From assembly GCF_000327065.1 (NCBI RefSeq), contig NC_019936.1, positions 3,376,001 to 3,440,000 of the forward strand: a stretch of 64,000 bases of DNA, read 5' to 3'. A program made the position numbers and the translations under genes. The DNA comes from Stutzerimonas stutzeri RCH2. GTDB lineage: Bacteria; Pseudomonadota; Gammaproteobacteria; Pseudomonadales; Pseudomonadaceae. The first letter of the stretch is position 1. Each line of letters opens with the position of its first letter. Below the pieces are notes generated by a model that worked only from the letters and a program-made list of their open reading frames with translations, made no database searches and was not told the origin of the DNA. Positions 1 through 64,000 of this stretch are shown piece by piece.

Positions 1-222
1 CCCGATGCCCAGAACATCGATCTGATGAACCTGGCTGGCTTCTGCCGCAACTGCCTGTCGAAATGGTACAAGGCGGCCGCAGACGATCTGGAAATCGAAG
101 TCAGCATCGACCAGGCCCGCGAAGAGGTGTACGGCATGCCGTACAGCGAATGGAAGAAACGCTATCAGAAGGAAGCGACCGCCGAGCAGCAGGCAGCTTT
201 CGACAAGGCACAGAAAGAATGA
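1..222 (+). CDS. DUF1244 domain protein, 3' part
   Basis: The reading frame is open from the first base, so the start lies outside the window. The visible 73 residues carry the cysteine pair of the family in GFCRNCLSKWY and end in a charged helix, matching the C-terminal two thirds of DUF1244 (a small all-helical family of about 100 residues with no established function). Its TGA overlaps the ATG of the next gene as ATGA, so the two are probably translationally coupled. The same DUF1244-HopJ pairing is common in pseudomonads. The function is unknown. Confidence 0.85.
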   Translation, partial: PDAQNIDLMNLAGFCRNCLSKWYKAAADDLEIEVSIDQAREEVYGMPYSEWKKRYQKEATAEQQAAFDKAQKE

Positions 223-557
223 ATGACCTGAAAGACTTCCGCGCAAGCCTGCGCAATCGCAACCACGCGTTCAGCGACACCCTCGCCTTTATCGCGAGCA
301 CCTATGACTATCAGCCGAGTCGCTTCGTCAACGGCACCCTGGAAAATGCCGCCGGCGAGAACGAAGGTTCCTGCAAGACGCTAGGCATGGCTCTGCTGGA
401 GGGGTTCAGCACGGAAGAAGCGCTGCTCGCGTTTGGCGAACATTATCAGGCGGTACTGGCCAACCCGAACGGCAGTGATCACCGCAACATCCGCGCATTG
501 ATGGAAACCGGCCTGCCCGGCGTGCGGTTCGACGGCCAGCCGCTCAAGCGCAAGTAA
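219..557 (+). CDS. HopJ type III effector family protein
   Basis: This 112-residue protein begins MNDLKDFR and contains the family blocks FVNGTLENAAGENEGSCK and HRNIRALMETGLPGVRF. The family was named after a Pseudomonas syringae effector candidate, but it is found widely in non-pathogens that have no type III system, and no type III genes are visible here. A housekeeping role is therefore more likely (inference). I chose the ATG at 219 because it overlaps the stop of the DUF1244 gene in an ATGA. It has no signal peptide or membrane segment. Confidence 0.85.
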   Translation: MNDLKDFRASLRNRNHAFSDTLAFIASTYDYQPSRFVNGTLENAAGENEGSCKTLGMALLEGFSTEEALLAFGEHYQAVLANPNGSDHRNIRALMETGLPGVRFDGQPLKRK

Positions 558-572
558 CGCGTACCATTCTGC

Positions 573-591
573 GAGCCGGCATGTCCGGCTC
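573..591 (+). terminator. possible hairpin terminator after the HopJ gene
   Basis: Inverted repeat GAGCCGG (573-579) and CCGGCTC (585-591) lies 16 nt after the HopJ stop. The stem is GC-rich, but no T-run follows on the plus strand, so this is only a weak call as an intrinsic terminator. Confidence 0.35.
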
Positions 592-605
592 AATGGGAAT
601 AAAAA

Positions 606-650
606 GGGTCATCCCAAGCACTTGGGGAAGGCTGAGAAAGCGGATGACCC
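606..650. other. structured intergenic element upstream of cysZ
   Basis: A perfect 9-bp inverted repeat, GGGTCATCC (606-614) and GGATGACCC (642-650), encloses two small potential hairpins: one around CAAGCACTTG (615-624) and one GCT-GAGAA-AGC (631-641). It sits in the 221-nt gap between the HopJ gene and cysZ, about 130 nt before the cysZ start. A GC-rich palindrome (CCGCCG/CGGCGG, 681-692) follows. It contains CTGAGA but not the rest of a TPP riboswitch. It could be a 5' UTR structure, a terminator or an extragenic repeat; I do not recognise it. Confidence 0.4.
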
Positions 651-778
651 GAAAACCGTTGAGCGCACCTTAGCTATCCGCCGCCGCGGCGGACAATTCA
701 GCGTCTGCATACGTCCCATAGTCATCGACTATCCCTCGCGCCACCTTCCCTCGAATCCGCTGCTTACAGGAGACGCCA

Positions 779-1534
779 ATGCCCGTATCCGCCCTCTCCG
801 GCCCGCAATACCTGCGCGAAGGCCTGCGACTGGTGCTCAGCCCGGGGCTGCGTCTGTTCGTGATCCTGCCGCTGACGGTCAACGTATTGCTGTTCTTCGG
901 CCTGATCTGGTTTGCGGTCGGCCAGTTCAGCGGCTGGGTCGATACCTTCATGCCCAACCTGCCGACCTGGCTCGCGTTTCTCGAGTACATCCTCTGGCCG
1001 TTGTTCGTCGCGCTGGTGGTGTTGATGGTGTTCTTCAGCTTCACCATGTTGGCCAACATCATCGCGGCGCCATTCAACGGCTTTCTGGCAGAGAAGGTCG
1101 AAGTGGTGGTACGTGGCGAAGATGCCGCGCCACCATTCAGCTGGGCCGAGCTGCTCGCCATGCTGCCGCGCACCATTGGTCGCGAGCTGCGCAAGCTGGC
1201 CTATTTCGCGCCGCGCGCCCTGGCGCTGCTGGTGCTCTCGTTCATCCCGGTACTGAATCTGGCTGCCGCGCCCCTATGGCTGCTGTTCGGCGTGTGGATG
1301 ATGGCGGTGCAGTACATCGACTACCCGGCGGACAACAACAAGCTGAGCTGGGCGGACATGATGGGCTGGTTGCGCCAGCGTCGCTGGCAGAGCCTGAGCT
1401 TTGGCGCGGTGACCTATGCGGCGCTGCTGGTGCCGGTGCTGAACCTGCTGATCATGCCGGCGGCGGTGGCGGGAGCGACGTTGTTCTGGGTAAGGGAAGG
1501 CGGGCCGAATCGGCAGTTGGACCGACCGGCATAG
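779..1534 (+). CDS. cysZ: sulfate transporter CysZ
   Basis: This 251-residue inner-membrane protein of the EI24/CysZ family takes up sulfate for cysteine synthesis. It begins [18 protein letters not shown], the usual amphipathic N-terminus, followed by hydrophobic segments at about 23-50, 65-100, 140-180 and 205-235. The family hallmark [17 protein letters not shown], a hydrophobic helix followed by the APFN turn, is present. Length agrees with the family. The start is preceded by an AGGAGAC-type ribosome site (acaggagacgcc). A tRNA-Leu fragment follows 27 nt after the stop. Confidence 0.93.
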
Positions 1535-1560
1535 ACGTTTGGCGTCGCGTTCGGCGGTCA

Positions 1561-1610
1561 AGGTTCTGGCGCTGCAAGGTGTGAGAGTTCGAGTCTCTCC
1601 GTCCGCACCA
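1561..1610 (+). other. tRNA-Leu 3'-end fragment (probable att-site scar)
   Basis: The 50 nt have all features of the 3' half of a class II tRNA. The T-arm is GAGAG (1583-1587), TTCGAGT loop and CTCTC (1595-1599), followed by acceptor strand CGTCCGC, discriminator A and encoded CCA (1608-1610). The long variable arm and the AGGTTCTGGCGC start match tRNA-Leu(UAG) from the last anticodon-loop bases onward, as I recall it from enterobacterial leuW. The 5' half is absent: the preceding bases are non-tRNA sequence and then cysZ. Integrases that use tRNA genes leave exactly this kind of 3' duplicate, so I read it as an attachment-site remnant. No integrase gene is nearby. Confidence 0.75.
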
Positions 1611-1676
1611 TGTAACATGCTGACAGCTCTGCGCGAAGGCCTGGCGAGATTGGATGCTGCCGGGCGAGGGGAAATC

Positions 1677-1700
1677 GGCAGCCAGATCACCCTGGCTGCC
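1677..1700 (-). terminator. terminator of the Old Yellow Enzyme gene
   Basis: Perfect 9-bp inverted repeat GGCAGCCAG (1677-1685) and CTGGCTGCC (1692-1700) with loop ATCACC lies just beyond the stop of the minus-strand oxidoreductase gene. Read on the minus strand the stem is followed by CGATTTCC, a short T-stretch. Confidence 0.5.
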
Positions 1701-1708
1701 GCCGTCAC

Positions 1709-2818
1709 TCAAGCCAGCGTCTTCAACGCCTCACGACTGAACGGCAGAATATCTTCCATCCGCCCCTCACGTACCTTAACGGCCCAATCCGGATCGCAGA
1801 TCAGCGCACGCCCCACCGCGACCAGGTCGAACTCCTGCTTGTTCAGACGCTCCAGCAATCCTTCGATATTCGCCGGCTGCGCCACCTTGTCGGTCTTGAC
1901 CATGAACTGCAGGAACTCGCCATCGAGGCCAACGCTGCCGACAGTGATGGTTGGCTTGCCGATCAGCTGGCGGGTCCAGCCGGCAAGGTTGAGGTCCGAG
2001 CCTTCGAACTCCGGCTCCCAGAAGCGGCGCGTCGAGCAATGGAAGATATCCACCCCGGCTTGCGACAACGGCGCCAGGAACTCGCCAAGCTCTTCGGGCG
2101 ACTGCACCAGCCGTGCGGTGTAGTCCTGCTGCTTCCACTGTGAGAAGCGGAAGATGATCGGAAAGTCGGGACCGACTGCCGCACGCACGGCCTGCACCAG
2201 CTCGATGGCGAAGCGCGAGCGGTTGGCCAGGCTGCCGCCATACTCGTCGGTACGCTGGTTGCTGCCCTCCCAGAAGAACTGATCGATCAGGTAACCGTGG
2301 GCACCGTGGATTTCCACGCCGTCCATGCCGATCGCCTGGGCATCGCGCGCAGCCTGGGCGAAAGCCTCGATCACATCCTGGATATCCTGCTTGGTCATGC
2401 CGTGGACGACGACCTGGCCGTCCTTCTGCTTTTCCATCGGGCCGTAGCCAACCACCTCCGGCTCGGGCTCGGTGCCTTTGCGGCGAACATTCCCGACGTG
2501 CCAGAGCTGCGGAACGATCTTGCCACCAGCGGCATGCACCGCGTCGACCACCGCCTGCCAGCCTGCCAGTGCATCCTCACCATAGAAACGCGGCACATGC
2601 GGATAGCCATTGGCAGCCGCATGGCCGACCGTGGTGCCTTCGGTGATGATCAGCCCGACCCCGGAAGCGGCACGGCGACGGTAGTACTCGACCACATCAG
2701 CGGTGGGCACGCCGTTGGGGGAGAACGAACGGGTCATCGGCGCCATGACCACGCGGGTCGGCAAACGGAGGGCACCCAGCTCGAAGGGCTGGAACAAGGC
2801 TTGTACGCTGGCAGTCAT
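1709..2818 (-). CDS. NADH:flavin oxidoreductase / Old Yellow Enzyme family alkene reductase
   Basis: This 369-residue FMN-dependent TIM-barrel enzyme should reduce activated C=C bonds or xenobiotics such as enones and nitro compounds. It starts with FQPFELGALRLPTRVVMAPMTRS, the usual first strand, and carries the substrate-anchoring IHGAHGYLIDQFF (His, His and Tyr of the OYE active site) followed by RTDEYGGS and the phosphate-binding VAVGRALICDP. I chose ATG 2818 (MTASVQ) because an AGGAG precedes it by 7 nt and it overlaps the TetR stop as ATGA. That puts it in an operon under the adjacent regulator, as in nemRA-type loci. The exact substrate is unknown. Confidence 0.93.
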   Translation of the reverse strand: MTASVQALFQPFELGALRLPTRVVMAPMTRSFSPNGVPTADVVEYYRRRAASGVGLIITEGTTVGHAAANGYPHVPRFYGEDALAGWQAVVDAVHAAGGKIVPQLWHVGNVRRKGTEPEPEVVGYGPMEKQKDGQVVVHGMTKQDIQDVIEAFAQAARDAQAIGMDGVEIHGAHGYLIDQFFWEGSNQRTDEYGGSLANRSRFAIELVQAVRAAVGPDFPIIFRFSQWKQQDYTARLVQSPEELGEFLAPLSQAGVDIFHCSTRRFWEPEFEGSDLNLAGWTRQLIGKPTITVGSVGLDGEFLQFMVKTDKVAQPANIEGLLERLNKQEFDLVAVGRALICDPDWAVKVREGRMEDILPFSREALKTLA

Positions 2819-3474
2819 TGATCGACTCCTATGGCATTGGTCAAGGCAGCCGGACACTCACGGCCCGGCAGATTTGTTGCAGCCGGCGCCAACAGGCGTT
2901 CGAGCTGCTGGAGAAAAACCTGTAGCGGGGCGACGCTGCCGCAGACTTTCATGCGCAGCAGTGCGCCTTCCCAGGCATTGCTGATGAATTCGGCCAGCGC
3001 CGGGCAATTGCAGCCGGACTCGATCTCGCCAGCGCGCTGGGCCTGCTCCAGGCAGCGAGCAAGCTGCTCGACGGATTGCGCGAGTATTTCACTCAAGCGC
3101 TTTGCAATAGGCGGACACAGCTCGGCCATCTCGAAACTCAGACTGCCAATGAAGCAGTGGTATTCGGGCTTTTCCTTGCGCGCGAAGTGCGCAACGAGAT
3201 CGGCGTAGTAGTCGAGGACGCGTTGCCGCGGCGCGATAGGGGCGTTGCACAATGCAGCCCGATAGCGCTCCAGCCGTGGCGCATAGATGTAGTCCAGCGC
3301 CTGCAGGGCGAAGTCTTCCTTGCTGGCGAAGTAATGATAGAAGGACCCCTTGGGGATACCCGCGGCCTGGACAATTTCCTGGACCCCGGTGCCGTGATAG
3401 CCACGACGGGTCATCACCCGGGCGCCCTTGGAGAGGATCAGATCGCGCTTGTCGTTGCGTGCTGTATGGCTCAT
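2815..3474 (-). CDS. TetR/AcrR family transcriptional regulator
   Basis: This 219-residue protein has an N-terminal helix-turn-helix, RGYHGTGVQEIVQAAGIPKGSFYHYF (about 23-48), typical of TetR regulators, and a helical ligand-binding C-terminal domain. It is co-transcribed with and overlaps the Old Yellow Enzyme gene, so it probably represses that gene and itself until an electrophile binds or modifies a cysteine, as NemR does. It has several cysteines (in CNAPIAP, YHCFIG, GCNCPA and elsewhere). I chose ATG 3474 (MSHTARNDKR) over the upstream ATG because homologues begin a few residues before the helix-turn-helix. Confidence 0.9.
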   Translation of the reverse strand: MSHTARNDKRDLILSKGARVMTRRGYHGTGVQEIVQAAGIPKGSFYHYFASKEDFALQALDYIYAPRLERYRAALCNAPIAPRQRVLDYYADLVAHFARKEKPEYHCFIGSLSFEMAELCPPIAKRLSEILAQSVEQLARCLEQAQRAGEIESGCNCPALAEFISNAWEGALLRMKVCGSVAPLQVFLQQLERLLAPAATNLPGRECPAALTNAIGVDQ

Positions 3475-3578
3475 GCGCCGAGAATATGACCGGTCGTCTC
3501 GCCGGCACAGCATCATCCACGGCGCTTATCCAGCGCCAACACGGCAACGGTGTTTCAGAGGGTCGCAACGGGAAAGAA

Positions 3579-3602
3579 CGCGGCCGCAGAAATGCGGCCG
3601 CG
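3579..3602 (-). terminator. terminator after glutathione peroxidase
   Basis: Perfect 10-bp inverted repeat CGCGGCCGCA (3579-3588) and TGCGGCCGCG (3593-3602) with a GAAA/TTTC tetraloop, located 9 nt past the stop of the minus-strand gene and followed on that strand by TTCTTT. A strong stem makes an intrinsic terminator likely. Confidence 0.6.
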
Positions 3603-3611
3603 AAATGCAGA

Positions 3612-4094
3612 TCAGGCCAGTGCGCTTTCGATGGCGTGAATCAAGGCAGGATCGTCGGGTGCGGTGCGCGGCGAGAAACGCGCAAGTACACGCCCGTCCT
3701 TGCCGACCAGGAATTTCTCGAAATTCCAGGTGATGTCGCCTGGAAAGTCAGCGCCTTCGCCAGCCAGCAACCGATACAGCGGATGGCGCTGCGGACCGTT
3801 CACCTCGAGCTTGCCACTCAAGGGAAAGGTGACGCCGTAGTTGAGGCTGCAGAACGAGCGGATCTCCTCGTCGCTGCCCGGTTCCTGCGCAGCGAACTGG
3901 TTGCATGGCACGCCAAGCACGCTGAACCCACGGGACGCGTACTGCTGCTGCAGCCGTTCGAGGCCAGCGTATTGCGGCGTCAGCCCGCACTGCGAGGCGA
4001 CATTGACCACCAGCGTGATCTGATCGCCGAACTGCGCCATAGGCAGTTCCTCACCGCCCAGGCCTGGCAACACCAATTGGTGGAATGCGCTCAT
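3612..4094 (-). CDS. glutathione peroxidase (thioredoxin-type, BtuE-like)
   Basis: This 160-residue thioredoxin-fold peroxidase reduces hydrogen peroxide and organic hydroperoxides. NVASQCGLTPQYAGLE (about 31-46) holds the peroxidatic cysteine in the family signature, VLGVPCNQFAAQEPG holds the Gln and a second conserved cysteine, and WNFEKFLVG holds the catalytic Trp/Asn. Bacterial members usually use thioredoxin rather than glutathione. It has no signal peptide, so it is cytoplasmic. It stands alone between two hairpins: its own terminator, and that of the slyD-like gene immediately upstream. Confidence 0.93.
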   Translation of the reverse strand: MSAFHQLVLPGLGGEELPMAQFGDQITLVVNVASQCGLTPQYAGLERLQQQYASRGFSVLGVPCNQFAAQEPGSDEEIRSFCSLNYGVTFPLSGKLEVNGPQRHPLYRLLAGEGADFPGDITWNFEKFLVGKDGRVLARFSPRTAPDDPALIHAIESALA

Positions 4095-4110
4095 GTCATC
4101 TCTCCTAACG

Positions 4111-4140
4111 AAAAAAACGCCCCGGCAAACGACCGGAGCG
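4111..4140 (-). terminator. intrinsic terminator of the slyD-like gene
   Basis: On the minus strand CGCTCCGG (4140-4133) pairs with CCGGGGCG (4125-4118), one G-T wobble, and is followed by seven T residues (plus-strand A-run 4111-4117). A textbook intrinsic terminator lying 68 nt after the isomerase stop. Confidence 0.85.
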
Positions 4141-4208
4141 CTCTTCTTTCGATCGACACAGCAGCCGTTCCTGCCGCTGTGCGTGCGGACGCCTGAACGG
4201 CGGCCGGA

Positions 4209-4694
4209 TCAGTGGTGGTGACCACCTTCGCCATGCACATGGCCGTGAGCCACTTCTTCTTCGCTGGCGTCGCGCACGTTGACGACCTTGACGTCGAAGT
4301 TCAGACGCTGGCCCGCCAGCGGATGATTGCCGTCGACGATCACGTCATCGCCTTCTACGTCGCGGATGGTAACGATCTGCATGCCGCCGTCAGGACCGGA
4401 AGCGTGGAACTGCATGCCCACTTCCAGTTCGTCGACGCCTTCGAACATGGCGCGATTGAGGGTAGCAACCAGCTCCGGGCTGTATTCGCCATAGGCGTCC
4501 TGAGGTTCGATGGCAACCTGGATCTGGTCACCGCCCTGCTTGCCCTCGAGGGCCTTCTCCAGACCCGGAATGATGTTGCCTGCGCCGTGCAGGTAGACCA
4601 GCGGCGCGCCGCCAGCCGAGCTGTCGATCACCTCACCGGCGTCGTTGGTGAGTGTGTAGTCGATGGAGACAGCCTTGTTAGCGGCAATCAGCAT
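4209..4694 (-). CDS. slyD: FKBP-type peptidyl-prolyl isomerase, SlyD-like
   Basis: This 161-residue cytoplasmic FKBP-fold isomerase and chaperone begins MLIAANKAVSIDYTLTND. The FKBP strands YLHGAGNIIPGLEKALEG are interrupted by the IF (insert-in-flap) chaperone domain (about 65-120), and the C-terminal tail HGHVHGEGGHHH is a short metal-binding histidine tail. Such tails bind nickel in SlyD and link it to hydrogenase or urease maturation. Here the tail is shorter than in E. coli and has no cysteines. The longer upstream reading frame lacks homology, so I use ATG 4694. Confidence 0.9.
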   Translation of the reverse strand: MLIAANKAVSIDYTLTNDAGEVIDSSAGGAPLVYLHGAGNIIPGLEKALEGKQGGDQIQVAIEPQDAYGEYSPELVATLNRAMFEGVDELEVGMQFHASGPDGGMQIVTIRDVEGDDVIVDGNHPLAGQRLNFDVKVVNVRDASEEEVAHGHVHGEGGHHH

Positions 4695-4931
4695 GGGGCA
4701 GAACCTTTGCTTTAGAGAATGGATGTCGAAGTTTAACCATCCACCGCGCCGAATGCGAACCGGACGTGGATGAACGGACCGTTGCCGTTTGTCGCCCGAA
4801 GCGGAATGTAGTGCCATGGAATATGTGACTACAACCTTTGGATGGCATCGCTTTCACGGCCGATGTGCAAGAATCGGCGAAAAGTATCTTTGGCACCCAT
4901 TTCAATAACATTAGAGAACCAAGGAGCACCG

Positions 4932-6119
4932 ATGTCGGCTCGTAACATCCTGGTGATTAACTGTGGCAGCTCGTCGATCAAGTTCGCCCTGGTCAACGAA
5001 GCGCAAGCGACCTTCCCACTACAAGGCCTGGCCGAATGCATCGGCAGCCCGGAAGCCGTGATCCACTTCGAGAGCGCCGCTGGCAAGGAAAGCGTCAAGG
5101 TGCCCAACGCCGATCATCAGGCTGCCCTCGCCCAGATCCTGCCGCGCGTGGAAGAAGCCGCTGGCGGCCACCTCGACGGCATCGGTCACCGCGTCGTGCA
5201 CGGCGGTGAGAAATTCTTCGCTTCCTCGCTGCTCAACGACGAAACCCTGGCTGGCATCGAAGCCAACATCCAGCTGGCTCCGCTGCACAACCCGGCGAAC
5301 CTCAGCGGCATCCATGCTGCCATCAACCTGTTCCCCGAGCTGCCGCAGGTAGGCGTGTTCGATACCGCCTTCCACCAGACCATGCCGGAACACGCTTACC
5401 GCTACGCCGTGCCGGATGTGCTCTACAAGGAGCATGGCGTACGCCGCTATGGCTTCCATGGCACCAGCCATCGCTTCGTCAGTAAGCGCGCCGCCGAGAT
5501 GGCCGGTGTTCCGGTCGAAAATAGCAGCTGGCTGGTCGCTCACCTGGGCAACGGCTGCTCCACCTGTGCGGTGGTCAATGGTGAAAGCCGCGACACCAGC
5601 ATGGGCCTGACCCCGCTCGAAGGCCTGGTCATGGGCACCCGCAGCGGTGACGTCGACCCGAGCCTGCACAATTTCCTGAACAAGACGCTGGGCTGGGATC
5701 TGGCCAAGATCGACAACATGCTCAACAAGGAAAGCGGCCTGAAAGGCCTCTCCGGACTGTCGAACGACATGCGCACCCTGGCCGATGCCCGCAACGCCGG
5801 TCATCCGGGCGCCGTGCTGGCCTTCGACGTATTCTGCTACCGCCTGGCCAAGTCGCTGGCCGCCATGTCCTGTGCGCTGCCGCAGCTGGACGGCCTGGTG
5901 TTCACCGGTGGTATCGGTGAAAACTCCTCGGCTGTGCGCGAGCGCACCCTGGAACACCTCAAGCTGTTCGGCTTCAAGCTCGACGCCGAAGCCAATGCCC
6001 GTTGCACCCGTGGTGTCGCTGGCGAAATCCAGGCCGCAGGCAGCCCGCGCATCATGGTGGTTCCGACCAACGAGGAGCGTCAGATCGCCCTCGATACGCT
6101 GGCCCTGCTGGACGCCTGA
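4932..6119 (+). CDS. ackA: acetate kinase
   Basis: This 395-residue enzyme converts acetate and ATP to acetyl phosphate and ADP, reversibly. The ASKHA-fold signatures are visible: [14 protein letters not shown] at the N-terminus and [15 protein letters not shown] near 322-336, with the catalytic segment GHRVVHGG and FHGTSH. Length fits the family. Start ATG 4932 follows an AAGGAG six nt upstream. It is paired with pta downstream, giving the reversible acetate to acetyl-CoA route, with acetyl phosphate also available as a phosphodonor for response regulators. Confidence 0.97.
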
Positions 6120-6144
6120 GAGCGAACGCAGGCAGCGATTCAGA

Positions 6145-6175
6145 GACCCGACAGCCCCCGGCCGTCGGGTCTTTG
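6145..6175 (+). terminator. hairpin between ackA and pta
   Basis: GACCCGAC (6145-6152) and GTCGGGTC (6164-6171) form an 8-bp perfect stem followed by only three T residues. It probably causes partial termination, so pta may be expressed below ackA or from its own promoter. Confidence 0.55.
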
Positions 6176-6282
6176 CACATGAGCGCCGCGGCAATCAGGC
6201 AGTTTCCGCCCCGGCACAAGTGCCCTAGCCTAGCCGGCGCCCAGCACCGTTATCCCGAGCACCCTGTCCTCAAGGAGATGCC

Positions 6283-8379
6283 ATGCACACAATCTTCCTC
6301 GCCCCTACCGGTTTCGGCGGCGGCCTCAATTCCATCAGCCTCGGCCTGATCCGTGCGCTGGAAAACGCTGGGCTGAAGGTCGGCTTCTTCAAGCCGATCG
6401 CGCAACCCTTCCCCGTCGACCAGGGCCGTGAGCGCTCCTGCATTCTGGTCGAGCGCACGCTGAAACTGACCTCCCCCGAGCCACTGCCACTGGAACAGGT
6501 AGAGCGCCAGCTCGCCGATGGCGAGATCGATCTGCTGCTCGAGGACGTGGTCAGCCGCTACCAGCAGGTAGCCGCCGGCAAGGACGTGGTCATCGTCGAA
6601 GGCATGGTGCCGACTCGCGAGTCGAACTACACCCAGCGCATCAACACACAACTGGCGAAGAGTCTCGACGCCGAAGTGATCCTGATCGCCGCTCAGGGCA
6701 ATGACAGCCTCAAGCGTCTGGCCGAACGCATCGAGATCCAGGCGCAGCTGTATGGCGGCGCCAAGGATCCCAAGGTGCTCGGCGTCATCCTCAACAAGGT
6801 GAAGACAGAGGAAGGCCTGCCGGCATTCATCGACAGCCTGAAGCAGCACCTGCCGCTGCTGGGCAGTGCCGACTTCCAGCTGCTTGGCGCAATTCCGTTC
6901 TCGGAAGAACTCAACGCACTGCGCACCCGTGACATCGCCGAACTGCTCGGCGCGCAGGTGCTCAACGCCGGCGAAGCCGACCAGCGCCGCGTCAACAAGA
7001 TCGTGCTGTGCGCACGTGCCGTCCCCAACACCGTGCAGCTGCTGCAATCCGGCGTTCTGGTGGTCACGCCTGGCGATCGCGACGACATCATCCTCGCCGC
7101 CAGCCTGGCCTCTTTGAATGGTGAGAAGCTCGCAGGCCTGCTGCTGTGCAGCGACTTCGCACCGGACCCGCGCATCCTCGAGCTGTGCAAGGCCGCCTTG
7201 GACGGCGGCCTGCCGGTGATGACCGTGGAGACCAACTCCTACGACACGGCGAACAACCTGTTCGGCCTGAACAAGGAAACCCCGGCGGACGATATCGAGC
7301 GCGCCACGCGCGTGACCGACTTCATCGCCAAGCACCTGCACCCCGAGTTCCTGCATACCCGCTGCAGCGTGCCGCGCGGTGAGCTGCGCATGTCGCCGGC
7401 AGCATTCCGCTATCAGCTGGTCAAGCGCGCCCAGGACGCCAACAAGCGCATCGTGCTGCCGGAAGGCAACGAGCCGCGCACCATCCGTGCCGCCGCCATC
7501 TGCCAGGAGCGTGGCATCGCTCGCTGCGTGCTGCTGGCCAAGCCGGAAGAAGTCCAGCAGGTCGCCCGCGAGCAAGGCATCAGCCTGCCGGCCAGCCTGG
7601 AGATCCTCGACCCGGACAGCATTGCCAACCGCTACGTCGAGCCGATGTGCGAGATGCGCAAGGCCAAGGGCCTGACCCCGGAAGATGCCCGCGAGCAGCT
7701 GAAGGACACCGTCGTCCTCGGCACCATGATGCTGGCGCTGGACGAAGTGGACGGCCTGGTTTCCGGTGCGGTGCACACCACCGCCAACACCATCCGCCCC
7801 GCGCTGCAGCTGATCAAGACAGCACCGGGCTACAGCCTCGTGTCCTCGGTATTCTTCATGCTGCTGCCGGACCAGGTACTGGTCTATGGCGACTGCGCCG
7901 TGAACCCGAATCCGAGCGCTACCGAGCTGGCCGAAATCGCACTGCAAAGTGCCGAATCCGCTGTAGCCCTGGGCGTCAACCCGCGCGTGGCGATGATCAG
8001 CTACTCCACCGGCAGCTCCGGCAGCGGTGCGGAAGTCGAGAAGGTCGCCGAAGCCACCCGTATCGCCCAGGAGCGCGCTCCTGCCCTGCCGATCGATGGC
8101 CCGCTGCAGTACGACGCCGCCTCGGTGCTGAGTGTCGGCAAGCAGAAGGCGCCGAACAGCAAGGTGGCCGGCCAGGCCACGGTGTTCATCTTCCCCGACC
8201 TGAATACCGGCAATACCACCTACAAGGCGGTACAGCGCAACGCCAACTGCCTCAGCGTCGGCCCGATGCTGCAAGGTCTGGCCAAGCCGGTTAACGATCT
8301 GTCGCGTGGCGCACTGGTGGACGACATCGTTTTCACCATCGCTCTGACCGCTCTGCAGGCCGCCAACCAGAAGGGCTGA
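6283..8379 (+). CDS. pta: phosphate acetyltransferase (long form)
   Basis: This 698-residue enzyme interconverts acetyl-CoA and acetyl phosphate. The N-terminal part (1 to about 190) is the P-loop-like BioD-type domain (FLAPTGFGGGLNSISLGL), followed by a DRTGG domain (about 210-330). The C-terminal catalytic PTA_PTB domain (about 370-695) includes the RIVLPEGNEPRT start and the SYSTGSSGSGAEVEKV stretch. This is the long gammaproteobacterial form, whose N-terminal domains mediate allosteric control. It starts after an AAGGAG. It forms a functional pair with ackA, 163 nt upstream. Confidence 0.96.
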   Translation: MHTIFLAPTGFGGGLNSISLGLIRALENAGLKVGFFKPIAQPFPVDQGRERSCILVERTLKLTSPEPLPLEQVERQLADGEIDLLLEDVVSRYQQVAAGKDVVIVEGMVPTRESNYTQRINTQLAKSLDAEVILIAAQGNDSLKRLAERIEIQAQLYGGAKDPKVLGVILNKVKTEEGLPAFIDSLKQHLPLLGSADFQLLGAIPFSEELNALRTRDIAELLGAQVLNAGEADQRRVNKIVLCARAVPNTVQLLQSGVLVVTPGDRDDIILAASLASLNGEKLAGLLLCSDFAPDPRILELCKAALDGGLPVMTVETNSYDTANNLFGLNKETPADDIERATRVTDFIAKHLHPEFLHTRCSVPRGELRMSPAAFRYQLVKRAQDANKRIVLPEGNEPRTIRAAAICQERGIARCVLLAKPEEVQQVAREQGISLPASLEILDPDSIANRYVEPMCEMRKAKGLTPEDAREQLKDTVVLGTMMLALDEVDGLVSGAVHTTANTIRPALQLIKTAPGYSLVSSVFFMLLPDQVLVYGDCAVNPNPSATELAEIALQSAESAVALGVNPRVAMISYSTGSSGSGAEVEKVAEATRIAQERAPALPIDGPLQYDAASVLSVGKQKAPNSKVAGQATVFIFPDLNTGNTTYKAVQRNANCLSVGPMLQGLAKPVNDLSRGALVDDIVFTIALTALQAANQKG

Positions 8380-8393
8380 TCGACCCTCGATAA

Positions 8394-8428
8394 CTGAAGC
8401 CGTCGCGCCTTAGAACCGACGGCTTCAG
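8394..8428 (+). terminator. terminator after pta
   Basis: Perfect 12-bp inverted repeat CTGAAGCCGTCG (8394-8405) and CGACGGCTTCAG (8417-8428) with an 11-nt loop, 15 nt after the pta stop. It lacks a long T-run but the stem is very stable. Confidence 0.65.
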
Positions 8429-8512
8429 CCTTCCACACTCTCTCGATAGTTGCAGTTCAGCGCATAATCGCTACTCTTGGCGCCTCGAATCAGCCGTATC
8501 GACGAGAAATCC

Positions 8513-9421
8513 ATGCTGAGCTTCCTCCCCGCTTCACTGCGCGGCATCCTCGCTGCCTTGCTTCTGGCTCTCAATACCCTGTTCTGGTGTTGGCCGCTGT
8601 TTGCCCTCTCGCTGCTGAAACTGGTGTTTCCGCTGCCCGCCGTGCAGCGCAGCCTGCGCTTCGGCATGCACTGGATCGCCGAGTCCTGGATCGCGGTCAA
8701 CAGCTTCTGGATGGATCTGGTTCGCCCGATCCGCTGGGACGTGCAGGGGCTGGATCAGGTCGATATGCATCACTCGTATCTGGTGACCAGCAACCACCAG
8801 AGCTGGGCGGATATCCTCGTGCTGCAGTACCAGCTCAACCGGCGCATGCCGTTTCTCAAGTTCTTCCTCAAGCAGGAGCTGATCTGGGTTCCGGTGATCG
8901 GCCTGTGCTGGTGGGCGCTGGAGTTTCCCTTCATGAAGCGCTTCAGCAAGGAATACCTGGCCAAGTACCCGGAGAAACGCGGTGAGGACCTGGCAACGAC
9001 GCGCAAGGCCTGCGAGCGCTATCGGACCAATCCGGTGTCGGTGTTCAACTTCCTCGAAGGCACGCGGTTCACCGAGAACAAGCACAGCGAGCAGGCTTCG
9101 CCCTACCGCTATCTGCTAAAGCCCCGAGCCGGCGGTATCGCCTTCGTCATCGACGCCATGGGGGAACAGCTGACAGCGCTGATCAATATCACCATTCACT
9201 ATCCCGACGGCCGCCCCAGCTTCTGGGATCTGCTTGCCGGCAACATTCATCAGGTGGTGGTGCGGGTCACGGCGCAGCAGTTACCGGCCGAGTTTCTCGG
9301 CAGGAACTACGATCAGGACGAAGCGTACCGGCTGGCGTTTCAACAGTGGGTGAACGAACTCTGGAGCGAAAAGGATCTGCAGCTGGCGCAGCTGCATGAG
9401 GAGTTTCCGGTCCGGCGCTGA
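8513..9421 (+). CDS. lysophospholipid acyltransferase family protein (YihG-like)
   Basis: This 302-residue PlsC-superfamily membrane acyltransferase has two N-terminal hydrophobic stretches (about 5-40). The motif NHQSWADIL supplies the HX4D catalytic dyad, and NFLEGTRFTENKH the glycerol-phosphate-binding FXEGTR block. Length and motifs fit the YihG group of inner-membrane acyltransferases, which tune the acyl composition of phospholipids, rather than the essential PlsC (about 240 residues). ATG 8513 is chosen because it begins directly at the conserved hydrophobic N-terminus. Confidence 0.88.
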   Translation: MLSFLPASLRGILAALLLALNTLFWCWPLFALSLLKLVFPLPAVQRSLRFGMHWIAESWIAVNSFWMDLVRPIRWDVQGLDQVDMHHSYLVTSNHQSWADILVLQYQLNRRMPFLKFFLKQELIWVPVIGLCWWALEFPFMKRFSKEYLAKYPEKRGEDLATTRKACERYRTNPVSVFNFLEGTRFTENKHSEQASPYRYLLKPRAGGIAFVIDAMGEQLTALINITIHYPDGRPSFWDLLAGNIHQVVVRVTAQQLPAEFLGRNYDQDEAYRLAFQQWVNELWSEKDLQLAQLHEEFPVRR

Positions 9422-9447
9422 GCGGCGTCATACCGCTCCGCAGGAAC

Positions 9448-11559
9448 CTACCAGTTGAGCTGTGAGGGAAACGCGCGGGCCTGCTCGGCCGGTACCGCAG
9501 GCGATACCAGAAAGCCCTGCATGACATCGCAACCATTCGCTATCAGCCAGTCGCGTTGAGCGACGGTTTCGACGCCCTCGGCCACCACTTCCAGCTCAAG
9601 GTTGCGACCGAGGTCGATGATGGTACTGACGACGGCTGCATCGCGTGGGGAATCCATCATGTTGGCGATGAACAGACGATCAATCTTCAGCGTATCCAGC
9701 TCGAAATGTCGAAGATAAGCCAGCGATGAATATCCGGTGCCGAAGTCGTCGATAGCCACCCGCACGCCGAGCTTGCGCAACTGGCGGAGCTTGTCGCAAC
9801 TCTGCTCGAGGTCCTGCATCAGCGTACCTTCGGTCACTTCCAGCTCCAGCTGCGCCGGGTCGAGCTGATATTCATCGAGCAATCGACGAAGCGAGTCGAA
9901 CAGCCCGGCGCGACTGAACTGCACCGGGCTGACATTGAGGCTGAGGATCAGGTCGCTACCGAACGACGGCAGCCATTGGCCGTACTGGTTCATGCCTTCA
10001 CGCAGCACCCAGTCGCCGACACGTTCGATGAGGCGCGTCTCCTCCAGCAATGGAATGAACACGCCGGGTTCGTTTTCGCCAACATCGCCCTGCGGCCAGC
10101 GCAGCAAACCCTCGAATCCCCGGAGCTTGCCACTGGCGAGCATGACCTGCGGCTGATAGAGCAGCTCGAAATCGTTGCGCTCGGTGGCGCTGCGCAGGTT
10201 CTCCTCCATCATCAGGCGGGCATGAGCGCGCTCGTTCATGTCGCTGGAGAAGAAACGGTACTGGCGGCGACCAGCGCGCTTGGCCTCGTACATGGCCATG
10301 TCAGCCGAGCGCAACAGCTGGTCGACGCTGACGCCGCAATCGGGGAAATGCGCGATACCGATACTGGCACCCAGCGTCACCTCGGTGCCGTCGACCTTGT
10401 GCCGCACCGAAATCAGCTCGATCAGTTTTTCCGCCACCCGCGCCGCATCTTCGGGGTGATCCAGCGAATCCAGCAGCGCGGTGAACTCATCCCCGCCCAT
10501 GCGCGCGATGATGTCGTAGGGGCGCATGCAGGTTTCCAGCAGGCGCGCCACCTTGCAGAGGATCTCATCGCCAGCATCGTGGCCGAGAGAATCGTTGATG
10601 CGCTTGAAGCCATCCAGATCGATATAGAGGATGGCCATGCGCTTGCCATTGCGGTCCACCCGCGCCAGCGAGGACTCCAGCGCCTGGTGGAAGCCACGCC
10701 GGTTCAGCAGGCCGGTCAGCGAATCGGTGACCGCCTGGGTCTCGAGCTGTACATGCAGATTGCGCACCACCGACATATCCAGCGCGATCACCACCATGGA
10801 GCGTTGCTGGCGCGGCAGCGGCGAGCTCGACAGCGCCACCGGCAGCGGCGTGCCATTGGCGGTATGCAGCTGCGCCTCGTGCAGGCGATAGGTGGAGCCG
10901 CTGCGCCAGTAGCGATAGAAGTCCGACTCGTGCCAGCTAGCCGGCATATCCGGCGCCGCCAGATGGGACAGCAGCGGCGTGCCCTGCAGATCCTCGACGC
11001 GACGGTGCAGCATCCCGGCGATGGCTGGATTGGCAAAGCTGATGTAACCGTCCTCGCCGACCACGAGGATCCCCTCAGCTGCATTGCTCAGCACCGAGGC
11101 GTTGAAGGCGCGAGCGCTATCGAGCTGCTGGGTGAGCAGTTGCAGATCACGGCGATTGTGCTCATGGGCGAGCAAGGTATTGATCTTGTGCTTGAGCACC
11201 TGCGGATCGAATGGCTTGAGGATGAAGTCCACTGCCCCGGTGGCGTAGCCGCGCAGCACGGAATCACGGGTATGGGCAATCGCCGACACGAAGATGATCG
11301 GCGTATAGCGGGTATGCGGGCTGCCGCGCATCAACCGGGCAACCTCGAAACCGTCCATGCCCGGCATCTGCACATCCAGCAGCACCAGCTCGACGTCCAG
11401 ATCCAGCAGCGCCTTGAGCGCCGCCTCGCCGGAATTGACGGTGTGCACCTGCCAGTCACCGTCGCCCAGCAGCGCTTCCATCGCGACCAGATTCGCTTCA
11501 CGGTCGTCCACCACCAGCAGCGTACGGCTGCGTGACCTGGGCTTAAGCTGCGTTTGCAT
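9448..11559 (-). CDS. REC-PAS-GGDEF-EAL c-di-GMP turnover response regulator
   Basis: This 703-residue protein has a receiver (phospho-acceptor D62 in LLDVQMPGMDG, DD pair in VVDDRE), a PAS domain (about 150-270), a GGDEF domain (GGDEF at 355-359, with an I-site RPYD five residues before it) and a C-terminal phosphodiesterase domain. The EAL signature reads E483-G-L (GFEGLLRWP), and the metal-binding residues NVSPVQF, DDFGTGYSS and AEGVE are kept, so both diguanylate cyclase and phosphodiesterase activity look possible. It follows the hybrid kinase gene by 128 nt on the same strand, so phosphorylation of D62 through that kinase is likely. ATG 11559 starts just before the receiver. Confidence 0.93.
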   Translation of the reverse strand: MQTQLKPRSRSRTLLVVDDREANLVAMEALLGDGDWQVHTVNSGEAALKALLDLDVELVLLDVQMPGMDGFEVARLMRGSPHTRYTPIIFVSAIAHTRDSVLRGYATGAVDFILKPFDPQVLKHKINTLLAHEHNRRDLQLLTQQLDSARAFNASVLSNAAEGILVVGEDGYISFANPAIAGMLHRRVEDLQGTPLLSHLAAPDMPASWHESDFYRYWRSGSTYRLHEAQLHTANGTPLPVALSSSPLPRQQRSMVVIALDMSVVRNLHVQLETQAVTDSLTGLLNRRGFHQALESSLARVDRNGKRMAILYIDLDGFKRINDSLGHDAGDEILCKVARLLETCMRPYDIIARMGGDEFTALLDSLDHPEDAARVAEKLIELISVRHKVDGTEVTLGASIGIAHFPDCGVSVDQLLRSADMAMYEAKRAGRRQYRFFSSDMNERAHARLMMEENLRSATERNDFELLYQPQVMLASGKLRGFEGLLRWPQGDVGENEPGVFIPLLEETRLIERVGDWVLREGMNQYGQWLPSFGSDLILSLNVSPVQFSRAGLFDSLRRLLDEYQLDPAQLELEVTEGTLMQDLEQSCDKLRQLRKLGVRVAIDDFGTGYSSLAYLRHFELDTLKIDRLFIANMMDSPRDAAVVSTIIDLGRNLELEVVAEGVETVAQRDWLIANGCDVMQGFLVSPAVPAEQARAFPSQLNW

Positions 11560-11687
11560 TATTCGCCGATCTCCAAGCCATCCAAGTCGAAATGCCGGCA
11601 ACGCGCGCCGCTCGAAGCGAGCACGCCTCGAACGCTGGATAGACGGACCACCGCCTTGGCACTGTCATGTTCAGCCTGCACCAATCG

Positions 11688-14600
11688 CTACTCCTTTTCC
11701 GCTTCGTCCGTACCCGATTCCAGGTCCAGCCGGCGCCGTAACAGCTCACGCAGGGCCGTCGCTTCGACCGGCTTGATCAGCACCTCATCGGCACCGGAAG
11801 CGCTACACCGTTCACGCGCGCCTTCATCGTTCGCCCCCACCAGCGCAACGATCGGCGCCTGGCAGTCGTGATCCTGCTTAAGCCGCCGCGCCAACTCCGG
11901 ACCTTCCGCGCCGGGCCGGCTCATGTCCAGCACTACCAGATCGAAGGCATCCTCGTCGAAACGCTCCAACGCCTCCGCAGCACTGGTGGCAGGCACCACC
12001 TGGATGCCCAGCTCGTCCAGTTGGGCAGTCAGCGAATAGATCAGCCGCACATCCTCGTCGACCAGCAGCACTCGCTGGCCGGGCGCGGCAAGATGCAGCG
12101 AAACAGCGGCACTTGGCGCTGGCGCGGCAGGCTCCGGTCGCACCAGTGCCCCCAGGCGCTCGACCGCTTCCTCCTTGGACAGCACCGTGGCCGCGTAGCG
12201 ATGCAAACGTTGCAGATCCTTTTCCGAGAGCGGCTCGCGACTGTTCACCAGCACAGTGACGCCCTCTAGCGAGCGCAGCCGCTCGAAGGCATCCAGCAGG
12301 TCCAACCCGCTGCCGTCAGCCAGCTCGCTGTCCACCACCACGACCGAGAACGTCTGCTCGGCATAGGCCAGTCGGGCGCTATCGCTGCTGCCGGCGAGCG
12401 TGACGCTGTAACCGAGCCGCTCGAAGTAGTCACGGATCAATACGCGACGCCGCGGCTCGGCCTCTACCAGCAGCAAGCGCAGCGGGTTGTGTTCGTGCCG
12501 CGCCAGTTCGATGAAAATGCGCTCCAGCTCCGATTGCGCGACCGGCTTGACCAGATAGCGCGAACCATCGTCGTGCCAGTCATGCGGCTGCGGCACACAG
12601 GAGATGATGATCACCGGCATACCCTGGTGACGCTCATCGCCACGTAGCTCGCGGTGGATCTGCCAGCCGCTGATATCCGGCAACAGGATGTCGAGGATCA
12701 CCGCAGCGAAGTGCTCGCGTCTCAGTGCCTCCAGCCCTTGCTCCCCGGTATTGCAGATCAGGCTGGTGAAACCATGGCTCTGTCCGACCTCGGCGACCAC
12801 GGAGGCAAAGTCCGTATCGTCCTCGATGATCAGCAGGCCGGGACCCCGACCGCGCCGCTGCGGCTGGGGTGGTAGCAATGCCTGCGTCGATGCACCCGAC
12901 ACCGTTGCGATAGGCAACACGACGGTGAACGTGGCGCCCTGGCCCAGCTCGCTTTCGACAGTCACCTGGCCGCCCAGCACCTCAACCAGCTGCCGGGTGA
13001 TCGCGAGCCCCAGCCCGGTACCACCGTAGTGCCGGCTGATCGAGCCATCGATCTGCTGAAAGGCCTGGAAGATCCGCTCGTGCTGGTCCTTGGCAATGCC
13101 GATGCCGCTATCGCGCACCTGCAACTGCAGCGTCTGGCCTGAACCATCTTCGGCGCTGCGGCAGCTCGCCAGCAGTTCCACCTCACCCTGCTCGGTAAAC
13201 TTCAGCGCGTTGGTGAGCAGGTTGCGCAGGATCTGCTGCAGCCGTGCGCGATCGGAGTTCAGCGTGACCGGCACGTCGGCATCGACTTCAATCTTGAGCA
13301 GCAAGCCTTTCTGCTCGGCCATCGGCCCGAGCGAAGTCTGCTGTTCGGTAAGCATTTCCCGCAGGTTCAGCGGCTCCAGCTTGAGCTGCATGTGGCCGGA
13401 CTCGATCTTGGCAAGATCCAGCACGTCGTTGATCAATTGCAGTAGTTCATGGCCGGCGCGGTGGATGATATCGGCATGCCGAACCTGCTTCTCGTTCAGA
13501 TTGCCAGCCCCGTTCTGCCGCAACTGATCGCTGAGAATCAGGATGCTGTTGAGCGGCGTACGCAGCTCATGAGACATGTTGGCGAGGAATTCCGATTTGT
13601 AGCGGTTGGCAACGGCAAGTTGATCGGCCTGCTCGCGCAAGCGGCGCTCGGCGGCCTTGCGGTGGCTGATATCGATGATCACTGCCTGCACCAGTTGCTC
13701 GTCGCCACTGCGCAAGGGCGACAGACCGATCTCCACCGGCAGCGCGCTGCCATCGCGATGAAGGCCGAACAGCTCGCGATTGCTGCCCATGCGCCGTGGT
13801 TCGGGATGCTCGGTGTAGCCCTGGCGCAGGCCTCGATGGGCTTCACGCAGCGCTTCGGGCAACAGTTGCTCCACTGGCTGGCCGAGCAGTTCCTGGCGCG
13901 TGTAGCCGAACAGCACCTCGGTCTGACGGTTGACCATGACGATGTCGCCGTGAACATCCACCAGCACAAACGCGTTGGGGGAAGCCTCGACCACGTTGCG
14001 GAAGCGTTCCTCGTCGCGCTTGCGCGCCTGCAGATCGAGCAGGTTCAACACGTAGTACAACGCATCGTCATGGTTGAAGCTGGTCAGGCTGACCGCAACC
14101 GGTATGGGCCTGCCATCTTCGCGCTGGGCCTGCAGTTCGAGCTGACTGGTCTCACGCAGCTGTCGCAGTATCTGCTCGCCGAGTACGCCAGGCACGTAAC
14201 GGCTCACCCGCTCGCCCGCAAGTAGCTCCGCCGTACTGCCAAACAGCTGTGCCGCACTCTGATTGGCCAGCTCGATACGACCGCCAGCGTTGCACAACAA
14301 TGTCGCTACCGGCAGTTGCTCGATCAACTGGCGGAAACGTGCTTCGCGCTCCTGCAGTTGCAGGCTCAACGCCTGGCTGTTGCGCAGCGCGCGTTCGCGC
14401 AGATACAGGTAACCACCCACGAGCAGTGAAAACAGTGCCGCCGCGGTGAGCGCAGCCGCAAGACTGAAGGCCCGGTTGTTGTCCCGCAGCACCGCCTCGT
14501 ACTCCGGCGTGCTCGCAACCTGCAGCTGCCAGCTACGGCCATACATGTAGATATTGCGGATCCGCTGGAATTTGGCATCGGCGCTGACCGGTGCACGCCC

Positions 14601-15407
14601 GGCCAGCAACGGAGAGTCTGGATTGGCAGCATCGAACAGCTGCAGCTGCAACATCCGGCTCCGCGAGCCGAGGATGCCCTCCATCAGGTCGGTGAGGCGA
14701 AACGCGCCGTGCAACGTGCCGACGAAGGCGCGCTGACGCTCTTCCTCGGTGGTTACCGGTGCAGTTGCGGCATAGAGGGGGAAGAACAGCAGAACGCCAA
14801 CCTGGACGTTCTGCTCGGTTTCCTGCTTGAGGCGCAGCGGCCCGGTGAGCACCGGATTGCCGCTGTTACGGGTGTTGACGATCGCCTCACGACGGGTCGC
14901 CTCGCTGAACAGATCGAAGCCGAGCACCCTCCGGTTACGCCAATCGGTCGGGTGGATGTAATCGGTCACGACATACTCGTCGCGCACGCCCGACGGATAC
15001 ATGCGAAAGCGCTCGCGCCCCGAGCTGCGAATCTGCTCGATAATGCCGTCAAGGGTTTCTGGAGTCGCATGGCGTGCCAGTGCCACAGCCTGGATACCGG
15101 GGTAGAAGTCCTGCAGCTGCAACTGGTCTGCGGCGCGCGCCCAGTCGTCCACCTTCACTTCGTCGCTACCCGCCACCACACCAGCGAGGCCGCGCAACAC
15201 CATCTCGTAGGCACGCATTCGCTCGCGAAGGGTGTGCTCGATATCATCGACGGCGAAGGTAAAGCGCTGCTCCTGCTCAACCTTGCTGCGCTGCTCCTGG
15301 ACGTGCCATTGCCAGCCAATCCATCCACCCAGCCCCGCCATCAGGGCCAGTGCGACCAGTAATGGCAACCAGGACCTGCGGGAATGGAGAGCGGGACGAT
15401 CATCCAT
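11688..15407 (-). CDS. CHASE/PAS hybrid histidine kinase with three receivers
   Basis: This 1239-residue inner-membrane sensor has TM1 (about 13-33), a periplasmic CHASE domain (about 75-300), TM2 (about 318-340) and two PAS domains (about 355-590). The HisKA phospho-acceptor is H613 (MSHELRTPLNS), followed by an HATPase with N box NLLTNALKF, DSGIGI and GGTGLGLAI. Three receivers follow: REC1 with D906 (VILDILLPD), REC2 with D1026 but an EAE instead of the acidic pair, and REC3 with D1161 (VVLDMSRPG, acidic pair DED). REC2 may therefore be a non-phosphorylated regulatory module. The signal is unknown; CHASE domains bind small molecules such as cytokinin-like compounds. The downstream GGDEF/EAL gene is the probable output. 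Confidence 0.93.
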   Translation of the reverse strand: MDDRPALHSRRSWLPLLVALALMAGLGGWIGWQWHVQEQRSKVEQEQRFTFAVDDIEHTLRERMRAYEMVLRGLAGVVAGSDEVKVDDWARAADQLQLQDFYPGIQAVALARHATPETLDGIIEQIRSSGRERFRMYPSGVRDEYVVTDYIHPTDWRNRRVLGFDLFSEATRREAIVNTRNSGNPVLTGPLRLKQETEQNVQVGVLLFFPLYAATAPVTTEEERQRAFVGTLHGAFRLTDLMEGILGSRSRMLQLQLFDAANPDSPLLAGRAPVSADAKFQRIRNIYMYGRSWQLQVASTPEYEAVLRDNNRAFSLAAALTAAALFSLLVGGYLYLRERALRNSQALSLQLQEREARFRQLIEQLPVATLLCNAGGRIELANQSAAQLFGSTAELLAGERVSRYVPGVLGEQILRQLRETSQLELQAQREDGRPIPVAVSLTSFNHDDALYYVLNLLDLQARKRDEERFRNVVEASPNAFVLVDVHGDIVMVNRQTEVLFGYTRQELLGQPVEQLLPEALREAHRGLRQGYTEHPEPRRMGSNRELFGLHRDGSALPVEIGLSPLRSGDEQLVQAVIIDISHRKAAERRLREQADQLAVANRYKSEFLANMSHELRTPLNSILILSDQLRQNGAGNLNEKQVRHADIIHRAGHELLQLINDVLDLAKIESGHMQLKLEPLNLREMLTEQQTSLGPMAEQKGLLLKIEVDADVPVTLNSDRARLQQILRNLLTNALKFTEQGEVELLASCRSAEDGSGQTLQLQVRDSGIGIAKDQHERIFQAFQQIDGSISRHYGGTGLGLAITRQLVEVLGGQVTVESELGQGATFTVVLPIATVSGASTQALLPPQPQRRGRGPGLLIIEDDTDFASVVAEVGQSHGFTSLICNTGEQGLEALRREHFAAVILDILLPDISGWQIHRELRGDERHQGMPVIIISCVPQPHDWHDDGSRYLVKPVAQSELERIFIELARHEHNPLRLLLVEAEPRRRVLIRDYFERLGYSVTLAGSSDSARLAYAEQTFSVVVVDSELADGSGLDLLDAFERLRSLEGVTVLVNSREPLSEKDLQRLHRYAATVLSKEEAVERLGALVRPEPAAPAPSAAVSLHLAAPGQRVLLVDEDVRLIYSLTAQLDELGIQVVPATSAAEALERFDEDAFDLVVLDMSRPGAEGPELARRLKQDHDCQAPIVALVGANDEGARERCSASGADEVLIKPVEATALRELLRRRLDLESGTDEAEKE

Positions 15408-15521
15408 TCGACCTCCTCTGTGCCACTACTGGCGTGCTATCGAATGTCAGATTCGAATAGTGCAGAGAGGTTCAATGGCGAGAACGATTAACGGATTAGT
15501 GGCGTCTGTTTTTCGTCGACA

Positions 15522-15542
15522 ACGGGGCCGTTGCAGCCCCGT
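15522..15542 (-). terminator. possible terminator after the OmpA-like lipoprotein
   Basis: ACGGGGC (15522-15528) and GCCCCGT (15536-15542) form a 7-bp stem 14 nt past the lipoprotein stop on the minus strand. The following bases are not T-rich until a short AAAAA complement, so the call is weak. Confidence 0.4.
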
Positions 15543-15555
15543 AGCCTATTAGCAC

Positions 15556-16209
15556 TTACAGCGGACGCAGATTGATCTCGACGCGACGGTTCTGCGCGCG
15601 GCCGGCCGCAGTGTCGTTGCTGGCGATCGGCTGGCTAGGGCCGGCACCGTAGGACGAGATACGCGCGGGCGCCACACCATTGGAGACCAAGTACGACGCG
15701 ACACTCTGGGCACGGCGGTTGGACAGGTCCTGGTTCAGCTGCAGCGAACCAGTACTGTCGGTATGACCGACGATATCGACGCCGTTCTTGTTGAACTCCT
15801 TGAAGACCTGCACCAGGGAATTGAGGGTCGGGTAGAAGCTGCTGGAAATGTCAGCCGAGTTGCTGGCAAAGGTAATGTTGCCGGGCATGATCAGCGTCAG
15901 GTTGTCGCCATTGCGCTGAACCTGAACACCGGTGCCTTGCAGGGTCTGGCGCAGCTTGGCTTCCTGGGTGTCGACATAGTAGCCGTAGCCACCGCCGGCA
16001 GCGCCGCCAACCGCAGCACCGATCAGTGCACCCTTGGTGCGATCCTTCTTGCTCGAAGTCGCAGCACCGATGACCGCCCCGCTGACGGCACCGATACCGC
16101 CATATACGCCCGCCTTACCAGCCTGCTGCTCGCCGGTGTAAGGGTTGGTGGTACAACCGACCAGCAGCGCAACGCCCGCTGCGAGAGCGGTCATGTTCAG
16201 CATTTTCAT
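15556..16209 (-). CDS. OmpA-family lipoprotein with glycine-zipper segment (YiaD-like)
   Basis: This 217-residue outer-membrane lipoprotein has a signal peptide with lipobox LLVGC (Cys19), a glycine-rich hydrophobic region (about 35-85, glycine zipper with GAAVGGAAGGGYG) and a C-terminal OmpA peptidoglycan-binding domain (about 110-215). That domain includes the diaminopimelate-binding signature VDIVGHTDSTGS...NQDLSNRRAQSV. This is the YiaD/Pal-like architecture that tethers the outer membrane to the cell wall. An AAGGAAG precedes ATG 16209 by about 6 nt. It is a single gene. Confidence 0.92.
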   Translation of the reverse strand: MKMLNMTALAAGVALLVGCTTNPYTGEQQAGKAGVYGGIGAVSGAVIGAATSSKKDRTKGALIGAAVGGAAGGGYGYYVDTQEAKLRQTLQGTGVQVQRNGDNLTLIMPGNITFASNSADISSSFYPTLNSLVQVFKEFNKNGVDIVGHTDSTGSLQLNQDLSNRRAQSVASYLVSNGVAPARISSYGAGPSQPIASNDTAAGRAQNRRVEINLRPL

Positions 16210-16339
16210 AGGTACTTCCTTCTCTCGTCAGTTACCAGGGCATCGCGCTTCGTAGCCACGAACCCTGAATGCAGCGCTAGATTACCACTGCCCACCAGCA
16301 GGCATAGGAACCGTGCAGCAGAACCGGTCCAACGGCCGA

Positions 16340-16990
16340 TCAGGCGCCGGCGCGCACGAAGGGATTGTCACGCATCTCATCGCCCAGACGGGTGTCCGGG
16401 CCGTGGCCGGTGACCACCGTGGCCTCCTCGTCGAGCGTATAGAGGCGCTGCTTGATGGACCGCTCGATACTCGCATAATCGCCGCCCCACAGATCCGTGC
16501 GCCCGATACCGCGGCGAAACAGCGTATCGCCGGCAATCAGCAGCTTGGCATCGGCAAACCAGAAACTCATCGAGCCAGGTGTATGCCCCGGTGTGTGCAG
16601 CGCCACGCCGCAGCCACAGGCCAGTTCCTCATCATCGGCCAGCCACTGGTCCGGCGCAGGCACCGGCGTGTAAGGCACACCGAACATGCGGCATTGCATC
16701 TCCAGGTTATCCCAGAGGAACTGGTCAGCCTTGTGCAGATGCAGCGTGGCGCCGGTCTGCTCCTTCATCCGACCGGACGCCAGAAAATGGTCCAGATGCG
16801 CATGGGTATGGATGATGCTCACCACTTTCAGGCCGTGAACATCCAGCCGCGCCATGATCTTCTCCGGGTCGCCGCCCGGATCGACGACGATGGCCTTCTT
16901 GCTCACAGGATCGCCAATGATCGTGCAGTTGCACTGCAACGGGCCGACAGGGAAGGTTTCGCGAATCAACAGCGGTTGGGTGGCAGCCAT
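16340..16990 (-). CDS. MBL-fold metallohydrolase (YcbL-like, glyoxalase II type)
   Basis: This 216-residue cytoplasmic metallo-beta-lactamase-fold hydrolase has the metal motif HTHAHLDH (about 61-68), then HTPGHTPGS (second histidine site), GDTLFRRGIGR (bridging Asp) and GHGPDT (last His). The small size and the N-terminal FPVGPLQCNCTIIGD match the YcbL type II glyoxalase-like proteins, which hydrolyse S-lactoylglutathione-like thioesters. The natural substrate is uncertain. It faces a degenerate receiver-domain remnant across a short gap. Confidence 0.9.
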   Translation of the reverse strand: MAATQPLLIRETFPVGPLQCNCTIIGDPVSKKAIVVDPGGDPEKIMARLDVHGLKVVSIIHTHAHLDHFLASGRMKEQTGATLHLHKADQFLWDNLEMQCRMFGVPYTPVPAPDQWLADDEELACGCGVALHTPGHTPGSMSFWFADAKLLIAGDTLFRRGIGRTDLWGGDYASIERSIKQRLYTLDEEATVVTGHGPDTRLGDEMRDNPFVRAGA

Positions 16991-17100
16991 GTGGCATCCT
17001 CAGGTTTGCAATATCCACTGCGCCGGAGCGCCGGCCAGCAGGATGCCGACTGCCCGCGCTGCAGGCAATGGCGCCATCGGCACCGAAGTCGCGGCTGCTC

Positions 17101-17344
17101 GCCTGAGCATGTCCCCAATCTGCTGATTACCGATATCAGTCTGCCGGGCGGCAGATACGGCCATCAAGTTGCCGAACAAGCGCGCCAGCTGCGGCCAGAG
17201 CTGAAGATCCTGCTCATCAGCGGCTATGCCGAGCAAGCATTGCAGGCCGGCAGCGGTGCCCAACCCGAGCACCTGCTGCGCGGCAAACCCTTCACTCTGG
17301 ATGCTCTCCAGAGCCGAGTACAAACCCTACTCGATGCCGACTGA
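17101..17344 (+). pseudogene. receiver-domain remnant of a hybrid histidine kinase
   Basis: The last 75 or so codons read as the C-terminal half of a receiver: PNLLITDISLPGG (Asp codon 17132-17134, the would-be phospho-acceptor), then RQLRPELKILLISGYAEQAL and KPFTLDALQSRVQTLLD, closely resembling receivers at the ends of soluble hybrid kinases. Upstream in this frame the sequence no longer looks like a receiver N-terminus, kinase core or any start with a ribosome site. It is instead antisense to the metallohydrolase promoter region. I interpret it as a 3' relic left after deletion. Its stop lies 11 nt from the convergent acyl-CoA ligase stop. Confidence 0.65.
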
Positions 17345-17354
17345 AGCCGTCGGC

Positions 17355-19040
17355 TCAGCTCGGCGAGGGCTGCGCCACCGCGGCGTCCTCCTGCCAACGC
17401 GCGATCTCGCTGCGGATGCGCTTCTTGTCCAGCTTGCCAACGCTGGTCTTGGGGATTTCCGAGACCACGGCGACCTGCTGCGGGATCGCCCACTTGTTGA
17501 TATGCCCTTCGGCCACCGCCGGCTCGAGGAACGTCTGTAACTGGTCGGCGTTCAGCTCGCGGCCCTCGGCCAGCACCACCAGGGCGAACGGTCGCTCGCC
17601 CCAACGCTCATCCGGCACGCCGACAACCGCTACGTCGCGCACCGCCTCGTGACGGCTGATCAATCCTTCCAGGGTCAATGACGACAGCCACTCGCCGCCG
17701 GTCTTGATCACATCCTTGATGCGGTCGCGGATCTCGATATTGGCCATCTCGTCGATCACCGCCACGTCGCCAGTGTGCAGCCAGCCGTCAGCCCACAGCT
17801 CTTCGCTTTTCTCCGGTTCGTTGTAATAGCCCTGCGTAAGCCAGGGCGCACGCAGTACCAGTTCGCCCTGTGAGGTACCGTCTGCCGGCAGGAAACTGCC
17901 GTCGGCAGCCTGAATCGCCGCATCGACCAGCACCACCGGCACGCCGGCCTTGAGGTGGAAGGTGCTGCGGGTGTCCTCATCGGCTTCCAGCAACTCATCG
18001 TTGATATGTGCGCCGGAGATCAGCGGGCAGGTCTCAGACATGCCGTAGGCGGCGATCAGGTTCATGCCACGGGCCTTGGCCTGGTCATACAGGCCGCGGG
18101 TCAGCGCACTGCCGCCGATGGTGATCTTCCAGCCCTTGAAATCGGTGCCCTGCGCCGCCTTGGCGTTGAGCAGCATCTGCACGATGGTCGGCACGCAATG
18201 GGAGAAAGTCACCTGCTCACGGCGCCACAGGTCGATCAGGTACTCGGGATCGTAACGCCCGGGATAGACCTGCTTGAGGCCGAGCATGGTGGCGACGTAG
18301 GGCAAACCCCAGGCATGCACATGGAACATCGGCGTGATCGGCATGTAGACGTCGTCCGAGCCCATCAACCGCGGGTTTTCCCGACAGCCAACAGTGACTG
18401 CCGCAGCCAGGGTGTGCAGCACCAGCTGGCGATGGGTGAAGTACACGCCCTTGGGGTTGCCGGTGGTGCCGGTGGTGTAGAAGGTCGTGGCGACCGAGTC
18501 CTCGTCGAAATCCGGGAAATCGTAGCTAGGTGCAGCAGCGGCGAGCAGGCTCTCGTATTCGCCGACGCAATCCGGCAGACCGGCGTCGTGCACGTCGCCA
18601 TCGGTGAGCAACAGCGTCTTCTGCACGGTGGTCAGCTGCCCGGCAATCGCCTGGTACAGCGGCACGAACTCGCTGTTGACCAGCACAAAGCGGTCATCGG
18701 CGTGGTTCATGGTGTAGAGGATCTGGTCCGGCGAGAGGCGCACGTTGATGGTATGCACCACGGCGCCGATCATCGGGATGGCGAACATGCATTCCAGATA
18801 GCGGTGGCTGTCCCAGTCCATCACCGCCACGGTGTCACCTGCCTTGACGCCTGCTGCAGTCAGCACGTTGGCCAACCGCGCGACACGTTGATTCAGGGTG
18901 CGGTAGTCGTAACGCAGCTGGTCACGGTAGACGATCTCGCGGGTGCGCTCGTAGCGGACGCCGGATAACAGCAGGCGCTTGATGAGCAGAGGGTACTGGT
19001 AAGCGTTCGCCGCGGGCTTGATGACACGGGTCTGCAGCAT
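17355..19040 (-). CDS. fatty acyl-CoA ligase (AlkK-like, AMP-binding)
   Basis: This 561-residue adenylate-forming enzyme activates a medium- or long-chain fatty acid to its CoA thioester. The ANL motifs are present: P-loop FYTTGTTGNPKGVY, A5 AYGMSETCP, A7/A8 WLHTGDVAVID and DRIKDVIKTGGEW, and catalytic lysine in TSVGKLDKKRI. The overall sequence resembles AlkK of alkane degraders and the medium-chain ligases of pseudomonads. ATG 19040 is chosen over 19049 because an AGG lies 9 nt before it. No other beta-oxidation genes are adjacent. Confidence 0.92.
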   Translation of the reverse strand: MLQTRVIKPAANAYQYPLLIKRLLLSGVRYERTREIVYRDQLRYDYRTLNQRVARLANVLTAAGVKAGDTVAVMDWDSHRYLECMFAIPMIGAVVHTINVRLSPDQILYTMNHADDRFVLVNSEFVPLYQAIAGQLTTVQKTLLLTDGDVHDAGLPDCVGEYESLLAAAAPSYDFPDFDEDSVATTFYTTGTTGNPKGVYFTHRQLVLHTLAAAVTVGCRENPRLMGSDDVYMPITPMFHVHAWGLPYVATMLGLKQVYPGRYDPEYLIDLWRREQVTFSHCVPTIVQMLLNAKAAQGTDFKGWKITIGGSALTRGLYDQAKARGMNLIAAYGMSETCPLISGAHINDELLEADEDTRSTFHLKAGVPVVLVDAAIQAADGSFLPADGTSQGELVLRAPWLTQGYYNEPEKSEELWADGWLHTGDVAVIDEMANIEIRDRIKDVIKTGGEWLSSLTLEGLISRHEAVRDVAVVGVPDERWGERPFALVVLAEGRELNADQLQTFLEPAVAEGHINKWAIPQQVAVVSEIPKTSVGKLDKKRIRSEIARWQEDAAVAQPSPS

Positions 19041-19146
19041 GAGGGGCATCCTGTTCTTGTTGGAGTTGTAAGCAGCACTCTAGAGCGTCCGCCCCCAGGC
19101 AAAATCAGTCCAAAGGATTATTTTCCGCGCACCTCGTTTCAGCGTG

Positions 19147-19776
19147 TTAACCGATCTCGCTTACCGCCAGACGCACGCCAAGGCCGATCAGCACCGCGCC
19201 GGTCAACCGATCAAACCAATGGCCCATCCGCGCAAAGCCAGCCCGCACGCGGCCTCGGCTGAACAACCAGGCCACCAGCAGGAACCACAGCGCGGTGGCC
19301 CCGGCGAGATAGACGCCGTAGCCGGCCTGCACCAGCAGCGGTGTATCGGGGCTGATCACGACGGTGAATAGCGAAAGGAAGAACAGCGTGGCCTTGGGAT
19401 TCAGGCCGTTGGTGACGAAACCGACAACGAATGCCTGCCAGGCCGAACGACCCGCACGCGCATTCGTTTCATCGGTCACATCCAGGCTCATCGGTCGCGC
19501 GCGCAGCGCGCGCCAGCCCAGATAGAGCAGATACCCGGCCGCCAGCCACTTGAAGAGGTTGAACAGCACAATCGACTGCGAGACGATCAGGCCAATGCCG
19601 AGCAGGGAATAGGCGACATGGACGAATATCCCGCAGCCGACACCCAAGGCAGTCCAGCTTCCGACACGTCGGCCCTGGGTCACGCTTTCGCGCACCACCA
19701 CCGCAAAATCCGGTCCGGGGCTCGCCACTGCGAGTAGATGCACCAGCGCCACGGTCATAAATTCCATCCAGTACAC
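19147..19776 (-). CDS. LysE/RhtB family amino acid exporter
   Basis: This 209-residue inner-membrane exporter of the LysE superfamily contains the signature SPGPDFAVVVRESVTQGRR after the first helix and about six hydrophobic segments, with GLNPKATLFFLSLF as the conserved NPK block. Substrates in the family are amino acids such as threonine, homoserine or lysine; the one here is unknown. I put the start at GTG 19776 because a GGAG lies exactly 7 nt upstream. ATG 19767 (MEFMTV) is the alternative. It diverges from the hydroxyacid dehydrogenase gene. Confidence 0.88.
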   Translation of the reverse strand: MYWMEFMTVALVHLLAVASPGPDFAVVVRESVTQGRRVGSWTALGVGCGIFVHVAYSLLGIGLIVSQSIVLFNLFKWLAAGYLLYLGWRALRARPMSLDVTDETNARAGRSAWQAFVVGFVTNGLNPKATLFFLSLFTVVISPDTPLLVQAGYGVYLAGATALWFLLVAWLFSRGRVRAGFARMGHWFDRLTGAVLIGLGVRLAVSEIG

Positions 19777-19844
19777 AGTCAATCTCCACGCCATGCCGGG
19801 CCACATTGTCGGCCAGCCCCGGTTTCTTCGAAAAGGTACAGTTG

Positions 19845-20804
19845 ATGTCCAATCGCGCCGTTTTTCTCGATCTCTCTCCCCTCGAACAAGGCGATCTCGA
19901 CCTCGACCCGTTGCGGAACGCTTTCAGCGAACTCGTCTGTCATGAGCAAAGCACAACCGACCAGATCGTCGAGCGCTTGCAGGGCGCCCAGGTCGCAATC
20001 GTCAACAAGGTCTCCCTCACGGCCGAAACCCTGGCCGCCTGCCCCGAGCTGAAGCTCATCCTGGTCTCGGCCACCGGCGTCAACAACATCGACCTGCAGG
20101 CCGCTCGCGAGCGCGGCATCGTGGTCAGCAACTGCCAGGCCTACGGCACACCCACCGTCGCCCAGCACACATTGATGCTGCTGCTGGCGCTGGCTACGCG
20201 GTTACCCGATTACCAGGCCGCCGTCGCCCGTGGGCGCTGGCAGGAAAGCGGACAGTTCTGCCTGCTGGACTTTCCCATCGTCGAACTGGAGGGCAAGACC
20301 CTCGGTCTGCTCGGCCACGGCGAACTCGGCAGCGCCGTAGCCAGGCTGGCGGAAGCATTCGGCATGCGCGTGCTGGTCGGCAATCTGCCGGGCCGGCCGA
20401 AGCGCCCGGAGCGTCTGGACCTGGACGAGCTGCTCCCGCAGGTGGACGCGCTCACGCTGCACTGTCCACTGACGGAGCAGACGCGCAACCTCATCGGTGC
20501 GCGCGAGCTGCAGCTGATGAAACCAACCGCCTTTCTGATCAACGCCGCGCGGGGCGGCCTGGTCGACGAGCAGGCACTGGCTGATGCCCTGCGCCGCGGT
20601 CATCTGGGGGGCGCGGCCACCGACGTACTGACCAGCGAGCCGCCACGGGACGATAACCCCCTGCTGGCGCCGGATCTGCCGCGACTGATCATCACCCCGC
20701 ACAGCGCCTGGGGCAGCCGTGAAGCGCGTCAGCGCATCGTCGCCCAGCTGGCCGAGAACGCGACTGCCTTCTTTGCCGGCGCCCCGCTGCGCCAGGTCAA
20801 CTGA
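19845..20804 (+). CDS. D-2-hydroxyacid dehydrogenase (hydroxypyruvate/glycerate reductase-like)
   Basis: This 319-residue NAD(P)-dependent oxidoreductase of the D-isomer-specific 2-hydroxyacid dehydrogenase family has the Rossmann motif GHGELGS (about 156-162). The catalytic Arg lies in INAARGGLVDE, the Glu in TSEPPRDDNP and the His in TPHSAWGSREAR. Closest in style to glycerate dehydrogenase (HprA). The reaction is probably hydroxypyruvate or glyoxylate reduction, though the substrate cannot be fixed from sequence. ATG 19845 follows an AAAAGG. Confidence 0.9.
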   Translation: MSNRAVFLDLSPLEQGDLDLDPLRNAFSELVCHEQSTTDQIVERLQGAQVAIVNKVSLTAETLAACPELKLILVSATGVNNIDLQAARERGIVVSNCQAYGTPTVAQHTLMLLLALATRLPDYQAAVARGRWQESGQFCLLDFPIVELEGKTLGLLGHGELGSAVARLAEAFGMRVLVGNLPGRPKRPERLDLDELLPQVDALTLHCPLTEQTRNLIGARELQLMKPTAFLINAARGGLVDEQALADALRRGHLGGAATDVLTSEPPRDDNPLLAPDLPRLIITPHSAWGSREARQRIVAQLAENATAFFAGAPLRQVN

Positions 20805-20813
20805 GCGAAGCGA

Positions 20814-20841
20814 CTCAGGGCGGCCATGCCGCTGCCCTGAG
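20814..20841 (+). terminator. terminator after the hydroxyacid dehydrogenase
   Basis: CTCAGGGC (20814-20821) and GCCCTGAG (20834-20841) form a perfect 8-bp stem with a 12-nt loop, 10 nt after the stop. Only CTTG follows, so strength is uncertain. Confidence 0.5.
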
Positions 20842-20897
20842 CTTGCGAGCAACGACCCATAGCACCTAAGCTCGCCGACTTTTTCAGGGAGACGCTC

Positions 20898-21896
20898 ATG
20901 GACCCTCGAAGCGAAGTACTGCTGCGTCAGGCCGAGCTGTTTCAAGGACGGCTATTGCTGGCCGGACTGCCCGCCGACGATCTGCTGGGCCAGTTGCCCG
21001 GCGCCGTCGGCTGGAGTTGGCATGCCGGCGAACAGCACCTGCTGAACAAGCGCTTCAGTGGGCGCTGCAGCTTTGGCGTCACCCCCCCGCCCGGCGAATA
21101 TGACGCCGCCGTGCTGTTCCTGCCAAAGTCACGCGAGTTGACTGACTACGTACTGCAGGCGCTGGCAGCACAGTTGGCAGGCCGCCCGCTTTATCTGGTC
21201 GGGGAAAAGCGCGCGGGCGTCGAACGTGCCGCAAAACAACTGGCCAATCTCGGCCGCGCCCGCAAACTCGACAGCGCGCGCCACTGCCAGCTCTGGCAGG
21301 GCGAGATCGAACAGGCACCGGCCGTTCCGGAACTCGATGCACTGGCTCACCACTTCACGCTGGAGCTGGAAGACGGACCGCTGCAGGTGATCAGCCTGCC
21401 CGGGGTATTCAGTCACGGACGACTCGACGTCGGCAGCGCCCTGCTACTTGAACACCTCGACAATCTACCCAGTGGGCGAGTGCTCGATTTCGGCTGCGGC
21501 GCCGGCATTCTCGGCGCCACGCTCAAACGCCGTTATCCGCAAAGCGAGCTGGTGCTGCTGGACGTCGACGCCTTTGCCGTCGAGAGCAGTCGCCGGACGC
21601 TCGCCGCCAACGGGCTCGAAGCTGAAGTGATCGCCGGCGATGGCATCGACACCGCACCTCGGCAACTGGCGGCCATCGTCAGCAACCCACCGTTCCACCA
21701 GGGCGTGCACACCAGCTATCAGGCCAGCGAAACGCTGATCGAACGGGCCGCCGAGCATCTGTCGAGCGGCGGCGAGCTACGCTTGGTAGCCAACGCATTT
21801 CTCCGCTATCCGCCACTGATCGAGCAGCATCTCGGTGCCTGCCAGACCATCGTCGAGCGCAACGGCTTTCGCATCTACCGCGCAAAACGCTCCTGA
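20898..21896 (+). CDS. rsmC: 16S rRNA m2G1207 methyltransferase
   Basis: This 332-residue enzyme has the two-domain RsmC plan: a degenerate N-terminal methyltransferase-like half and a catalytic C-terminal half. The SAM motif is [11 protein letters not shown] (about 195-205) and the target-base motif [10 protein letters not shown] (about 258-267). It makes N2-methylguanine 1207 in the small subunit. The start ATG 20898 follows a GGGAGACGC ribosome site. It precedes the Mn riboswitch with no sign of coupling. Confidence 0.93.
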
Positions 21897-21950
21897 CGCC
21901 GGCGACAGGCGGTTGCACCGGCCAGCCGGTTGCGGCAAACTCGCCGCCGT

Positions 21951-22080
21951 CCTTGGGGGAGTAGTCTCCGACGAGCGCCCTGCTCGTCCGGCATGCGTCA
22001 ACATACTTGGTCCGCAGACCATGGCGCATGCGACCGGCCAGCGCGTAACGATACGCCAGGCCAGGTTTGACAAGACCCAT
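21951..22080 (+). promoter_or_regulatory. yybP-ykoY (Mn2+) riboswitch
   Basis: Two conserved blocks of the class are present at the expected separation: CCTTGGGGGAGTAG (21951-21964) at the 5' side and CGCCAGGCCAGGTTTGACA through AAGACC (to 22077) at the 3' side, with pairable sequence between them. Members bind Mn2+ and switch on manganese exporters. The gene 80 nt downstream is a Gdt1/UPF0016 protein of the MneA type, the usual partner in gammaproteobacteria. The region up to the TTG start would hold the expression platform; CCCGGGCGGGCAGG (22088-22101) and CGACCCGCCC (22134-22143) can pair around the ribosome site. Confidence 0.88.
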
Positions 22081-22157
22081 GACATGTACACCTGACCCGG
22101 GCGGGCAGGCTGCGCATGTCATGGTGAATCTGTCGACCCGCCCTAAAGGAATGCCGC

Positions 22158-22745
22158 TTGGAATCGTTTTTCGTTCCCACTCTAATCGTTGCCCTGGCCG
22201 AAATCGGCGACAAGACCCAGTTGCTTGCGCTGCTGCTGGCGGCGCGCTATCGCCGTCCCTGGCCGATCATCTGGGGTATTGTCGTTGCCACCCTGGCCAA
22301 CCATGCCGCCGCCGGCGCGGTCGGTAGCTGGGTATCGAGCTTGCTCTCGCCGGTTGCGCTGAGCTGGATACTCGCCGCCAGCTTCGCCGCCGTCGCGCTG
22401 TGGACGCTGGTACCGGACAAACTGGACGACGACGATGCCAGACTCGGTCGCCCCTACGGCCCGTTCGTCGCGACCACGATCGCCTTCTTCATCGCCGAGA
22501 TGGGTGACAAAACCCAGGTCGCCACGGTGATGCTCGCCGCCCAGTACCCGGAGTTCGTGCTGGTCATTCTCGGCACCACGGTTGGCATGCTGCTGGCCAA
22601 CGTCCCGGTGGTGCTGGTCAGTCATTTCGCGGCGGACCGACTACCGCTGACGCTGATCCGCCGAGTCGCAGCGGCCGGCTTCGCGGCTCTGGCGCTCTAC
22701 GCCGGGTATCAGGCGCTCACCATGAGCACGATTGTCTCAGGCTGA
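22158..22745 (+). CDS. TMEM165/Gdt1 family Mn2+ exporter (MneA-like)
   Basis: This 195-residue protein has six predicted membrane helices in two repeats, each carrying the cation motif ExGDKT: ALAEIGDKTQ (about 12-21) and FIAEMGDKTQ (about 112-121). Bacterial members such as MneA export manganese, which agrees with the Mn riboswitch upstream. The start codon is TTG at 22158, preceded by AAAGGA at 7 nt. An ATG at 22151 is out of frame. The rare start codon and riboswitch both suggest tight, low expression until Mn2+ is in excess. Confidence 0.9.
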   Translation: MESFFVPTLIVALAEIGDKTQLLALLLAARYRRPWPIIWGIVVATLANHAAAGAVGSWVSSLLSPVALSWILAASFAAVALWTLVPDKLDDDDARLGRPYGPFVATTIAFFIAEMGDKTQVATVMLAAQYPEFVLVILGTTVGMLLANVPVVLVSHFAADRLPLTLIRRVAAAGFAALALYAGYQALTMSTIVSG

Positions 22746-22830
22746 TACGCAGCGCAAATCTGCACATTCGGGGAGCTGATAGAGTGCGCTACCGCAGCGC
22801 ACCATCAGCGCCCCGAGGAGATCAGGCTGC

Positions 22831-23274
22831 ATGTCAGCGGATGGACGCAAGAAACGAGTCTGCAACCATATCGATCTGAGCTGGAACAAGGGCCGGCTGG
22901 CCCTCTCCGAACAGATGCAGAGCAAGTATTTCGCCTACAAGGGCTCACTCATCGGCCAGCCGCTGAACAGCGCGGGCTTCGCCGAGCTCGTGCGCAACGT
23001 GCGTAACGCCATGCCCGATCTGGAAGTGGTAGTGGACGAGTGCATTTGCGAGGGCCACAAGGTGGTTACTTCGTGCACCGTGATGGGCACGTTGGCCACC
23101 CCGCTGTTCGGCCCCTCGGTAACCGACAAGATTCTCGCCATTGCCGTCATGAGCGTCTGGACGCTCAATCCGGCCGGCGACATCGAAGAAATCAACACCC
23201 TCATCGACCTGGAGGGTGTGCACCAGCAACTGGGGATCGAAACGCCGCTGGCGGCGCTGCTGTCGCCGACCTGA
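22831..23274 (+). CDS. SnoaL-like / ester cyclase family protein
   Basis: This 147-residue NTF2-fold protein, apparently cytoplasmic, has the pattern of a SnoaL-like polyketide cyclase or ester cyclase: N-terminal helix, AELVRNVRNAMPDLEVVVDECICEGHKVV and a C-terminal WTLNPAGDIEEINTLIDLEG. Such proteins are often misnamed cyclases; no polyketide genes are nearby, so the function is unknown. It has a clear GAGGAG upstream of ATG 22831. A single gene, convergent with the M48 peptidase. Confidence 0.7.
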   Translation: MSADGRKKRVCNHIDLSWNKGRLALSEQMQSKYFAYKGSLIGQPLNSAGFAELVRNVRNAMPDLEVVVDECICEGHKVVTSCTVMGTLATPLFGPSVTDKILAIAVMSVWTLNPAGDIEEINTLIDLEGVHQQLGIETPLAALLSPT

Positions 23275-23296
23275 AAGGCCGGCGACGGGCCAAGGG

Positions 23297-24115
23297 TCAA
23301 CGACCGCCGCGGGCCTGCTCGTAAAGCGGCATGACTTTCGGAATGTTCGCTTTCAGCGCCGCGGTGCGGGTTGTCGACGACGGGTGCGTGCTCATGAACT
23401 CGGGCGGCGCCGACCCTCCGGCGGAGCCCATCTTCTCCCACAGCGTGATTGCAGCGTTCGGGTTGTAACCGGCGCGAGCGGCCAGTTCCAGACCAATCAG
23501 ATCCGCCTCGTTTTCGTTGCCACGACTATTCGGCAGGGTCATCAGGTACTCGACACCCATGTTCGCCAGCTGCAGGCCACCGGTGCCGACGCCCATGGCC
23601 GAGCCCAGCTGAGTCGCCATCTGCACACCATAAGCCTTGGACATGGCTTCACGCCCATGCTCACGCAGTGCATGGGCAATCTCATGGCCCATCACCGCGG
23701 CGATTTCGTCGTCAGTGAGCTTCAGCTTCTCGATCAGGCCGGTGTAGAAGATGATCTTGCCACCAGGGCCGCAGTTCGCATTGAGCTCTGGGCTGTCGAT
23801 GACATTGACTTCCCAGGCCCATTGCGCCGCATCCGGACGGAACACCGGCACCTTGGCGATCAGCCGCTGGGCGATGCCATTGACGCGCTTGGCAACCGCG
23901 GTGTCCTTCTTCAGCACGCCCTGGCTCGAAGCCTTGCTGAGCGTCTCCTGGTAGGACTGGGCATACATCTGGTTGACCTGGTCGGTCGACAGCATGCTGA
24001 ACATGTACTGCTTGCGTTCGACACCCACGGCACCGCCGCTGGTGGTGTTGACGGCCTGACAGCCTGCCAGCACGGCGGCGGCGATCAGCATGGACAATCT
24101 GTGCGGCTTGAACAT
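23297..24115 (-). CDS. M48 family metallopeptidase lipoprotein (LoiP/YcaL-like)
   Basis: This 272-residue protein has a signal peptide with lipobox VLAGC (Cys19) and a zinc metalloprotease domain: HEIAHALREH (HExxH, about 145-149) and the third ligand Glu in NENEADLIGLELAARAGY. A C-terminal FMSTHPSSTTR is typical of the M48 lipoproteins involved in outer-membrane protein quality control (BepA, LoiP, YcaL). It lacks the TPR domain of BepA. Divergent from the chemoreceptor gene, with a 129-nt shared promoter region. Confidence 0.92.
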   Translation of the reverse strand: MFKPHRLSMLIAAAVLAGCQAVNTTSGGAVGVERKQYMFSMLSTDQVNQMYAQSYQETLSKASSQGVLKKDTAVAKRVNGIAQRLIAKVPVFRPDAAQWAWEVNVIDSPELNANCGPGGKIIFYTGLIEKLKLTDDEIAAVMGHEIAHALREHGREAMSKAYGVQMATQLGSAMGVGTGGLQLANMGVEYLMTLPNSRGNENEADLIGLELAARAGYNPNAAITLWEKMGSAGGSAPPEFMSTHPSSTTRTAALKANIPKVMPLYEQARGGR

Positions 24116-24244
24116 CGAATCTCTCCGGAGAACCTCGGCCGTATCCTAGAGCGGGCCCAACGGTCAGGCAACCGGCGGCCCCGCTGTAGTTGTCGCAAAT
24201 GCTGCCGATAGCCTGATTATCCGCTGCGCAACTGGAGTACGCAC

Positions 24245-26374
24245 ATGTTCAGATCCATCCAGACCGCTTTCGCGGCATTGGCCGGCGCCTGCACGCTAGC
24301 CATCATTGCGGCGCTTCTGCTGTACGCGATGGTTTCCGGCATGCGCAGCCAGGCACTGGTCGAGGAGCGGACCCGCACGCTGATCGACGGCATGGTCGAA
24401 CAGCGCGTCACCGCACTGGCACAATCCCAGGTCAGTCGCATCCAGGCACAGCTGCAGGCACCCTTGCAGATCGCCACCGGTCTCGCCCGCGTACACACCC
24501 TCACCGGTCTCAGCGACGACGAGGGTATGCCGATGGCCAACCTGACCCGCGAAGAGCTGATCAACCTGGCGCGTCAGACGCTGATCGAGAACCCTAGCCT
24601 GACCAGCACCTATATCGCCTGGGAACCCAACGGGGTGGACGCCAATGACGTGATGTACCGCGGCGATGTGCCGGGCATGCTCGAAGGCCGCTTCGCCAGC
24701 TGGATATACCGCGACGCCAGCGGCAAGCTGCTGACCGAGCGACTCACCGATATCGAGGACACAACCCTGCTGGAAACGGGCGTCCGTGCCGGCGAGTACT
24801 ACCTGTGCCCGCGTGAACAGCTCAAACCCTGCGTCGGCGACCCCGCACCGTACGAGATGAACGGGCAGACGCAGCTGCTTTCCTCCTTCAATGCGCCGAT
24901 CATCATCGATGGCAAGTTTCACGGCATCGTTGGTGCGGACATCGGTGTCGACTTCATGCAGCAATTGCTGAGCAGCGCCAATAGCCAGCTGTACGGCGGA
25001 GCCGGGCAGATCGCGCTGATCTCCAACAACGGCCGTCTTGCCGCCTACAGTCGCGACCGGAACCTGCTCGGCAAACCCGCAGCACAACTTCTGGACGCCG
25101 ACGAGCAGGCCTTGGTCAAGCAGCTGCCTGCCGGCCAGACCCACTACCGGATCGATCATGCCCGCGGCCGCGTCGCACTGTTCCTGCCGTTTTCATTCCC
25201 CGGCACTGACGCACGCTGGGTGCTGATGCTGGAGCTGCCAACCGCAGAAGTGATGAAGGAGCTGGACCAGCTGATGGTCGCGCTCGGCGAGGAAAGCCGC
25301 AGCAACCTTGCCGCCATGCTCGTCATCGGCATGCTCATCGCCTTCGCCGGGCTGCTTGCGATATGGCTGATCAGCCGCCGTATCACCCGGCCGCTGCGCG
25401 ACATGGTGGTCATGCTCGACAACATCAGCCAGGGCGAAGGCGACCTCACCCAGCGACTGAATATCGACAGCCGTAACGAGCTCGGCCAGATCGCAGCCGG
25501 GTTCAACGCATTCCTGGCGCGGCTGCAGGGCATGATCAGCGAAGTGGTCAGCTCGGTGCAGAAGGTCAGCGACGCATCCGAACACACCGCGGACATCGCC
25601 ATTCGAACCGACAAGGGCGTGCAGACGCAGTTGGCGGAGATCGAACTGGTCGCCACCGCCGTGCACGAGATGACCGCGACTGCCCAGGACGTGGCACGCA
25701 ATGCGACCCAGGCTGCCGAAGCCGCCAACAATGCCGATCGCGCCGCCAATCAGGGCCGGCACATCGTGCAGGACACCGGCGCGACCATCGCCGAGCTGGC
25801 CAGCGAGATCGGCCGCGCCGTGGATGTGGTGCAGACGCTAGCCCGCGACAGCGAAAACATCGACGCGATACTGGTCACCATCCGCAGCATCGCCGAGCAG
25901 ACCAACCTGCTCGCCTTGAATGCCGCCATCGAGGCGGCCCGAGCCGGCGAGCAAGGCCGTGGTTTCGCCGTCGTGGCCGATGAGGTCCGCAATCTGGCGC
26001 AGAAGACACAACAGGCGACCGGCGAGATTCAGCAGATGATCCAGCAGCTGCAGGGCGGCACACGCGACGTCGTACAGGTGATGGAACAGAGCCAGAACCG
26101 CACGCGCCGCAGTGTCGAACAGGCCGATGCCGCCGCAGAAGCGCTACAGGCGATCACCCAGGCGGTCTCGCTGATCAATGACATGAACAATCAGATCGCC
26201 AGCGCCGCCGAGGAACAGAGCGCGGTGGCCGAAGATATCAACCGCAACGTCACCAATATCGGTCAGGTCGCCCAGCAGGTCGCAGCCGGTGCCGACGAGG
26301 CCAGCCAGGCCAGCGCCGGACTGACACGCCTGGCCGAGCAGCAGCGCCGCCTGATCAACCAGTTCAGGGTCTGA
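24245..26374 (+). CDS. methyl-accepting chemotaxis protein with dCache sensor
   Basis: This 709-residue transmembrane chemoreceptor has TM1 (about 10-30), a large periplasmic double-Cache domain (about 40-330; [11 protein letters not shown] and [13 protein letters not shown] are typical), TM2 (about 352-375) and a HAMP domain ([10 protein letters not shown] onward). The long methylation/signalling coiled coil has hairpin tip [38 protein letters not shown]. There is no C-terminal NWETF-type tether. dCache sensors in pseudomonads mostly bind amino acids, polyamines or organic acids; the ligand here cannot be read from sequence. No che genes are adjacent, so it would feed a pathway encoded elsewhere. 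Confidence 0.94.
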
Positions 26375-26407
26375 GACGACCGGCCCGCACGCCCTCGACG
26401 TGGCCGA

Positions 26408-27025
26408 TCAGGCCGGAGTAAGGCACTCCGGCCCATCGAGGCGCGGGTCGTTCACCAAGGTCGCCAACGGTCGTTCACGCAACGCCGGCTGGGGCTGAGC
26501 CATCAGCGCCTGCAGCGTTTCCAGCGGCGTGTCAGGGTCGAGCCAGGCGGCCTGCCCGGCCTCATCGAGCATCAACGGCCGGCGCAACGTCGCTGCCGGC
26601 AGGGTTACCACCGCGGTGCTCAGGTAGGTATGCCCCTGCACCGGGTAGGCTTCCCAGAGCGCGGCCATGTACATCAGTGAGCCTTCACTGGTCATCCAGT
26701 ACGGGCGCTTGCGCGCCGTACCGCGCCATTCGTAGAACCCGTTGGCTGGCAACAGGCCGCGACGCAGGCGAAAGGCTTCGCGAAACATGGGCTGCTCGGC
26801 AATGGTTTCCGCACGCGCCTGGGCAGGCGTTCGGGTCAGGTCGGTCATCCAGGCCGGGGTCAGCCCCCAGCGCACCCGACTGAGCTGCAACTGCTGATCG
26901 ATCTGGCGCAGCAACAGCACCGAAGCGCCTGGGGCGACACTCCAATGCGGCTGCTGGTCGGACGGGAAACCGGGCAAGGCGGCGAAGTCCTGGCTCCAAC
27001 GGAAAAGGGCGTAGCGACCGCACAT
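26408..27025 (-). CDS. SRAP-domain (YedK/HMCES) protein with altered active site
   Basis: This 205-residue SOS-response-associated peptidase-fold protein keeps catalytic Cys2 (MCGRYALF) and the Glu of LLPANGFYEWRG. Family members form a thiazolidine crosslink to abasic sites in single-stranded DNA through Cys2, using Asn75, Glu105 and His160 (YedK numbering). Here the NARAET block reads QARAET, and the usual HDRMP segment is replaced by TLRRPLML with no histidine, so two of the four key residues differ. Crosslinking or its reversal may be changed. It is last in a three-gene operon with DUF2007 and CPXCG proteins (12-nt gap). Cytoplasmic. Confidence 0.88.
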   Translation of the reverse strand: MCGRYALFRWSQDFAALPGFPSDQQPHWSVAPGASVLLLRQIDQQLQLSRVRWGLTPAWMTDLTRTPAQARAETIAEQPMFREAFRLRRGLLPANGFYEWRGTARKRPYWMTSEGSLMYMAALWEAYPVQGHTYLSTAVVTLPAATLRRPLMLDEAGQAAWLDPDTPLETLQALMAQPQPALRERPLATLVNDPRLDGPECLTPA

Positions 27026-27037
27026 AAAAAAGACTCG

Positions 27038-27298
27038 TCAGCAGATCAGTTCGCCGGGGTAACTCTCCGGTTCATCGCCCGGCAACGGCTCGGCGCCATT
27101 GTACGCAGCGATCAGCTGACGCGCCCGCTCGGCATCCTCGTCCGGCACCATGAGCCCGAGCAAGCCCGCCGCCGGCAGCTCACCCATGGCACCGATCAGG
27201 TGACTCCCCGCAAGGAAAGCCTCGATTCCCTCGGCAATCAGCATGCCGCTGAGCATCTCGGCTTCAAGCAGGTCGCGCGGCTCATAGACACGCCGCAT
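27038..27298 (-). CDS. DUF2007 domain protein
   Basis: This 86-residue protein begins MRRVYEPRDLLEAEMLSGML, the classic DUF2007 start (a ferredoxin-like signal-transducer fold fused in other proteins to zinc ribbons), and ends in an acidic tail PLPGDEPESYPGE. The function is unknown. Its ATG overlaps the TGA of the CPXCG gene by one nt (TGATG), so translation is coupled. It is followed 12 nt later by the SRAP gene, which suggests a shared role. Confidence 0.85.
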   Translation of the reverse strand: MRRVYEPRDLLEAEMLSGMLIAEGIEAFLAGSHLIGAMGELPAAGLLGLMVPDEDAERARQLIAAYNGAEPLPGDEPESYPGELIC

Positions 27299-27480
27299 CA
27301 GTCGTCCTCCCGCAACGTTTCCAGTTGCCACTGCTCGCCGTCCGTGCGCAGATCGAACACCACTGGCCGGCAGCACACAGAGCAATCCTCGATGTACTGT
27401 TGGTCCCCTGCGCTGAGATCGAGCACAGCCTCAACCGGCTCGCCGCAGTACGGGCAATTGAAGACCTGTGTTTCGAGCAT
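27298..27480 (-). CDS. CPXCG-motif cysteine-rich small protein
   Basis: This 60-residue zinc-ribbon protein has CPYCGE near the N-terminus and CSVCCRPVVF in the middle, giving two CxxC knuckles suited to one Zn ion. This is the named CPXCG family found next to DUF2007 genes in gammaproteobacteria. A GGAGG lies four nt before ATG 27480; a TTG directly upstream is the alternative start. First gene of the CPXCG-DUF2007-SRAP operon. The function is unknown. Confidence 0.87.
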   Translation of the reverse strand: MLETQVFNCPYCGEPVEAVLDLSAGDQQYIEDCSVCCRPVVFDLRTDGEQWQLETLREDD

Positions 27481-27499
27481 CAAACCTCCACGTGACTTG

Positions 27500-27543
27500 T
27501 CGCTATAATCGCCGTCTTTAAAGGTCGTCGATTCGGACCTTTA
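27500..27543. promoter_or_regulatory. divergent promoter region with 8-bp inverted repeat
   Basis: The gap between the CPXCG gene (minus) and the acyltransferase gene (plus) holds TATAAT (27504-27509 on plus) and a perfect inverted repeat TAAAGGTC (27519-27526) / GACCTTTA (27536-27543) with a 9-nt spacer. Either an operator for a dimeric regulator or a hairpin. No clear -35 for the plus TATAAT. Confidence 0.35.
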
Positions 27544-27723
27544 TCGAAAAGACCGACTCGGCGTGCCCCATTACGGGCACCCTGGGCCGCATGCAGGCTT
27601 CACTGGCGATCAGCCGAACCAGCCGTTTACTCGATGAGTATGAGCCAGCCGGCTCCGGTCCGTTCCGTGAATCGCCGTGCCTTCCGCACTGCAGGCCCGT
27701 TCCTCGTTTCCTTTACAGAGAGC

Positions 27724-28890
27724 ATGATGGACGAATTCGAAGCCATCCGACCCTACGCCGACGCCGAAGTACCGACGGTCATGGCACGCCTGTTCGCCGA
27801 TCGCGAGTTTCTCGACATTCTGGCGCACTTCCGCTTCCCCCGTCTGGCCGACAGCCTGGGCTGGCTGATCAAGCCGGTCATCTCGCGCCGGTTGCGCAAA
27901 CAGTTCGCCAGTATCCACACCGTGGATGCCCTGCAGCATACGATCGAAGCCTATATCGACCGGACCATCGAGCGCGCCACCGACGGCGTGACCTTTTCCG
28001 GCCTGGAACGACTGCAGCAGGGTCGGGCCTATCTCTTTCTGGCCAATCACCGCGACATTGTCATGGACCCGGCATTCGTCAATTACGCCGTGTACCAGGC
28101 CGGCATCCGCACCCCACGCATCGCCATCGGCGACAACCTGTTGCAGCGGCCCTTCGTCAGCGACCTGATGCGCTTGAACAAGAGCTTCATCGTGCGACGG
28201 TCGATTACCGGCCGACGCGAGAAGCTGGCGGCCTACCAGGTGCTGTCGGCCTACATCAACCACTCGATTCGCAATGACGGCGAATCGGTGTGGATTGCGC
28301 AGGCCGAGGGTCGGGCCAAGGACGGCGATGACCGCACCGATTCGGCGATCCTCAAGATGCTGCACATGAGCCGCAAGGACGAAGCCTTCGCCGAGACGCT
28401 CGAGGCGCTGCGGCCAGTGCCGGTGGCAATCAGCTACGAATACGACCCCTGCGATCAGGCCAAGGCCCGCGAGCTGTATATCCGCGCCACCACGGGTAGC
28501 TACAGCAAGGCCCCCGGTGAGGATGACGCCAGCATCGCTCTGGGTATCACCGGCTACAAAGGGCGCGTGCACATTGCCTTTGGCACGCCGATGGACAGCG
28601 TTCCCGAGGACGCGAAGCAGATGGCGGTGGTGGTGGATCGGCAGATTCTTGGCAGCTACCAGTTGTTTCCGGTGCACTACCTTGCCTATCGCTTGTGGGA
28701 TGACCAGGACCCGGAAATCCAGGTGCCCAGCGCAGCCGAGCTGTTCAGTCGTGAAGAAGTGGAGCGTGCCGAAGCGGAGTGGAGCAAGCGTCTGGCTGCC
28801 TGCCCGAGCGTACAGCAGCCCTATCTGATTCAGCAGTACGCAACCCCGGTGCGTAACCAGTACCGTCTGAACGCAGGTCTCGAGCCCTGA
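27724..28890 (+). CDS. glycerol-3-phosphate/1-acyl-G3P acyltransferase-family protein
   Basis: This 388-residue protein of the PlsB/PlsC superfamily carries NHRDIVMD (HX4D) at about 117-124, FIVRRSITGRREKL and the acceptor-binding IAQAEGRAKDGDD. It is shorter than PlsB (about 800) and longer than PlsC, matching the cytoplasmic-facing acyltransferases of unassigned substrate that are conserved in Pseudomonas. The open frame extends to 27634, but I favour ATG 27724 because the conserved region (MMDEFEAIRPY) starts there, with AGAGAG before it. A hairpin follows the stop. Confidence 0.85.
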   Translation: MMDEFEAIRPYADAEVPTVMARLFADREFLDILAHFRFPRLADSLGWLIKPVISRRLRKQFASIHTVDALQHTIEAYIDRTIERATDGVTFSGLERLQQGRAYLFLANHRDIVMDPAFVNYAVYQAGIRTPRIAIGDNLLQRPFVSDLMRLNKSFIVRRSITGRREKLAAYQVLSAYINHSIRNDGESVWIAQAEGRAKDGDDRTDSAILKMLHMSRKDEAFAETLEALRPVPVAISYEYDPCDQAKARELYIRATTGSYSKAPGEDDASIALGITGYKGRVHIAFGTPMDSVPEDAKQMAVVVDRQILGSYQLFPVHYLAYRLWDDQDPEIQVPSAAELFSREEVERAEAEWSKRLAACPSVQQPYLIQQYATPVRNQYRLNAGLEP

Positions 28891-28899
28891 AATGCAGAA

Positions 28900-28926
28900 G
28901 GCCCGCAGTGCATCGTGCAGCGGGCC
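28900..28926. terminator. hairpin terminator between convergent genes
   Basis: GGCCCGC (28900-28906) and GCGGGCC (28920-28926) with an inner TGCA/TGCA pairing lie between the acyltransferase stop and the convergent small membrane gene. It could terminate both, but no T-run is visible. Confidence 0.5.
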
Positions 28927-28951
28927 CTGCCTTCGAACCAGCGGCGCTGGC

Positions 28952-29188
28952 TCAGAGCAACCTTGAAGCCGCCGACAGGCCCAGACCGAGCAGAAGGCCC
29001 GCCCAGCCGAATCGATAGAACACCTGATTGACTCGCTGTGTCGCGGCAGTGCCTGCGGTGCTACGCGATGTAGCCGGAACCTGGGCGATGACAGCCCGAC
29101 GCGAAGCGCATACCTGACGCCATTGGGTAGCCACCAGCAGCCAGCTACCGCAAAGCGCACAAATCAGCGCCAATCCGTTGAGAACCAA
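28952..29188 (-). CDS. small two-helix membrane protein, unknown
   Basis: A 78-residue frame with two hydrophobic segments: NGLALICALCGSWLLVAT (about 4-21) and FGWAGLLLGLGLSAASRLL at the C-terminus, separated by a polar linker ending in RVNQVFYRFG. The start would be TTG at 29188, and no good ribosome site is seen, which lowers confidence. The composition is clearly protein-like for an inner-membrane hairpin, and the gap would otherwise be empty. Not recognised as a named family. Confidence 0.5.
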   Translation of the reverse strand: MVLNGLALICALCGSWLLVATQWRQVCASRRAVIAQVPATSRSTAGTAATQRVNQVFYRFGWAGLLLGLGLSAASRLL

Positions 29189-29607
29189 TGCAGGGTCAGG
29201 ACGATCCCCAACTGCGCATGTAACACCATTCCACCTTCCACTTCTCGAGCCGCTGGGCAGCCGCGCAGTTTACCCGTAAGCACGCAGCGCGTGAGATCTG
29301 CCCGATCAAACGCCGCTGACCCTGCACCATCATCAGCTCAACTTATGACGTAGTGTTCACCACTCGGCCTTGACTAATGACCGGGCTCACCCGCACCCTC
29401 GACATACCTCGAAACGGCGTACTAGAGCGTGTGCGGGGACGGCAGCGAACTACGTGTGGCCTCGCTCGCGCCAAGCCTGCTTGGCCGGCGGACAGATGTC
29501 TTCATGACCAACATCGCTGCTGGCACAGATCGCTATGCCGTATCACTTGGCGCCGGTTGCCATCGGCGCCACGGGGAATCAGCTATTCAGAACGACAGGA
29601 CGAGATA
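29189..29607. other. non-coding gap upstream of the DUF1329 gene
   Basis: No convincing gene. A 7-bp inverted repeat TGGCGCC (29548-29554) / GGCGCCA (29565-29571) lies 36 nt before the DUF1329 start and may be a 5' UTR hairpin. TTGACT at 29371 is a possible -35 without a clear -10. Confidence 0.4.
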
Positions 29608-30969
29608 ATGAAAATAACAATGTTCACCACCGGAGCGCTCACGCTTTCACTGCTTGCCAGCAATGTCATGGCGGCGGTTTCAGAATCGGAAGCAGCGCGC
29701 CTGGGCAATGAGCTGACGCCCATCGGTGCGGAGAAAGCCGGCAACGCAGCAGGCACCATTCCGGCATGGACCGGCGGGCTGGCGCAGGACGCCGCAGCGG
29801 TATCGGCCGACGGTTTCGTTGGCGATCCCTATCCGAACGACAAGCCAAAGTTCACCATCACGGCGAAGAACTTCGAGCAGTACAAGGACAACCTGACGCC
29901 TGGCCAGATCGCCATGTTCAAGCGTTACCCGGAGAGCTATCGCCTGCCGGTCTACGAGACCCGGCGCAGCGCAGCCATGCCGCAGCACGTGTATGACGCG
30001 GCAGCACGCAACGCCACGCAGACCAACATGGTCCGCGGTGGCAACGGCCTGGAAAACTTCGACAAGGCCATCGCGTTCCCGATCCCGAAAGACGGCATGG
30101 AAGTCATCTGGAACCACATCACCCGCTACCGCGGCGGCTCCGCGCGCCGCGTGATCGCCCAGGCTACGCCTCAGGTGAACGGTAATTTCAGCCTGGTCAA
30201 GTTCGTCGACGAAGTGGTCTACACCGACACCCTGACGGACTACAAAGCCGAGAAGCATGGCAACGTGCTGTTCTACTTCAAGCAGCAGGTCACCGAGCCG
30301 TCGCGCCTGGCCGGCAACGTGCTGCTGGTACACGAGACGCTGGATCAGGTGAAGGAGCCGCGCATGGCGTGGATCTACAACGCCGGCCAGCGCCGTGTGC
30401 GCCGCGCTCCGCAGGTCGCCTATGACGGCCCGGGCACAGCAGCCGACGGCCTGCGCACCTCCGACAACCTGGACATGTTCAACGGTGCGCCGGACCGCTA
30501 CGACTGGAAACTAATCGGCAAGAAAGAGCTGTACATCCCCTACAACGCCTATCGCCTGGATTCGCCGCAGCTCAAGTACAGCGACATCATCAAGGCCGGT
30601 CACATCAATCAGGATCTGACCCGCTACGAACTGCACCGCGTATGGGAAGTGGAGGCGACCCTGAAAACAGGCGAGCGCCATATCTATGCCAAGCGCCACT
30701 TCTTCATCGACGAGGACACCTGGCAGGCCGCAATCGTCGATCATTACGACGGTCGCAATCAGCTGTGGCGCGTAGCCGAAGCCCACGGTCTGCATTTCTA
30801 TAACGTGCAGGTTCCGCTGTATTCGATGGAAACCCTCTACGACCTCATCTCCGGCCGCTATCTGGTCATGGGGATGAAGAACGAAGAGAAGAACCCCTAC
30901 ACCTACAACTACAAGGCCAACTCCAACCAGTACACCCCGGCCGCCCTGCGCAACTCCGGCGTCCGCTGA
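29608..30969 (+). CDS. DUF1329 domain-containing secreted protein
   Basis: This 453-residue protein has a signal peptide (MKITMFTTGALTLSLLASNVMA, cleavage near residue 22) and one long DUF1329 domain with LolA/LppX-like beta fold. Typical family blocks are GTIPAWTGG, SYRLPVYETRRSAAMP and RYELHRVWEVEATL. Members lie at the outer membrane or periplasm and often accompany RND (MmpL-like) exporters and hydrophobic-substrate metabolism; no RND partner is here. ATG 29608 follows AGGACGAG. A strong terminator follows. Confidence 0.9.
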   Translation: MKITMFTTGALTLSLLASNVMAAVSESEAARLGNELTPIGAEKAGNAAGTIPAWTGGLAQDAAAVSADGFVGDPYPNDKPKFTITAKNFEQYKDNLTPGQIAMFKRYPESYRLPVYETRRSAAMPQHVYDAAARNATQTNMVRGGNGLENFDKAIAFPIPKDGMEVIWNHITRYRGGSARRVIAQATPQVNGNFSLVKFVDEVVYTDTLTDYKAEKHGNVLFYFKQQVTEPSRLAGNVLLVHETLDQVKEPRMAWIYNAGQRRVRRAPQVAYDGPGTAADGLRTSDNLDMFNGAPDRYDWKLIGKKELYIPYNAYRLDSPQLKYSDIIKAGHINQDLTRYELHRVWEVEATLKTGERHIYAKRHFFIDEDTWQAAIVDHYDGRNQLWRVAEAHGLHFYNVQVPLYSMETLYDLISGRYLVMGMKNEEKNPYTYNYKANSNQYTPAALRNSGVR

Positions 30970-30987
30970 CAATCGACTGGCTGCACC

Positions 30988-31018
30988 GACGCCCCGCTAA
31001 TCGCGGGGCGTCTTCATT
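30988..31018 (+). terminator. terminator of the DUF1329 gene
   Basis: GACGCCCCGC (30988-30997) and GCGGGGCGTC (31003-31012) form a perfect 10-bp stem with a 5-nt loop, followed by TTCATTT. Confidence 0.85.
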
Positions 31019-31037
31019 TCTGCGCCATGAAAAATGA

Positions 31038-31071
31038 AAAACCCTGCCAGGCTGAGCCATGGCAGGGTTTT
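31038..31071 (-). terminator. terminator of the yajG-like gene
   Basis: AAAACCCTGCCA (31038-31049) and TGGCAGGGTTTT (31060-31071) form a 12-bp perfect stem; the terminal A/T stretches serve as T-runs in both directions, so it may act bidirectionally with the preceding hairpin. Confidence 0.85.
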
Positions 31072-31099
31072 CGGAACGGCAGTCTCGGTGCGGCTTGCG

Positions 31100-31684
31100 T
31101 TACTGCGCCAGCAAGCGACCGATGTTGTCGTCGCGGAATACGCGGGTCAGTGCATCACTCAGCACATCGGTGACCAGCTTGGTGTTGGTCTGCTCGTTCG
31201 GCGCCATACCGAACCGCTGGTTCAGCGAAGCACCATAGCGGCCGTTGTAGCGCTTGCCAGCGTTCTGGACTTCGATTTTCAACGTTGCGCCGATATTGGC
31301 TTCAGTCACGTAGAGCCCTTCTTTCGGCGACTGATACTTCAGCTCTGCCAGGGTCAAGGTCAGTTGCGGGGCGTTGTACGCATTGGGCGACGGCGTGAAG
31401 CCAAGCAGGCGTACGGCGGCTTCAGCCTGAGCCTGCAGCTTGGGTATGACCTTGGCACTCGGCACGATCACCGCGCTGGTTTCCGGGTAAAGCCCGCCAC
31501 GCGTGCCCAGAGTCGGCGAGGGGCGCGCGTCGACCACGCGCACGACCACGGGCTGGCCCTGGCCGACAGGATTGATGGTGCCATTGAGTTTGGGGTTCGG
31601 ATCGAGCTGCTGCGGGCTATGGGCACAGCCTACGAGGCTCATTCCAAGAACGGTGACAAGACCGAACAACAGGCGTTGCAGCAT
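31100..31684 (-). CDS. yajG: YajG family lipoprotein
   Basis: This 194-residue predicted lipoprotein has signal peptide and lipobox SLVGC (Cys20), followed by the YajG-family beta-rich domain (VVVRVVDARPSPTLGTRGG and LTLTLAELKYQS). E. coli YajG is an outer-membrane-associated lipoprotein of unknown function encoded near ampG; here ampG is not adjacent. A single gene with its own terminator. Confidence 0.88.
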   Translation of the reverse strand: MLQRLLFGLVTVLGMSLVGCAHSPQQLDPNPKLNGTINPVGQGQPVVVRVVDARPSPTLGTRGGLYPETSAVIVPSAKVIPKLQAQAEAAVRLLGFTPSPNAYNAPQLTLTLAELKYQSPKEGLYVTEANIGATLKIEVQNAGKRYNGRYGASLNQRFGMAPNEQTNTKLVTDVLSDALTRVFRDDNIGRLLAQ

Positions 31685-31853
31685 GCTGCTTTCTCCAGGT
31701 TAGGGACGACGAATGCCGCGCAGTATACCCAGCGGCACGAAGCGCCGACAGTGATGAGCTTCTGACCGACGGCGATGCCGCCCCGTTCAGTTCATCGGGC
31801 TGTCACAGGCATCTGCGATAAAGGATCCAGCCCGTCACCACGAGTGAACACCC

Positions 31854-32045
31854 ATGCGCCAGATCCTTTCACTGCTGCGCCGCCGCAAGCCCCGTCACTT
31901 CGCCCTGCTCGACGAGTACGGCCGCTGCCGCATGCTGCTCAGCAGCACCCACAGGCCCGCCGGTGCAGAATGGATCGAAGTCGAGGAGGCTCGCCTGAGC
32001 TGGATTGGCCACGAGCTCCCCGCAAACTCCCGGCACGCCGCCTGA
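31854..32045 (+). CDS. small conserved basic protein, unknown
   Basis: A 63-residue frame MRQILSLLRRRKPRHFALLDEYGRCRML with a basic N-terminus and a WIEVEEARLSWIGHELP C-terminus. It reads like a genuine small globular protein, lies in a gap between two convergent-terminated genes and is followed by a strong terminator. GAGTGA lies upstream of ATG 31854. A TGCGATAAA about 40 nt upstream could be a -10. I do not recognise the family. Confidence 0.6.
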   Translation: MRQILSLLRRRKPRHFALLDEYGRCRMLLSSTHRPAGAEWIEVEEARLSWIGHELPANSRHAA

Positions 32046-32074
32046 GCGCAGCCTGGCGGTAACCATCCGCGCAC

Positions 32075-32107
32075 AAAAAAGCCCCGCTCATTCGAGCGGG
32101 GCTTTCT
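32075..32107. terminator. bidirectional terminator (small protein / mqo)
   Basis: AAAGCCCCGCTC (32078-32089) and GAGCGGGGCTTT (32094-32105) with an ATTC loop; an A-run precedes and a T-stretch follows, so it can end both the small plus-strand gene and mqo on minus. Confidence 0.88.
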
Positions 32108-32134
32108 CGTTCAGCGCGGAACTGGCCGTGTGGC

Positions 32135-33625
32135 TCAGTACTCCAGGCCCAGGCGCTTGTCGGCCATCTGGCTGATCTCACGATAGGCTGCGGCGTCGTT
32201 CTGCAGCGTGGTTTCGCGCGCTGGGAATATCTCCTGCAGCTTGCTCGACCACGCCTGGGAACGGTACTGCTCGGGGAAGCAGCGCTCGAGCAGGTCAAGC
32301 ATGATCGAGACGGTGACCGACGCACCCGGCGAGGCACCGAGCAGCGCGGCGATGGTGCCGTCATTTGCTGCGACCAGCTCGGTACCGAACTGCAGGATGC
32401 CGCCTTTCTTCGGATCCTTCTTGATGATCTGCACGCGCTGGCCTGCGATCTCCAGGCGCCAGTCCTCGGCCTTGGCCTCAGGGTAGAAGCCACGCAGCGT
32501 CTCCAGGCGATCCCCCATGGACTGCATCACTTCCTTGATCAGATAGCGAGTCAGGTCCATGTTGTCGCGCGCGACCGCCATCATCGGGCCGATGTTGCTC
32601 GGGCGGATCGACAGCGGCAGGTCCATGAACGAACCGCGCTTGAGGAACTTGGTGGTGAAGCCTGCATAAGGTCCGAACAGCAGGGACTTCTTGCCGTCGA
32701 CAACGCGAGTATCCAGGTGCGGCACCGACATCGGCGGCGCGCCGACCGCAGCCAGGCTGTAGACCTTGGCCTGATGCTGTTTGACGATCTCCGGGTTGTC
32801 GCAGCGCAGCCACTGGCCGCTGACCGGGAAGCCGCCGAAGCCCTTGCCCTCTTCGATACCGGACATCTGCAGCAGCGGCAATGCCGCGCCACCAGCGCCA
32901 AGGAAAACGAAGCCGGCCTGCACCTGGCGCGAATCGCCGGTGCGAGTGTTCTTGATATCGACCTTCCAGCCACTGGCCGTCCGATCGAGACCGGTGACCT
33001 TCTGGTTGTAGGAGACCTTGACGCCACCGCTACGCGCCAGATAGCCGAGCAGCTGGCTGGTCACCGCACCGAAGTTGACGTCGGTGCCGTTCATGGCGCG
33101 GGTCGCGGCGATCGGCTCGTCGGCGGCGCGGCCCGGCATCATCAGCGGCATCCACTCGCCCAGCGTCGCACGATCCTCGCTGTACTCCATGTCAGCGAAG
33201 GCGTGGTGGGTCTTCAGCGCATCGAAGCGGCGCTTGAGGTAGTCGATGTTCTTGCTGCCACGCACGAAGCTCAGATGCGGCACAGCATTGATGAAATCGC
33301 GGGGAGAGCCGAAGCCTTCGCGGTCGGCGAGATAGGCCCAGAACTGCTTGGAAACCTCGAACTGGGTGTTGATCAGCACGGCCTTCTTGATGTCGATCGC
33401 GCCGTCTTTGCTGTCGGGGGTGTAGTTCAGCTCGCAAAGACCCGCGTGACCAGTACCGGCATTGTTCCACGGGTTGGAGCTTTCGATGGCTCCGGATTCC
33501 TGCAGCTCGACGATTTCCAGCTTGATATTGGGATCGAGTTCCTTGAGCAGTACCGCCAGGGTCGCACTCATGATGCCGGCTCCCACCAGCACCATATCCA
33601 CTGCTTCGCTATCGTGTTGCGTCAT
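32135..33625 (-). CDS. mqo: malate:quinone oxidoreductase
   Basis: This 496-residue FAD-dependent peripheral membrane enzyme oxidises malate to oxaloacetate and passes electrons to quinone. The FAD-binding [19 protein letters not shown] is at the N-terminus, followed by [32 protein letters not shown] and the C-terminal [17 protein letters not shown]. Pseudomonads rely on Mqo in the TCA cycle. ATG 33625 (MTQHDSE) has GGAG nine nt upstream and is preferred to the longer frame. Neighbour of a PA4642-family gene as in P. aeruginosa. Confidence 0.96.
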
Positions 33626-33978
33626 CAACGCGTTCTCCAGAATCACAGCATTAAACTGTCGAGACCGCAGTACGCGGCCCCGTAAAACCCACCAGCCAGA
33701 CGATCAGGAACGGAGCATGTGCCTGGACCGCTGCTCGGGAACATGTGCCCGAGAACAGGCCACCAGAGGCAGCCTGCCAGCTGTCGGAAGGGCGGCTTTT
33801 GGCCTCCTTCCTCTCGCTACGATCCATCCGGAGCGGGCCTGGCCCAAAGCTCGACGGTGGACGCTGCGAGGAAAACGATTGCGAATCATGTTGCCGGCCC
33901 TGACCTCCGTGGCGCCGACTCGTAGCACCGAGCCGCAACGATACCCGCTGCGTTCGATACGAAACGGCGCCGCTCGGT
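33626..33978. other. intergenic region between mqo and the PA4642-family gene
   Basis: No credible gene: frames here are arginine-rich and lack ribosome sites. It contains a small hairpin CTCGGG (33734-33739) / CCCGAG (33748-33753), another GGAAGG (33786-33791) / CCTTCC (33806-33811), and GATT-GCG-AATC (33877-33887) that could be a protein-binding half-palindrome. The mqo promoter should lie here. Confidence 0.5.
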
Positions 33979-34266
33979 TCAGCCGCGCATGGCCTCGATC
34001 AGTTCGATATAGGGTCTGGCATGACGCTGGTCGGCAACCAGATCAATAAAGTCCTGCCCCATGCTGTTCCTGGCTTCGAGGTCGTAGCCAGCAGCCACGA
34101 AAAAACCGAGAAACCGCTCGAAATCATCGATGCGAAGGCCTCGATAGGCCTTGATCAGCTTGTGCAGCGAAGGGGGAGTATCGTCAGCCGGTTCAGGCTG
34201 CAGAAACAGCTTGATCGACTCGTCTGCGATCTCGTCGCCAATCACCTGCTTCTTGTCTTTACGCAT
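33979..34266 (-). CDS. PA4642-family protein, unknown function
   Basis: This 95-residue soluble protein, MRKDKKQVIGDEIADESIKLFL onward, is rich in helices, with the conserved LIKAYRGLRIDDFERFLGFFVAAGYDLEARNSMGQDFIDLV. This last part resembles an ankyrin-like turn (AAGYDLEARNSMGQ). It matches the hypothetical gene found next to mqoB in P. aeruginosa. ATG 34266 has GGAGG upstream at a short spacing. The function is unknown. Confidence 0.82.
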   Translation of the reverse strand: MRKDKKQVIGDEIADESIKLFLQPEPADDTPPSLHKLIKAYRGLRIDDFERFLGFFVAAGYDLEARNSMGQDFIDLVADQRHARPYIELIEAMRG

Positions 34267-34456
34267 GCCGCCTCCGGTCCACGGGGTCTCACGGGGGCGG
34301 CAGTTTACTCCTCGCAGGCGGCTCACTCAACGCGCCAGGGCGGCTTGCGACCAAGGTCGTACATCGCTATTCGGCCATACCGGGCGATTGTTCGGCACAA
34401 ATAACAAAAGTGCTCGCGCCTGTAATGGCGCCTTCGTGTACAAGGAGCGTCCCGGC

Positions 34457-36187
34457 ATGCAGCTTCCCCCTTTGTTTTCCGCATGGCGTCAGGCCTTGCG
34501 TCTGGGGTACGGAACCCGTGCATTGCGCGGTGACATCAGTGCCGGGCTGACGGTCGGCATCATCGCCATCCCGCTGGCGATGGCGCTGGCCATTGCCGTC
34601 GGCGTGGCGCCGCAACACGGCCTCTACACCGTACTGGTGGCTGCACCGCTGATCGCGCTGACCGGAGGTTCGCGCTTCAACGTTTCCGGACCGACTGCGG
34701 CCTTCGTGGTGATCTTGCTGCCAATTACCCAGCAGTTCGGCCTTGGCGGCCTGCTGCTGTGCACCATGCTCGCCGGCCTGATCCTGATCACACTCGGGTT
34801 GCTACGCGCCGGCCGCCTGATCGCCTTCATTCCCTACCCTGTCACCCTCGGCTTCACTGCGGGCATCGGCATCGTCATCGCCACCCTGCAGATCAAGGAC
34901 CTGTTCGGCCTGACCCTGACCGAGCAACCGCAGCACTACGTCGAGCAGGTCAGCCTCTTGCTGCGCTCGTTGCCGGGCGCGCAGCTTGGTGACGCCGTGG
35001 TGGCTGCGATCTGCCTGGCGGTGTTGATCATCTGGCCGCGCTGGGTACCGAAAGTACCTGGCCACCTCGTGGCGCTGACCGTCGGCGCCCTGGCAGGCTT
35101 GCTGCTGGAATCGGTGGGACTGTCCGTCGCCACCCTGGGTGAACGCTTCAGCTACACGCTGGACGGCGTGACGCACCCGGGTATTCCACCGTTTCTGCCG
35201 GACTTCGCCTGGCCTTGGCTGTTGCCCGGTCCGGACGGCCAGCCGCTACAGCTGAGCTACGAGCTGTTCCGCCAGCTGCTCGCTCCGGCGTTTGCCATCG
35301 CCATGCTCGGCGCCATCGAATCGCTGCTCTGCGCCGTGGTCGCCGACGGCATGACCGGCAGCAACCATGAACCCAATGGCGAGCTGATCGGCCAGGGCCT
35401 GGGCAACCTGGTCGCGCCACTGTTCGGCGGCATCACCGCGACCGCGGCCATCGCCCGCAGCGCCACCAACGTCCGCGCCGGTGCCTTTTCGCCGCTGGCC
35501 TCGATGATCCATGCCGGCGTGGTGCTGGTCGCGATTCTCTGGCTGGCACCGCTGTTCAGCTATCTGCCGATGGCAGCCCTTGCAGCCTTGCTGGTGATGG
35601 TGGCGTGGAACATGAGCGAAGCGCCGCATGTCGTGCACGTCCTGCGCATTGCGCCGCGCAGCGACGTACTGGTGCTGCTGACCTGCCTGATTCTCACCGT
35701 GCTGTTCGACATGGTGCTGGCGGTGGGCGTCGGGCTGCTACTGGCGGCGGGGCTGTTCATCAAACGCATGAGCGAGCTGACCGACACCACAGCGCTATCG
35801 CGCGATCAACGACGGCTGCTGCAGGACATGCCCGAGCATGTCGCAACCTACGCGATCCGCGGACCACTGTTCTTCGGTGCGGCGGAAAAGGCACTGGGTG
35901 CACTGCGGCGCTTCAATCCAGAGGTCAAGGTGGTGATCGTCGACATCAGCGCGGTGCCGATGCTGGACATGACGGCACTGGCGGCGCTGGAGAACGTCCT
36001 GGTGGATTACCGGCGACTGGGCGTGACGCTGATCCTGAGCGGCAGTAATGCCCGCGTGCGCTTGAAGCTGCGCCGCGCGGGCATCCATCGACTGCAAGGG
36101 CATCTGCTCTATGTGCGCGACCTGAGCCAGGCCCGCGAAAAGGCGCTGCGCCTGCTACGCCCGGAGCCTGGGGCGGCTACCGGCTGA
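34457..36187 (+). CDS. SulP family anion permease with STAS domain
   Basis: This 576-residue SulP/SLC26 transporter has about 12-14 hydrophobic segments through about residue 430 (LRGDISAGLTVGIIAIPLAMALAIA near the N-terminus, GGSRFNVSGPTAAFVVIL as the conserved substrate-site region). A C-terminal cytosolic STAS domain follows (about 440-555, VVIVDISAVPMLDMTAL). Family substrates are sulfate, bicarbonate or dicarboxylates; the substrate here is not fixed. AAGGAG lies about 10 nt before ATG 34457. Monocistronic. Confidence 0.93.
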   Translation: MQLPPLFSAWRQALRLGYGTRALRGDISAGLTVGIIAIPLAMALAIAVGVAPQHGLYTVLVAAPLIALTGGSRFNVSGPTAAFVVILLPITQQFGLGGLLLCTMLAGLILITLGLLRAGRLIAFIPYPVTLGFTAGIGIVIATLQIKDLFGLTLTEQPQHYVEQVSLLLRSLPGAQLGDAVVAAICLAVLIIWPRWVPKVPGHLVALTVGALAGLLLESVGLSVATLGERFSYTLDGVTHPGIPPFLPDFAWPWLLPGPDGQPLQLSYELFRQLLAPAFAIAMLGAIESLLCAVVADGMTGSNHEPNGELIGQGLGNLVAPLFGGITATAAIARSATNVRAGAFSPLASMIHAGVVLVAILWLAPLFSYLPMAALAALLVMVAWNMSEAPHVVHVLRIAPRSDVLVLLTCLILTVLFDMVLAVGVGLLLAAGLFIKRMSELTDTTALSRDQRRLLQDMPEHVATYAIRGPLFFGAAEKALGALRRFNPEVKVVIVDISAVPMLDMTALAALENVLVDYRRLGVTLILSGSNARVRLKLRRAGIHRLQGHLLYVRDLSQAREKALRLLRPEPGAATG

Positions 36188-36230
36188 GCGACGCAGGATC
36201 AAGCGGCAGCGCAAATCGAGCCAGAGACGG

Positions 36231-37142
36231 TCAACCAGCATGCTTCTGCAGGTTGGCCATCATTTCCTTCAAGGCTTCCATGTTGTCGGCCGGGTGCGCC
36301 GCGTTCTCGAAATTACAGATCTGCTGCCACTGCGCGGCGACGTCCTCGGCATCGAAACCGGCCTTCGGGTCGAAACCGGCACCGAGACTGCGCTCCCAGC
36401 GCACCTTGCCCATCCAGCCGCCGCCCACTTCGAACAGGCCTGAGGTCTCCTGGCACTGCTCGCTGGCCAGATAGACCACCAGCGGGCTGACCAACTCCGG
36501 CTTGAGCTGCTCGAATACCTGCGGCGGAATCAGCCCCTCGGTCATCCGCGTGCCGCCGGTGGGCGCAATGGCGTTGACCAGCACATTGTTCTTGCGCCCT
36601 TCCAGCGCCAGCGTGCGAGTCAGTCCGTACAGCCCGAGCTTGGCCATGCCGTAATTGGACTGGCCGAAGTTGCCGTAGATACCGGAGGTCGACGCGGTGA
36701 AGATTACCCGTCCGTAGTTCTGCTCGCGCATATGCGGCCAGGCGGCACGGGTAACCTTGTAGGCACCTTCGACATGCACGCGATAAACCAGATCCCAGTC
36801 GGCGTCTTCCATCTTGTGGAAGGTCTTGTCGCGCAGGATGCCGGCGTTGTTGACCACCACATCGATGCGGCCGTAGGTGTCCAGAGCCTGCTGCACGATT
36901 CGGTCGCCATCGGTGACCGAATCATGATTGGCGATGGCCGTGCCGCCTGCCTGACGAATCTCTTCGACCACCCGATCGGCTGCCGAACTGTTGGCGCCCT
37001 CACCCTGGGTGCTGCCGCCCAGATCGTTGACCACAACCTTCGCACCGTGACGAGCGAACAACAGGGCATGCGCCCGGCCGAGCCCACCGCCGGCCCCGGT
37101 AACGATCACTACCTTGTCTTCGAAGCGGATGGCATCAGTCAT
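36231..37142 (-). CDS. SDR family dehydrogenase (17beta-HSD4/FabG-like)
   Basis: This 303-residue short-chain dehydrogenase has the N-terminal nucleotide motif VTGAGGGLGRAHALLFA, then NNAGILRD, catalytic Ser in TASTSGIYGN and Tyr/Lys in SNYGMAKLGLYGL. The extended C-terminus (about 245-303) and sequence style match the hydroxyacyl-CoA dehydrogenase part of peroxisomal multifunctional enzyme type 2, so the substrate may be 3-hydroxyacyl-CoA or a steroid-like alcohol. Two TTTCGATCA sites lie upstream. No other fatty-acid genes are adjacent. Confidence 0.9.
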   Translation of the reverse strand: MTDAIRFEDKVVIVTGAGGGLGRAHALLFARHGAKVVVNDLGGSTQGEGANSSAADRVVEEIRQAGGTAIANHDSVTDGDRIVQQALDTYGRIDVVVNNAGILRDKTFHKMEDADWDLVYRVHVEGAYKVTRAAWPHMREQNYGRVIFTASTSGIYGNFGQSNYGMAKLGLYGLTRTLALEGRKNNVLVNAIAPTGGTRMTEGLIPPQVFEQLKPELVSPLVVYLASEQCQETSGLFEVGGGWMGKVRWERSLGAGFDPKAGFDAEDVAAQWQQICNFENAAHPADNMEALKEMMANLQKHAG

Positions 37143-37186
37143 GCGGAATTCCCTCGTTCTTGTTGGAATGAAAAAGTGCAGCGAGT

Positions 37187-37298
37187 TTCGATCAGGTGCC
37201 AGCGCGTCACAACCAACCGACCAGAAATGAATGCCTGGGCATAAGGGGCGGGGATGCGCCCCGGCGGAGGTACGCCCCCGCTGATCGAATTTCGATCA
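37187..37298 (-). promoter_or_regulatory. putative operator: repeated TTTCGATCA upstream of the SDR gene
   Basis: A perfect inverted repeat TGATCGAA (37282-37289), T, TTCGATCA (37291-37298) lies 140 nt upstream of the SDR start, and a single half-site TTTCGATCA (37186-37194) lies 44 nt upstream. Dimeric repressors of the TetR or GntR type bind such sites. No regulator gene is adjacent, so the cognate protein is unknown. Confidence 0.45.
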
Positions 37299-37359
37299 TC
37301 TGAAGCGCGGCCGCGCCATCACGAGCCTGCAATGGCATGTACCCAAACAACTCACAGAG

Positions 37360-37382
37360 TTTTCCACAGCACCGGTGGATAA
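37360..37382. repeat. degenerate DnaA-box pair (module D)
   Basis: TTTTCCACA (37360-37368) and GGTGGATAA (37374-37382) form two inverted DnaA-like boxes, each one mismatch from TTATCCACA / TGTGGATAA, with a spacer shorter than in the three 35-bp modules nearby. Confidence 0.5.
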
Positions 37383-37470
37383 AGGAGCACGTGAAGCAAC
37401 TGGCTGTGCCGCCCTACCTCAGCGACAAAAGTTTTGCAAAGCCTTCTACCATGCGGCCTGGAGTCGCATC

Positions 37471-37483
37471 CAAGATATTGAGT
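37471..37483. promoter_or_regulatory. candidate IHF binding site
   Basis: CAAGATATTGAGT matches the IHF consensus (reverse form YAANNNNTTGATW) with one mismatch and is followed by an A-tract TAAAAAAT, the usual IHF arrangement. It lies between DnaA-box modules D and A. Confidence 0.4.
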
Positions 37484-37544
37484 AAAAAATGAGCACTCTG
37501 CGCAAAGGCACGTGCCGCTTCGCTTGCAGACGTTGCTCCCAAGG

Positions 37545-37579
37545 TTATCCACAAAGGCGCACACAGCTCCCGGGGATAA
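37545..37579. repeat. 35-bp DnaA-box pair module A
   Basis: Perfect consensus DnaA box TTATCCACA (37545-37553), 20 nt, then GGATAA (37574-37579). GTTATCC/GGATAAC are inverted. ACACAGCT lies in the spacer at the same place as in modules B and C (GCACAGCT, ACACAACT). Confidence 0.75.
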
Positions 37580-37690
37580 CAAAGCCCCCTTGCACATAGC
37601 CGAGTGCTATTGCGGCAATGCCAAGAATCTAAGGGAACTGAATCTATGCTCCCTTTAGCATTGAGCCATCGCTTCTCACGGAGAGTGCCC

Positions 37691-37768
37691 ATGTCCAGCC
37701 TTAACCTGATCGAACGCCTGTTCGCCAATTACGCCTGTGCCGCCAGTGGCGCATTGGCCGAGCGCTAG
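37691..37768 (+). CDS. 25-residue ORF, possible leader peptide or microprotein
   Basis: ATG 37691 reads MSSLNLIERLFANYACAASG and a few more residues to a TAG. GGAG lies 7 nt upstream, a good ribosome site. A 10-bp inverted repeat (CGCCAGTGGC, 37741-37750; GCCACTGGCG, 37787-37796) overlaps its end and could form a hairpin before the LOG gene 72 nt later. The N-terminal half can form an amphipathic helix. It may be a regulatory leader or a small membrane-associated peptide; no family recognised. Confidence 0.45.
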   Translation: MSSLNLIERLFANYACAASGALAER

Positions 37769-37840
37769 CCGCACGGAACCCGCTTGGCCACTGGCGCGGC
37801 CCGGCGTACCCTTCCGCGAGCCCAACGAGCGGAGTAAACG

Positions 37841-38428
37841 ATGACCTTGCGTTCCATTTGCGTTTTTTGCGGCGCCAGCCGCGGCACCAATCCGATCTAT
37901 GAACAAGCTGCCCAGGACCTCGGCCGCACGCTGGCCGCCAATGGCATCCGTCTAATCTACGGCGGCGGAGCTGTCGGGCTGATGGGCGTGGTGGCAGACG
38001 CCACCATGGCTGCAGGCGGTGAGGTGATTGGAATAATCCCACAGAGCCTGAAAGATGCCGAGGTCGGCCATACCGGCCTCACTCGCCTTGAGGTGGTAGA
38101 TGGGATGCACGCGCGCAAGGCGCGTATGGCAGAACTGGCGGATGCCTTTATCGCCCTGCCCGGCGGGCTGGGTACGCTGGAGGAGCTGTTCGAGGTCTGG
38201 ACATGGGGTCAGCTCGGCTACCACCCCAAGCCGCTCGGGTTGCTGGATATCAATCATTTCTATAGCAAGCTCAGCCACTTCCTCGACCACCTCGTCGATG
38301 AGGGCTTCGTGCGGCCTCAACATAGGCAGATGCTGCAGCGTAGCGACCAGCCGCAGGCGCTCATCAAGTTGCTCGATGCCTGGCAGCCGCCGGCGCATAG
38401 TCGTTGGGATAAAACGGCGCCGCAGTAA
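37841..38428 (+). CDS. LOG family protein (cytokinin riboside 5'-monophosphate phosphoribohydrolase)
   Basis: This 195-residue TIGR00730 Rossmann-fold protein has the signature [16 protein letters not shown] (about 106-121) and [20 protein letters not shown], the nucleotide-binding and catalytic loop containing R98-type and E residues. LOG enzymes release free bases from nucleoside monophosphates, giving cytokinins in plants and probably nucleotide salvage in bacteria. The 'lysine decarboxylase' annotation often used is wrong. It sits between regions rich in DnaA boxes. Confidence 0.92.
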
Positions 38429-38507
38429 ATCCTGAAGACACCGATCAAAAAGCATCCAACTCGCCGCAGGCCGTACGTGATCAGGCCTGCAGCGTTGCGC
38501 CCCCATG

Positions 38508-38542
38508 TTATCCACATAGGAATGCACAGCTGGCGTGGATAA
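38508..38542. repeat. 35-bp DnaA-box pair module B
   Basis: TTATCCACA (38508-38516), 20 nt, GGATAA (38537-38542). TTATCCAC and GTGGATAA are an 8-bp inverted pair. GCACAGCT lies in the spacer. A perfect palindrome GCTCTAGAGC (38544-38553) directly follows. Confidence 0.75.
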
Positions 38543-38678
38543 AGCTCTAGAGCGCTGGCAAAGCCGTCGCGAAAGTCGATTTTTTAGCCCTTTCGTGTCG
38601 CAGGAGAGCAAAAGCACAAATTTTGATCAACTGCTCGAAACTCTAGTGCCGCGGCGCCTATAGAAACTGTTACAGCCG

Positions 38679-38713
38679 TTATCCACAGGACGACACACAA
38701 CTATCGTGGATAA
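38679..38713. repeat. 35-bp DnaA-box pair module C
   Basis: TTATCCACA (38679-38687), 20 nt, GGATAA (38708-38713), again with TTATCCAC/GTGGATAA inverted and ACACAACT in the spacer. It is the third copy of the same layout, 124 nt before the DUF2726 start. Confidence 0.75.
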
Positions 38714-38836
38714 GCACTCAAACGAACGAATCAATCGGCTCACACTCACAACCTTTAGGTTCGATGATGCGGGAGGCTTATACATGCACCAGTTGAGATG
38801 TCTTCGCCATGTGCCGTTACGCCAGGGAACTGACTC

Positions 38837-39313
38837 ATGAGCTGGCTCGCCCTGACGCTGGTGGCATTCGTCTGCTTCGTGCTGGTTTTCTTCATCAAGA
38901 ATCGCCAGCTGAACCATCCCGCCCTGCAGTACCCCTACAGCCTGAAGGTCCCGTTGTTCTCTCCAGCAGAGCGCGAGCTGCTGGACATGCTGGAACGGAC
39001 ATTCGCTGAGCGCTACCTCATCCTGGCGAAGGTAAGCGTCGCCGATGTCGTCGAGATCACGGCGGTGCCTCGGCGCGCCTACTGGTACCAAGCCCACAAC
39101 CGCATCGCTGCGACGCGCTTTGACTTCCTGCTATGCGAGAAGAACGATCTGACACCGGTTTGCGTGATCAATCTGGACGATCCGGAAGCCGAGCAGGATT
39201 TCGTCGATCGCCTCTGTGAAACCGTCCGCTTGCCTCAGGTGCGCCTGACGGCACAGGCAGCCCGATCCTATACGGATGTCCGCGAGGCCATCGAGTCCGC
39301 CCTTCGCCATTGA
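38837..39313 (+). CDS. DUF2726 domain membrane-anchored protein
   Basis: This 158-residue protein has one N-terminal membrane helix (WLALTLVAFVCFVLVFFI, residues 3-20) and a cytoplasmic DUF2726 domain: YLILAKVSVADVVEI, RIAATRFDFLLCEK and VCVINLDDPEAEQ. The fold belongs to the restriction-endonuclease-like superfamily (the FDFLLC/INLDD strands correspond to nuclease core strands), but whether it cuts DNA is unknown. AGGG lies upstream of ATG 38837. It follows DnaA module C. Confidence 0.85.
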   Translation: MSWLALTLVAFVCFVLVFFIKNRQLNHPALQYPYSLKVPLFSPAERELLDMLERTFAERYLILAKVSVADVVEITAVPRRAYWYQAHNRIAATRFDFLLCEKNDLTPVCVINLDDPEAEQDFVDRLCETVRLPQVRLTAQAARSYTDVREAIESALRH

Positions 39314-39433
39314 TCGACCACTGGTGGGAATGACCGCGGTAGCGGGTGGTCACAAGGCTGCATGACGTATCCACGATATGCAGTACCGCTGCGGTATCAG
39401 ACCGCAAATCGACCACCGGCTACGAGTGACAGC

Positions 39434-39904
39434 ATGAAATACGCCCTCCCCCTACTTCTCTCCCTCACCCCGCTCGCCGCACTGGCGGATGACCAAGTCT
39501 GCCAGAAGACCGACGAAGCCCAGATCAGCGCCTTGTTCGACCGCTGGAATGCCGATGTGCAATCGGGCGAACCGCAACGGGTCGTGGAAAACTATGCGCC
39601 TGATTCAATGCTGTTGCCGACGGTGTCCAACACCCCAAGGCAGACGCCGGAAGCCAAGCTGGATTACTTCGAGCATTTCCTGGCGCTGAAACCGAAAGGT
39701 GAGATTGTCGAACGGATGATCATGATCGATTGCAACAGCGCGCTCGACACCGGGCTCTACAGCTTCAAGCTGGGCGATGGCAACACAGTCCCAGCGCGCT
39801 ATACCTTCACCTACAAGTGGTTCGATGACGCCGGCCAGTGGCTTATCACCAGCCATCACTCATCGGCGATGCCGCAACCGGCGCCGTCGCAAAAGCTGCC
39901 TTGA
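39434..39904 (+). CDS. secreted NTF2-like (SgcJ/EcaC, DUF4440-type) protein
   Basis: This 156-residue protein has a signal peptide ending at LAALA-DD (about residue 18) and a SnoaL/CaMKII-association-like fold: SALFDRWNADVQSGEPQRVVENYAPDSMLLPT and YTFTYKWFDDAGQWLITSHHSS. A periplasmic or secreted location is likely. The fold serves many binding and enzymatic roles; the function is unknown. Confidence 0.82.
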   Translation: MKYALPLLLSLTPLAALADDQVCQKTDEAQISALFDRWNADVQSGEPQRVVENYAPDSMLLPTVSNTPRQTPEAKLDYFEHFLALKPKGEIVERMIMIDCNSALDTGLYSFKLGDGNTVPARYTFTYKWFDDAGQWLITSHHSSAMPQPAPSQKLP

Positions 39905-40080
39905 GTGGAAGTCTGAACGCTCTCCACCACGGCGCTGCCGGCAGCCGCAGCGGCCGTCCAAACCTGACAGCGAATGCACCGACGCCGGCCCTGCGAGCAA
40001 ATCTTCATCACAACAAGCTTGCGCCCGGTCTGGCGTGCTCGATACTGCAAACTGGCACGCCGTACTCGGACTGGACCCAT

Positions 40081-41103
40081 ATGTCTCTCAAACCGCTGCT
40101 GTCGCGCCTGTTCGAGCTGGTAAGCCGGCTGATTCGCCGTTACCCGGGCACTGTGGCGCTGTTCGGGTTCGCATCCGGCGTCGCCAGCTTCGTTCTGGTG
40201 GAACGCCATGCCGGTCTGGCCAAGGTCGTTGCCCTGGTGATGCTCGTCAGTTGGCTCTGGCTGGTCCTCGAATCCAGCCTGCGCCGCGCCCTGCAGCGCT
40301 GGTTCGGCTGGCAGATACCGCCACCGCTGCTGCGCTACGCGACGCAGATGGTGCATCAGGAAAGCCTGTTCTTCATCATTCCGTTCTTCGCCATCACCAC
40401 CACCTGGAACAGCGGCCAGGCCCTTTTCACCGGGCTGCTTGGCGTGGCGGCACTCGTTTCGCTGATTGATCCGCTGTATTACCGATGGCTGGCGCCGCGA
40501 CGCTGGGTCTATCTCGGTTTTCATGCGCTGACGCTGTTCGCCGTGCTGCTGACCGCGCTGCCGATCATCTTTCATCTGTCTACCCCGCAGAGTTATCAGC
40601 TGGCGCTGGTAATCGCCGTGGTTCTGGCGCTGCCAAGCCTCAGTGGCTTGTTCCCGCGCGGGAACTGGCGCACGGTGCCCGGCATCGCGCTCCTGGCTAT
40701 CGCGCTTGCCGGTGCAGGCTGGCTTGGCCGAACCTGGGTGCCGCCGGCCACGCTTTGGCTTACCGACGTCGCGGTGACCATGAGTCTCGACGATCGCCAG
40801 CGCAAACCCGGCAAGGGCCTGCGCGAACTCAGTAGTGCGGAGCTGCAGGCCAATGGCCTTTACGCCTACACCGCGATCAATGCACCCCGCGGCCTGAAAG
40901 AGCGGATCTACCATGAGTGGACGCATAACGGTCGACGCGTCGATCGAATCGCGCTGGACATCAGCGGCGGCCGCGAAGCCGGCTATCGTGCCTGGACCCA
41001 CAAGCGTAACTTTCCGGCAGAGCCCTCCGGCCGCTGGCGTGTGCGCGTCGTCACCGAGGCAGGCCAGATGATCGGGATGCTGCGCTTCCGCGTCACCGAC
41101 TAG
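40081..41103 (+). CDS. DUF5924/DUF2914 membrane protein
   Basis: This 340-residue protein has about seven hydrophobic segments in the first 220 residues ([19 protein letters not shown] is the DUF5924 core) and a C-terminal periplasmic DUF2914 beta domain (about 240-340) with [31 protein letters not shown] and GRWRVRVVT. The DUF2914 domain is found in other predicted membrane-linked envelope proteins. The function is unknown. It lies 58 nt ahead of mgtC on the same strand and may share its transcript. Confidence 0.85.
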
Positions 41104-41161
41104 CGAACCTCGGCTGCCCACAATCACTCCATATCAGAACAAATGCAGCGTGGAGAACGAC

Positions 41162-41680
41162 ATGGAGTGGTGGGCGATCATTTCCAGCACCGTCGCCTCG
41201 GAGTTTTCCGACATCACCGACCTGGAAGATGCGACACGGGTCAGCAGCCGCCTGCTGATCGCATCGGTTCTGGGTGGCTTGCTCGGTTACGAGCGCGAAC
41301 GCCGGCGCAAGGCAGCGGGCCTGCGCACCCACATGCTGGTGGCGCTCGGGGCCGCTCTGTTCGTGCTGGTGCCGGTGCAGGCCGGAATGACCCCGGAAGA
41401 CATTTCGCGCGTGATTCAAGGGCTGGTAACCGGCATCGGTTTTCTCGGCGCTGGGACTATCCTCAAAGGCAACACCGCGGAGGACGTCAAAGGGCTGACC
41501 ACCGCCGCCGGCATCTGGCTCACTGCTGCGATCGGTGTGGCCGTCGGCCTTGGACACGAAGCCACCGCCGTACTGAGCACGTTGCTGGCCCTGGCCATCT
41601 TCGTACTGATGCCACGCCTGGAGCGTCACACGGCACTGCGCGCCGCACGCAAGCACCGTCAGGCTGGTCGCTCGCCATAG
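41162..41680 (+). CDS. MgtC/SapB family membrane protein
   Basis: This 172-residue inner-membrane protein has the MgtC core: [38 protein letters not shown], then [16 protein letters not shown] and [21 protein letters not shown]. It is the short YhiD/SapB type lacking the C-terminal ACT-like domain of MgtC. Family members modulate F-ATPase or Mg2+ homeostasis. A GGAG lies 6 nt before ATG 41162, so I do not use the GTG at 41150. Confidence 0.88.
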
Positions 41681-41712
41681 CAGACTGCGGATCGATGATC
41701 CTGGGGGAAAAC

Positions 41713-43026
41713 ATGCGCAGCGTTCTGGCTCTCTGCTTAGGTTTCGGTCTGCTTGCACTGACCGGTTGCAGCGAAACCGCAAAGCTCCCGGTGGAGTCCG
41801 GCTATGGTCCTGCGCCGACACTGCCGGAGCCGAACCGGACCCTGTTGCCGACAGTGCATATCGCCCCGGCCAAAGGCTGGCCGCAGGGTGGAAAGCCACA
41901 AGCAGCGCCAGGTTTGCGCGTAGACGCTTTTGCCAGCGGCCTGGACCACCCTCGCTGGCTTCATGTCCTGCCCAATGGCGATGTGCTGGTAGCCGAGAGT
42001 GATGCGCCACCCAAGGAGCAGAGTCAGGGCCTGCGCGGCTGGGTCGCCAGGAAAGTCATGGCGCGCGCCGGCTCAGGTGGCCCCAGCGCCAACCGCATCA
42101 CCCTGTTGCGCGACGGCGATGGCGACGGCGTACCGGAGCAGCGATCCGTTTTTCTGGACAACCTCAACTCCCCTTTCGGCATGGCGTTGGTCGGTAACGA
42201 TTTCTACGTAGCCAACACCGATGCGCTCCTTCGTTTCCCGTATGAGCAAGGCGCAATCCGCATCACCGCTAGCGGCGAGAAGGTGATCGATCTACCTGCC
42301 GGGCCGATCAATCACCACTGGACCAAGAATGTCGTCGCCAGACCGGACGGATCGCGCTTGTACGTCACCAGCGGCTCGAACAGCAACGTAGCCGAGAACG
42401 GCATGCAGGCCGAAGAGAACCGCGCGGCGATTCTGGAAGTCGACCCGCAGCGCAAGACCATGCGCCTGTTCGCATCAGGCCTGCGCAATCCCAACGGGCT
42501 GGCCTGGCAGCCTGAGAGCGGCTCGCTGTGGACGACCGTCAACGAACGCGACGAGATCGGCAGCGATCTGGTACCCGACTACATGACGTCGGTCCGGGAC
42601 GGCGGATTCTATGGCTGGCCGTACAGCTACTTCGGCCAGCACGTCGACACGCGCGTGAAACCTCAGCGCCCGGATCTGGTCGAGCGCGCCCTGGTACCGG
42701 ACTACGCCCTCGGTGCACACACCGCTTCGCTCGGCCTGGCGTTCTATGAAGGGAGCTTGCTACCGCAGCGCTACAGAAATGGTGCCTTCGTCGGTCAGCA
42801 TGGCTCTTGGAACCGCAGGCCGCGCAGCGGTTACAAGGTGGTCTTCGTCCCCTTCCGCGACGGCATGCCCGACGGCCAGGCAGAAGATGTGCTGACCGGC
42901 TTCGTCAACGAGGCGGGCGAAGCTCTGGGCAGACCGGTTGGGGTTGCAGTTGACCGGACAGGCGCACTGCTGGTTGCAGATGACGTGGGCAACGTCATCT
43001 GGCGCGTACGCCCGACTGAACAGTGA
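41713..43026 (+). CDS. PQQ-dependent sugar dehydrogenase-like lipoprotein (sorbosone dehydrogenase family)
   Basis: This 437-residue secreted beta-propeller has signal peptide and lipobox ALTGC (Cys19). The propeller shows the soluble glucose/sorbosone dehydrogenase pattern: [71 protein letters not shown] and [14 protein letters not shown]. Histidines at the Ca/PQQ site are conserved. The likely substrate is an aldose or sorbosone. No PQQ synthesis genes are nearby. A GGGGGAAA precedes ATG 41713. Confidence 0.9.
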
Positions 43027-43141
43027 CTGACGACCCTATGCGCCAGGCTGGCCGATCTGAGGGCTAACCCCGTACGGATTGAACCTTGCCGGCCGCCATG
43101 TGGCCATAAAAGGTACGTCTATCCGTTCCGAGGGCTTCCAA

Positions 43142-43483
43142 ATGTTCAATCGCACCATTTACGCCATCGTCCCGACATTGTTGCTCGTCGGCTGTTCCGG
43201 CAACGTACAGAACCCGCTGGACCGGATCACGTTCCGTGATGAACCTCTGGTTCGCGATGTGGAAAACGGTATGTCCCAGGCACGGGTGCTGACGATCGGC
43301 GGCGAGCCCTCCAGGACCAGTGCTCGAACCGCAATGCCCGGCCTCTGCCACGACTACATTCTCAATCATGACGGCAAGCAGCAGCCCTACTACGTCAGCT
43401 TCGATGGAACAGGGCGGGTGGACGGCCAGGGTTTCCTGACCTGCAAGCAGCTCGAAGAAAACCAGGTCAATAATCGCGGTTGA
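43142..43483 (+). CDS. osmE: osmotically inducible lipoprotein OsmE
   Basis: This 113-residue outer-membrane lipoprotein with lipobox LLVGC (Cys18) has a SmpA/OmlA-like (BamE-fold) domain: DEPLVRDVENGMSQARVLTIGGEPSRT. OsmE in E. coli is induced by osmotic stress and stationary phase. GAGGG lies 7 nt before ATG 43142. The neighbours (Rho_N protein, ferritin) suggest a stationary-phase/stress cluster, as in P. aeruginosa where osmE is a few genes from a ferritin-like gene. Confidence 0.9.
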   Translation: MFNRTIYAIVPTLLLVGCSGNVQNPLDRITFRDEPLVRDVENGMSQARVLTIGGEPSRTSARTAMPGLCHDYILNHDGKQQPYYVSFDGTGRVDGQGFLTCKQLEENQVNNRG

Positions 43484-43541
43484 CCAGAAAGCAGCGTCGC
43501 GAGCGCGTCAGAGCTCCGCGCCCGCTAGAAAGGAGACCGCC

Positions 43542-43940
43542 ATGCCACGTGGGGACAAAACCAAGTACACCGACACACAACAGCGTAAGGCCGAGCACAT
43601 CGAGCAAAGCTACGAAGAACGTGGCGTACCCGAGAAGGAGGCCGAAGCACGCGCCTGGGCCACGGTCAACAAACAATCCGGTGGCGGCGAACGCAAGGGC
43701 GGTTCTGGCAAAAGCAAGAGCGAGACGGCCAAACGCGCCGACCGCAAGGATTCGGCCCATCGCGCCGCCGATGCGCGCAAGAGCAAGTCGCCCAACAAGG
43801 GCTCAGCGCGCAGCTCGAAGTCATCCAGTACAAGTCTTACCGATATGACCCGCGACCAGCTAATGGACAAGGCCCGCGAGCGTGACATTCGCGGCCGCTC
43901 GAAGATGCGTAAGGATGAGCTACTGAAGGCTCTCAGCTGA
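43542..43940 (+). CDS. Rho_N domain basic protein (Pseudomonas 'plasmid stabilisation'-annotated family)
   Basis: This 132-residue protein has an N-terminal region MPRGDKTKYTDTQQRKAEHIEQSYEERG with the ARAWATVNK helix, a low-complexity lysine/serine/arginine-rich linker (about 45-100) and a C-terminal Rho_N/SAP-like helix pair SLTDMTRDQLMDKARERDIRG. It may bind nucleic acid. The name 'plasmid stabilisation protein' seen for homologues is not supported by context. AAAGGAG lies 7 nt before ATG. Confidence 0.85.
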   Translation: MPRGDKTKYTDTQQRKAEHIEQSYEERGVPEKEAEARAWATVNKQSGGGERKGGSGKSKSETAKRADRKDSAHRAADARKSKSPNKGSARSSKSSSTSLTDMTRDQLMDKARERDIRGRSKMRKDELLKALS

Positions 43941-43949
43941 GATACAACC

Positions 43950-44081
43950 ATGACCAATCAGCAGCCGCCGTCACCCAGCAATCCCAAACGTGAAGACCCG
44001 GACAAGCCGGTGCCGATCGACGATCATGCCCCCGGCCAATCGCAGCCAGAATCTCCGCCGCCGGAAAACGTCGCCGGCTAA
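43950..44081 (+). CDS. proline-rich 43-residue microprotein
   Basis: ATG 43950 opens a frame rich in Pro, Asp, Glu and Gln, with PNPKREDPDKPVPIDDHAPG at its centre and PESPPPENVAG at the end, followed by TAA. It starts 9 nt after the Rho_N gene stop, in the same direction. The ribosome site is weak (GAG). The composition suggests an unstructured protein; no function recognised. Confidence 0.5.
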   Translation: MTNQQPPSPSNPKREDPDKPVPIDDHAPGQSQPESPPPENVAG

Positions 44082-44160
44082 ACTTTTCGCCGGCATCCCG
44101 ATCTCAAATGGCGAACCGTGAAGAACCGCGACAGCGGCCAAACCAGACCAGGAGATGGCG

Positions 44161-44694
44161 ATGAGTTATGTACAACTGAGCGACAAACAGAGCCTGCGTG
44201 AACGGGCCCGCCAACATGTCGAGAATGGCGCCGTCACCGAGAGCTATTCCGCCGACCGCGAAGTCGTGATCAATCTGCTCAACGAAGCACTGGCGACCGA
44301 GCTGGTCTGCTACCTGCGCTACAAGCGCCACTACTACATGGCCACCGGCCTCAAATCCAGCGTAGCCGCCGCCGAATTCCTCGAGCACGCCAACGAGGAA
44401 CAGGAACACGCCGACCGGCTCGCCGAGCGTATCGTGCAACTCGGTGGCGCACCCGATTTCAATCCGGACAACCTCACCGAGCGCGCTCACGCGCAATATG
44501 CCGAAGGCAACGGCCTGCGTGACATGGTCTTCGAGAACCTGGTCGCCGAGCGCATTGCGATCGATAGCTACCGCGAGATCGTCCAGTACATCGGTGACAA
44601 GGACCCAACGACTCGCCGCATCTTCGAGGACATCCTTGCTCAGGAAGAAGAGCACGCCGACGATCTGGCGGGCCTGCTTGACGGCATGAACTGA
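44161..44694 (+). CDS. ferritin-like/bacterioferritin protein
   Basis: This 177-residue four-helix diiron protein has ELVCYLRYKRHYYMA, ANEEQEHADRLAERI (EExxH), FENLVAERIAIDSYREIV and EEEHADDL, the two E/ExxH pairs of a ferroxidase site. It resembles the P. aeruginosa PA4880-type 'probable bacterioferritin' located near osmE. It stores iron or protects DNA. ATG 44161 lies after AGGAG with spacing 6, and is preferred to ATG 44155. Confidence 0.92.
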   Translation: MSYVQLSDKQSLRERARQHVENGAVTESYSADREVVINLLNEALATELVCYLRYKRHYYMATGLKSSVAAAEFLEHANEEQEHADRLAERIVQLGGAPDFNPDNLTERAHAQYAEGNGLRDMVFENLVAERIAIDSYREIVQYIGDKDPTTRRIFEDILAQEEEHADDLAGLLDGMN

Positions 44695-44707
44695 CCGGCT
44701 GCACAGC

Positions 44708-44724
44708 GGAGCGCTTAACGCTCC
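44708..44724 (+). terminator. possible terminator of the ferritin gene
   Basis: GGAGCG (44708-44713), CTTAA loop, CGCTCC (44719-44724), 14 nt after the stop; no T-run. Weak. Confidence 0.35.
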
Positions 44725-44756
44725 AGTACCGGCGTATAAACGGTTGAAACAGAGAT

Positions 44757-44783
44757 AAAAAAAGGCCACCCGAGGGTGGCCTT
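44757..44783 (-). terminator. intrinsic terminator of lpxC / end of dcw transcripts
   Basis: AAGGCCACC (44762-44770) pairs with GGTGGCCTT (44775-44783), loop CGAG. On minus the stem is followed by a T-run (plus-strand A-run 44757-44763). Strong terminator 24 nt after the lpxC stop; it may also end plus-strand transcription. Confidence 0.85.
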
Positions 44784-44806
44784 AAATTTAGGAAGAGAGG
44801 TACAGC

Positions 44807-45833
<1,027 letters not shown>

Positions 45834-47021
45834 TCAATCGGCCTGACGACGCAGAAACGCAGGAATATCCAGATAATCCAGATCTTCCTGAGGGTTCAGC
45901 TTGGCTGCAGTAGCAGCTGCATGCGCCTGATTACGCATCACGGTCGGGCGCTCCAGGTCCCGATAGTTCACTGCGGCCTGCTCATGCTGACGCGGGGCCG
46001 GAGCGGCGGAAGTGGCAACGGTGGTCTGCACGGTATTGTCGACGACCTTGACCGGCTTTTCGTTGCGCGGGCCGAGACCGGTGGCGACAACGGTGACATG
46101 CAGCTCATCGGCCATGTCCGGATCGATGACAGCACCGACCTTGACGGTGGCTTCATCGGACGCGAAGGCTTCGATGATTTCACCCACTGCGGCGTATTCG
46201 CCCAGCGACAGGTCCAGACCAGCCGTGATATTGACCAGAATGCCACGTGCGCCCTGCAGGTTGACGTCTTCCAGCAGCGGGTTGCGGATAGCGGCTTCGG
46301 TCGCTTCGCGAGCACGGTTGGGGCCGGTCGAGCAACCGGTGCCCATCATCGCCATGCCCATTTCGCCCATGACAGTTTTCACGTCAGCGAAGTCGACGTT
46401 CATCAGGCCTGGACGCTGCATGATGTCGGAGATGCCACGGACCGCACCAGCCAGCACGTCGTCCGCCTTGGCGAAGGCTGCCAGCAGGCTGGCGTCCTTG
46501 CCGAGAATGGTCAGCAGCTTCTCGTTGGGAATGGTGATCAGCGAGTCAACACACTCGGACAGCGCACGGATGCCCTCATCGGCAACCTGCATGCGGCGAC
46601 GGCCTTCGAAGGGGAACGGACGGGTGACCACGGCCACGGTCAGGATGCCCATTTCCTTGGCGACCGAAGCGATGATCGGGGCAGCACCGGTACCGGTACC
46701 GCCGCCCATGCCGGTGGTGATGAACACCATGTCCGCACCTTCCAGCACTTCGGCGATGCGCTCACGGTCTTCCATCGCGGCCTGGCGGCCGATGTCAGGA
46801 TTGGTACCAGCGCCGAGGCCCTTGGTGATGGCGGAGCCGAGCTGCAGCACGGTGCGCGCTTCGACCTTCTTCAGCGCCTGGGCGTCGGTGTTGGCGCAGA
46901 TGAATTCGACGCCTTCGACGTTGTTGCGAACCATATGGTTCACGGCATTGCCGCCACCGCCACCGACACCGATGACCTTGATGACTGCACTTTGCGGGGT
47001 ATGATCTACGAGTTCGAACAT
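45834..47021 (-). CDS. ftsZ: cell division GTPase FtsZ
   Basis: This 395-residue tubulin homologue forms the Z ring. The tubulin signature GGGTGTGAAP, KVIGVGGGGGNAVNHM and FICANTDAQALKK (GTP binding), and the synergy-loop region (about 200-215) are present. The C-terminal conserved peptide DYLDIPAFLRRQAD binds FtsA and ZipA. GGAG and GAGGG lie upstream of ATG 47021; the longer upstream frame is not used. Follows ftsA by 48 nt. Confidence 0.98.
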   Translation of the reverse strand: MFELVDHTPQSAVIKVIGVGGGGGNAVNHMVRNNVEGVEFICANTDAQALKKVEARTVLQLGSAITKGLGAGTNPDIGRQAAMEDRERIAEVLEGADMVFITTGMGGGTGTGAAPIIASVAKEMGILTVAVVTRPFPFEGRRRMQVADEGIRALSECVDSLITIPNEKLLTILGKDASLLAAFAKADDVLAGAVRGISDIMQRPGLMNVDFADVKTVMGEMGMAMMGTGCSTGPNRAREATEAAIRNPLLEDVNLQGARGILVNITAGLDLSLGEYAAVGEIIEAFASDEATVKVGAVIDPDMADELHVTVVATGLGPRNEKPVKVVDNTVQTTVATSAAPAPRQHEQAAVNYRDLERPTVMRNQAHAAATAAKLNPQEDLDYLDIPAFLRRQAD

Positions 47022-47069
47022 TTCCCTCTCTCCTTCCAGCTTTCTAGTTTTGGTTTTACAGCGCACTGC

Positions 47070-48317
47070 TTAAAAATTGCCCTGAATCCAGCCTTTGAGC
47101 CGATCCAGAACAGATGTCTTTGATTCTTCGGCGAAACTGCCGATACCGGGTACGGGAATGCCGTCGGCCTGCTTGTGCAGTCCGTACAACAGCAGGCCCA
47201 CGCCGGTCGAATAGATTGGGTTACGTACTACGTCGCTCAGTCCCTTGACGCTGTGCGGCACGCCAAGGCGCACCGGCATGTGAAAGATTTCCTCGGCCAG
47301 GTCGACGGCTCCTTCCATCTTCGCTGTACCGCCGGTGAGAACGATCCCGGCCGGGACCAGATCCTCATAACCGCTGCGCCGCAGTTCGGCCTGGATCAGG
47401 GTGAAGAGCTCGTCATAACGTGGCTCAACGACCTCTGCCAGAGCCTGCCGCGAGAGTTCGCGCGGCGGGCGATCGCCTACGCTGGGGACCTTGATGGTCT
47501 CGCCCGCGCCGGCCAGCTTGGCAAGCGCGCAAGCATAGCGAATCTTGATCTCCTCGGCATACTGGGTCGGGGTACGCAGAGCCATGGCGATGTCATTGGT
47601 GACCTGGTCGCCAGCAATCGGGATGACCGCCGTGTGGCGGATCGCGCCTTCGGTGAAGATGCAGATATCGGTGGTGCCACCGCCGATATCCACCAGGCAG
47701 ACGCCCAGCTCTTTCTCGTCATCGGTCAGCACGGCATGCGCCGAAGCCAACTGTTCGAGAATGATGTCGTCGACCTCGAGGCCGCAGCGACGCACGCACT
47801 TCTCGACATTCTGCGCGGCGTTCACCGCACAGGTGACCACGTGGACTTTGGCTTCCAGACGCACGCCGGACATGCCCAGGGGCTCACGTACGCCTTCCTG
47901 ATTGTCGATCACATAATCCTGCGGCAGGGTGTGCAGCACACGCTGGTCGGCGGGGATTGCCACGGCCTGGGCGGCATCGAGGACGCGTTCCAGGTCGGCG
48001 CTGCTGACCTCGCGATCACGGATCGCCACGATGCCGTGGGAGTTCAGACTGCGGATATGGTTACCGGCCAGACCGACAAAGGCCGAATGGATACGGCAGC
48101 CAGCCATCAGCTGGGCTTCTTCGATAGCGCGCTGGATCGACTGAACGGTGGACTCGATATTGACCACTACGCCCTTCTTCAAACCGCGTGAAGGATGGGT
48201 ACCGATACCCACGATCTCCAGCTCGCCGTCCGCGGTCACTTCACCCACCAGTGCCACTACCTTGGAGGTGCCAATGTCCAGGCCGACGATCATCTTGCCG
48301 CTTTGCACGCTCGACAT
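47070..48317 (-). CDS. ftsA: cell division protein FtsA
   Basis: This 415-residue actin-family protein anchors FtsZ to the membrane. Actin-type phosphate motifs are seen in MIVGLDIGTSKVVALVGE and VCLVDIGGGTTDICIF, with GIVLTGGTAKMEG. The C-terminal amphipathic helix SVLDRLKGWIQGNF is the membrane-targeting sequence. Start at ATG 48317 (MSSVQSGKM), as in P. aeruginosa, with GAGGA 9 nt upstream, rather than ATG 48326. Confidence 0.97.
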   Translation of the reverse strand: MSSVQSGKMIVGLDIGTSKVVALVGEVTADGELEIVGIGTHPSRGLKKGVVVNIESTVQSIQRAIEEAQLMAGCRIHSAFVGLAGNHIRSLNSHGIVAIRDREVSSADLERVLDAAQAVAIPADQRVLHTLPQDYVIDNQEGVREPLGMSGVRLEAKVHVVTCAVNAAQNVEKCVRRCGLEVDDIILEQLASAHAVLTDDEKELGVCLVDIGGGTTDICIFTEGAIRHTAVIPIAGDQVTNDIAMALRTPTQYAEEIKIRYACALAKLAGAGETIKVPSVGDRPPRELSRQALAEVVEPRYDELFTLIQAELRRSGYEDLVPAGIVLTGGTAKMEGAVDLAEEIFHMPVRLGVPHSVKGLSDVVRNPIYSTGVGLLLYGLHKQADGIPVPGIGSFAEESKTSVLDRLKGWIQGNF

Positions 48318-48329
48318 GTGTTTCATTCC

Positions 48330-49187
48330 TCAATTCCTCGCAGCGACGGTCGTATCCGTCGCAGTCGGGACCGGCTCATGCCAGGCGACGGCCAGGCCGT
48401 TCGCGTAGCGCAGATCGATCCGTGCGATTTTCTCGCTTTCCTGCTCCAGTGCCTTTTGATAGATGGCAGTGAAACGACGCATTTTTTCTACAACCTGGTC
48501 CCTGCCCAACAGCAACTCGATGCCCTGGTTGGTGGTCAGAAACCAGCTCCCGCGCTCACGCAACTCGAGACGGGAGATGGAGAACCCCAGCGGACGCAGC
48601 ATCTGGCTGAGCATCTGGTACTGCTGCATGACCCGCTGCTGGGCCCGCTTCGGACCATATAAATGTGGCAAGTGTTCATATCGGCTCAGGTCATCCGGCG
48701 AGAAAGCCTGTCCTTTATTGTTAAGCAATGCTTCACCGCCCCAACGGGCGATCGGCAATTGCTCATCCAGACGCACCATCACCTGGTCCGGCCAGACGCG
48801 GCGAACTTCGACATGAGCGATCCATGGCATCTGTTCGAGTTGGTGACGCATGCCGTTCAGATCAACCTTGAAGAAGCTCTGCTCGACGAAAGGCGCGATG
48901 CGCTGCTGGACCGCCTCACGACTGACATAGCCCAGCTCGCCCTGCACGCTGACCTTGGCGATCGGCCGATCGGCGTAGGGCAGCAGGCGCTCACCCAGCT
49001 CGTACAAACCGACCGCCAGCCCGACCAGCAGCACCGGCCAGACGAAACGCTTAAGCCCGGCGAAGTTCAGCTTTGGCAGGCGCTGCGACAGCGGCTGCGG
49101 TTGCACCAGGCGGCTCGCACCCCGTTGCGCGGGCTTGCGTGAAGCGCGGCCGCTAGCGGGTTGCGAATGGCGCAGCGTGGCGATCAT
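48330..49187 (-). CDS. ftsQ: cell division protein FtsQ
   Basis: This 285-residue single-pass divisome protein has a cytoplasmic basic N-terminus ([15 protein letters not shown]), a TM at about 50-68, a POTRA domain from about 75 ([22 protein letters not shown]) and a beta domain to about 250. It links FtsL/FtsB to FtsA/FtsZ. It starts 2 nt after the ddlB stop and ends 12 nt before ftsA. Confidence 0.95.
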
Positions 49188-49189
49188 GG

Positions 49190-51580
<2,391 letters not shown>

Positions 51581-51588
<8 letters not shown>

Positions 51589-52651
51589 GGGCCACCTCCA
51601 GGCAGATTTCGACCACGCTGCGGGTGGCGTCGGGCCGGGCCAGGCGGCGCGCAGTGGCCCCCATGGCCTTGAGTTTTTCCGGCTGCATCATTACCTCGGT
51701 CAGCTGAGCGGCGAGCGCGGCCGCATCAGTCTTGGCTTGTGGCAGAAGAACGGCAGCGCCCTCCTTCGCCAGATATTCGGCATTGCGTGTCTGGTGATCG
51801 TCGATCGCGTGGGGCAACGGCACCAGGAACGACGGCAGGCCAGCGGCGGCCAGCTCGCAGACGGTGAGCGCACCGGCACGGCAGATCACCAGATCGGCCC
51901 AGGCATAGGCGCGCGCCATATCCTTGATGAAAGGTGCGACCTCGGCCTCGACCGCAGCTTCTGCGTAGCGCTGCGTAGTCAGCTCGGCGTGCTGCTTCCC
52001 GGCCTGATGGAACACTTCCGGACGCAGCTCCACCGGCAGTTGGGCCAACGCGGCAGGCAACAGCTTGTTCAACGGTTCGGCACCCAGGCTGCCGCCCAGC
52101 ACCAACAGACGGGGCCGGCGACCAATAAGGGTGTCGCGAGGGGTTTCCAGAAAAAGCTCTTCACGTACAGGATTGCCGGTGGTGCGGCGCTTGGCGCTGG
52201 CCTTGAAGGTATCCGGAAAGGCTTCGCAGACACGACTCGCCAGCGGCACCAGGCTGCGGTTGGCGGTGCCGGCCACCGCGTTCTGCTCGTGAATCACCAG
52301 TGGCACACCGGCCAGCTTGGCCGCCAGACCACCCGGACCGGTGACGTAGCCGCCCAGCCCCAGCACGCACACCGGACGCAGCTCGCGAATAATGCGGCGA
52401 GCCTGGAACAGCGAGCGGACCAGCTGCAGCGGTGCCTTGATCAGCGAGGCGAGGTTCTTGCCGCGCAAGCCGCTGATCTGAATCAGATGCAGTGGCAGCC
52501 CCGCGGCCGGGACCAGCTCGTTTTCGATGCCGCGTGGGGTGCCGAGCCAATGCACGGAATAGCCACGCGCCTGGAACTCGCGCGCGCAGGCCAGTGCCGG
52601 GAAGACGTGACCACCGGTGCCGCCCGCCATGATCAGCACATTAGCGGCCAT
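51581..52651 (-). CDS. murG: UDP-N-acetylglucosamine--lipid I transferase
   Basis: This 356-residue GT-B glycosyltransferase makes lipid II from lipid I on the cytoplasmic side. The N-terminal glycine-rich loop [35 protein letters not shown] and the C-terminal [29 protein letters not shown] are present. ATG 52651 is the conserved start; it overlaps ftsW by 11 nt and murC by 8 nt. Confidence 0.97.
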
Positions 52652-53864
52652 GAGCGACCTCCTTGCTCGGCGGCTCGGCAAAATCCGCTTCATCGAACTC
52701 GGTGTCCTCGCTGCCGAGCACGGTGCGACTCTCCCACTCGATACGCAGCAGCAGCGCCATGCTGGCGCAGGTCACCACCAGCGAACTACCGCCGTAGCTG
52801 AGGAATGGCAGCGTCAGGCCCTTGGTCGGTAGCAGGCCGACATTCACCCCGACATTGATGAGGAACTGACCGAGCCAGAGGAACGCCAGGCCCCAGGCGA
52901 CATAGGCGGCGAAGAACTGTCGGGCCTTCTCTGCCCAGAGGCCGATGTAGAGGGCTCGCACGCCGACGAAGGCAAACAGGGCGATGGTCGCCAGCGCACC
53001 GACCATGCCCAGCTCCTCGGCCAGCACCGAGAAGACGAAGTCGGTATGCGCTTCCGGCAGGTAGAACTGCTTCTGCACGCTGTTACCGAGGCCGACGCCG
53101 AACCACTCGCCACGCCCGAAGGCGATCAGCGCCTGGGTCAGCTGGTAGCCGGCACCGTACTGATCGGCCCAGGGGTCAGTGAAGGTGATCAGACGCTGCA
53201 GGCGATACTCCTGGGTCTGCACCAGCACTACCACCGCTCCGACCGCGGCGATCACCAGCAGGCTGAAGCGGATCATGCCTACGCCACCAAGAAACAGCAT
53301 GGCCACTGCAGCGCCCATCATCACCACCGTGGCGCCGAAGTCCGGCTCCATCAGTAGCAGGAACGCCATCGGCAGCAGCACCAGGAACGGCTTGGCGAAG
53401 CCCCACAGGCTCTCGCGAACTTCCTCCTGGCGACGCACCAGATATCCGGCCAGGTAGATCACCACGAAAACCTTGGCCAGTTCTGACGGTTGCACGTTGA
53501 ATGCACCGAAACCGATCCAGCGCATGGAGCCGTTCACCTCGCGGCCGATCCCTGGCAGCAGCACCAGGATCAACAGCCCGAATGCCGCCAGCAACAGCAT
53601 CCAGTCCAGCCGCTGCCAGACCGAAAGCGGCACGAGCAACATCGCGGCAGCGGCACCGAGGCCGAGCAGCACATAGATCAGGTGACGAATCATGTGGTAC
53701 AGCGGACTGCCGGAATTGACCGCGGCGACCTCGGAGGAAGCCGAGGTGATCATCACCAGCCCCAGACCGAGCAACGCCAGGCAACCGGCAAGCATGGGGA
53801 AGTCCAGATCCACGCCACGGCGGCCAAACAAGGGTGAAGGTGCGTTGCGCAGGAAGGCGAGCAT
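52641..53864 (-). CDS. ftsW: lipid II flippase / peptidoglycan polymerase FtsW
   Basis: This 407-residue SEDS-family protein has about ten membrane helices. It polymerises septal glycan with FtsI. Conserved segments are WIGFGAFNVQPSELAKVFVV (essential helices), LVLLPMAFLLLMEPDFGATVVM and GLLPTKGLTLPFLSYGGSSL. ATG 53864 overlaps the murD stop by one nt (TGATG). Long C-terminal tail of about 30 residues. Confidence 0.96.
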   Translation of the reverse strand: MLAFLRNAPSPLFGRRGVDLDFPMLAGCLALLGLGLVMITSASSEVAAVNSGSPLYHMIRHLIYVLLGLGAAAAMLLVPLSVWQRLDWMLLLAAFGLLILVLLPGIGREVNGSMRWIGFGAFNVQPSELAKVFVVIYLAGYLVRRQEEVRESLWGFAKPFLVLLPMAFLLLMEPDFGATVVMMGAAVAMLFLGGVGMIRFSLLVIAAVGAVVVLVQTQEYRLQRLITFTDPWADQYGAGYQLTQALIAFGRGEWFGVGLGNSVQKQFYLPEAHTDFVFSVLAEELGMVGALATIALFAFVGVRALYIGLWAEKARQFFAAYVAWGLAFLWLGQFLINVGVNVGLLPTKGLTLPFLSYGGSSLVVTCASMALLLRIEWESRTVLGSEDTEFDEADFAEPPSKEVAHGR

Positions 53865-55207
53865 CAGCTGAGCGCCTCCACCGCAGCGGCAAACAAACGG
53901 CCGCGCTCTTCGAAATTCTTGAACATGTCCAGGCTGGCACAAGCCGGCGAGAGCAGTACCGCATCGCCCGCCTCGGCGCAGTCGGCGGCACGCCGCACCG
54001 CTTCTTCCAGACTGGCCACATGCAGTAGCGTCGTCGCATCGTCCAGCGTGTCGGCCAGACGCTGCGCGTCGCGGCCGAGCAACACCACGGCACGGCAGTA
54101 ACGTGCGACCGGTGCGCGCAATCCTGAGAAATCCGCACCCTTGCCGTCGCCACCGGCAATCAGCACCAGCTTGCCGTCGATATCGGCGCCCAGGCCTTCG
54201 ATCGCGGCCAGCGCCGCGCCGACATTGGTCGCCTTGGAATCGTCGTAGTAGCTGACGTCGCCACGCTGTCCCACCCATTGGCAGCGGTGCGGCAACCCGG
54301 TGAACCGACGCAGGGTTTCGAGCATTGGCGCGAACGGCAGACCAACCGCATGCCCCAGCGCCAGCGCGGCCAGCGCGTTGGATTGATTGTGCGCGCCACG
54401 CATCTTCAGTTCGCGAACCGGCATCAGCGCTTCGAACTGGAATGCCAGGTACTTTTCGCCCTTCTCTTCGAACAGTCCGAAGCCCTTGAAATCAGGCTTG
54501 CCAAGGCCGAACGTCCAGGTAGGCACTTCGTCGCCTATCAGTGGACGGCTAAGGCGATCGTCGCGATTGACCACCACCTGCCGAGCGCCGCGGAAGATCC
54601 GATGCTTGGCCTGATGGTAAGCCGGCAGCCCGCTGTAGCGATCCATGTGGTCTTCGCTGATATTCAGGCAGGTCGCCACCTCAGCGTTGAGCTGCCCGGT
54701 GGTTTCCAACTGGAAGCTGGACAGTTCCAGGACATAGAGTTCGACATCATCAGCAAGCAGGTCGAGTGCCGGTGTACCGAGGTTACCGCCGACCGCCACC
54801 TTGCGGCCGGCCGCTGCGGCCATCTCGCCGACCAGCGTGGTCACAGTGCTCTTGGCATTGGAACCGGTGATCGCAATGATCGGGGCTTTGGCTTCGCGGG
54901 CGAACAGTTCGATATCGCCTGACAGCTTGACGCCGCGGGCGGCCGCTTCCTGCAGTGCCGGAGTGCTGACCGCGAGCCCCGGGCTCACCAGCAACTCGCT
55001 GGCAGCGCAGAGGAACTCTACATCCAGCTCGCCACAGCGCACCTGCACGTCCGGGTATTCGGCCTTGAGCGTCGCCAGTTCCGGTGGGTTCGCACGAGTA
55101 TCGGCAACGGCAAACGGCAGGCCGCGGCGCGCCAGATGGCGTACCAGGGACATGCCGCTCTTGCCGAGGCCGACAACGATGCGGAACTGGTCGGAAGCGA
55201 TGAGCAC
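53864..55207 (-). CDS. murD: UDP-MurNAc-L-Ala--D-glutamate ligase
   Basis: This 447-residue Mur ligase adds D-Glu. It shows IVVGLGKSGMSLVRHL, ITGSNAKSTVTTLVGEM (variant P-loop), QLETTGQLNAEVATCLNISEDHMDRY and DSKATNVGAA. Follows mraY by 6 nt and overlaps ftsW by 1 nt. Confidence 0.97.
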   Translation of the reverse strand: MLIASDQFRIVVGLGKSGMSLVRHLARRGLPFAVADTRANPPELATLKAEYPDVQVRCGELDVEFLCAASELLVSPGLAVSTPALQEAAARGVKLSGDIELFAREAKAPIIAITGSNAKSTVTTLVGEMAAAAGRKVAVGGNLGTPALDLLADDVELYVLELSSFQLETTGQLNAEVATCLNISEDHMDRYSGLPAYHQAKHRIFRGARQVVVNRDDRLSRPLIGDEVPTWTFGLGKPDFKGFGLFEEKGEKYLAFQFEALMPVRELKMRGAHNQSNALAALALGHAVGLPFAPMLETLRRFTGLPHRCQWVGQRGDVSYYDDSKATNVGAALAAIEGLGADIDGKLVLIAGGDGKGADFSGLRAPVARYCRAVVLLGRDAQRLADTLDDATTLLHVASLEEAVRRAADCAEAGDAVLLSPACASLDMFKNFEERGRLFAAAVEALS

Positions 55208-55213
55208 TCTTGA

Positions 55214-56296
55214 TTACCTCAACTTCAGGGTGGCGAGGCCAACGAGCACCAGAATCACGGTAATGATCCAGAAGCGCACGATTACCCGAGGTTCGGGCCA
55301 GCCTTTGAGTTCGAAATGGTGATGGATCGGCGCCATGCGGAACACACGCTTGCCGGTCAGCTTGAAGCTGGCGACCTGGATCATCACCGACAGGGTTTCC
55401 ATCACGAACACACCGCCCATGATGAACAGCACCACTTCCTGGCGAACGATCACCGCAATGGTGCCCAACGCGGCGCCCAGCGCCAGTGCGCCGACATCGC
55501 CCATGAAAACCTGTGCCGGATAGGTGTTGAACCAGAGGAAGCCAAGGCCGGCACCGATCAGCGCGCCGCAGAACACGATCAGTTCGCCAGCGCCCGGGAT
55601 ATACGGGATCAACAGGTACTCGGCGAAATTCACGTTGCCGGACAGATAGCAGAAGATGCCCAGGCCGCCGCCGACCATCACCGTCGGCATGATCGCCAGA
55701 CCATCCAGTCCGTCGGTGAGATTGACCGCATTGCTCGAACCGACGATGACGAAATAGGTCAGCACCACGAAGCCGATTCCCAGCGGGATCTCGATATTCT
55801 TCAGCAGCGGCAGGATCAGCGTGGTTTCGACCGGGGTCTGCGCGGTCATATAAAGGAAGACGGCGGCGCCAAGACCGAACACCGACTGCCAGAAGTACTT
55901 CCAGCGACTAGGCAGCCCGCGGGAATTCTTCTCGATCACCTTGCGGTAGTCATCGACCCAGCCGATGGCACCGAACAGCAAGGTCACCGCCAGCACGACC
56001 CACACGTAGCGGTTGGACAGGTCGGCCCATAGCAACGTACTGATGCCGATGGCGCTGAGGATCAGCGCGCCGCCCATGGTTGGCGTGCCGGATTTCGACA
56101 GGTGAGACTGTGGCCCATCGGTACGCACCGACTGCCCGATCTGGCGCAGCTGCAGCGTGCGGATCAGCCAGGGGCCCATCCACAGCGACAGCACGAGCGC
56201 AGTGAGTACGCCGAGAATTCCACGCAGCGACAGGTACTGGAAGACCGCGAAGCCCTTGTGGAACTGTTGCAGATACTCGGCGAGCAGCAGCAGCAT
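55214..56296 (-). CDS. mraY: phospho-MurNAc-pentapeptide transferase
   Basis: This 360-residue integral membrane enzyme makes lipid I on undecaprenyl phosphate. Ten-helix pattern with [22 protein letters not shown] (aspartate pair), [13 protein letters not shown] and the C-terminal [14 protein letters not shown] (HHH motif). It overlaps the murF stop by one nt. Confidence 0.97.
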
Positions 56297-57672
56297 CAGT
56301 GTTTCTCCATGGATGGCCCGGCGAGCGCATCGACGACTTTGTCCATCGCCGCGCTACGCGAGCCCTTGATCAGAATGGTGGTGCCGCTGCCCTGTTCGGC
56401 ACGCAGGCTGTCGATGAGGCTGGCCTGGTCGGCAAAATGCCGCGCCCCGGGACCGAACGCCTGAACCGCATGAGCCATCAGCGGCCCTACCGCATAGAGG
56501 GTGTCGACCTTGCCTACCGCGTACGCGCCTACTTCGCGATGGCCCTGTTCAGCCCACTCGCCCAGCTCGCCCATGTCACCCAATACCAGGATGGTGCGCC
56601 CGGCGAAGCTGGCCAGCACGTCGATCGCGGCGCAGATTGATGCCGGATTGGCGTTGTAGCTGTCGTCGATCAGACGCACGCCATTGGCCAGCATCTGCGC
56701 CACAGCGCGGCCCTTTACCGGCTGCAGCTGCTGCAACCCGGCAACCACGGCATCGGCGTCGACACCCAGCGCATAAGCCGCCGCGGCTGCCGCCAAGGCG
56801 TTGGCGACGTTGTGCCGGCCGAGCAGATTGAGCTGGATGCGAAGATTGCCCAGCGGGCCAGTCAGCACGAAGCTCGGGCAACCGCGCTGATCGTAGGCGA
56901 TCGAACCGGCGGAGAAATCGGCAAGCGGGTTGTCCAGACCAAACGAAACGATGCGCTTGCCGGCGACACGCTCGGCCCAGATCGGGTAGGCCTTGTCATC
57001 ACGATTCAGCACGGCAATGCCGCTTTCACTCAAACCGTCGAGAATCTCGCCTTTGGCTTCGACGATCTTGTGCGGGCCACCGAACTCACCGACATGGGCG
57101 CTCCCGGCGTTGGTGATCAGACTGACATCCGGACGCACCAGCTTCACGGTGTAGGCGATGTCACCTGGCCGCGACGCGCCGAGTTCGATAACCGCAGCAC
57201 GGTGCTCGTCGCACAGCTCGAGCAGCGTCAGTGGCGCGCCCAGATCGTTATTGAGATTGCCGCGAGTCGCCAGCACGGCGTTCTGTCCGTACGCGCTACG
57301 CAGAATGCTGGCGAGCATTTCCTTGACGCTGGTCTTGCCGCTGGAGCCGGTGATCGCGGCAACCGGCCCGTTGAAGGCGTTGCGATTGCTGGCACCCAGC
57401 AGTCCGAGCGCCAGACGGGTATCGGCGACGACCAACTGAGGCAGCGTTGAGGTCTCGATTTCACGCTCGACGAGCGCAGCGACGGCACCTTTTGCAGCGA
57501 CATCTGCCAGATAGGCGTGTCCATCGAAACGGGGCCCGGTCAATGCGATGAACAGCTGGCCCGGCTCGATCGCCCGGCTATCGGTACTGACCGCTGCGAA
57601 GCTGACATCCGCCCCAACCAGGCGGCCAGACAACGGCTGCTGCAGCTCGCTCAGGCGCATCGCGTCAAGCAT
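56296..57672 (-). CDS. murF: UDP-MurNAc-tripeptide--D-Ala-D-Ala ligase
   Basis: This 458-residue Mur ligase adds D-Ala-D-Ala, finishing the pentapeptide. Present are [16 protein letters not shown] (P-loop), [27 protein letters not shown] and [21 protein letters not shown] 57672 has GGGAG at 7 nt and overlaps murE by 8 nt; ATG 57660 is the alternative. Confidence 0.97.
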
Positions 57673-59127
57673 TGGGTTTCTCCCAGATGGAAAGTGCCTT
57701 GCAGGCTTCTTCTATGTCGGAGAACGGCAGGCGCTCGCCGCGGATCTCCTGATAGTCCTCATGGCCTTTGCCAGCGAGAACCACGACATCCTCGGCGTGG
57801 GCTGTCGCTATCAGGCCGGCAATCGCCTGAGCGCGGCCATGAGCGAACGTCGCCGCCGCAGGATTGACGAAACCTGACCGGATATCCTCGACAATGCGTT
57901 CCGGCGCCTCGTTGCGCGGATTGTCATCGGTAACCACGATGCCATCGGCCAGCCGCTCGGCCACCTCGGCCATCAGTGGCCGCTTGCCGGTGTCACGGTC
58001 GCCACCACAACCGAACAGGCAGAGCAGCCGGCCACGCGCATGCGGACGCAGCGCAGTCAGGACTTTTTCAAGGGCATCGGGCGTATGCGCATAGTCGACG
58101 ACGATCAGCGGATGGTCGCCGCCGCCGAGGCGCTGCATGCGTCCAGCAGGGCCCTCCAGCTCTGGCAGCACCGCGAGGATTTCATCCAGCGCATAGTCCA
58201 TCCCGAGCAGAGCCCCAACGGCAGCCAGCACATTGCTCACATTGAAGCGCCCCAGCAACGGGCTGCGCATGGAGCGCTCGCCCTGCGGCGTGATCAGACG
58301 CGCATGGATGCCGTCGTCATCGAGCCGGGCCTCGGCGCAGTAGAGGTACGCCGAGGGGTCCTCCAGGCTGTAGGTAATCAGCCGCGACTCGCGATCTTCG
58401 CCGGCCAGCGCACGACCGAAGCCATCGTCGAGATTGATGACCCGGCAGCGCAGGCCGGGCACGTTGAACAGGCGCGCCTTGGCGGCCCCGTAGGCCTCCA
58501 TGGTGCCGTGGTAATCGAGGTGATCACGCGACAGGTTGGTGAACACGGCGACATCGAAATCCAGTGCAGCGACGCGCCCCTGATCCAAACCATGGGACGA
58601 CACCTCCATCGCCACCGCACGCGCGCCTTCCTGCTTCAGGTTGGCCAATGTCGCCTGCACGCCGATCGCGTCCGGAGTGGTATGTCGTCCCAACTCCAGC
58701 TGACCATGGAAGCCGGTGCCCAGCGTACCGATGATGCCGCAGGGCTCACCGAGACGGTCGAGCGCCTGGGCGATCAGCTGACTGACGCTGGTCTTGCCGT
58801 TGGTCCCGGTGACGCCGACCAGGCGCATGTTGCGGCTCGGCTCGCCGTAAAAGCGTCCGGCAATTGCCGACAGCTGGCTGGCCAGATGCTGCACGGGCAC
58901 CATCACAGCCTCGCCGACCAAGGGCTGAACGAGGCCTTCCGCCTCATATGCAACCGCAGCAGCACCGCGAGCGATGGCATCCTGCGCGTGATCTCGGCCG
59001 TCGAACTGCAAGCCCGGTACCGCCAGGAACAGATCGCCGCCGCGGACCTTGCGACTGTCGAGCGTGAGTTCGCGGATCAGCACATCGCTGCCAGCCTGAG
59101 GCAGCAGGTGATTCAATGGCATCGGCA

Positions 59128-59128
<1 letters not shown>
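57665..59128 (-). CDS. murE: UDP-MurNAc-L-Ala-D-Glu--2,6-diaminopimelate ligase
   Basis: This 487-residue Mur ligase adds meso-diaminopimelate; the DAP-specifying DNPRNEAPERI box (rather than the Lys-type) is seen near 402-412. It also has VGVTGTNGKTSVSQLIA and EVSSHGLDQGRV. It overlaps ftsI by one nt and murF by 8. Confidence 0.97.
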
Positions 59129-61141
<2,013 letters not shown>

Positions 61142-61145
<4 letters not shown>

Positions 61146-62089
61146 CGTAGCTTCTCCGCCACGCGCATCACGGCGCTGCGGGAACGCGGGTTGGCCTTGA
61201 CCTCGGCGTCCGAAGCATACTGGGGCTTGCCGAGCAGCTTCAGCCGTGGCTCGAACGCCTTCGGGATGATCGGCAGATCGCGCGGCAACTTGTCCGCCTC
61301 ACCCTTTGCGTGACGGCGCATGAACTGCTTGACGATACGATCTTCCAGCGAATGGAAGCTGATGACGACCAGCCGACCGCCCACCTCCAGCGCTTCCAGC
61401 GCAGCATCGAGGCCGCGCTCCAGATCGCCCAGCTCGTTGTTGATGTAGATGCGCAACCCCTGAAAGGCCCGCGTTGCCGGATTCTTGCCCTTCTCCCAGG
61501 CGGGATTGGCCTCGGTCAGCACCTTGGCAAGATCAGCTGTACGTTCGAACGGCGCTTCTGCGCGGCGCTGTACCACAGCACGCGCCATGCGCTTGGCAAA
61601 ACGCTCTTCGCCGTATTCTTTGAATACCCGCGCGATTTCTTCCTCGTCCGCCTGGGCGATCCATTCCGCGGCGCTGAGACCACGACTGGGGTCCATACGC
61701 ATGTCCAGCGGACCATCATTGAGGAAACTGAACCCACGCTCCGCATCATCCAGCTGCGGCGACGAGACACCAAGATCCAGCAAAACGCCGCTGACAGTCC
61801 CGGCCCAGCCGCGTTGCGAGACTTCCTCGCCCAGCTCGGCAAAACTTCTCTGCACAACGACAAAGCGGCCGTCCTCGGCCGCCAGTGCTTGCCCCGTAGC
61901 GATGGCTAACGGGTCCTTGTCGAAGCCCAGCAATTGGCCATCAGGGCCGAGCTGCTGCAGTAGCAAGCGGCTGTGGCCGCCGCGACCGAATGTTCCATCC
62001 AGATAGCGCCCATCCGGACGCACGCTCAGCGCCGCGACGGCTTCGTCGAGCAACACGGTGATATGTCGCAGGCTGCTGATCTGGTTCAC
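61142..62089 (-). CDS. rsmH: 16S rRNA m4C1402 methyltransferase
   Basis: This 315-residue SAM methyltransferase makes N4-methylcytidine 1402; RsmI, partly encoded at the window end, adds the 2'-O-methyl to the same base. Motifs are [49 protein letters not shown] and [13 protein letters not shown]. It overlaps mraZ and ftsL. Confidence 0.97.
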
Positions 62090-62541
62090 AGGATAAGGTC
62101 ACGTAGTTCTTCCGGCAGACCGCCGGGTTGCTTGATAGCCGCCAGGTCCGCGTCAGAAATCGCGCTCCAGTCGTCCTCGTTCCACAGTTGAAACTTGTTC
62201 AGTTGCCCGACGAGCATCGCGCGCTTGTCCAGCCGGGCGTATTCACGAAGACGCGGCGGCACCACTACGCGACCGCTGCCGTCCATCTCCAGATCGACCG
62301 CATTGCCGATCAGCAGCCGCTGCAGACGACGCGCCTCCTCACGAAGAGACGGCAATTCGCGAAGCTTCGCTTCGATGAGCTCCCACTCGGGCAGGGGATA
62401 GATACAAAGGCAGCGGTCTACGGCATCGATCGTGATAATCAGCTGGCCATCACCACGGGAATTCAGCTCGTCGCGATACCGGCTGGGCATGGCTAGCCGG
62501 CCTTTGGCGTCGAGACTGATGGCGTTAGCTCCGCGAAACAC
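62086..62541 (-). CDS. mraZ: transcriptional regulator MraZ
   Basis: This 151-residue AbrB/MraZ double-repeat protein starts [24 protein letters not shown]; the second repeat carries [19 protein letters not shown]. The oligomer binds tandem direct repeats at its own promoter and represses the dcw operon. Such repeats are seen at 62571-62610. It is the first gene of the operon. Confidence 0.96.
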
Positions 62542-62570
62542 GGCTGCGCTTCCCCTAAATTAGCTATCCA

Positions 62571-62610
62571 TGCCCATATTTACCCACTTTCTGCCACTTC
62601 CTACCACTTG
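62571..62610 (-). promoter_or_regulatory. MraZ operator: four 10-bp direct repeats
   Basis: On the minus strand four consecutive 10-mers read CAAGTGGTAG, GAAGTGGCAG, AAAGTGGGTA and AATATGGGCA, sharing the AAGTGG(G/T) core at exact 10-bp spacing. This is the known MraZ box layout (GTGGG-type repeats). The array begins at the inferred transcription start. Confidence 0.85.
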
Positions 62611-62615
62611 TGCGC

Positions 62616-62645
62616 ACTATAGAAACGCAGCCGCCCCACCGTCAA
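62616..62645 (-). promoter_or_regulatory. sigma70-like promoter of the dcw operon
   Basis: On minus, TTGACG (62645-62640) is separated by 18 nt from TATAGT (62621-62616). The predicted start falls about 62610, just ahead of the MraZ boxes. Confidence 0.75.
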
Positions 62646-62762
62646 GGCGAGCCGGAAGGGAAAAAGCCTTACGGAGCGGCAATTTAGCGACGCTAATGGG
62701 AGATGCGGACAGAACTACGGGAAGTCAGAAAGATGCTTGTCATGATGCGCAAGCGCTTACCG

Positions 62763-62784
62763 AACAAAGTTAAAGTGCTTTGTT
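62763..62784 (-). terminator. weak AT-rich hairpin downstream of rnpB
   Basis: AACAAAG (62763-62769) and CTTTGTT (62778-62784), 8-nt loop, lies between rnpB and the dcw promoter. It may terminate the rnpB transcript or process its end; no strong T-run. Confidence 0.3.
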
Positions 62785-62839
62785 AAGAGCAAGAATCTTT
62801 CGGAATTAAAAACGGGTCTTACGGAGGGGAAGTAAAGAA

Positions 62840-63199
62840 GGAGAGTCGATCTGTAAGCCGGGTTCTGTCGAGGACAGCCATTCCTCTACGACAGCCATCG
62901 CTGACTGCCTCTAGCAACCTACCCGGATCCAGCGCGGGCCACGCCAATGGATCCCTATTTGGTCTTGCTCCAAGTGGGGTTTACCTAGCCACGGACTGTT
63001 GCCAGCCGTGCGGTGCGCTCTTACCACACCTTTTCACCCTTACCGGCGCCGAAACGCTTAGGCGGTTATTTTCTGTGGCACTTTCCGTAGGCTCACGCCT
63101 CCCAGGCGTTACCTGGCACTTCGCCCTATGGAGCCCGGACTTTCCTCCCTCCCTTCTTGCCGGAACAAAAAGAGACAGCGACTGTCCGATCGACTCTCC
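62840..63199 (-). ncRNA. rnpB: RNase P RNA (M1), class A
   Basis: The minus strand reads like Pseudomonas M1 RNA from GGAGAGTCGATCGGACAGTC at the 5' end to CCGGCTTACAGATCGACTCT at the 3' end, which pair to close helix P1. Inside are the universally conserved GAGGAAAGTCCGGGCTCC, AGTGCCACAGAAAATAACCG (P4 region), GGTAAGGGTGAAAAGGTGCG, and ACCAAATAGGGATCC followed by the CCCGGGTAGGTTGC part of the 3' core. It matures tRNA 5' ends with the RnpA protein. Length about 360 nt fits. The location between rsmI and mraZ is the Pseudomonas order. Confidence 0.96.
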
Positions 63200-63206
63200 A
63201 GGCGCC

Positions 63207-63235
63207 AGAGTATCGTCGCAAGCCGCCACCTGCAA
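63207..63235 (-). promoter_or_regulatory. putative rnpB promoter
   Basis: On minus TTGCAG (63235-63230), 17 nt, TACTCT (63212-63207), placing the start at about 63199, the first base of the RNase P RNA. Confidence 0.5.
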
Positions 63236-63269
63236 GCTCACTGCCCGAAAGTACAAGGCCAGCCGCGAT

Positions 63270-64000
63270 CTATTTTCGCTCCAGCGCTGCCTGGTAGAGC
63301 AGGTTCTTGCGCACACCGGTGATCTCCGCCGCTATGGCTGCCGCCCGCTTGAGCGGCATTTCAGCCAAGAGCAGATCAAGCACTCGAAGTGATTCTGCGC
63401 TCACCGCACTTTCATCCTGCGGTGCATGCCAACCCTCGACCAGCACGACACACTCGCCACGCTGCTGGTTACTGTCAGCCTCGACCCAAGCTCGCAGTTG
63501 GCCCAACGGCAGGCCTTTCAGCGTTTCGAACGTTTTGGTCAACTCACGCCCCAGCACAGCGACTCGGCCACCGCCAAACACATCCTCGAAATCGCGGAGC
63601 GATTCGAGTATCCGGTGCGGCGCCTCATAGAAAATCAGTGTGCGCGGCTCTTCCTTCAGCGTCTCCAGACGAGCGCGGCGAGCAGCGGCCTTGGCAGGCA
63701 GGAAGCCTTCGAAAATGAACCGATCCGACGGCAAGCCAGCCGCCGATAACGCGGCGATCAGCGCGCAAGCGCCCGGTACGGGAACCACGGCAACACCCGC
63801 AGCACGCGCCTGACGCACTAGGTGATAGCCCGGATCAGATATCAAGGGCGTACCTGCATCGGAAATCAGCGCAATATTCTCCCCGGCCTGTAGCCGACCG
63901 AGGAATCGCCCGCCCTCTTCACGCTCGTTGTGCTCGTGACAGGCGGCCAAAGGCGTTTGGATGCCAAAATGCGCAAGCAAACGGGACGAGTGCCGGGTGT
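63270..64000 (-). CDS. rsmI: 16S rRNA 2'-O-methyltransferase RsmI, 3' part
   Basis: The frame is open to the window end (the last visible upstream codons read [13 protein letters not shown], the known EDTRHS region), so the start lies outside. The visible 243 residues carry [21 protein letters not shown] (SAM/substrate site), [16 protein letters not shown] [14 protein letters not shown], and REISKTFE-like [19 protein letters not shown]. It makes 2'-O-methylcytidine 1402, complementing rsmH. Confidence 0.94.

Follow-up and report, generated by a model that had tools for sequence, protein, structure and literature searches.

Outside its origin of replication, the chromosome of Stutzerimonas stutzeri RCH2 carries a patterned cluster of DnaA boxes around a gene of the LOG family. 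What could such a cluster do there? A sequence-only reading of the surrounding 64-kb stretch (64,000 nucleotides, here called the window) had suggested a replication-control site resembling datA of Escherichia coli. datA needs IHF and promotes ATP hydrolysis on DnaA; DARS acts in the opposite sense, by reactivating DnaA. Our analyses support the view that these clustered, patterned and conserved boxes outside oriC are most likely a replication-control site. An oriC itself would be adjacent to dnaA, and the array lies 1.16 Mb from that gene. Its geometry, however, is that of DARS rather than of datA. Judging from sequence comparison and from analogy to E. coli, we assume with a probability of roughly 0.7 that the locus is a Fis-assisted multi-unit DARS array that would turn ADP-DnaA into ATP-DnaA.

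Four units make up the array, all on one strand and each about 100 bp long, with a Fis-type site (-65 to -51 relative to the core), an inverted repeat (-44 to -16) and a 35-bp core (Table 1). Within the core, boxes III and II form a direct pair 3 bp apart and box I is inverted. The four three-box cores fall within 1.4 kb, and the units are intergenic in the window, where they have SDR, LOG and DUF2726 genes as neighbours. In units 2 to 4 the strong box is box III, with perfect consensus, and box II is weak; in unit 1 the strengths are ordered as in E. coli. Compared pairwise, the four units share 32–48% identity in their 50-bp spacers.

Units 2 to 4 coincide in position with three modules of the sequence-only reading. 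A degenerate pair that it had placed at 37360-37382 is likewise present, but is part of a full module (37348-37382) that keeps the register with four mismatches, and supplies its boxes II and I. The CACA that it had found common to the spacers is indeed shared, although it is not mere spacer: by its sequence, it is a third DnaA site, box II, in each module. C18, A19, C20 and A21 are kept in 50, 52, 53 and 51 of 53 unique modules, and CACA was absent from the search pattern. The proposed hairpin potential exists because boxes III and I are inverted; position 29, however, pairs with A7 in only 22 of the 53 modules. With this core pair broken in the other 31 modules and no clear excess pairing at -44 to -16, a hairpin or terminator was rejected.

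Table 1. Coordinates of the array features in the window; entries marked C1 lie elsewhere in the same genome.
Feature	Position	Strand	Description
Unit 1, DARS-type core	37348..37382	+	4 mismatches, in register; leads four cores in 29/30 genus loci
Unit 1, boxes			III CAACTCACA, weak; II TTTTCCACA (37360-37368), strong; I inverted TTATCCACC (37374-37382)
Unit 2, DARS-type core	37545..37579	+	III TTATCCACA; II GCGCACACA, weak; I inverted TTATCCCCG
Unit 3, DARS-type core	38508..38542	+	III TTATCCACA; II GAATGCACA, weak; I inverted TTATCCACG
Unit 4, DARS-type core	38679..38713	+	III TTATCCACA; II CGACACACA, weak; I inverted TTATCCACG
Unit 1, Fis-type 15-mer GATCGAATTTCGATC	37283..37297		starts 65 bp 5' of core; mismatches: 0 to symmetrised, 2 to published consensus
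Unit 2, Fis-type 15-mer GAGTAAAAAATGAGC	37480..37494		starts 65 bp 5' of core; 0 mismatches to both consensuses
Unit 3, Fis-type 15-mer GATCAAAAAGCATCC	38443..38457		starts 65 bp 5' of core; mismatches: 0 to symmetrised, 1 to published consensus
Unit 4, Fis-type 15-mer GCACAAATTTTGATC	38614..38628		starts 65 bp 5' of core; 0 mismatches to both consensuses
Unit 1, inverted-repeat element (-44..-16)	37304..37332		partial match
Unit 2, inverted-repeat element (-44..-16)	37501..37529		clear
Unit 3, inverted-repeat element (-44..-16)	38464..38492		CCGCAGGCC-N11-GGCCTGCAG; clear
Unit 4, inverted-repeat position (-44..-16)	38635..38663		diverged
LOG-family gene (TIGR00730, PF03641)	37841..38428	+	between units 2 and 3; bystander
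Core pair ("twin"), 213 bp apart	C1:816881 and 817094		adjoins adenosine-deaminase-like and YigZ-like genes (named by eye)
Single E. coli-like core, strong box II	C1:3563370		after Lon-like protease gene (named by eye)

The box TTATCCACA alone occurs 23 times in the genome versus 16 times for the reversed control. In the window it has exactly three copies, none beyond those of the modules, as the sequence-only reading had noted, and 11 copies at up to one mismatch versus a shuffle mean of 4.7 (1 of 100 shuffles reached 11). The longer pattern TTATCCACA-N{15,20}-GGATAA has three matches in the whole 4.6-Mb genome in either orientation, all of them at the array, and its reversed control has none in the same genome. 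With the N20 spacing, 300 first-order Markov simulations of the window gave 0 matches versus 3 observed. A window scan with the 19 fixed positions of TTATCCACA-N8-CACA-N8-GGATAA, at up to four mismatches, returned exactly four places (37348, 37545, 38508 and 38679).

The same 19 core positions were used to scan the DARS1, DARS2 and datA regions of E. coli K-12. The DARS1 intergenic region contains TAATACACA-tgg-TTATCCACA-ggaat-AGTGGATAA, which spans the same 35 bp and differs from the core at two positions, with no insertion or deletion; the next best match in the 3-kb DARS1 region has seven mismatches. In the DARS2 intergenic region, core-like matches with three, four and five mismatches were found, and the best of them has the same 35-bp geometry. 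datA has in common with the array that its DnaA boxes are clustered outside oriC, but the best core match in its 4.5-kb region has six mismatches, against two for DARS1 and three for DARS2, and is without the inverted box I in register.

According to the accessible part of PMC5742627, a DARS core consists of three boxes, spaced equally in both sites, of which box I points opposite to boxes II and III. Three boxes, fixed spacing and an opposite box I are what the array displays, although box II of units 2 to 4 is weak, in contrast to E. coli. ChIP-seq data in an excerpt of PMC11317965 indicate that E. coli DnaA prefers box pairs 2–3 bp apart in vivo. In our alignment, the DARS1 pair of that excerpt and the pair of one DARS2 peak correspond to boxes III and II; the other DARS2 pair is read there one base off. 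From the DARS1 and DARS2 scans, this definition and the ChIP-seq pairs, we hence read the window modules as DARS cores, running from box III to box I. By sequence, the kinship of the array to DARS is strong.

Within the genus, the exact module pattern is matched at least once in 53 of 55 congeners and nowhere in G008 and G009. Outside it, the pattern turns up in one of the 5 genomes from the family's other genera and in 4 of the 36 from other families in the order, with one reversed-pattern control match in the exact-pattern genome table. Among the 30 best LOG matches (own genome and 29 congeners), 29 loci have four cores in the same orientation at up to four mismatches and one locus has three; in the 29 loci, the cores lie near -490, -295, +670 and +845 from the LOG start. 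Mean top-base frequencies over these loci are 0.99–1.00 in box columns and 0.67–0.68 in spacer columns for units 2 to 4, and 0.90 and 0.73, respectively, for unit 1. Box-column conservation is partly built in, since the cores were picked by those columns, and the related genomes in the conservation counts are not independent. In a LOG-anchored alignment of the window with 18 of 28 Stutzerimonas-type loci, long constant runs fall on the cores, among the ten rows listed. The named loci related to this one come mainly from Stutzerimonas; nearest is a record titled Pseudomonas songnenensis, whose LOG protein is 98% identical.

At up to two mismatches, a core occurs in 384 of 398 genomes of the family (56 being the own genome and congeners), with eight reversed-pattern control matches. 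In the class, 111 of 185 genomes have one (own genome and one congener included), with one control match among the matches listed; these class matches are unsorted by locus, and some may not be DARS. Many other Gammaproteobacteria (loci L207-L267) carry a core of the E. coli kind, similar to TCATCCACAAAGTTATCCACAGnTTTTGTGGATAA.

In the own genome, six cores at up to two mismatches lie at three places, namely three in the array, a pair and a single core. Among 15 genus genomes (own included), 14 have an array-like cluster, 12 a pair 212–214 bp apart and 13 an E. coli-like single core, sameness being judged by sequence and spacing and not by synteny; in 3 of the 15, one core may be a remnant of the pair. 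Unit number differed among the loci read, with one, two, four and five as examples. Five cores in a row are found at locus L085 (1470-2590, genome G249), where 4.4 tandem copies of a 257-bp unit match at 95%. G008, G009, L149 and L122 form a small lineage of the genus without exact modules, and G009 retains two cores, spaced 213 bp, away from LOG. Since G008 and G009 are without an exact module, the array is dispensable in that lineage.

On the chromosome, the array lies about 21–26% away from dnaA, on either arm, in 13 genomes (calculated by hand, with nine exact and four rounded lengths; G011 and G016, where the array is present, and G006, G028 and G032 are left out of this figure). It is intergenic and, judged by this distance from dnaA and not by a mapped terminus, lies between oriC and the terminus. 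In E. coli, DARS2 lies 21% and DARS1 33% from oriC. This position is only consistent with DARS and not evidence of selection, because inversions around the origin keep any locus's distance. Two stretches around dnaA (3.5 and 15 kb) contained no core at up to four mismatches.

The LOG gene itself can be separated from the array. The LOG ortholog is missing from 13 of 55 congeners, whose best match, at E above 1e-12, is just a remote paralog; all 13 keep exact modules, so LOG is not the target. These modules are clustered in most of the LOG-less congeners (G013 has one module and one elsewhere; G015 was not itemised), and G048 and G034 have four cores in ~660–760 bp, still flanked by the SDR gene on one side and the downstream genes on the other. 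In G009, LOG adjoins a DUF5924 gene and no core at up to four mismatches occurs in 8.5 kb. We also compared 80 named LOG loci at up to three mismatches. A core is present in 26 of the first 28, which we label the Stutzerimonas type; the exceptions are L149, with none, and L153, with none but cut off upstream. In the other 52, from Pseudomonas and allies, the 2.5 kb fetched contained a core in 4 cases and none in 48. The reversed-sequence control over all 80 gave 0. Presence of the array at the orthologous LOG locus, as the sequence-only reading would have it, is hence borne out by the best LOG matches, but not by G008 and G009, nor by most LOG loci beyond the Stutzerimonas type. A 25-codon open frame (MSSLNLIERLFANYACAASGALAER; 37691-37768, + strand) precedes LOG; it has no Pfam match and may encode a leader peptide or small protein. 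In 14 of 18 related loci, a frame 5' of LOG contains the motif LFANYA.

Upstream of the cores, the published Fis consensus (GnnYAnnnnnTRnnC) peaks at one offset, -65: of 112 unique array units of the genus, 28 match it there exactly and 96 with at most one mismatch. These are the 116 units of 29 four-core loci minus duplicates, and Fis counts were halved, the motif being palindromic. We also searched with GNNYRNNNNNYRNNC, which we take to be the symmetrised form of the Fis-type consensus. Of 154 unique cores of the genus, from all loci fetched, 139 have it exactly at -65, as do 53 of 71 other Pseudomonadaceae cores; the means at other offsets are 0.96 and 0.41, and the largest counts 11 and 4, respectively. 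The Fis-type site played no part in choosing the cores. Among the 18 other-Pseudomonadaceae cores without a -65 site, 10 are off by one base; in 3 of the 71 cores the site starts at -66. Beyond the family, 12 unique cores from other orders and class-level loci have the site at -66 in 7 cases and at -65 in 0, and in 50 other-Gammaproteobacteria cores -66, one base farther out than in Pseudomonadaceae, is the top offset, exact in 17 (mean 0.13 per other offset). This class sample is not a random draw, because its 51 cores, one of them too short upstream and dropped to give 50, were picked at up to one mismatch among the matches listed; two near contig ends were left out and three were already among the loci. 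Neither DARS1 nor DARS2 of E. coli carries a Fis-type site at -65 or -66. Fis (NF001659, above cut-off) is encoded in the own genome beside a DusB-like gene, and DnaA and an Hda-like second match are encoded as well.

For IHF, the consensus at up to one mismatch showed no preferred offset across the 112 units, and an A-tract previously proposed as an IHF site turned out to be the Fis-type site of unit 2. Between Fis-type site and core, a GC-rich inverted repeat with a consensus of about CTGCARGCC-N11-GGCYTGCAG is conserved at -44 to -16. As in a DARS flanking region, the Fis-type site and this element thus stand at fixed offsets. Excess pairing over independent columns at -44 to -16, summed over nine pairs, was 0.20 in the genus, -0.04 in other Pseudomonadaceae and 0.09 in the class sample; with no clear excess, the element looks like protein half-sites and not like a folded strand. 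With a profile of positions -50 to -1 built from Pseudomonadaceae units only, window units included, the E. coli DARS1 flank takes rank 3 among 20,712 positions; the DARS2 flank comes 904th and that of the second DARS2-region core-like match 18,537th. The E. coli DARS1 flank resembles the conserved GC-rich inverted repeat at -44 to -16.

These observations bear on what else the units might be. As passive high-affinity DnaA sinks, they could set initiator availability without any nucleotide exchange, and a perfect-consensus box III in units 2 to 4 and several loci per genome would suit such a role. Pure titration, however, needs neither the fixed 35-bp three-box layout nor a Fis-type site kept at a single offset family-wide, and we regard it as unlikely. 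Still somewhat less likely is the datA-like reading, in which the cluster would titrate DnaA and, with IHF, promote ATP hydrolysis. Four three-box cores within 1.4 kb are compatible with it, and chromosomal DnaA boxes titrate DnaA in E. coli according to a part of PMC12371093. Geometry nevertheless speaks against it, as the best match in the datA region has six mismatches and misses the inverted box I, and so does the IHF consensus without a preferred offset; on layout and IHF we have rejected it. Moreover, E. coli datA is near oriC (excerpt of PMC4585315), at variance with the array's distance from dnaA in the 13 genomes.

The sequence-only reading had further considered regulation of LOG and DUF2726 by the boxes. 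The intergenic position of the window units and the regulation of E. coli promoters by DnaA through paired boxes (PMC11317965, in the excerpt) would fit DnaA- and Fis-controlled promoters of these genes. Modules outlive LOG, though, in all 13 LOG-less congeners, with the cores staying put in G048 and G034, and LOG outlives modules, given the 48 of 52 non-Stutzerimonas-type loci without a core in the fetched flanks; the other cores of the own genome adjoin other genes. We therefore rejected this regulation, which seems highly improbable. A dispersed intergenic REP-like repeat family, another earlier suggestion, might explain several copies and the tandem copies at L085, but a whole-genome count located the exact pattern only at the array in the own genome. 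With merely six cores at three places there and unit spacers of such low identity, a repeat family was rejected as well and is hardly conceivable.

If the locus acts as a DARS array, ADP-DnaA would load on boxes III and II, and box I would hold DnaA in the opposite orientation, so that a head-to-head AAA+ contact with box II could expel ADP. Apo-DnaA would leave and then bind ATP. Fis, bound ~62 bp or about six helical turns upstream, might bend the DNA and tie the unit to fast, exponential growth. The swapped affinity would suggest loading from box III into box II, and several weaker tandem units may stand in for one strong IHF-driven DARS2. What the sequences show directly is the anatomy of the units, their uniqueness within the genome, their constant spacing, their recurrence over the family and their likeness to E. 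coli DARS1; binding of DnaA and Fis, nucleotide exchange and an effect on initiation timing at the array are what we infer by analogy. Some observations stand against DARS. The order in units 2 to 4 is opposite to that of E. coli, where box II is the strong one, and a head-to-head contact of boxes I and II would hence rest on a weak box. E. coli has no -65/-66 Fis-type site, and the essential IHF sites of DARS2 are without counterpart in the array. Furthermore, the DARS2 flank ranks only 904th, and the array is dispensable in the G008/G009 lineage.

We may speculate, with less than even confidence, that Pseudomonadaceae regenerate ATP-DnaA via DARS1-type units multiplied in arrays, with four at the main locus of the genus and two and one at other loci, that Fis switches them where E. 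coli DARS2 uses IHF plus Fis, and that box III has taken over from box II as the strong box. The inverted repeat could then be the site of a DARS factor that E. coli DARS1 also uses, and unit number and distance from oriC might set the initiation mass of a species.

DARS is in print for cholerae (PMC6090056) and for many proteobacteria (PMC10380432), as far as excerpts of both papers go. The literature on DARS and DnaA that we searched, partly available as excerpts, yielded no account of DARS in Pseudomonadaceae; part may be in print in a 2009 paper cited by PMC6090056. Nor did it yield a description of a multi-unit array, a -65 Fis-type site or the inverted repeat, and these three appear to be what is new here relative to the DARS already described in other Gammaproteobacteria. 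ADP-DnaA recycling beyond E. coli and its relatives is little known, and Pseudomonadaceae gain candidate DARS loci at base resolution. The array defines a ~100-bp unit of three parts with fixed spacing, in which Fis is the likely activator and the inverted repeat is shared with the DARS1 flank. Loci that differ in unit number provide a natural test of what determines when initiation occurs. As DARS-like switches appear to recur across Pseudomonadaceae, replication timing becomes directly testable there.

How does the array compare with known systems? In B. subtilis, several DnaA-box clusters lie outside oriC and DARS1, DARS2 and datA are absent, according to an excerpt of PMC13220808. E. coli DARS2 (rppH-mutH intergenic, 455 bp) has, like the array, a site for a bending protein next to its core on the side of box III. 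For the DARS2 core, the reverse-strand match of L094 (TCTTACACC...) was rejected in favour of the adjacent match, which is flanked by IHF and Fis sites. This three-mismatch match has IHF-consensus sites at -87 and -71, about where Pseudomonadaceae have the Fis-type site, and a Fis-type site at -125. We presume it to be the published core because its order of IHF and Fis sites fits the one in the available part of PMC4245941 (core, IBS1-2, FBS2-3), where Fis takes part at DARS2. In the window array, no IHF sites corresponding to IBS1-2 between core and FBS2-3 were found, and with no IHF-consensus peak at any offset in the 112 units we do not file it as DARS2.

E. coli DARS1 (bioD-uvrB intergenic, 101 bp) has one core only, with a strong box II and a weak box III, whereas the array is multi-unit with the order swapped. 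The DARS1 flank that we liken to the array is the one on the box III side, which may not be the side of the ~50-bp regulatory region of DARS1. Since its neighbours are SDR, LOG and DUF2726 genes and not bioD-uvrB, we consider the array to be DARS-type and not a DARS1 ortholog. Both DARS1 and the array units are intergenic, and at 66 + 35 = 101 bp a unit is exactly as long as DARS1 is said to be in the accessible part of PMC5742627.
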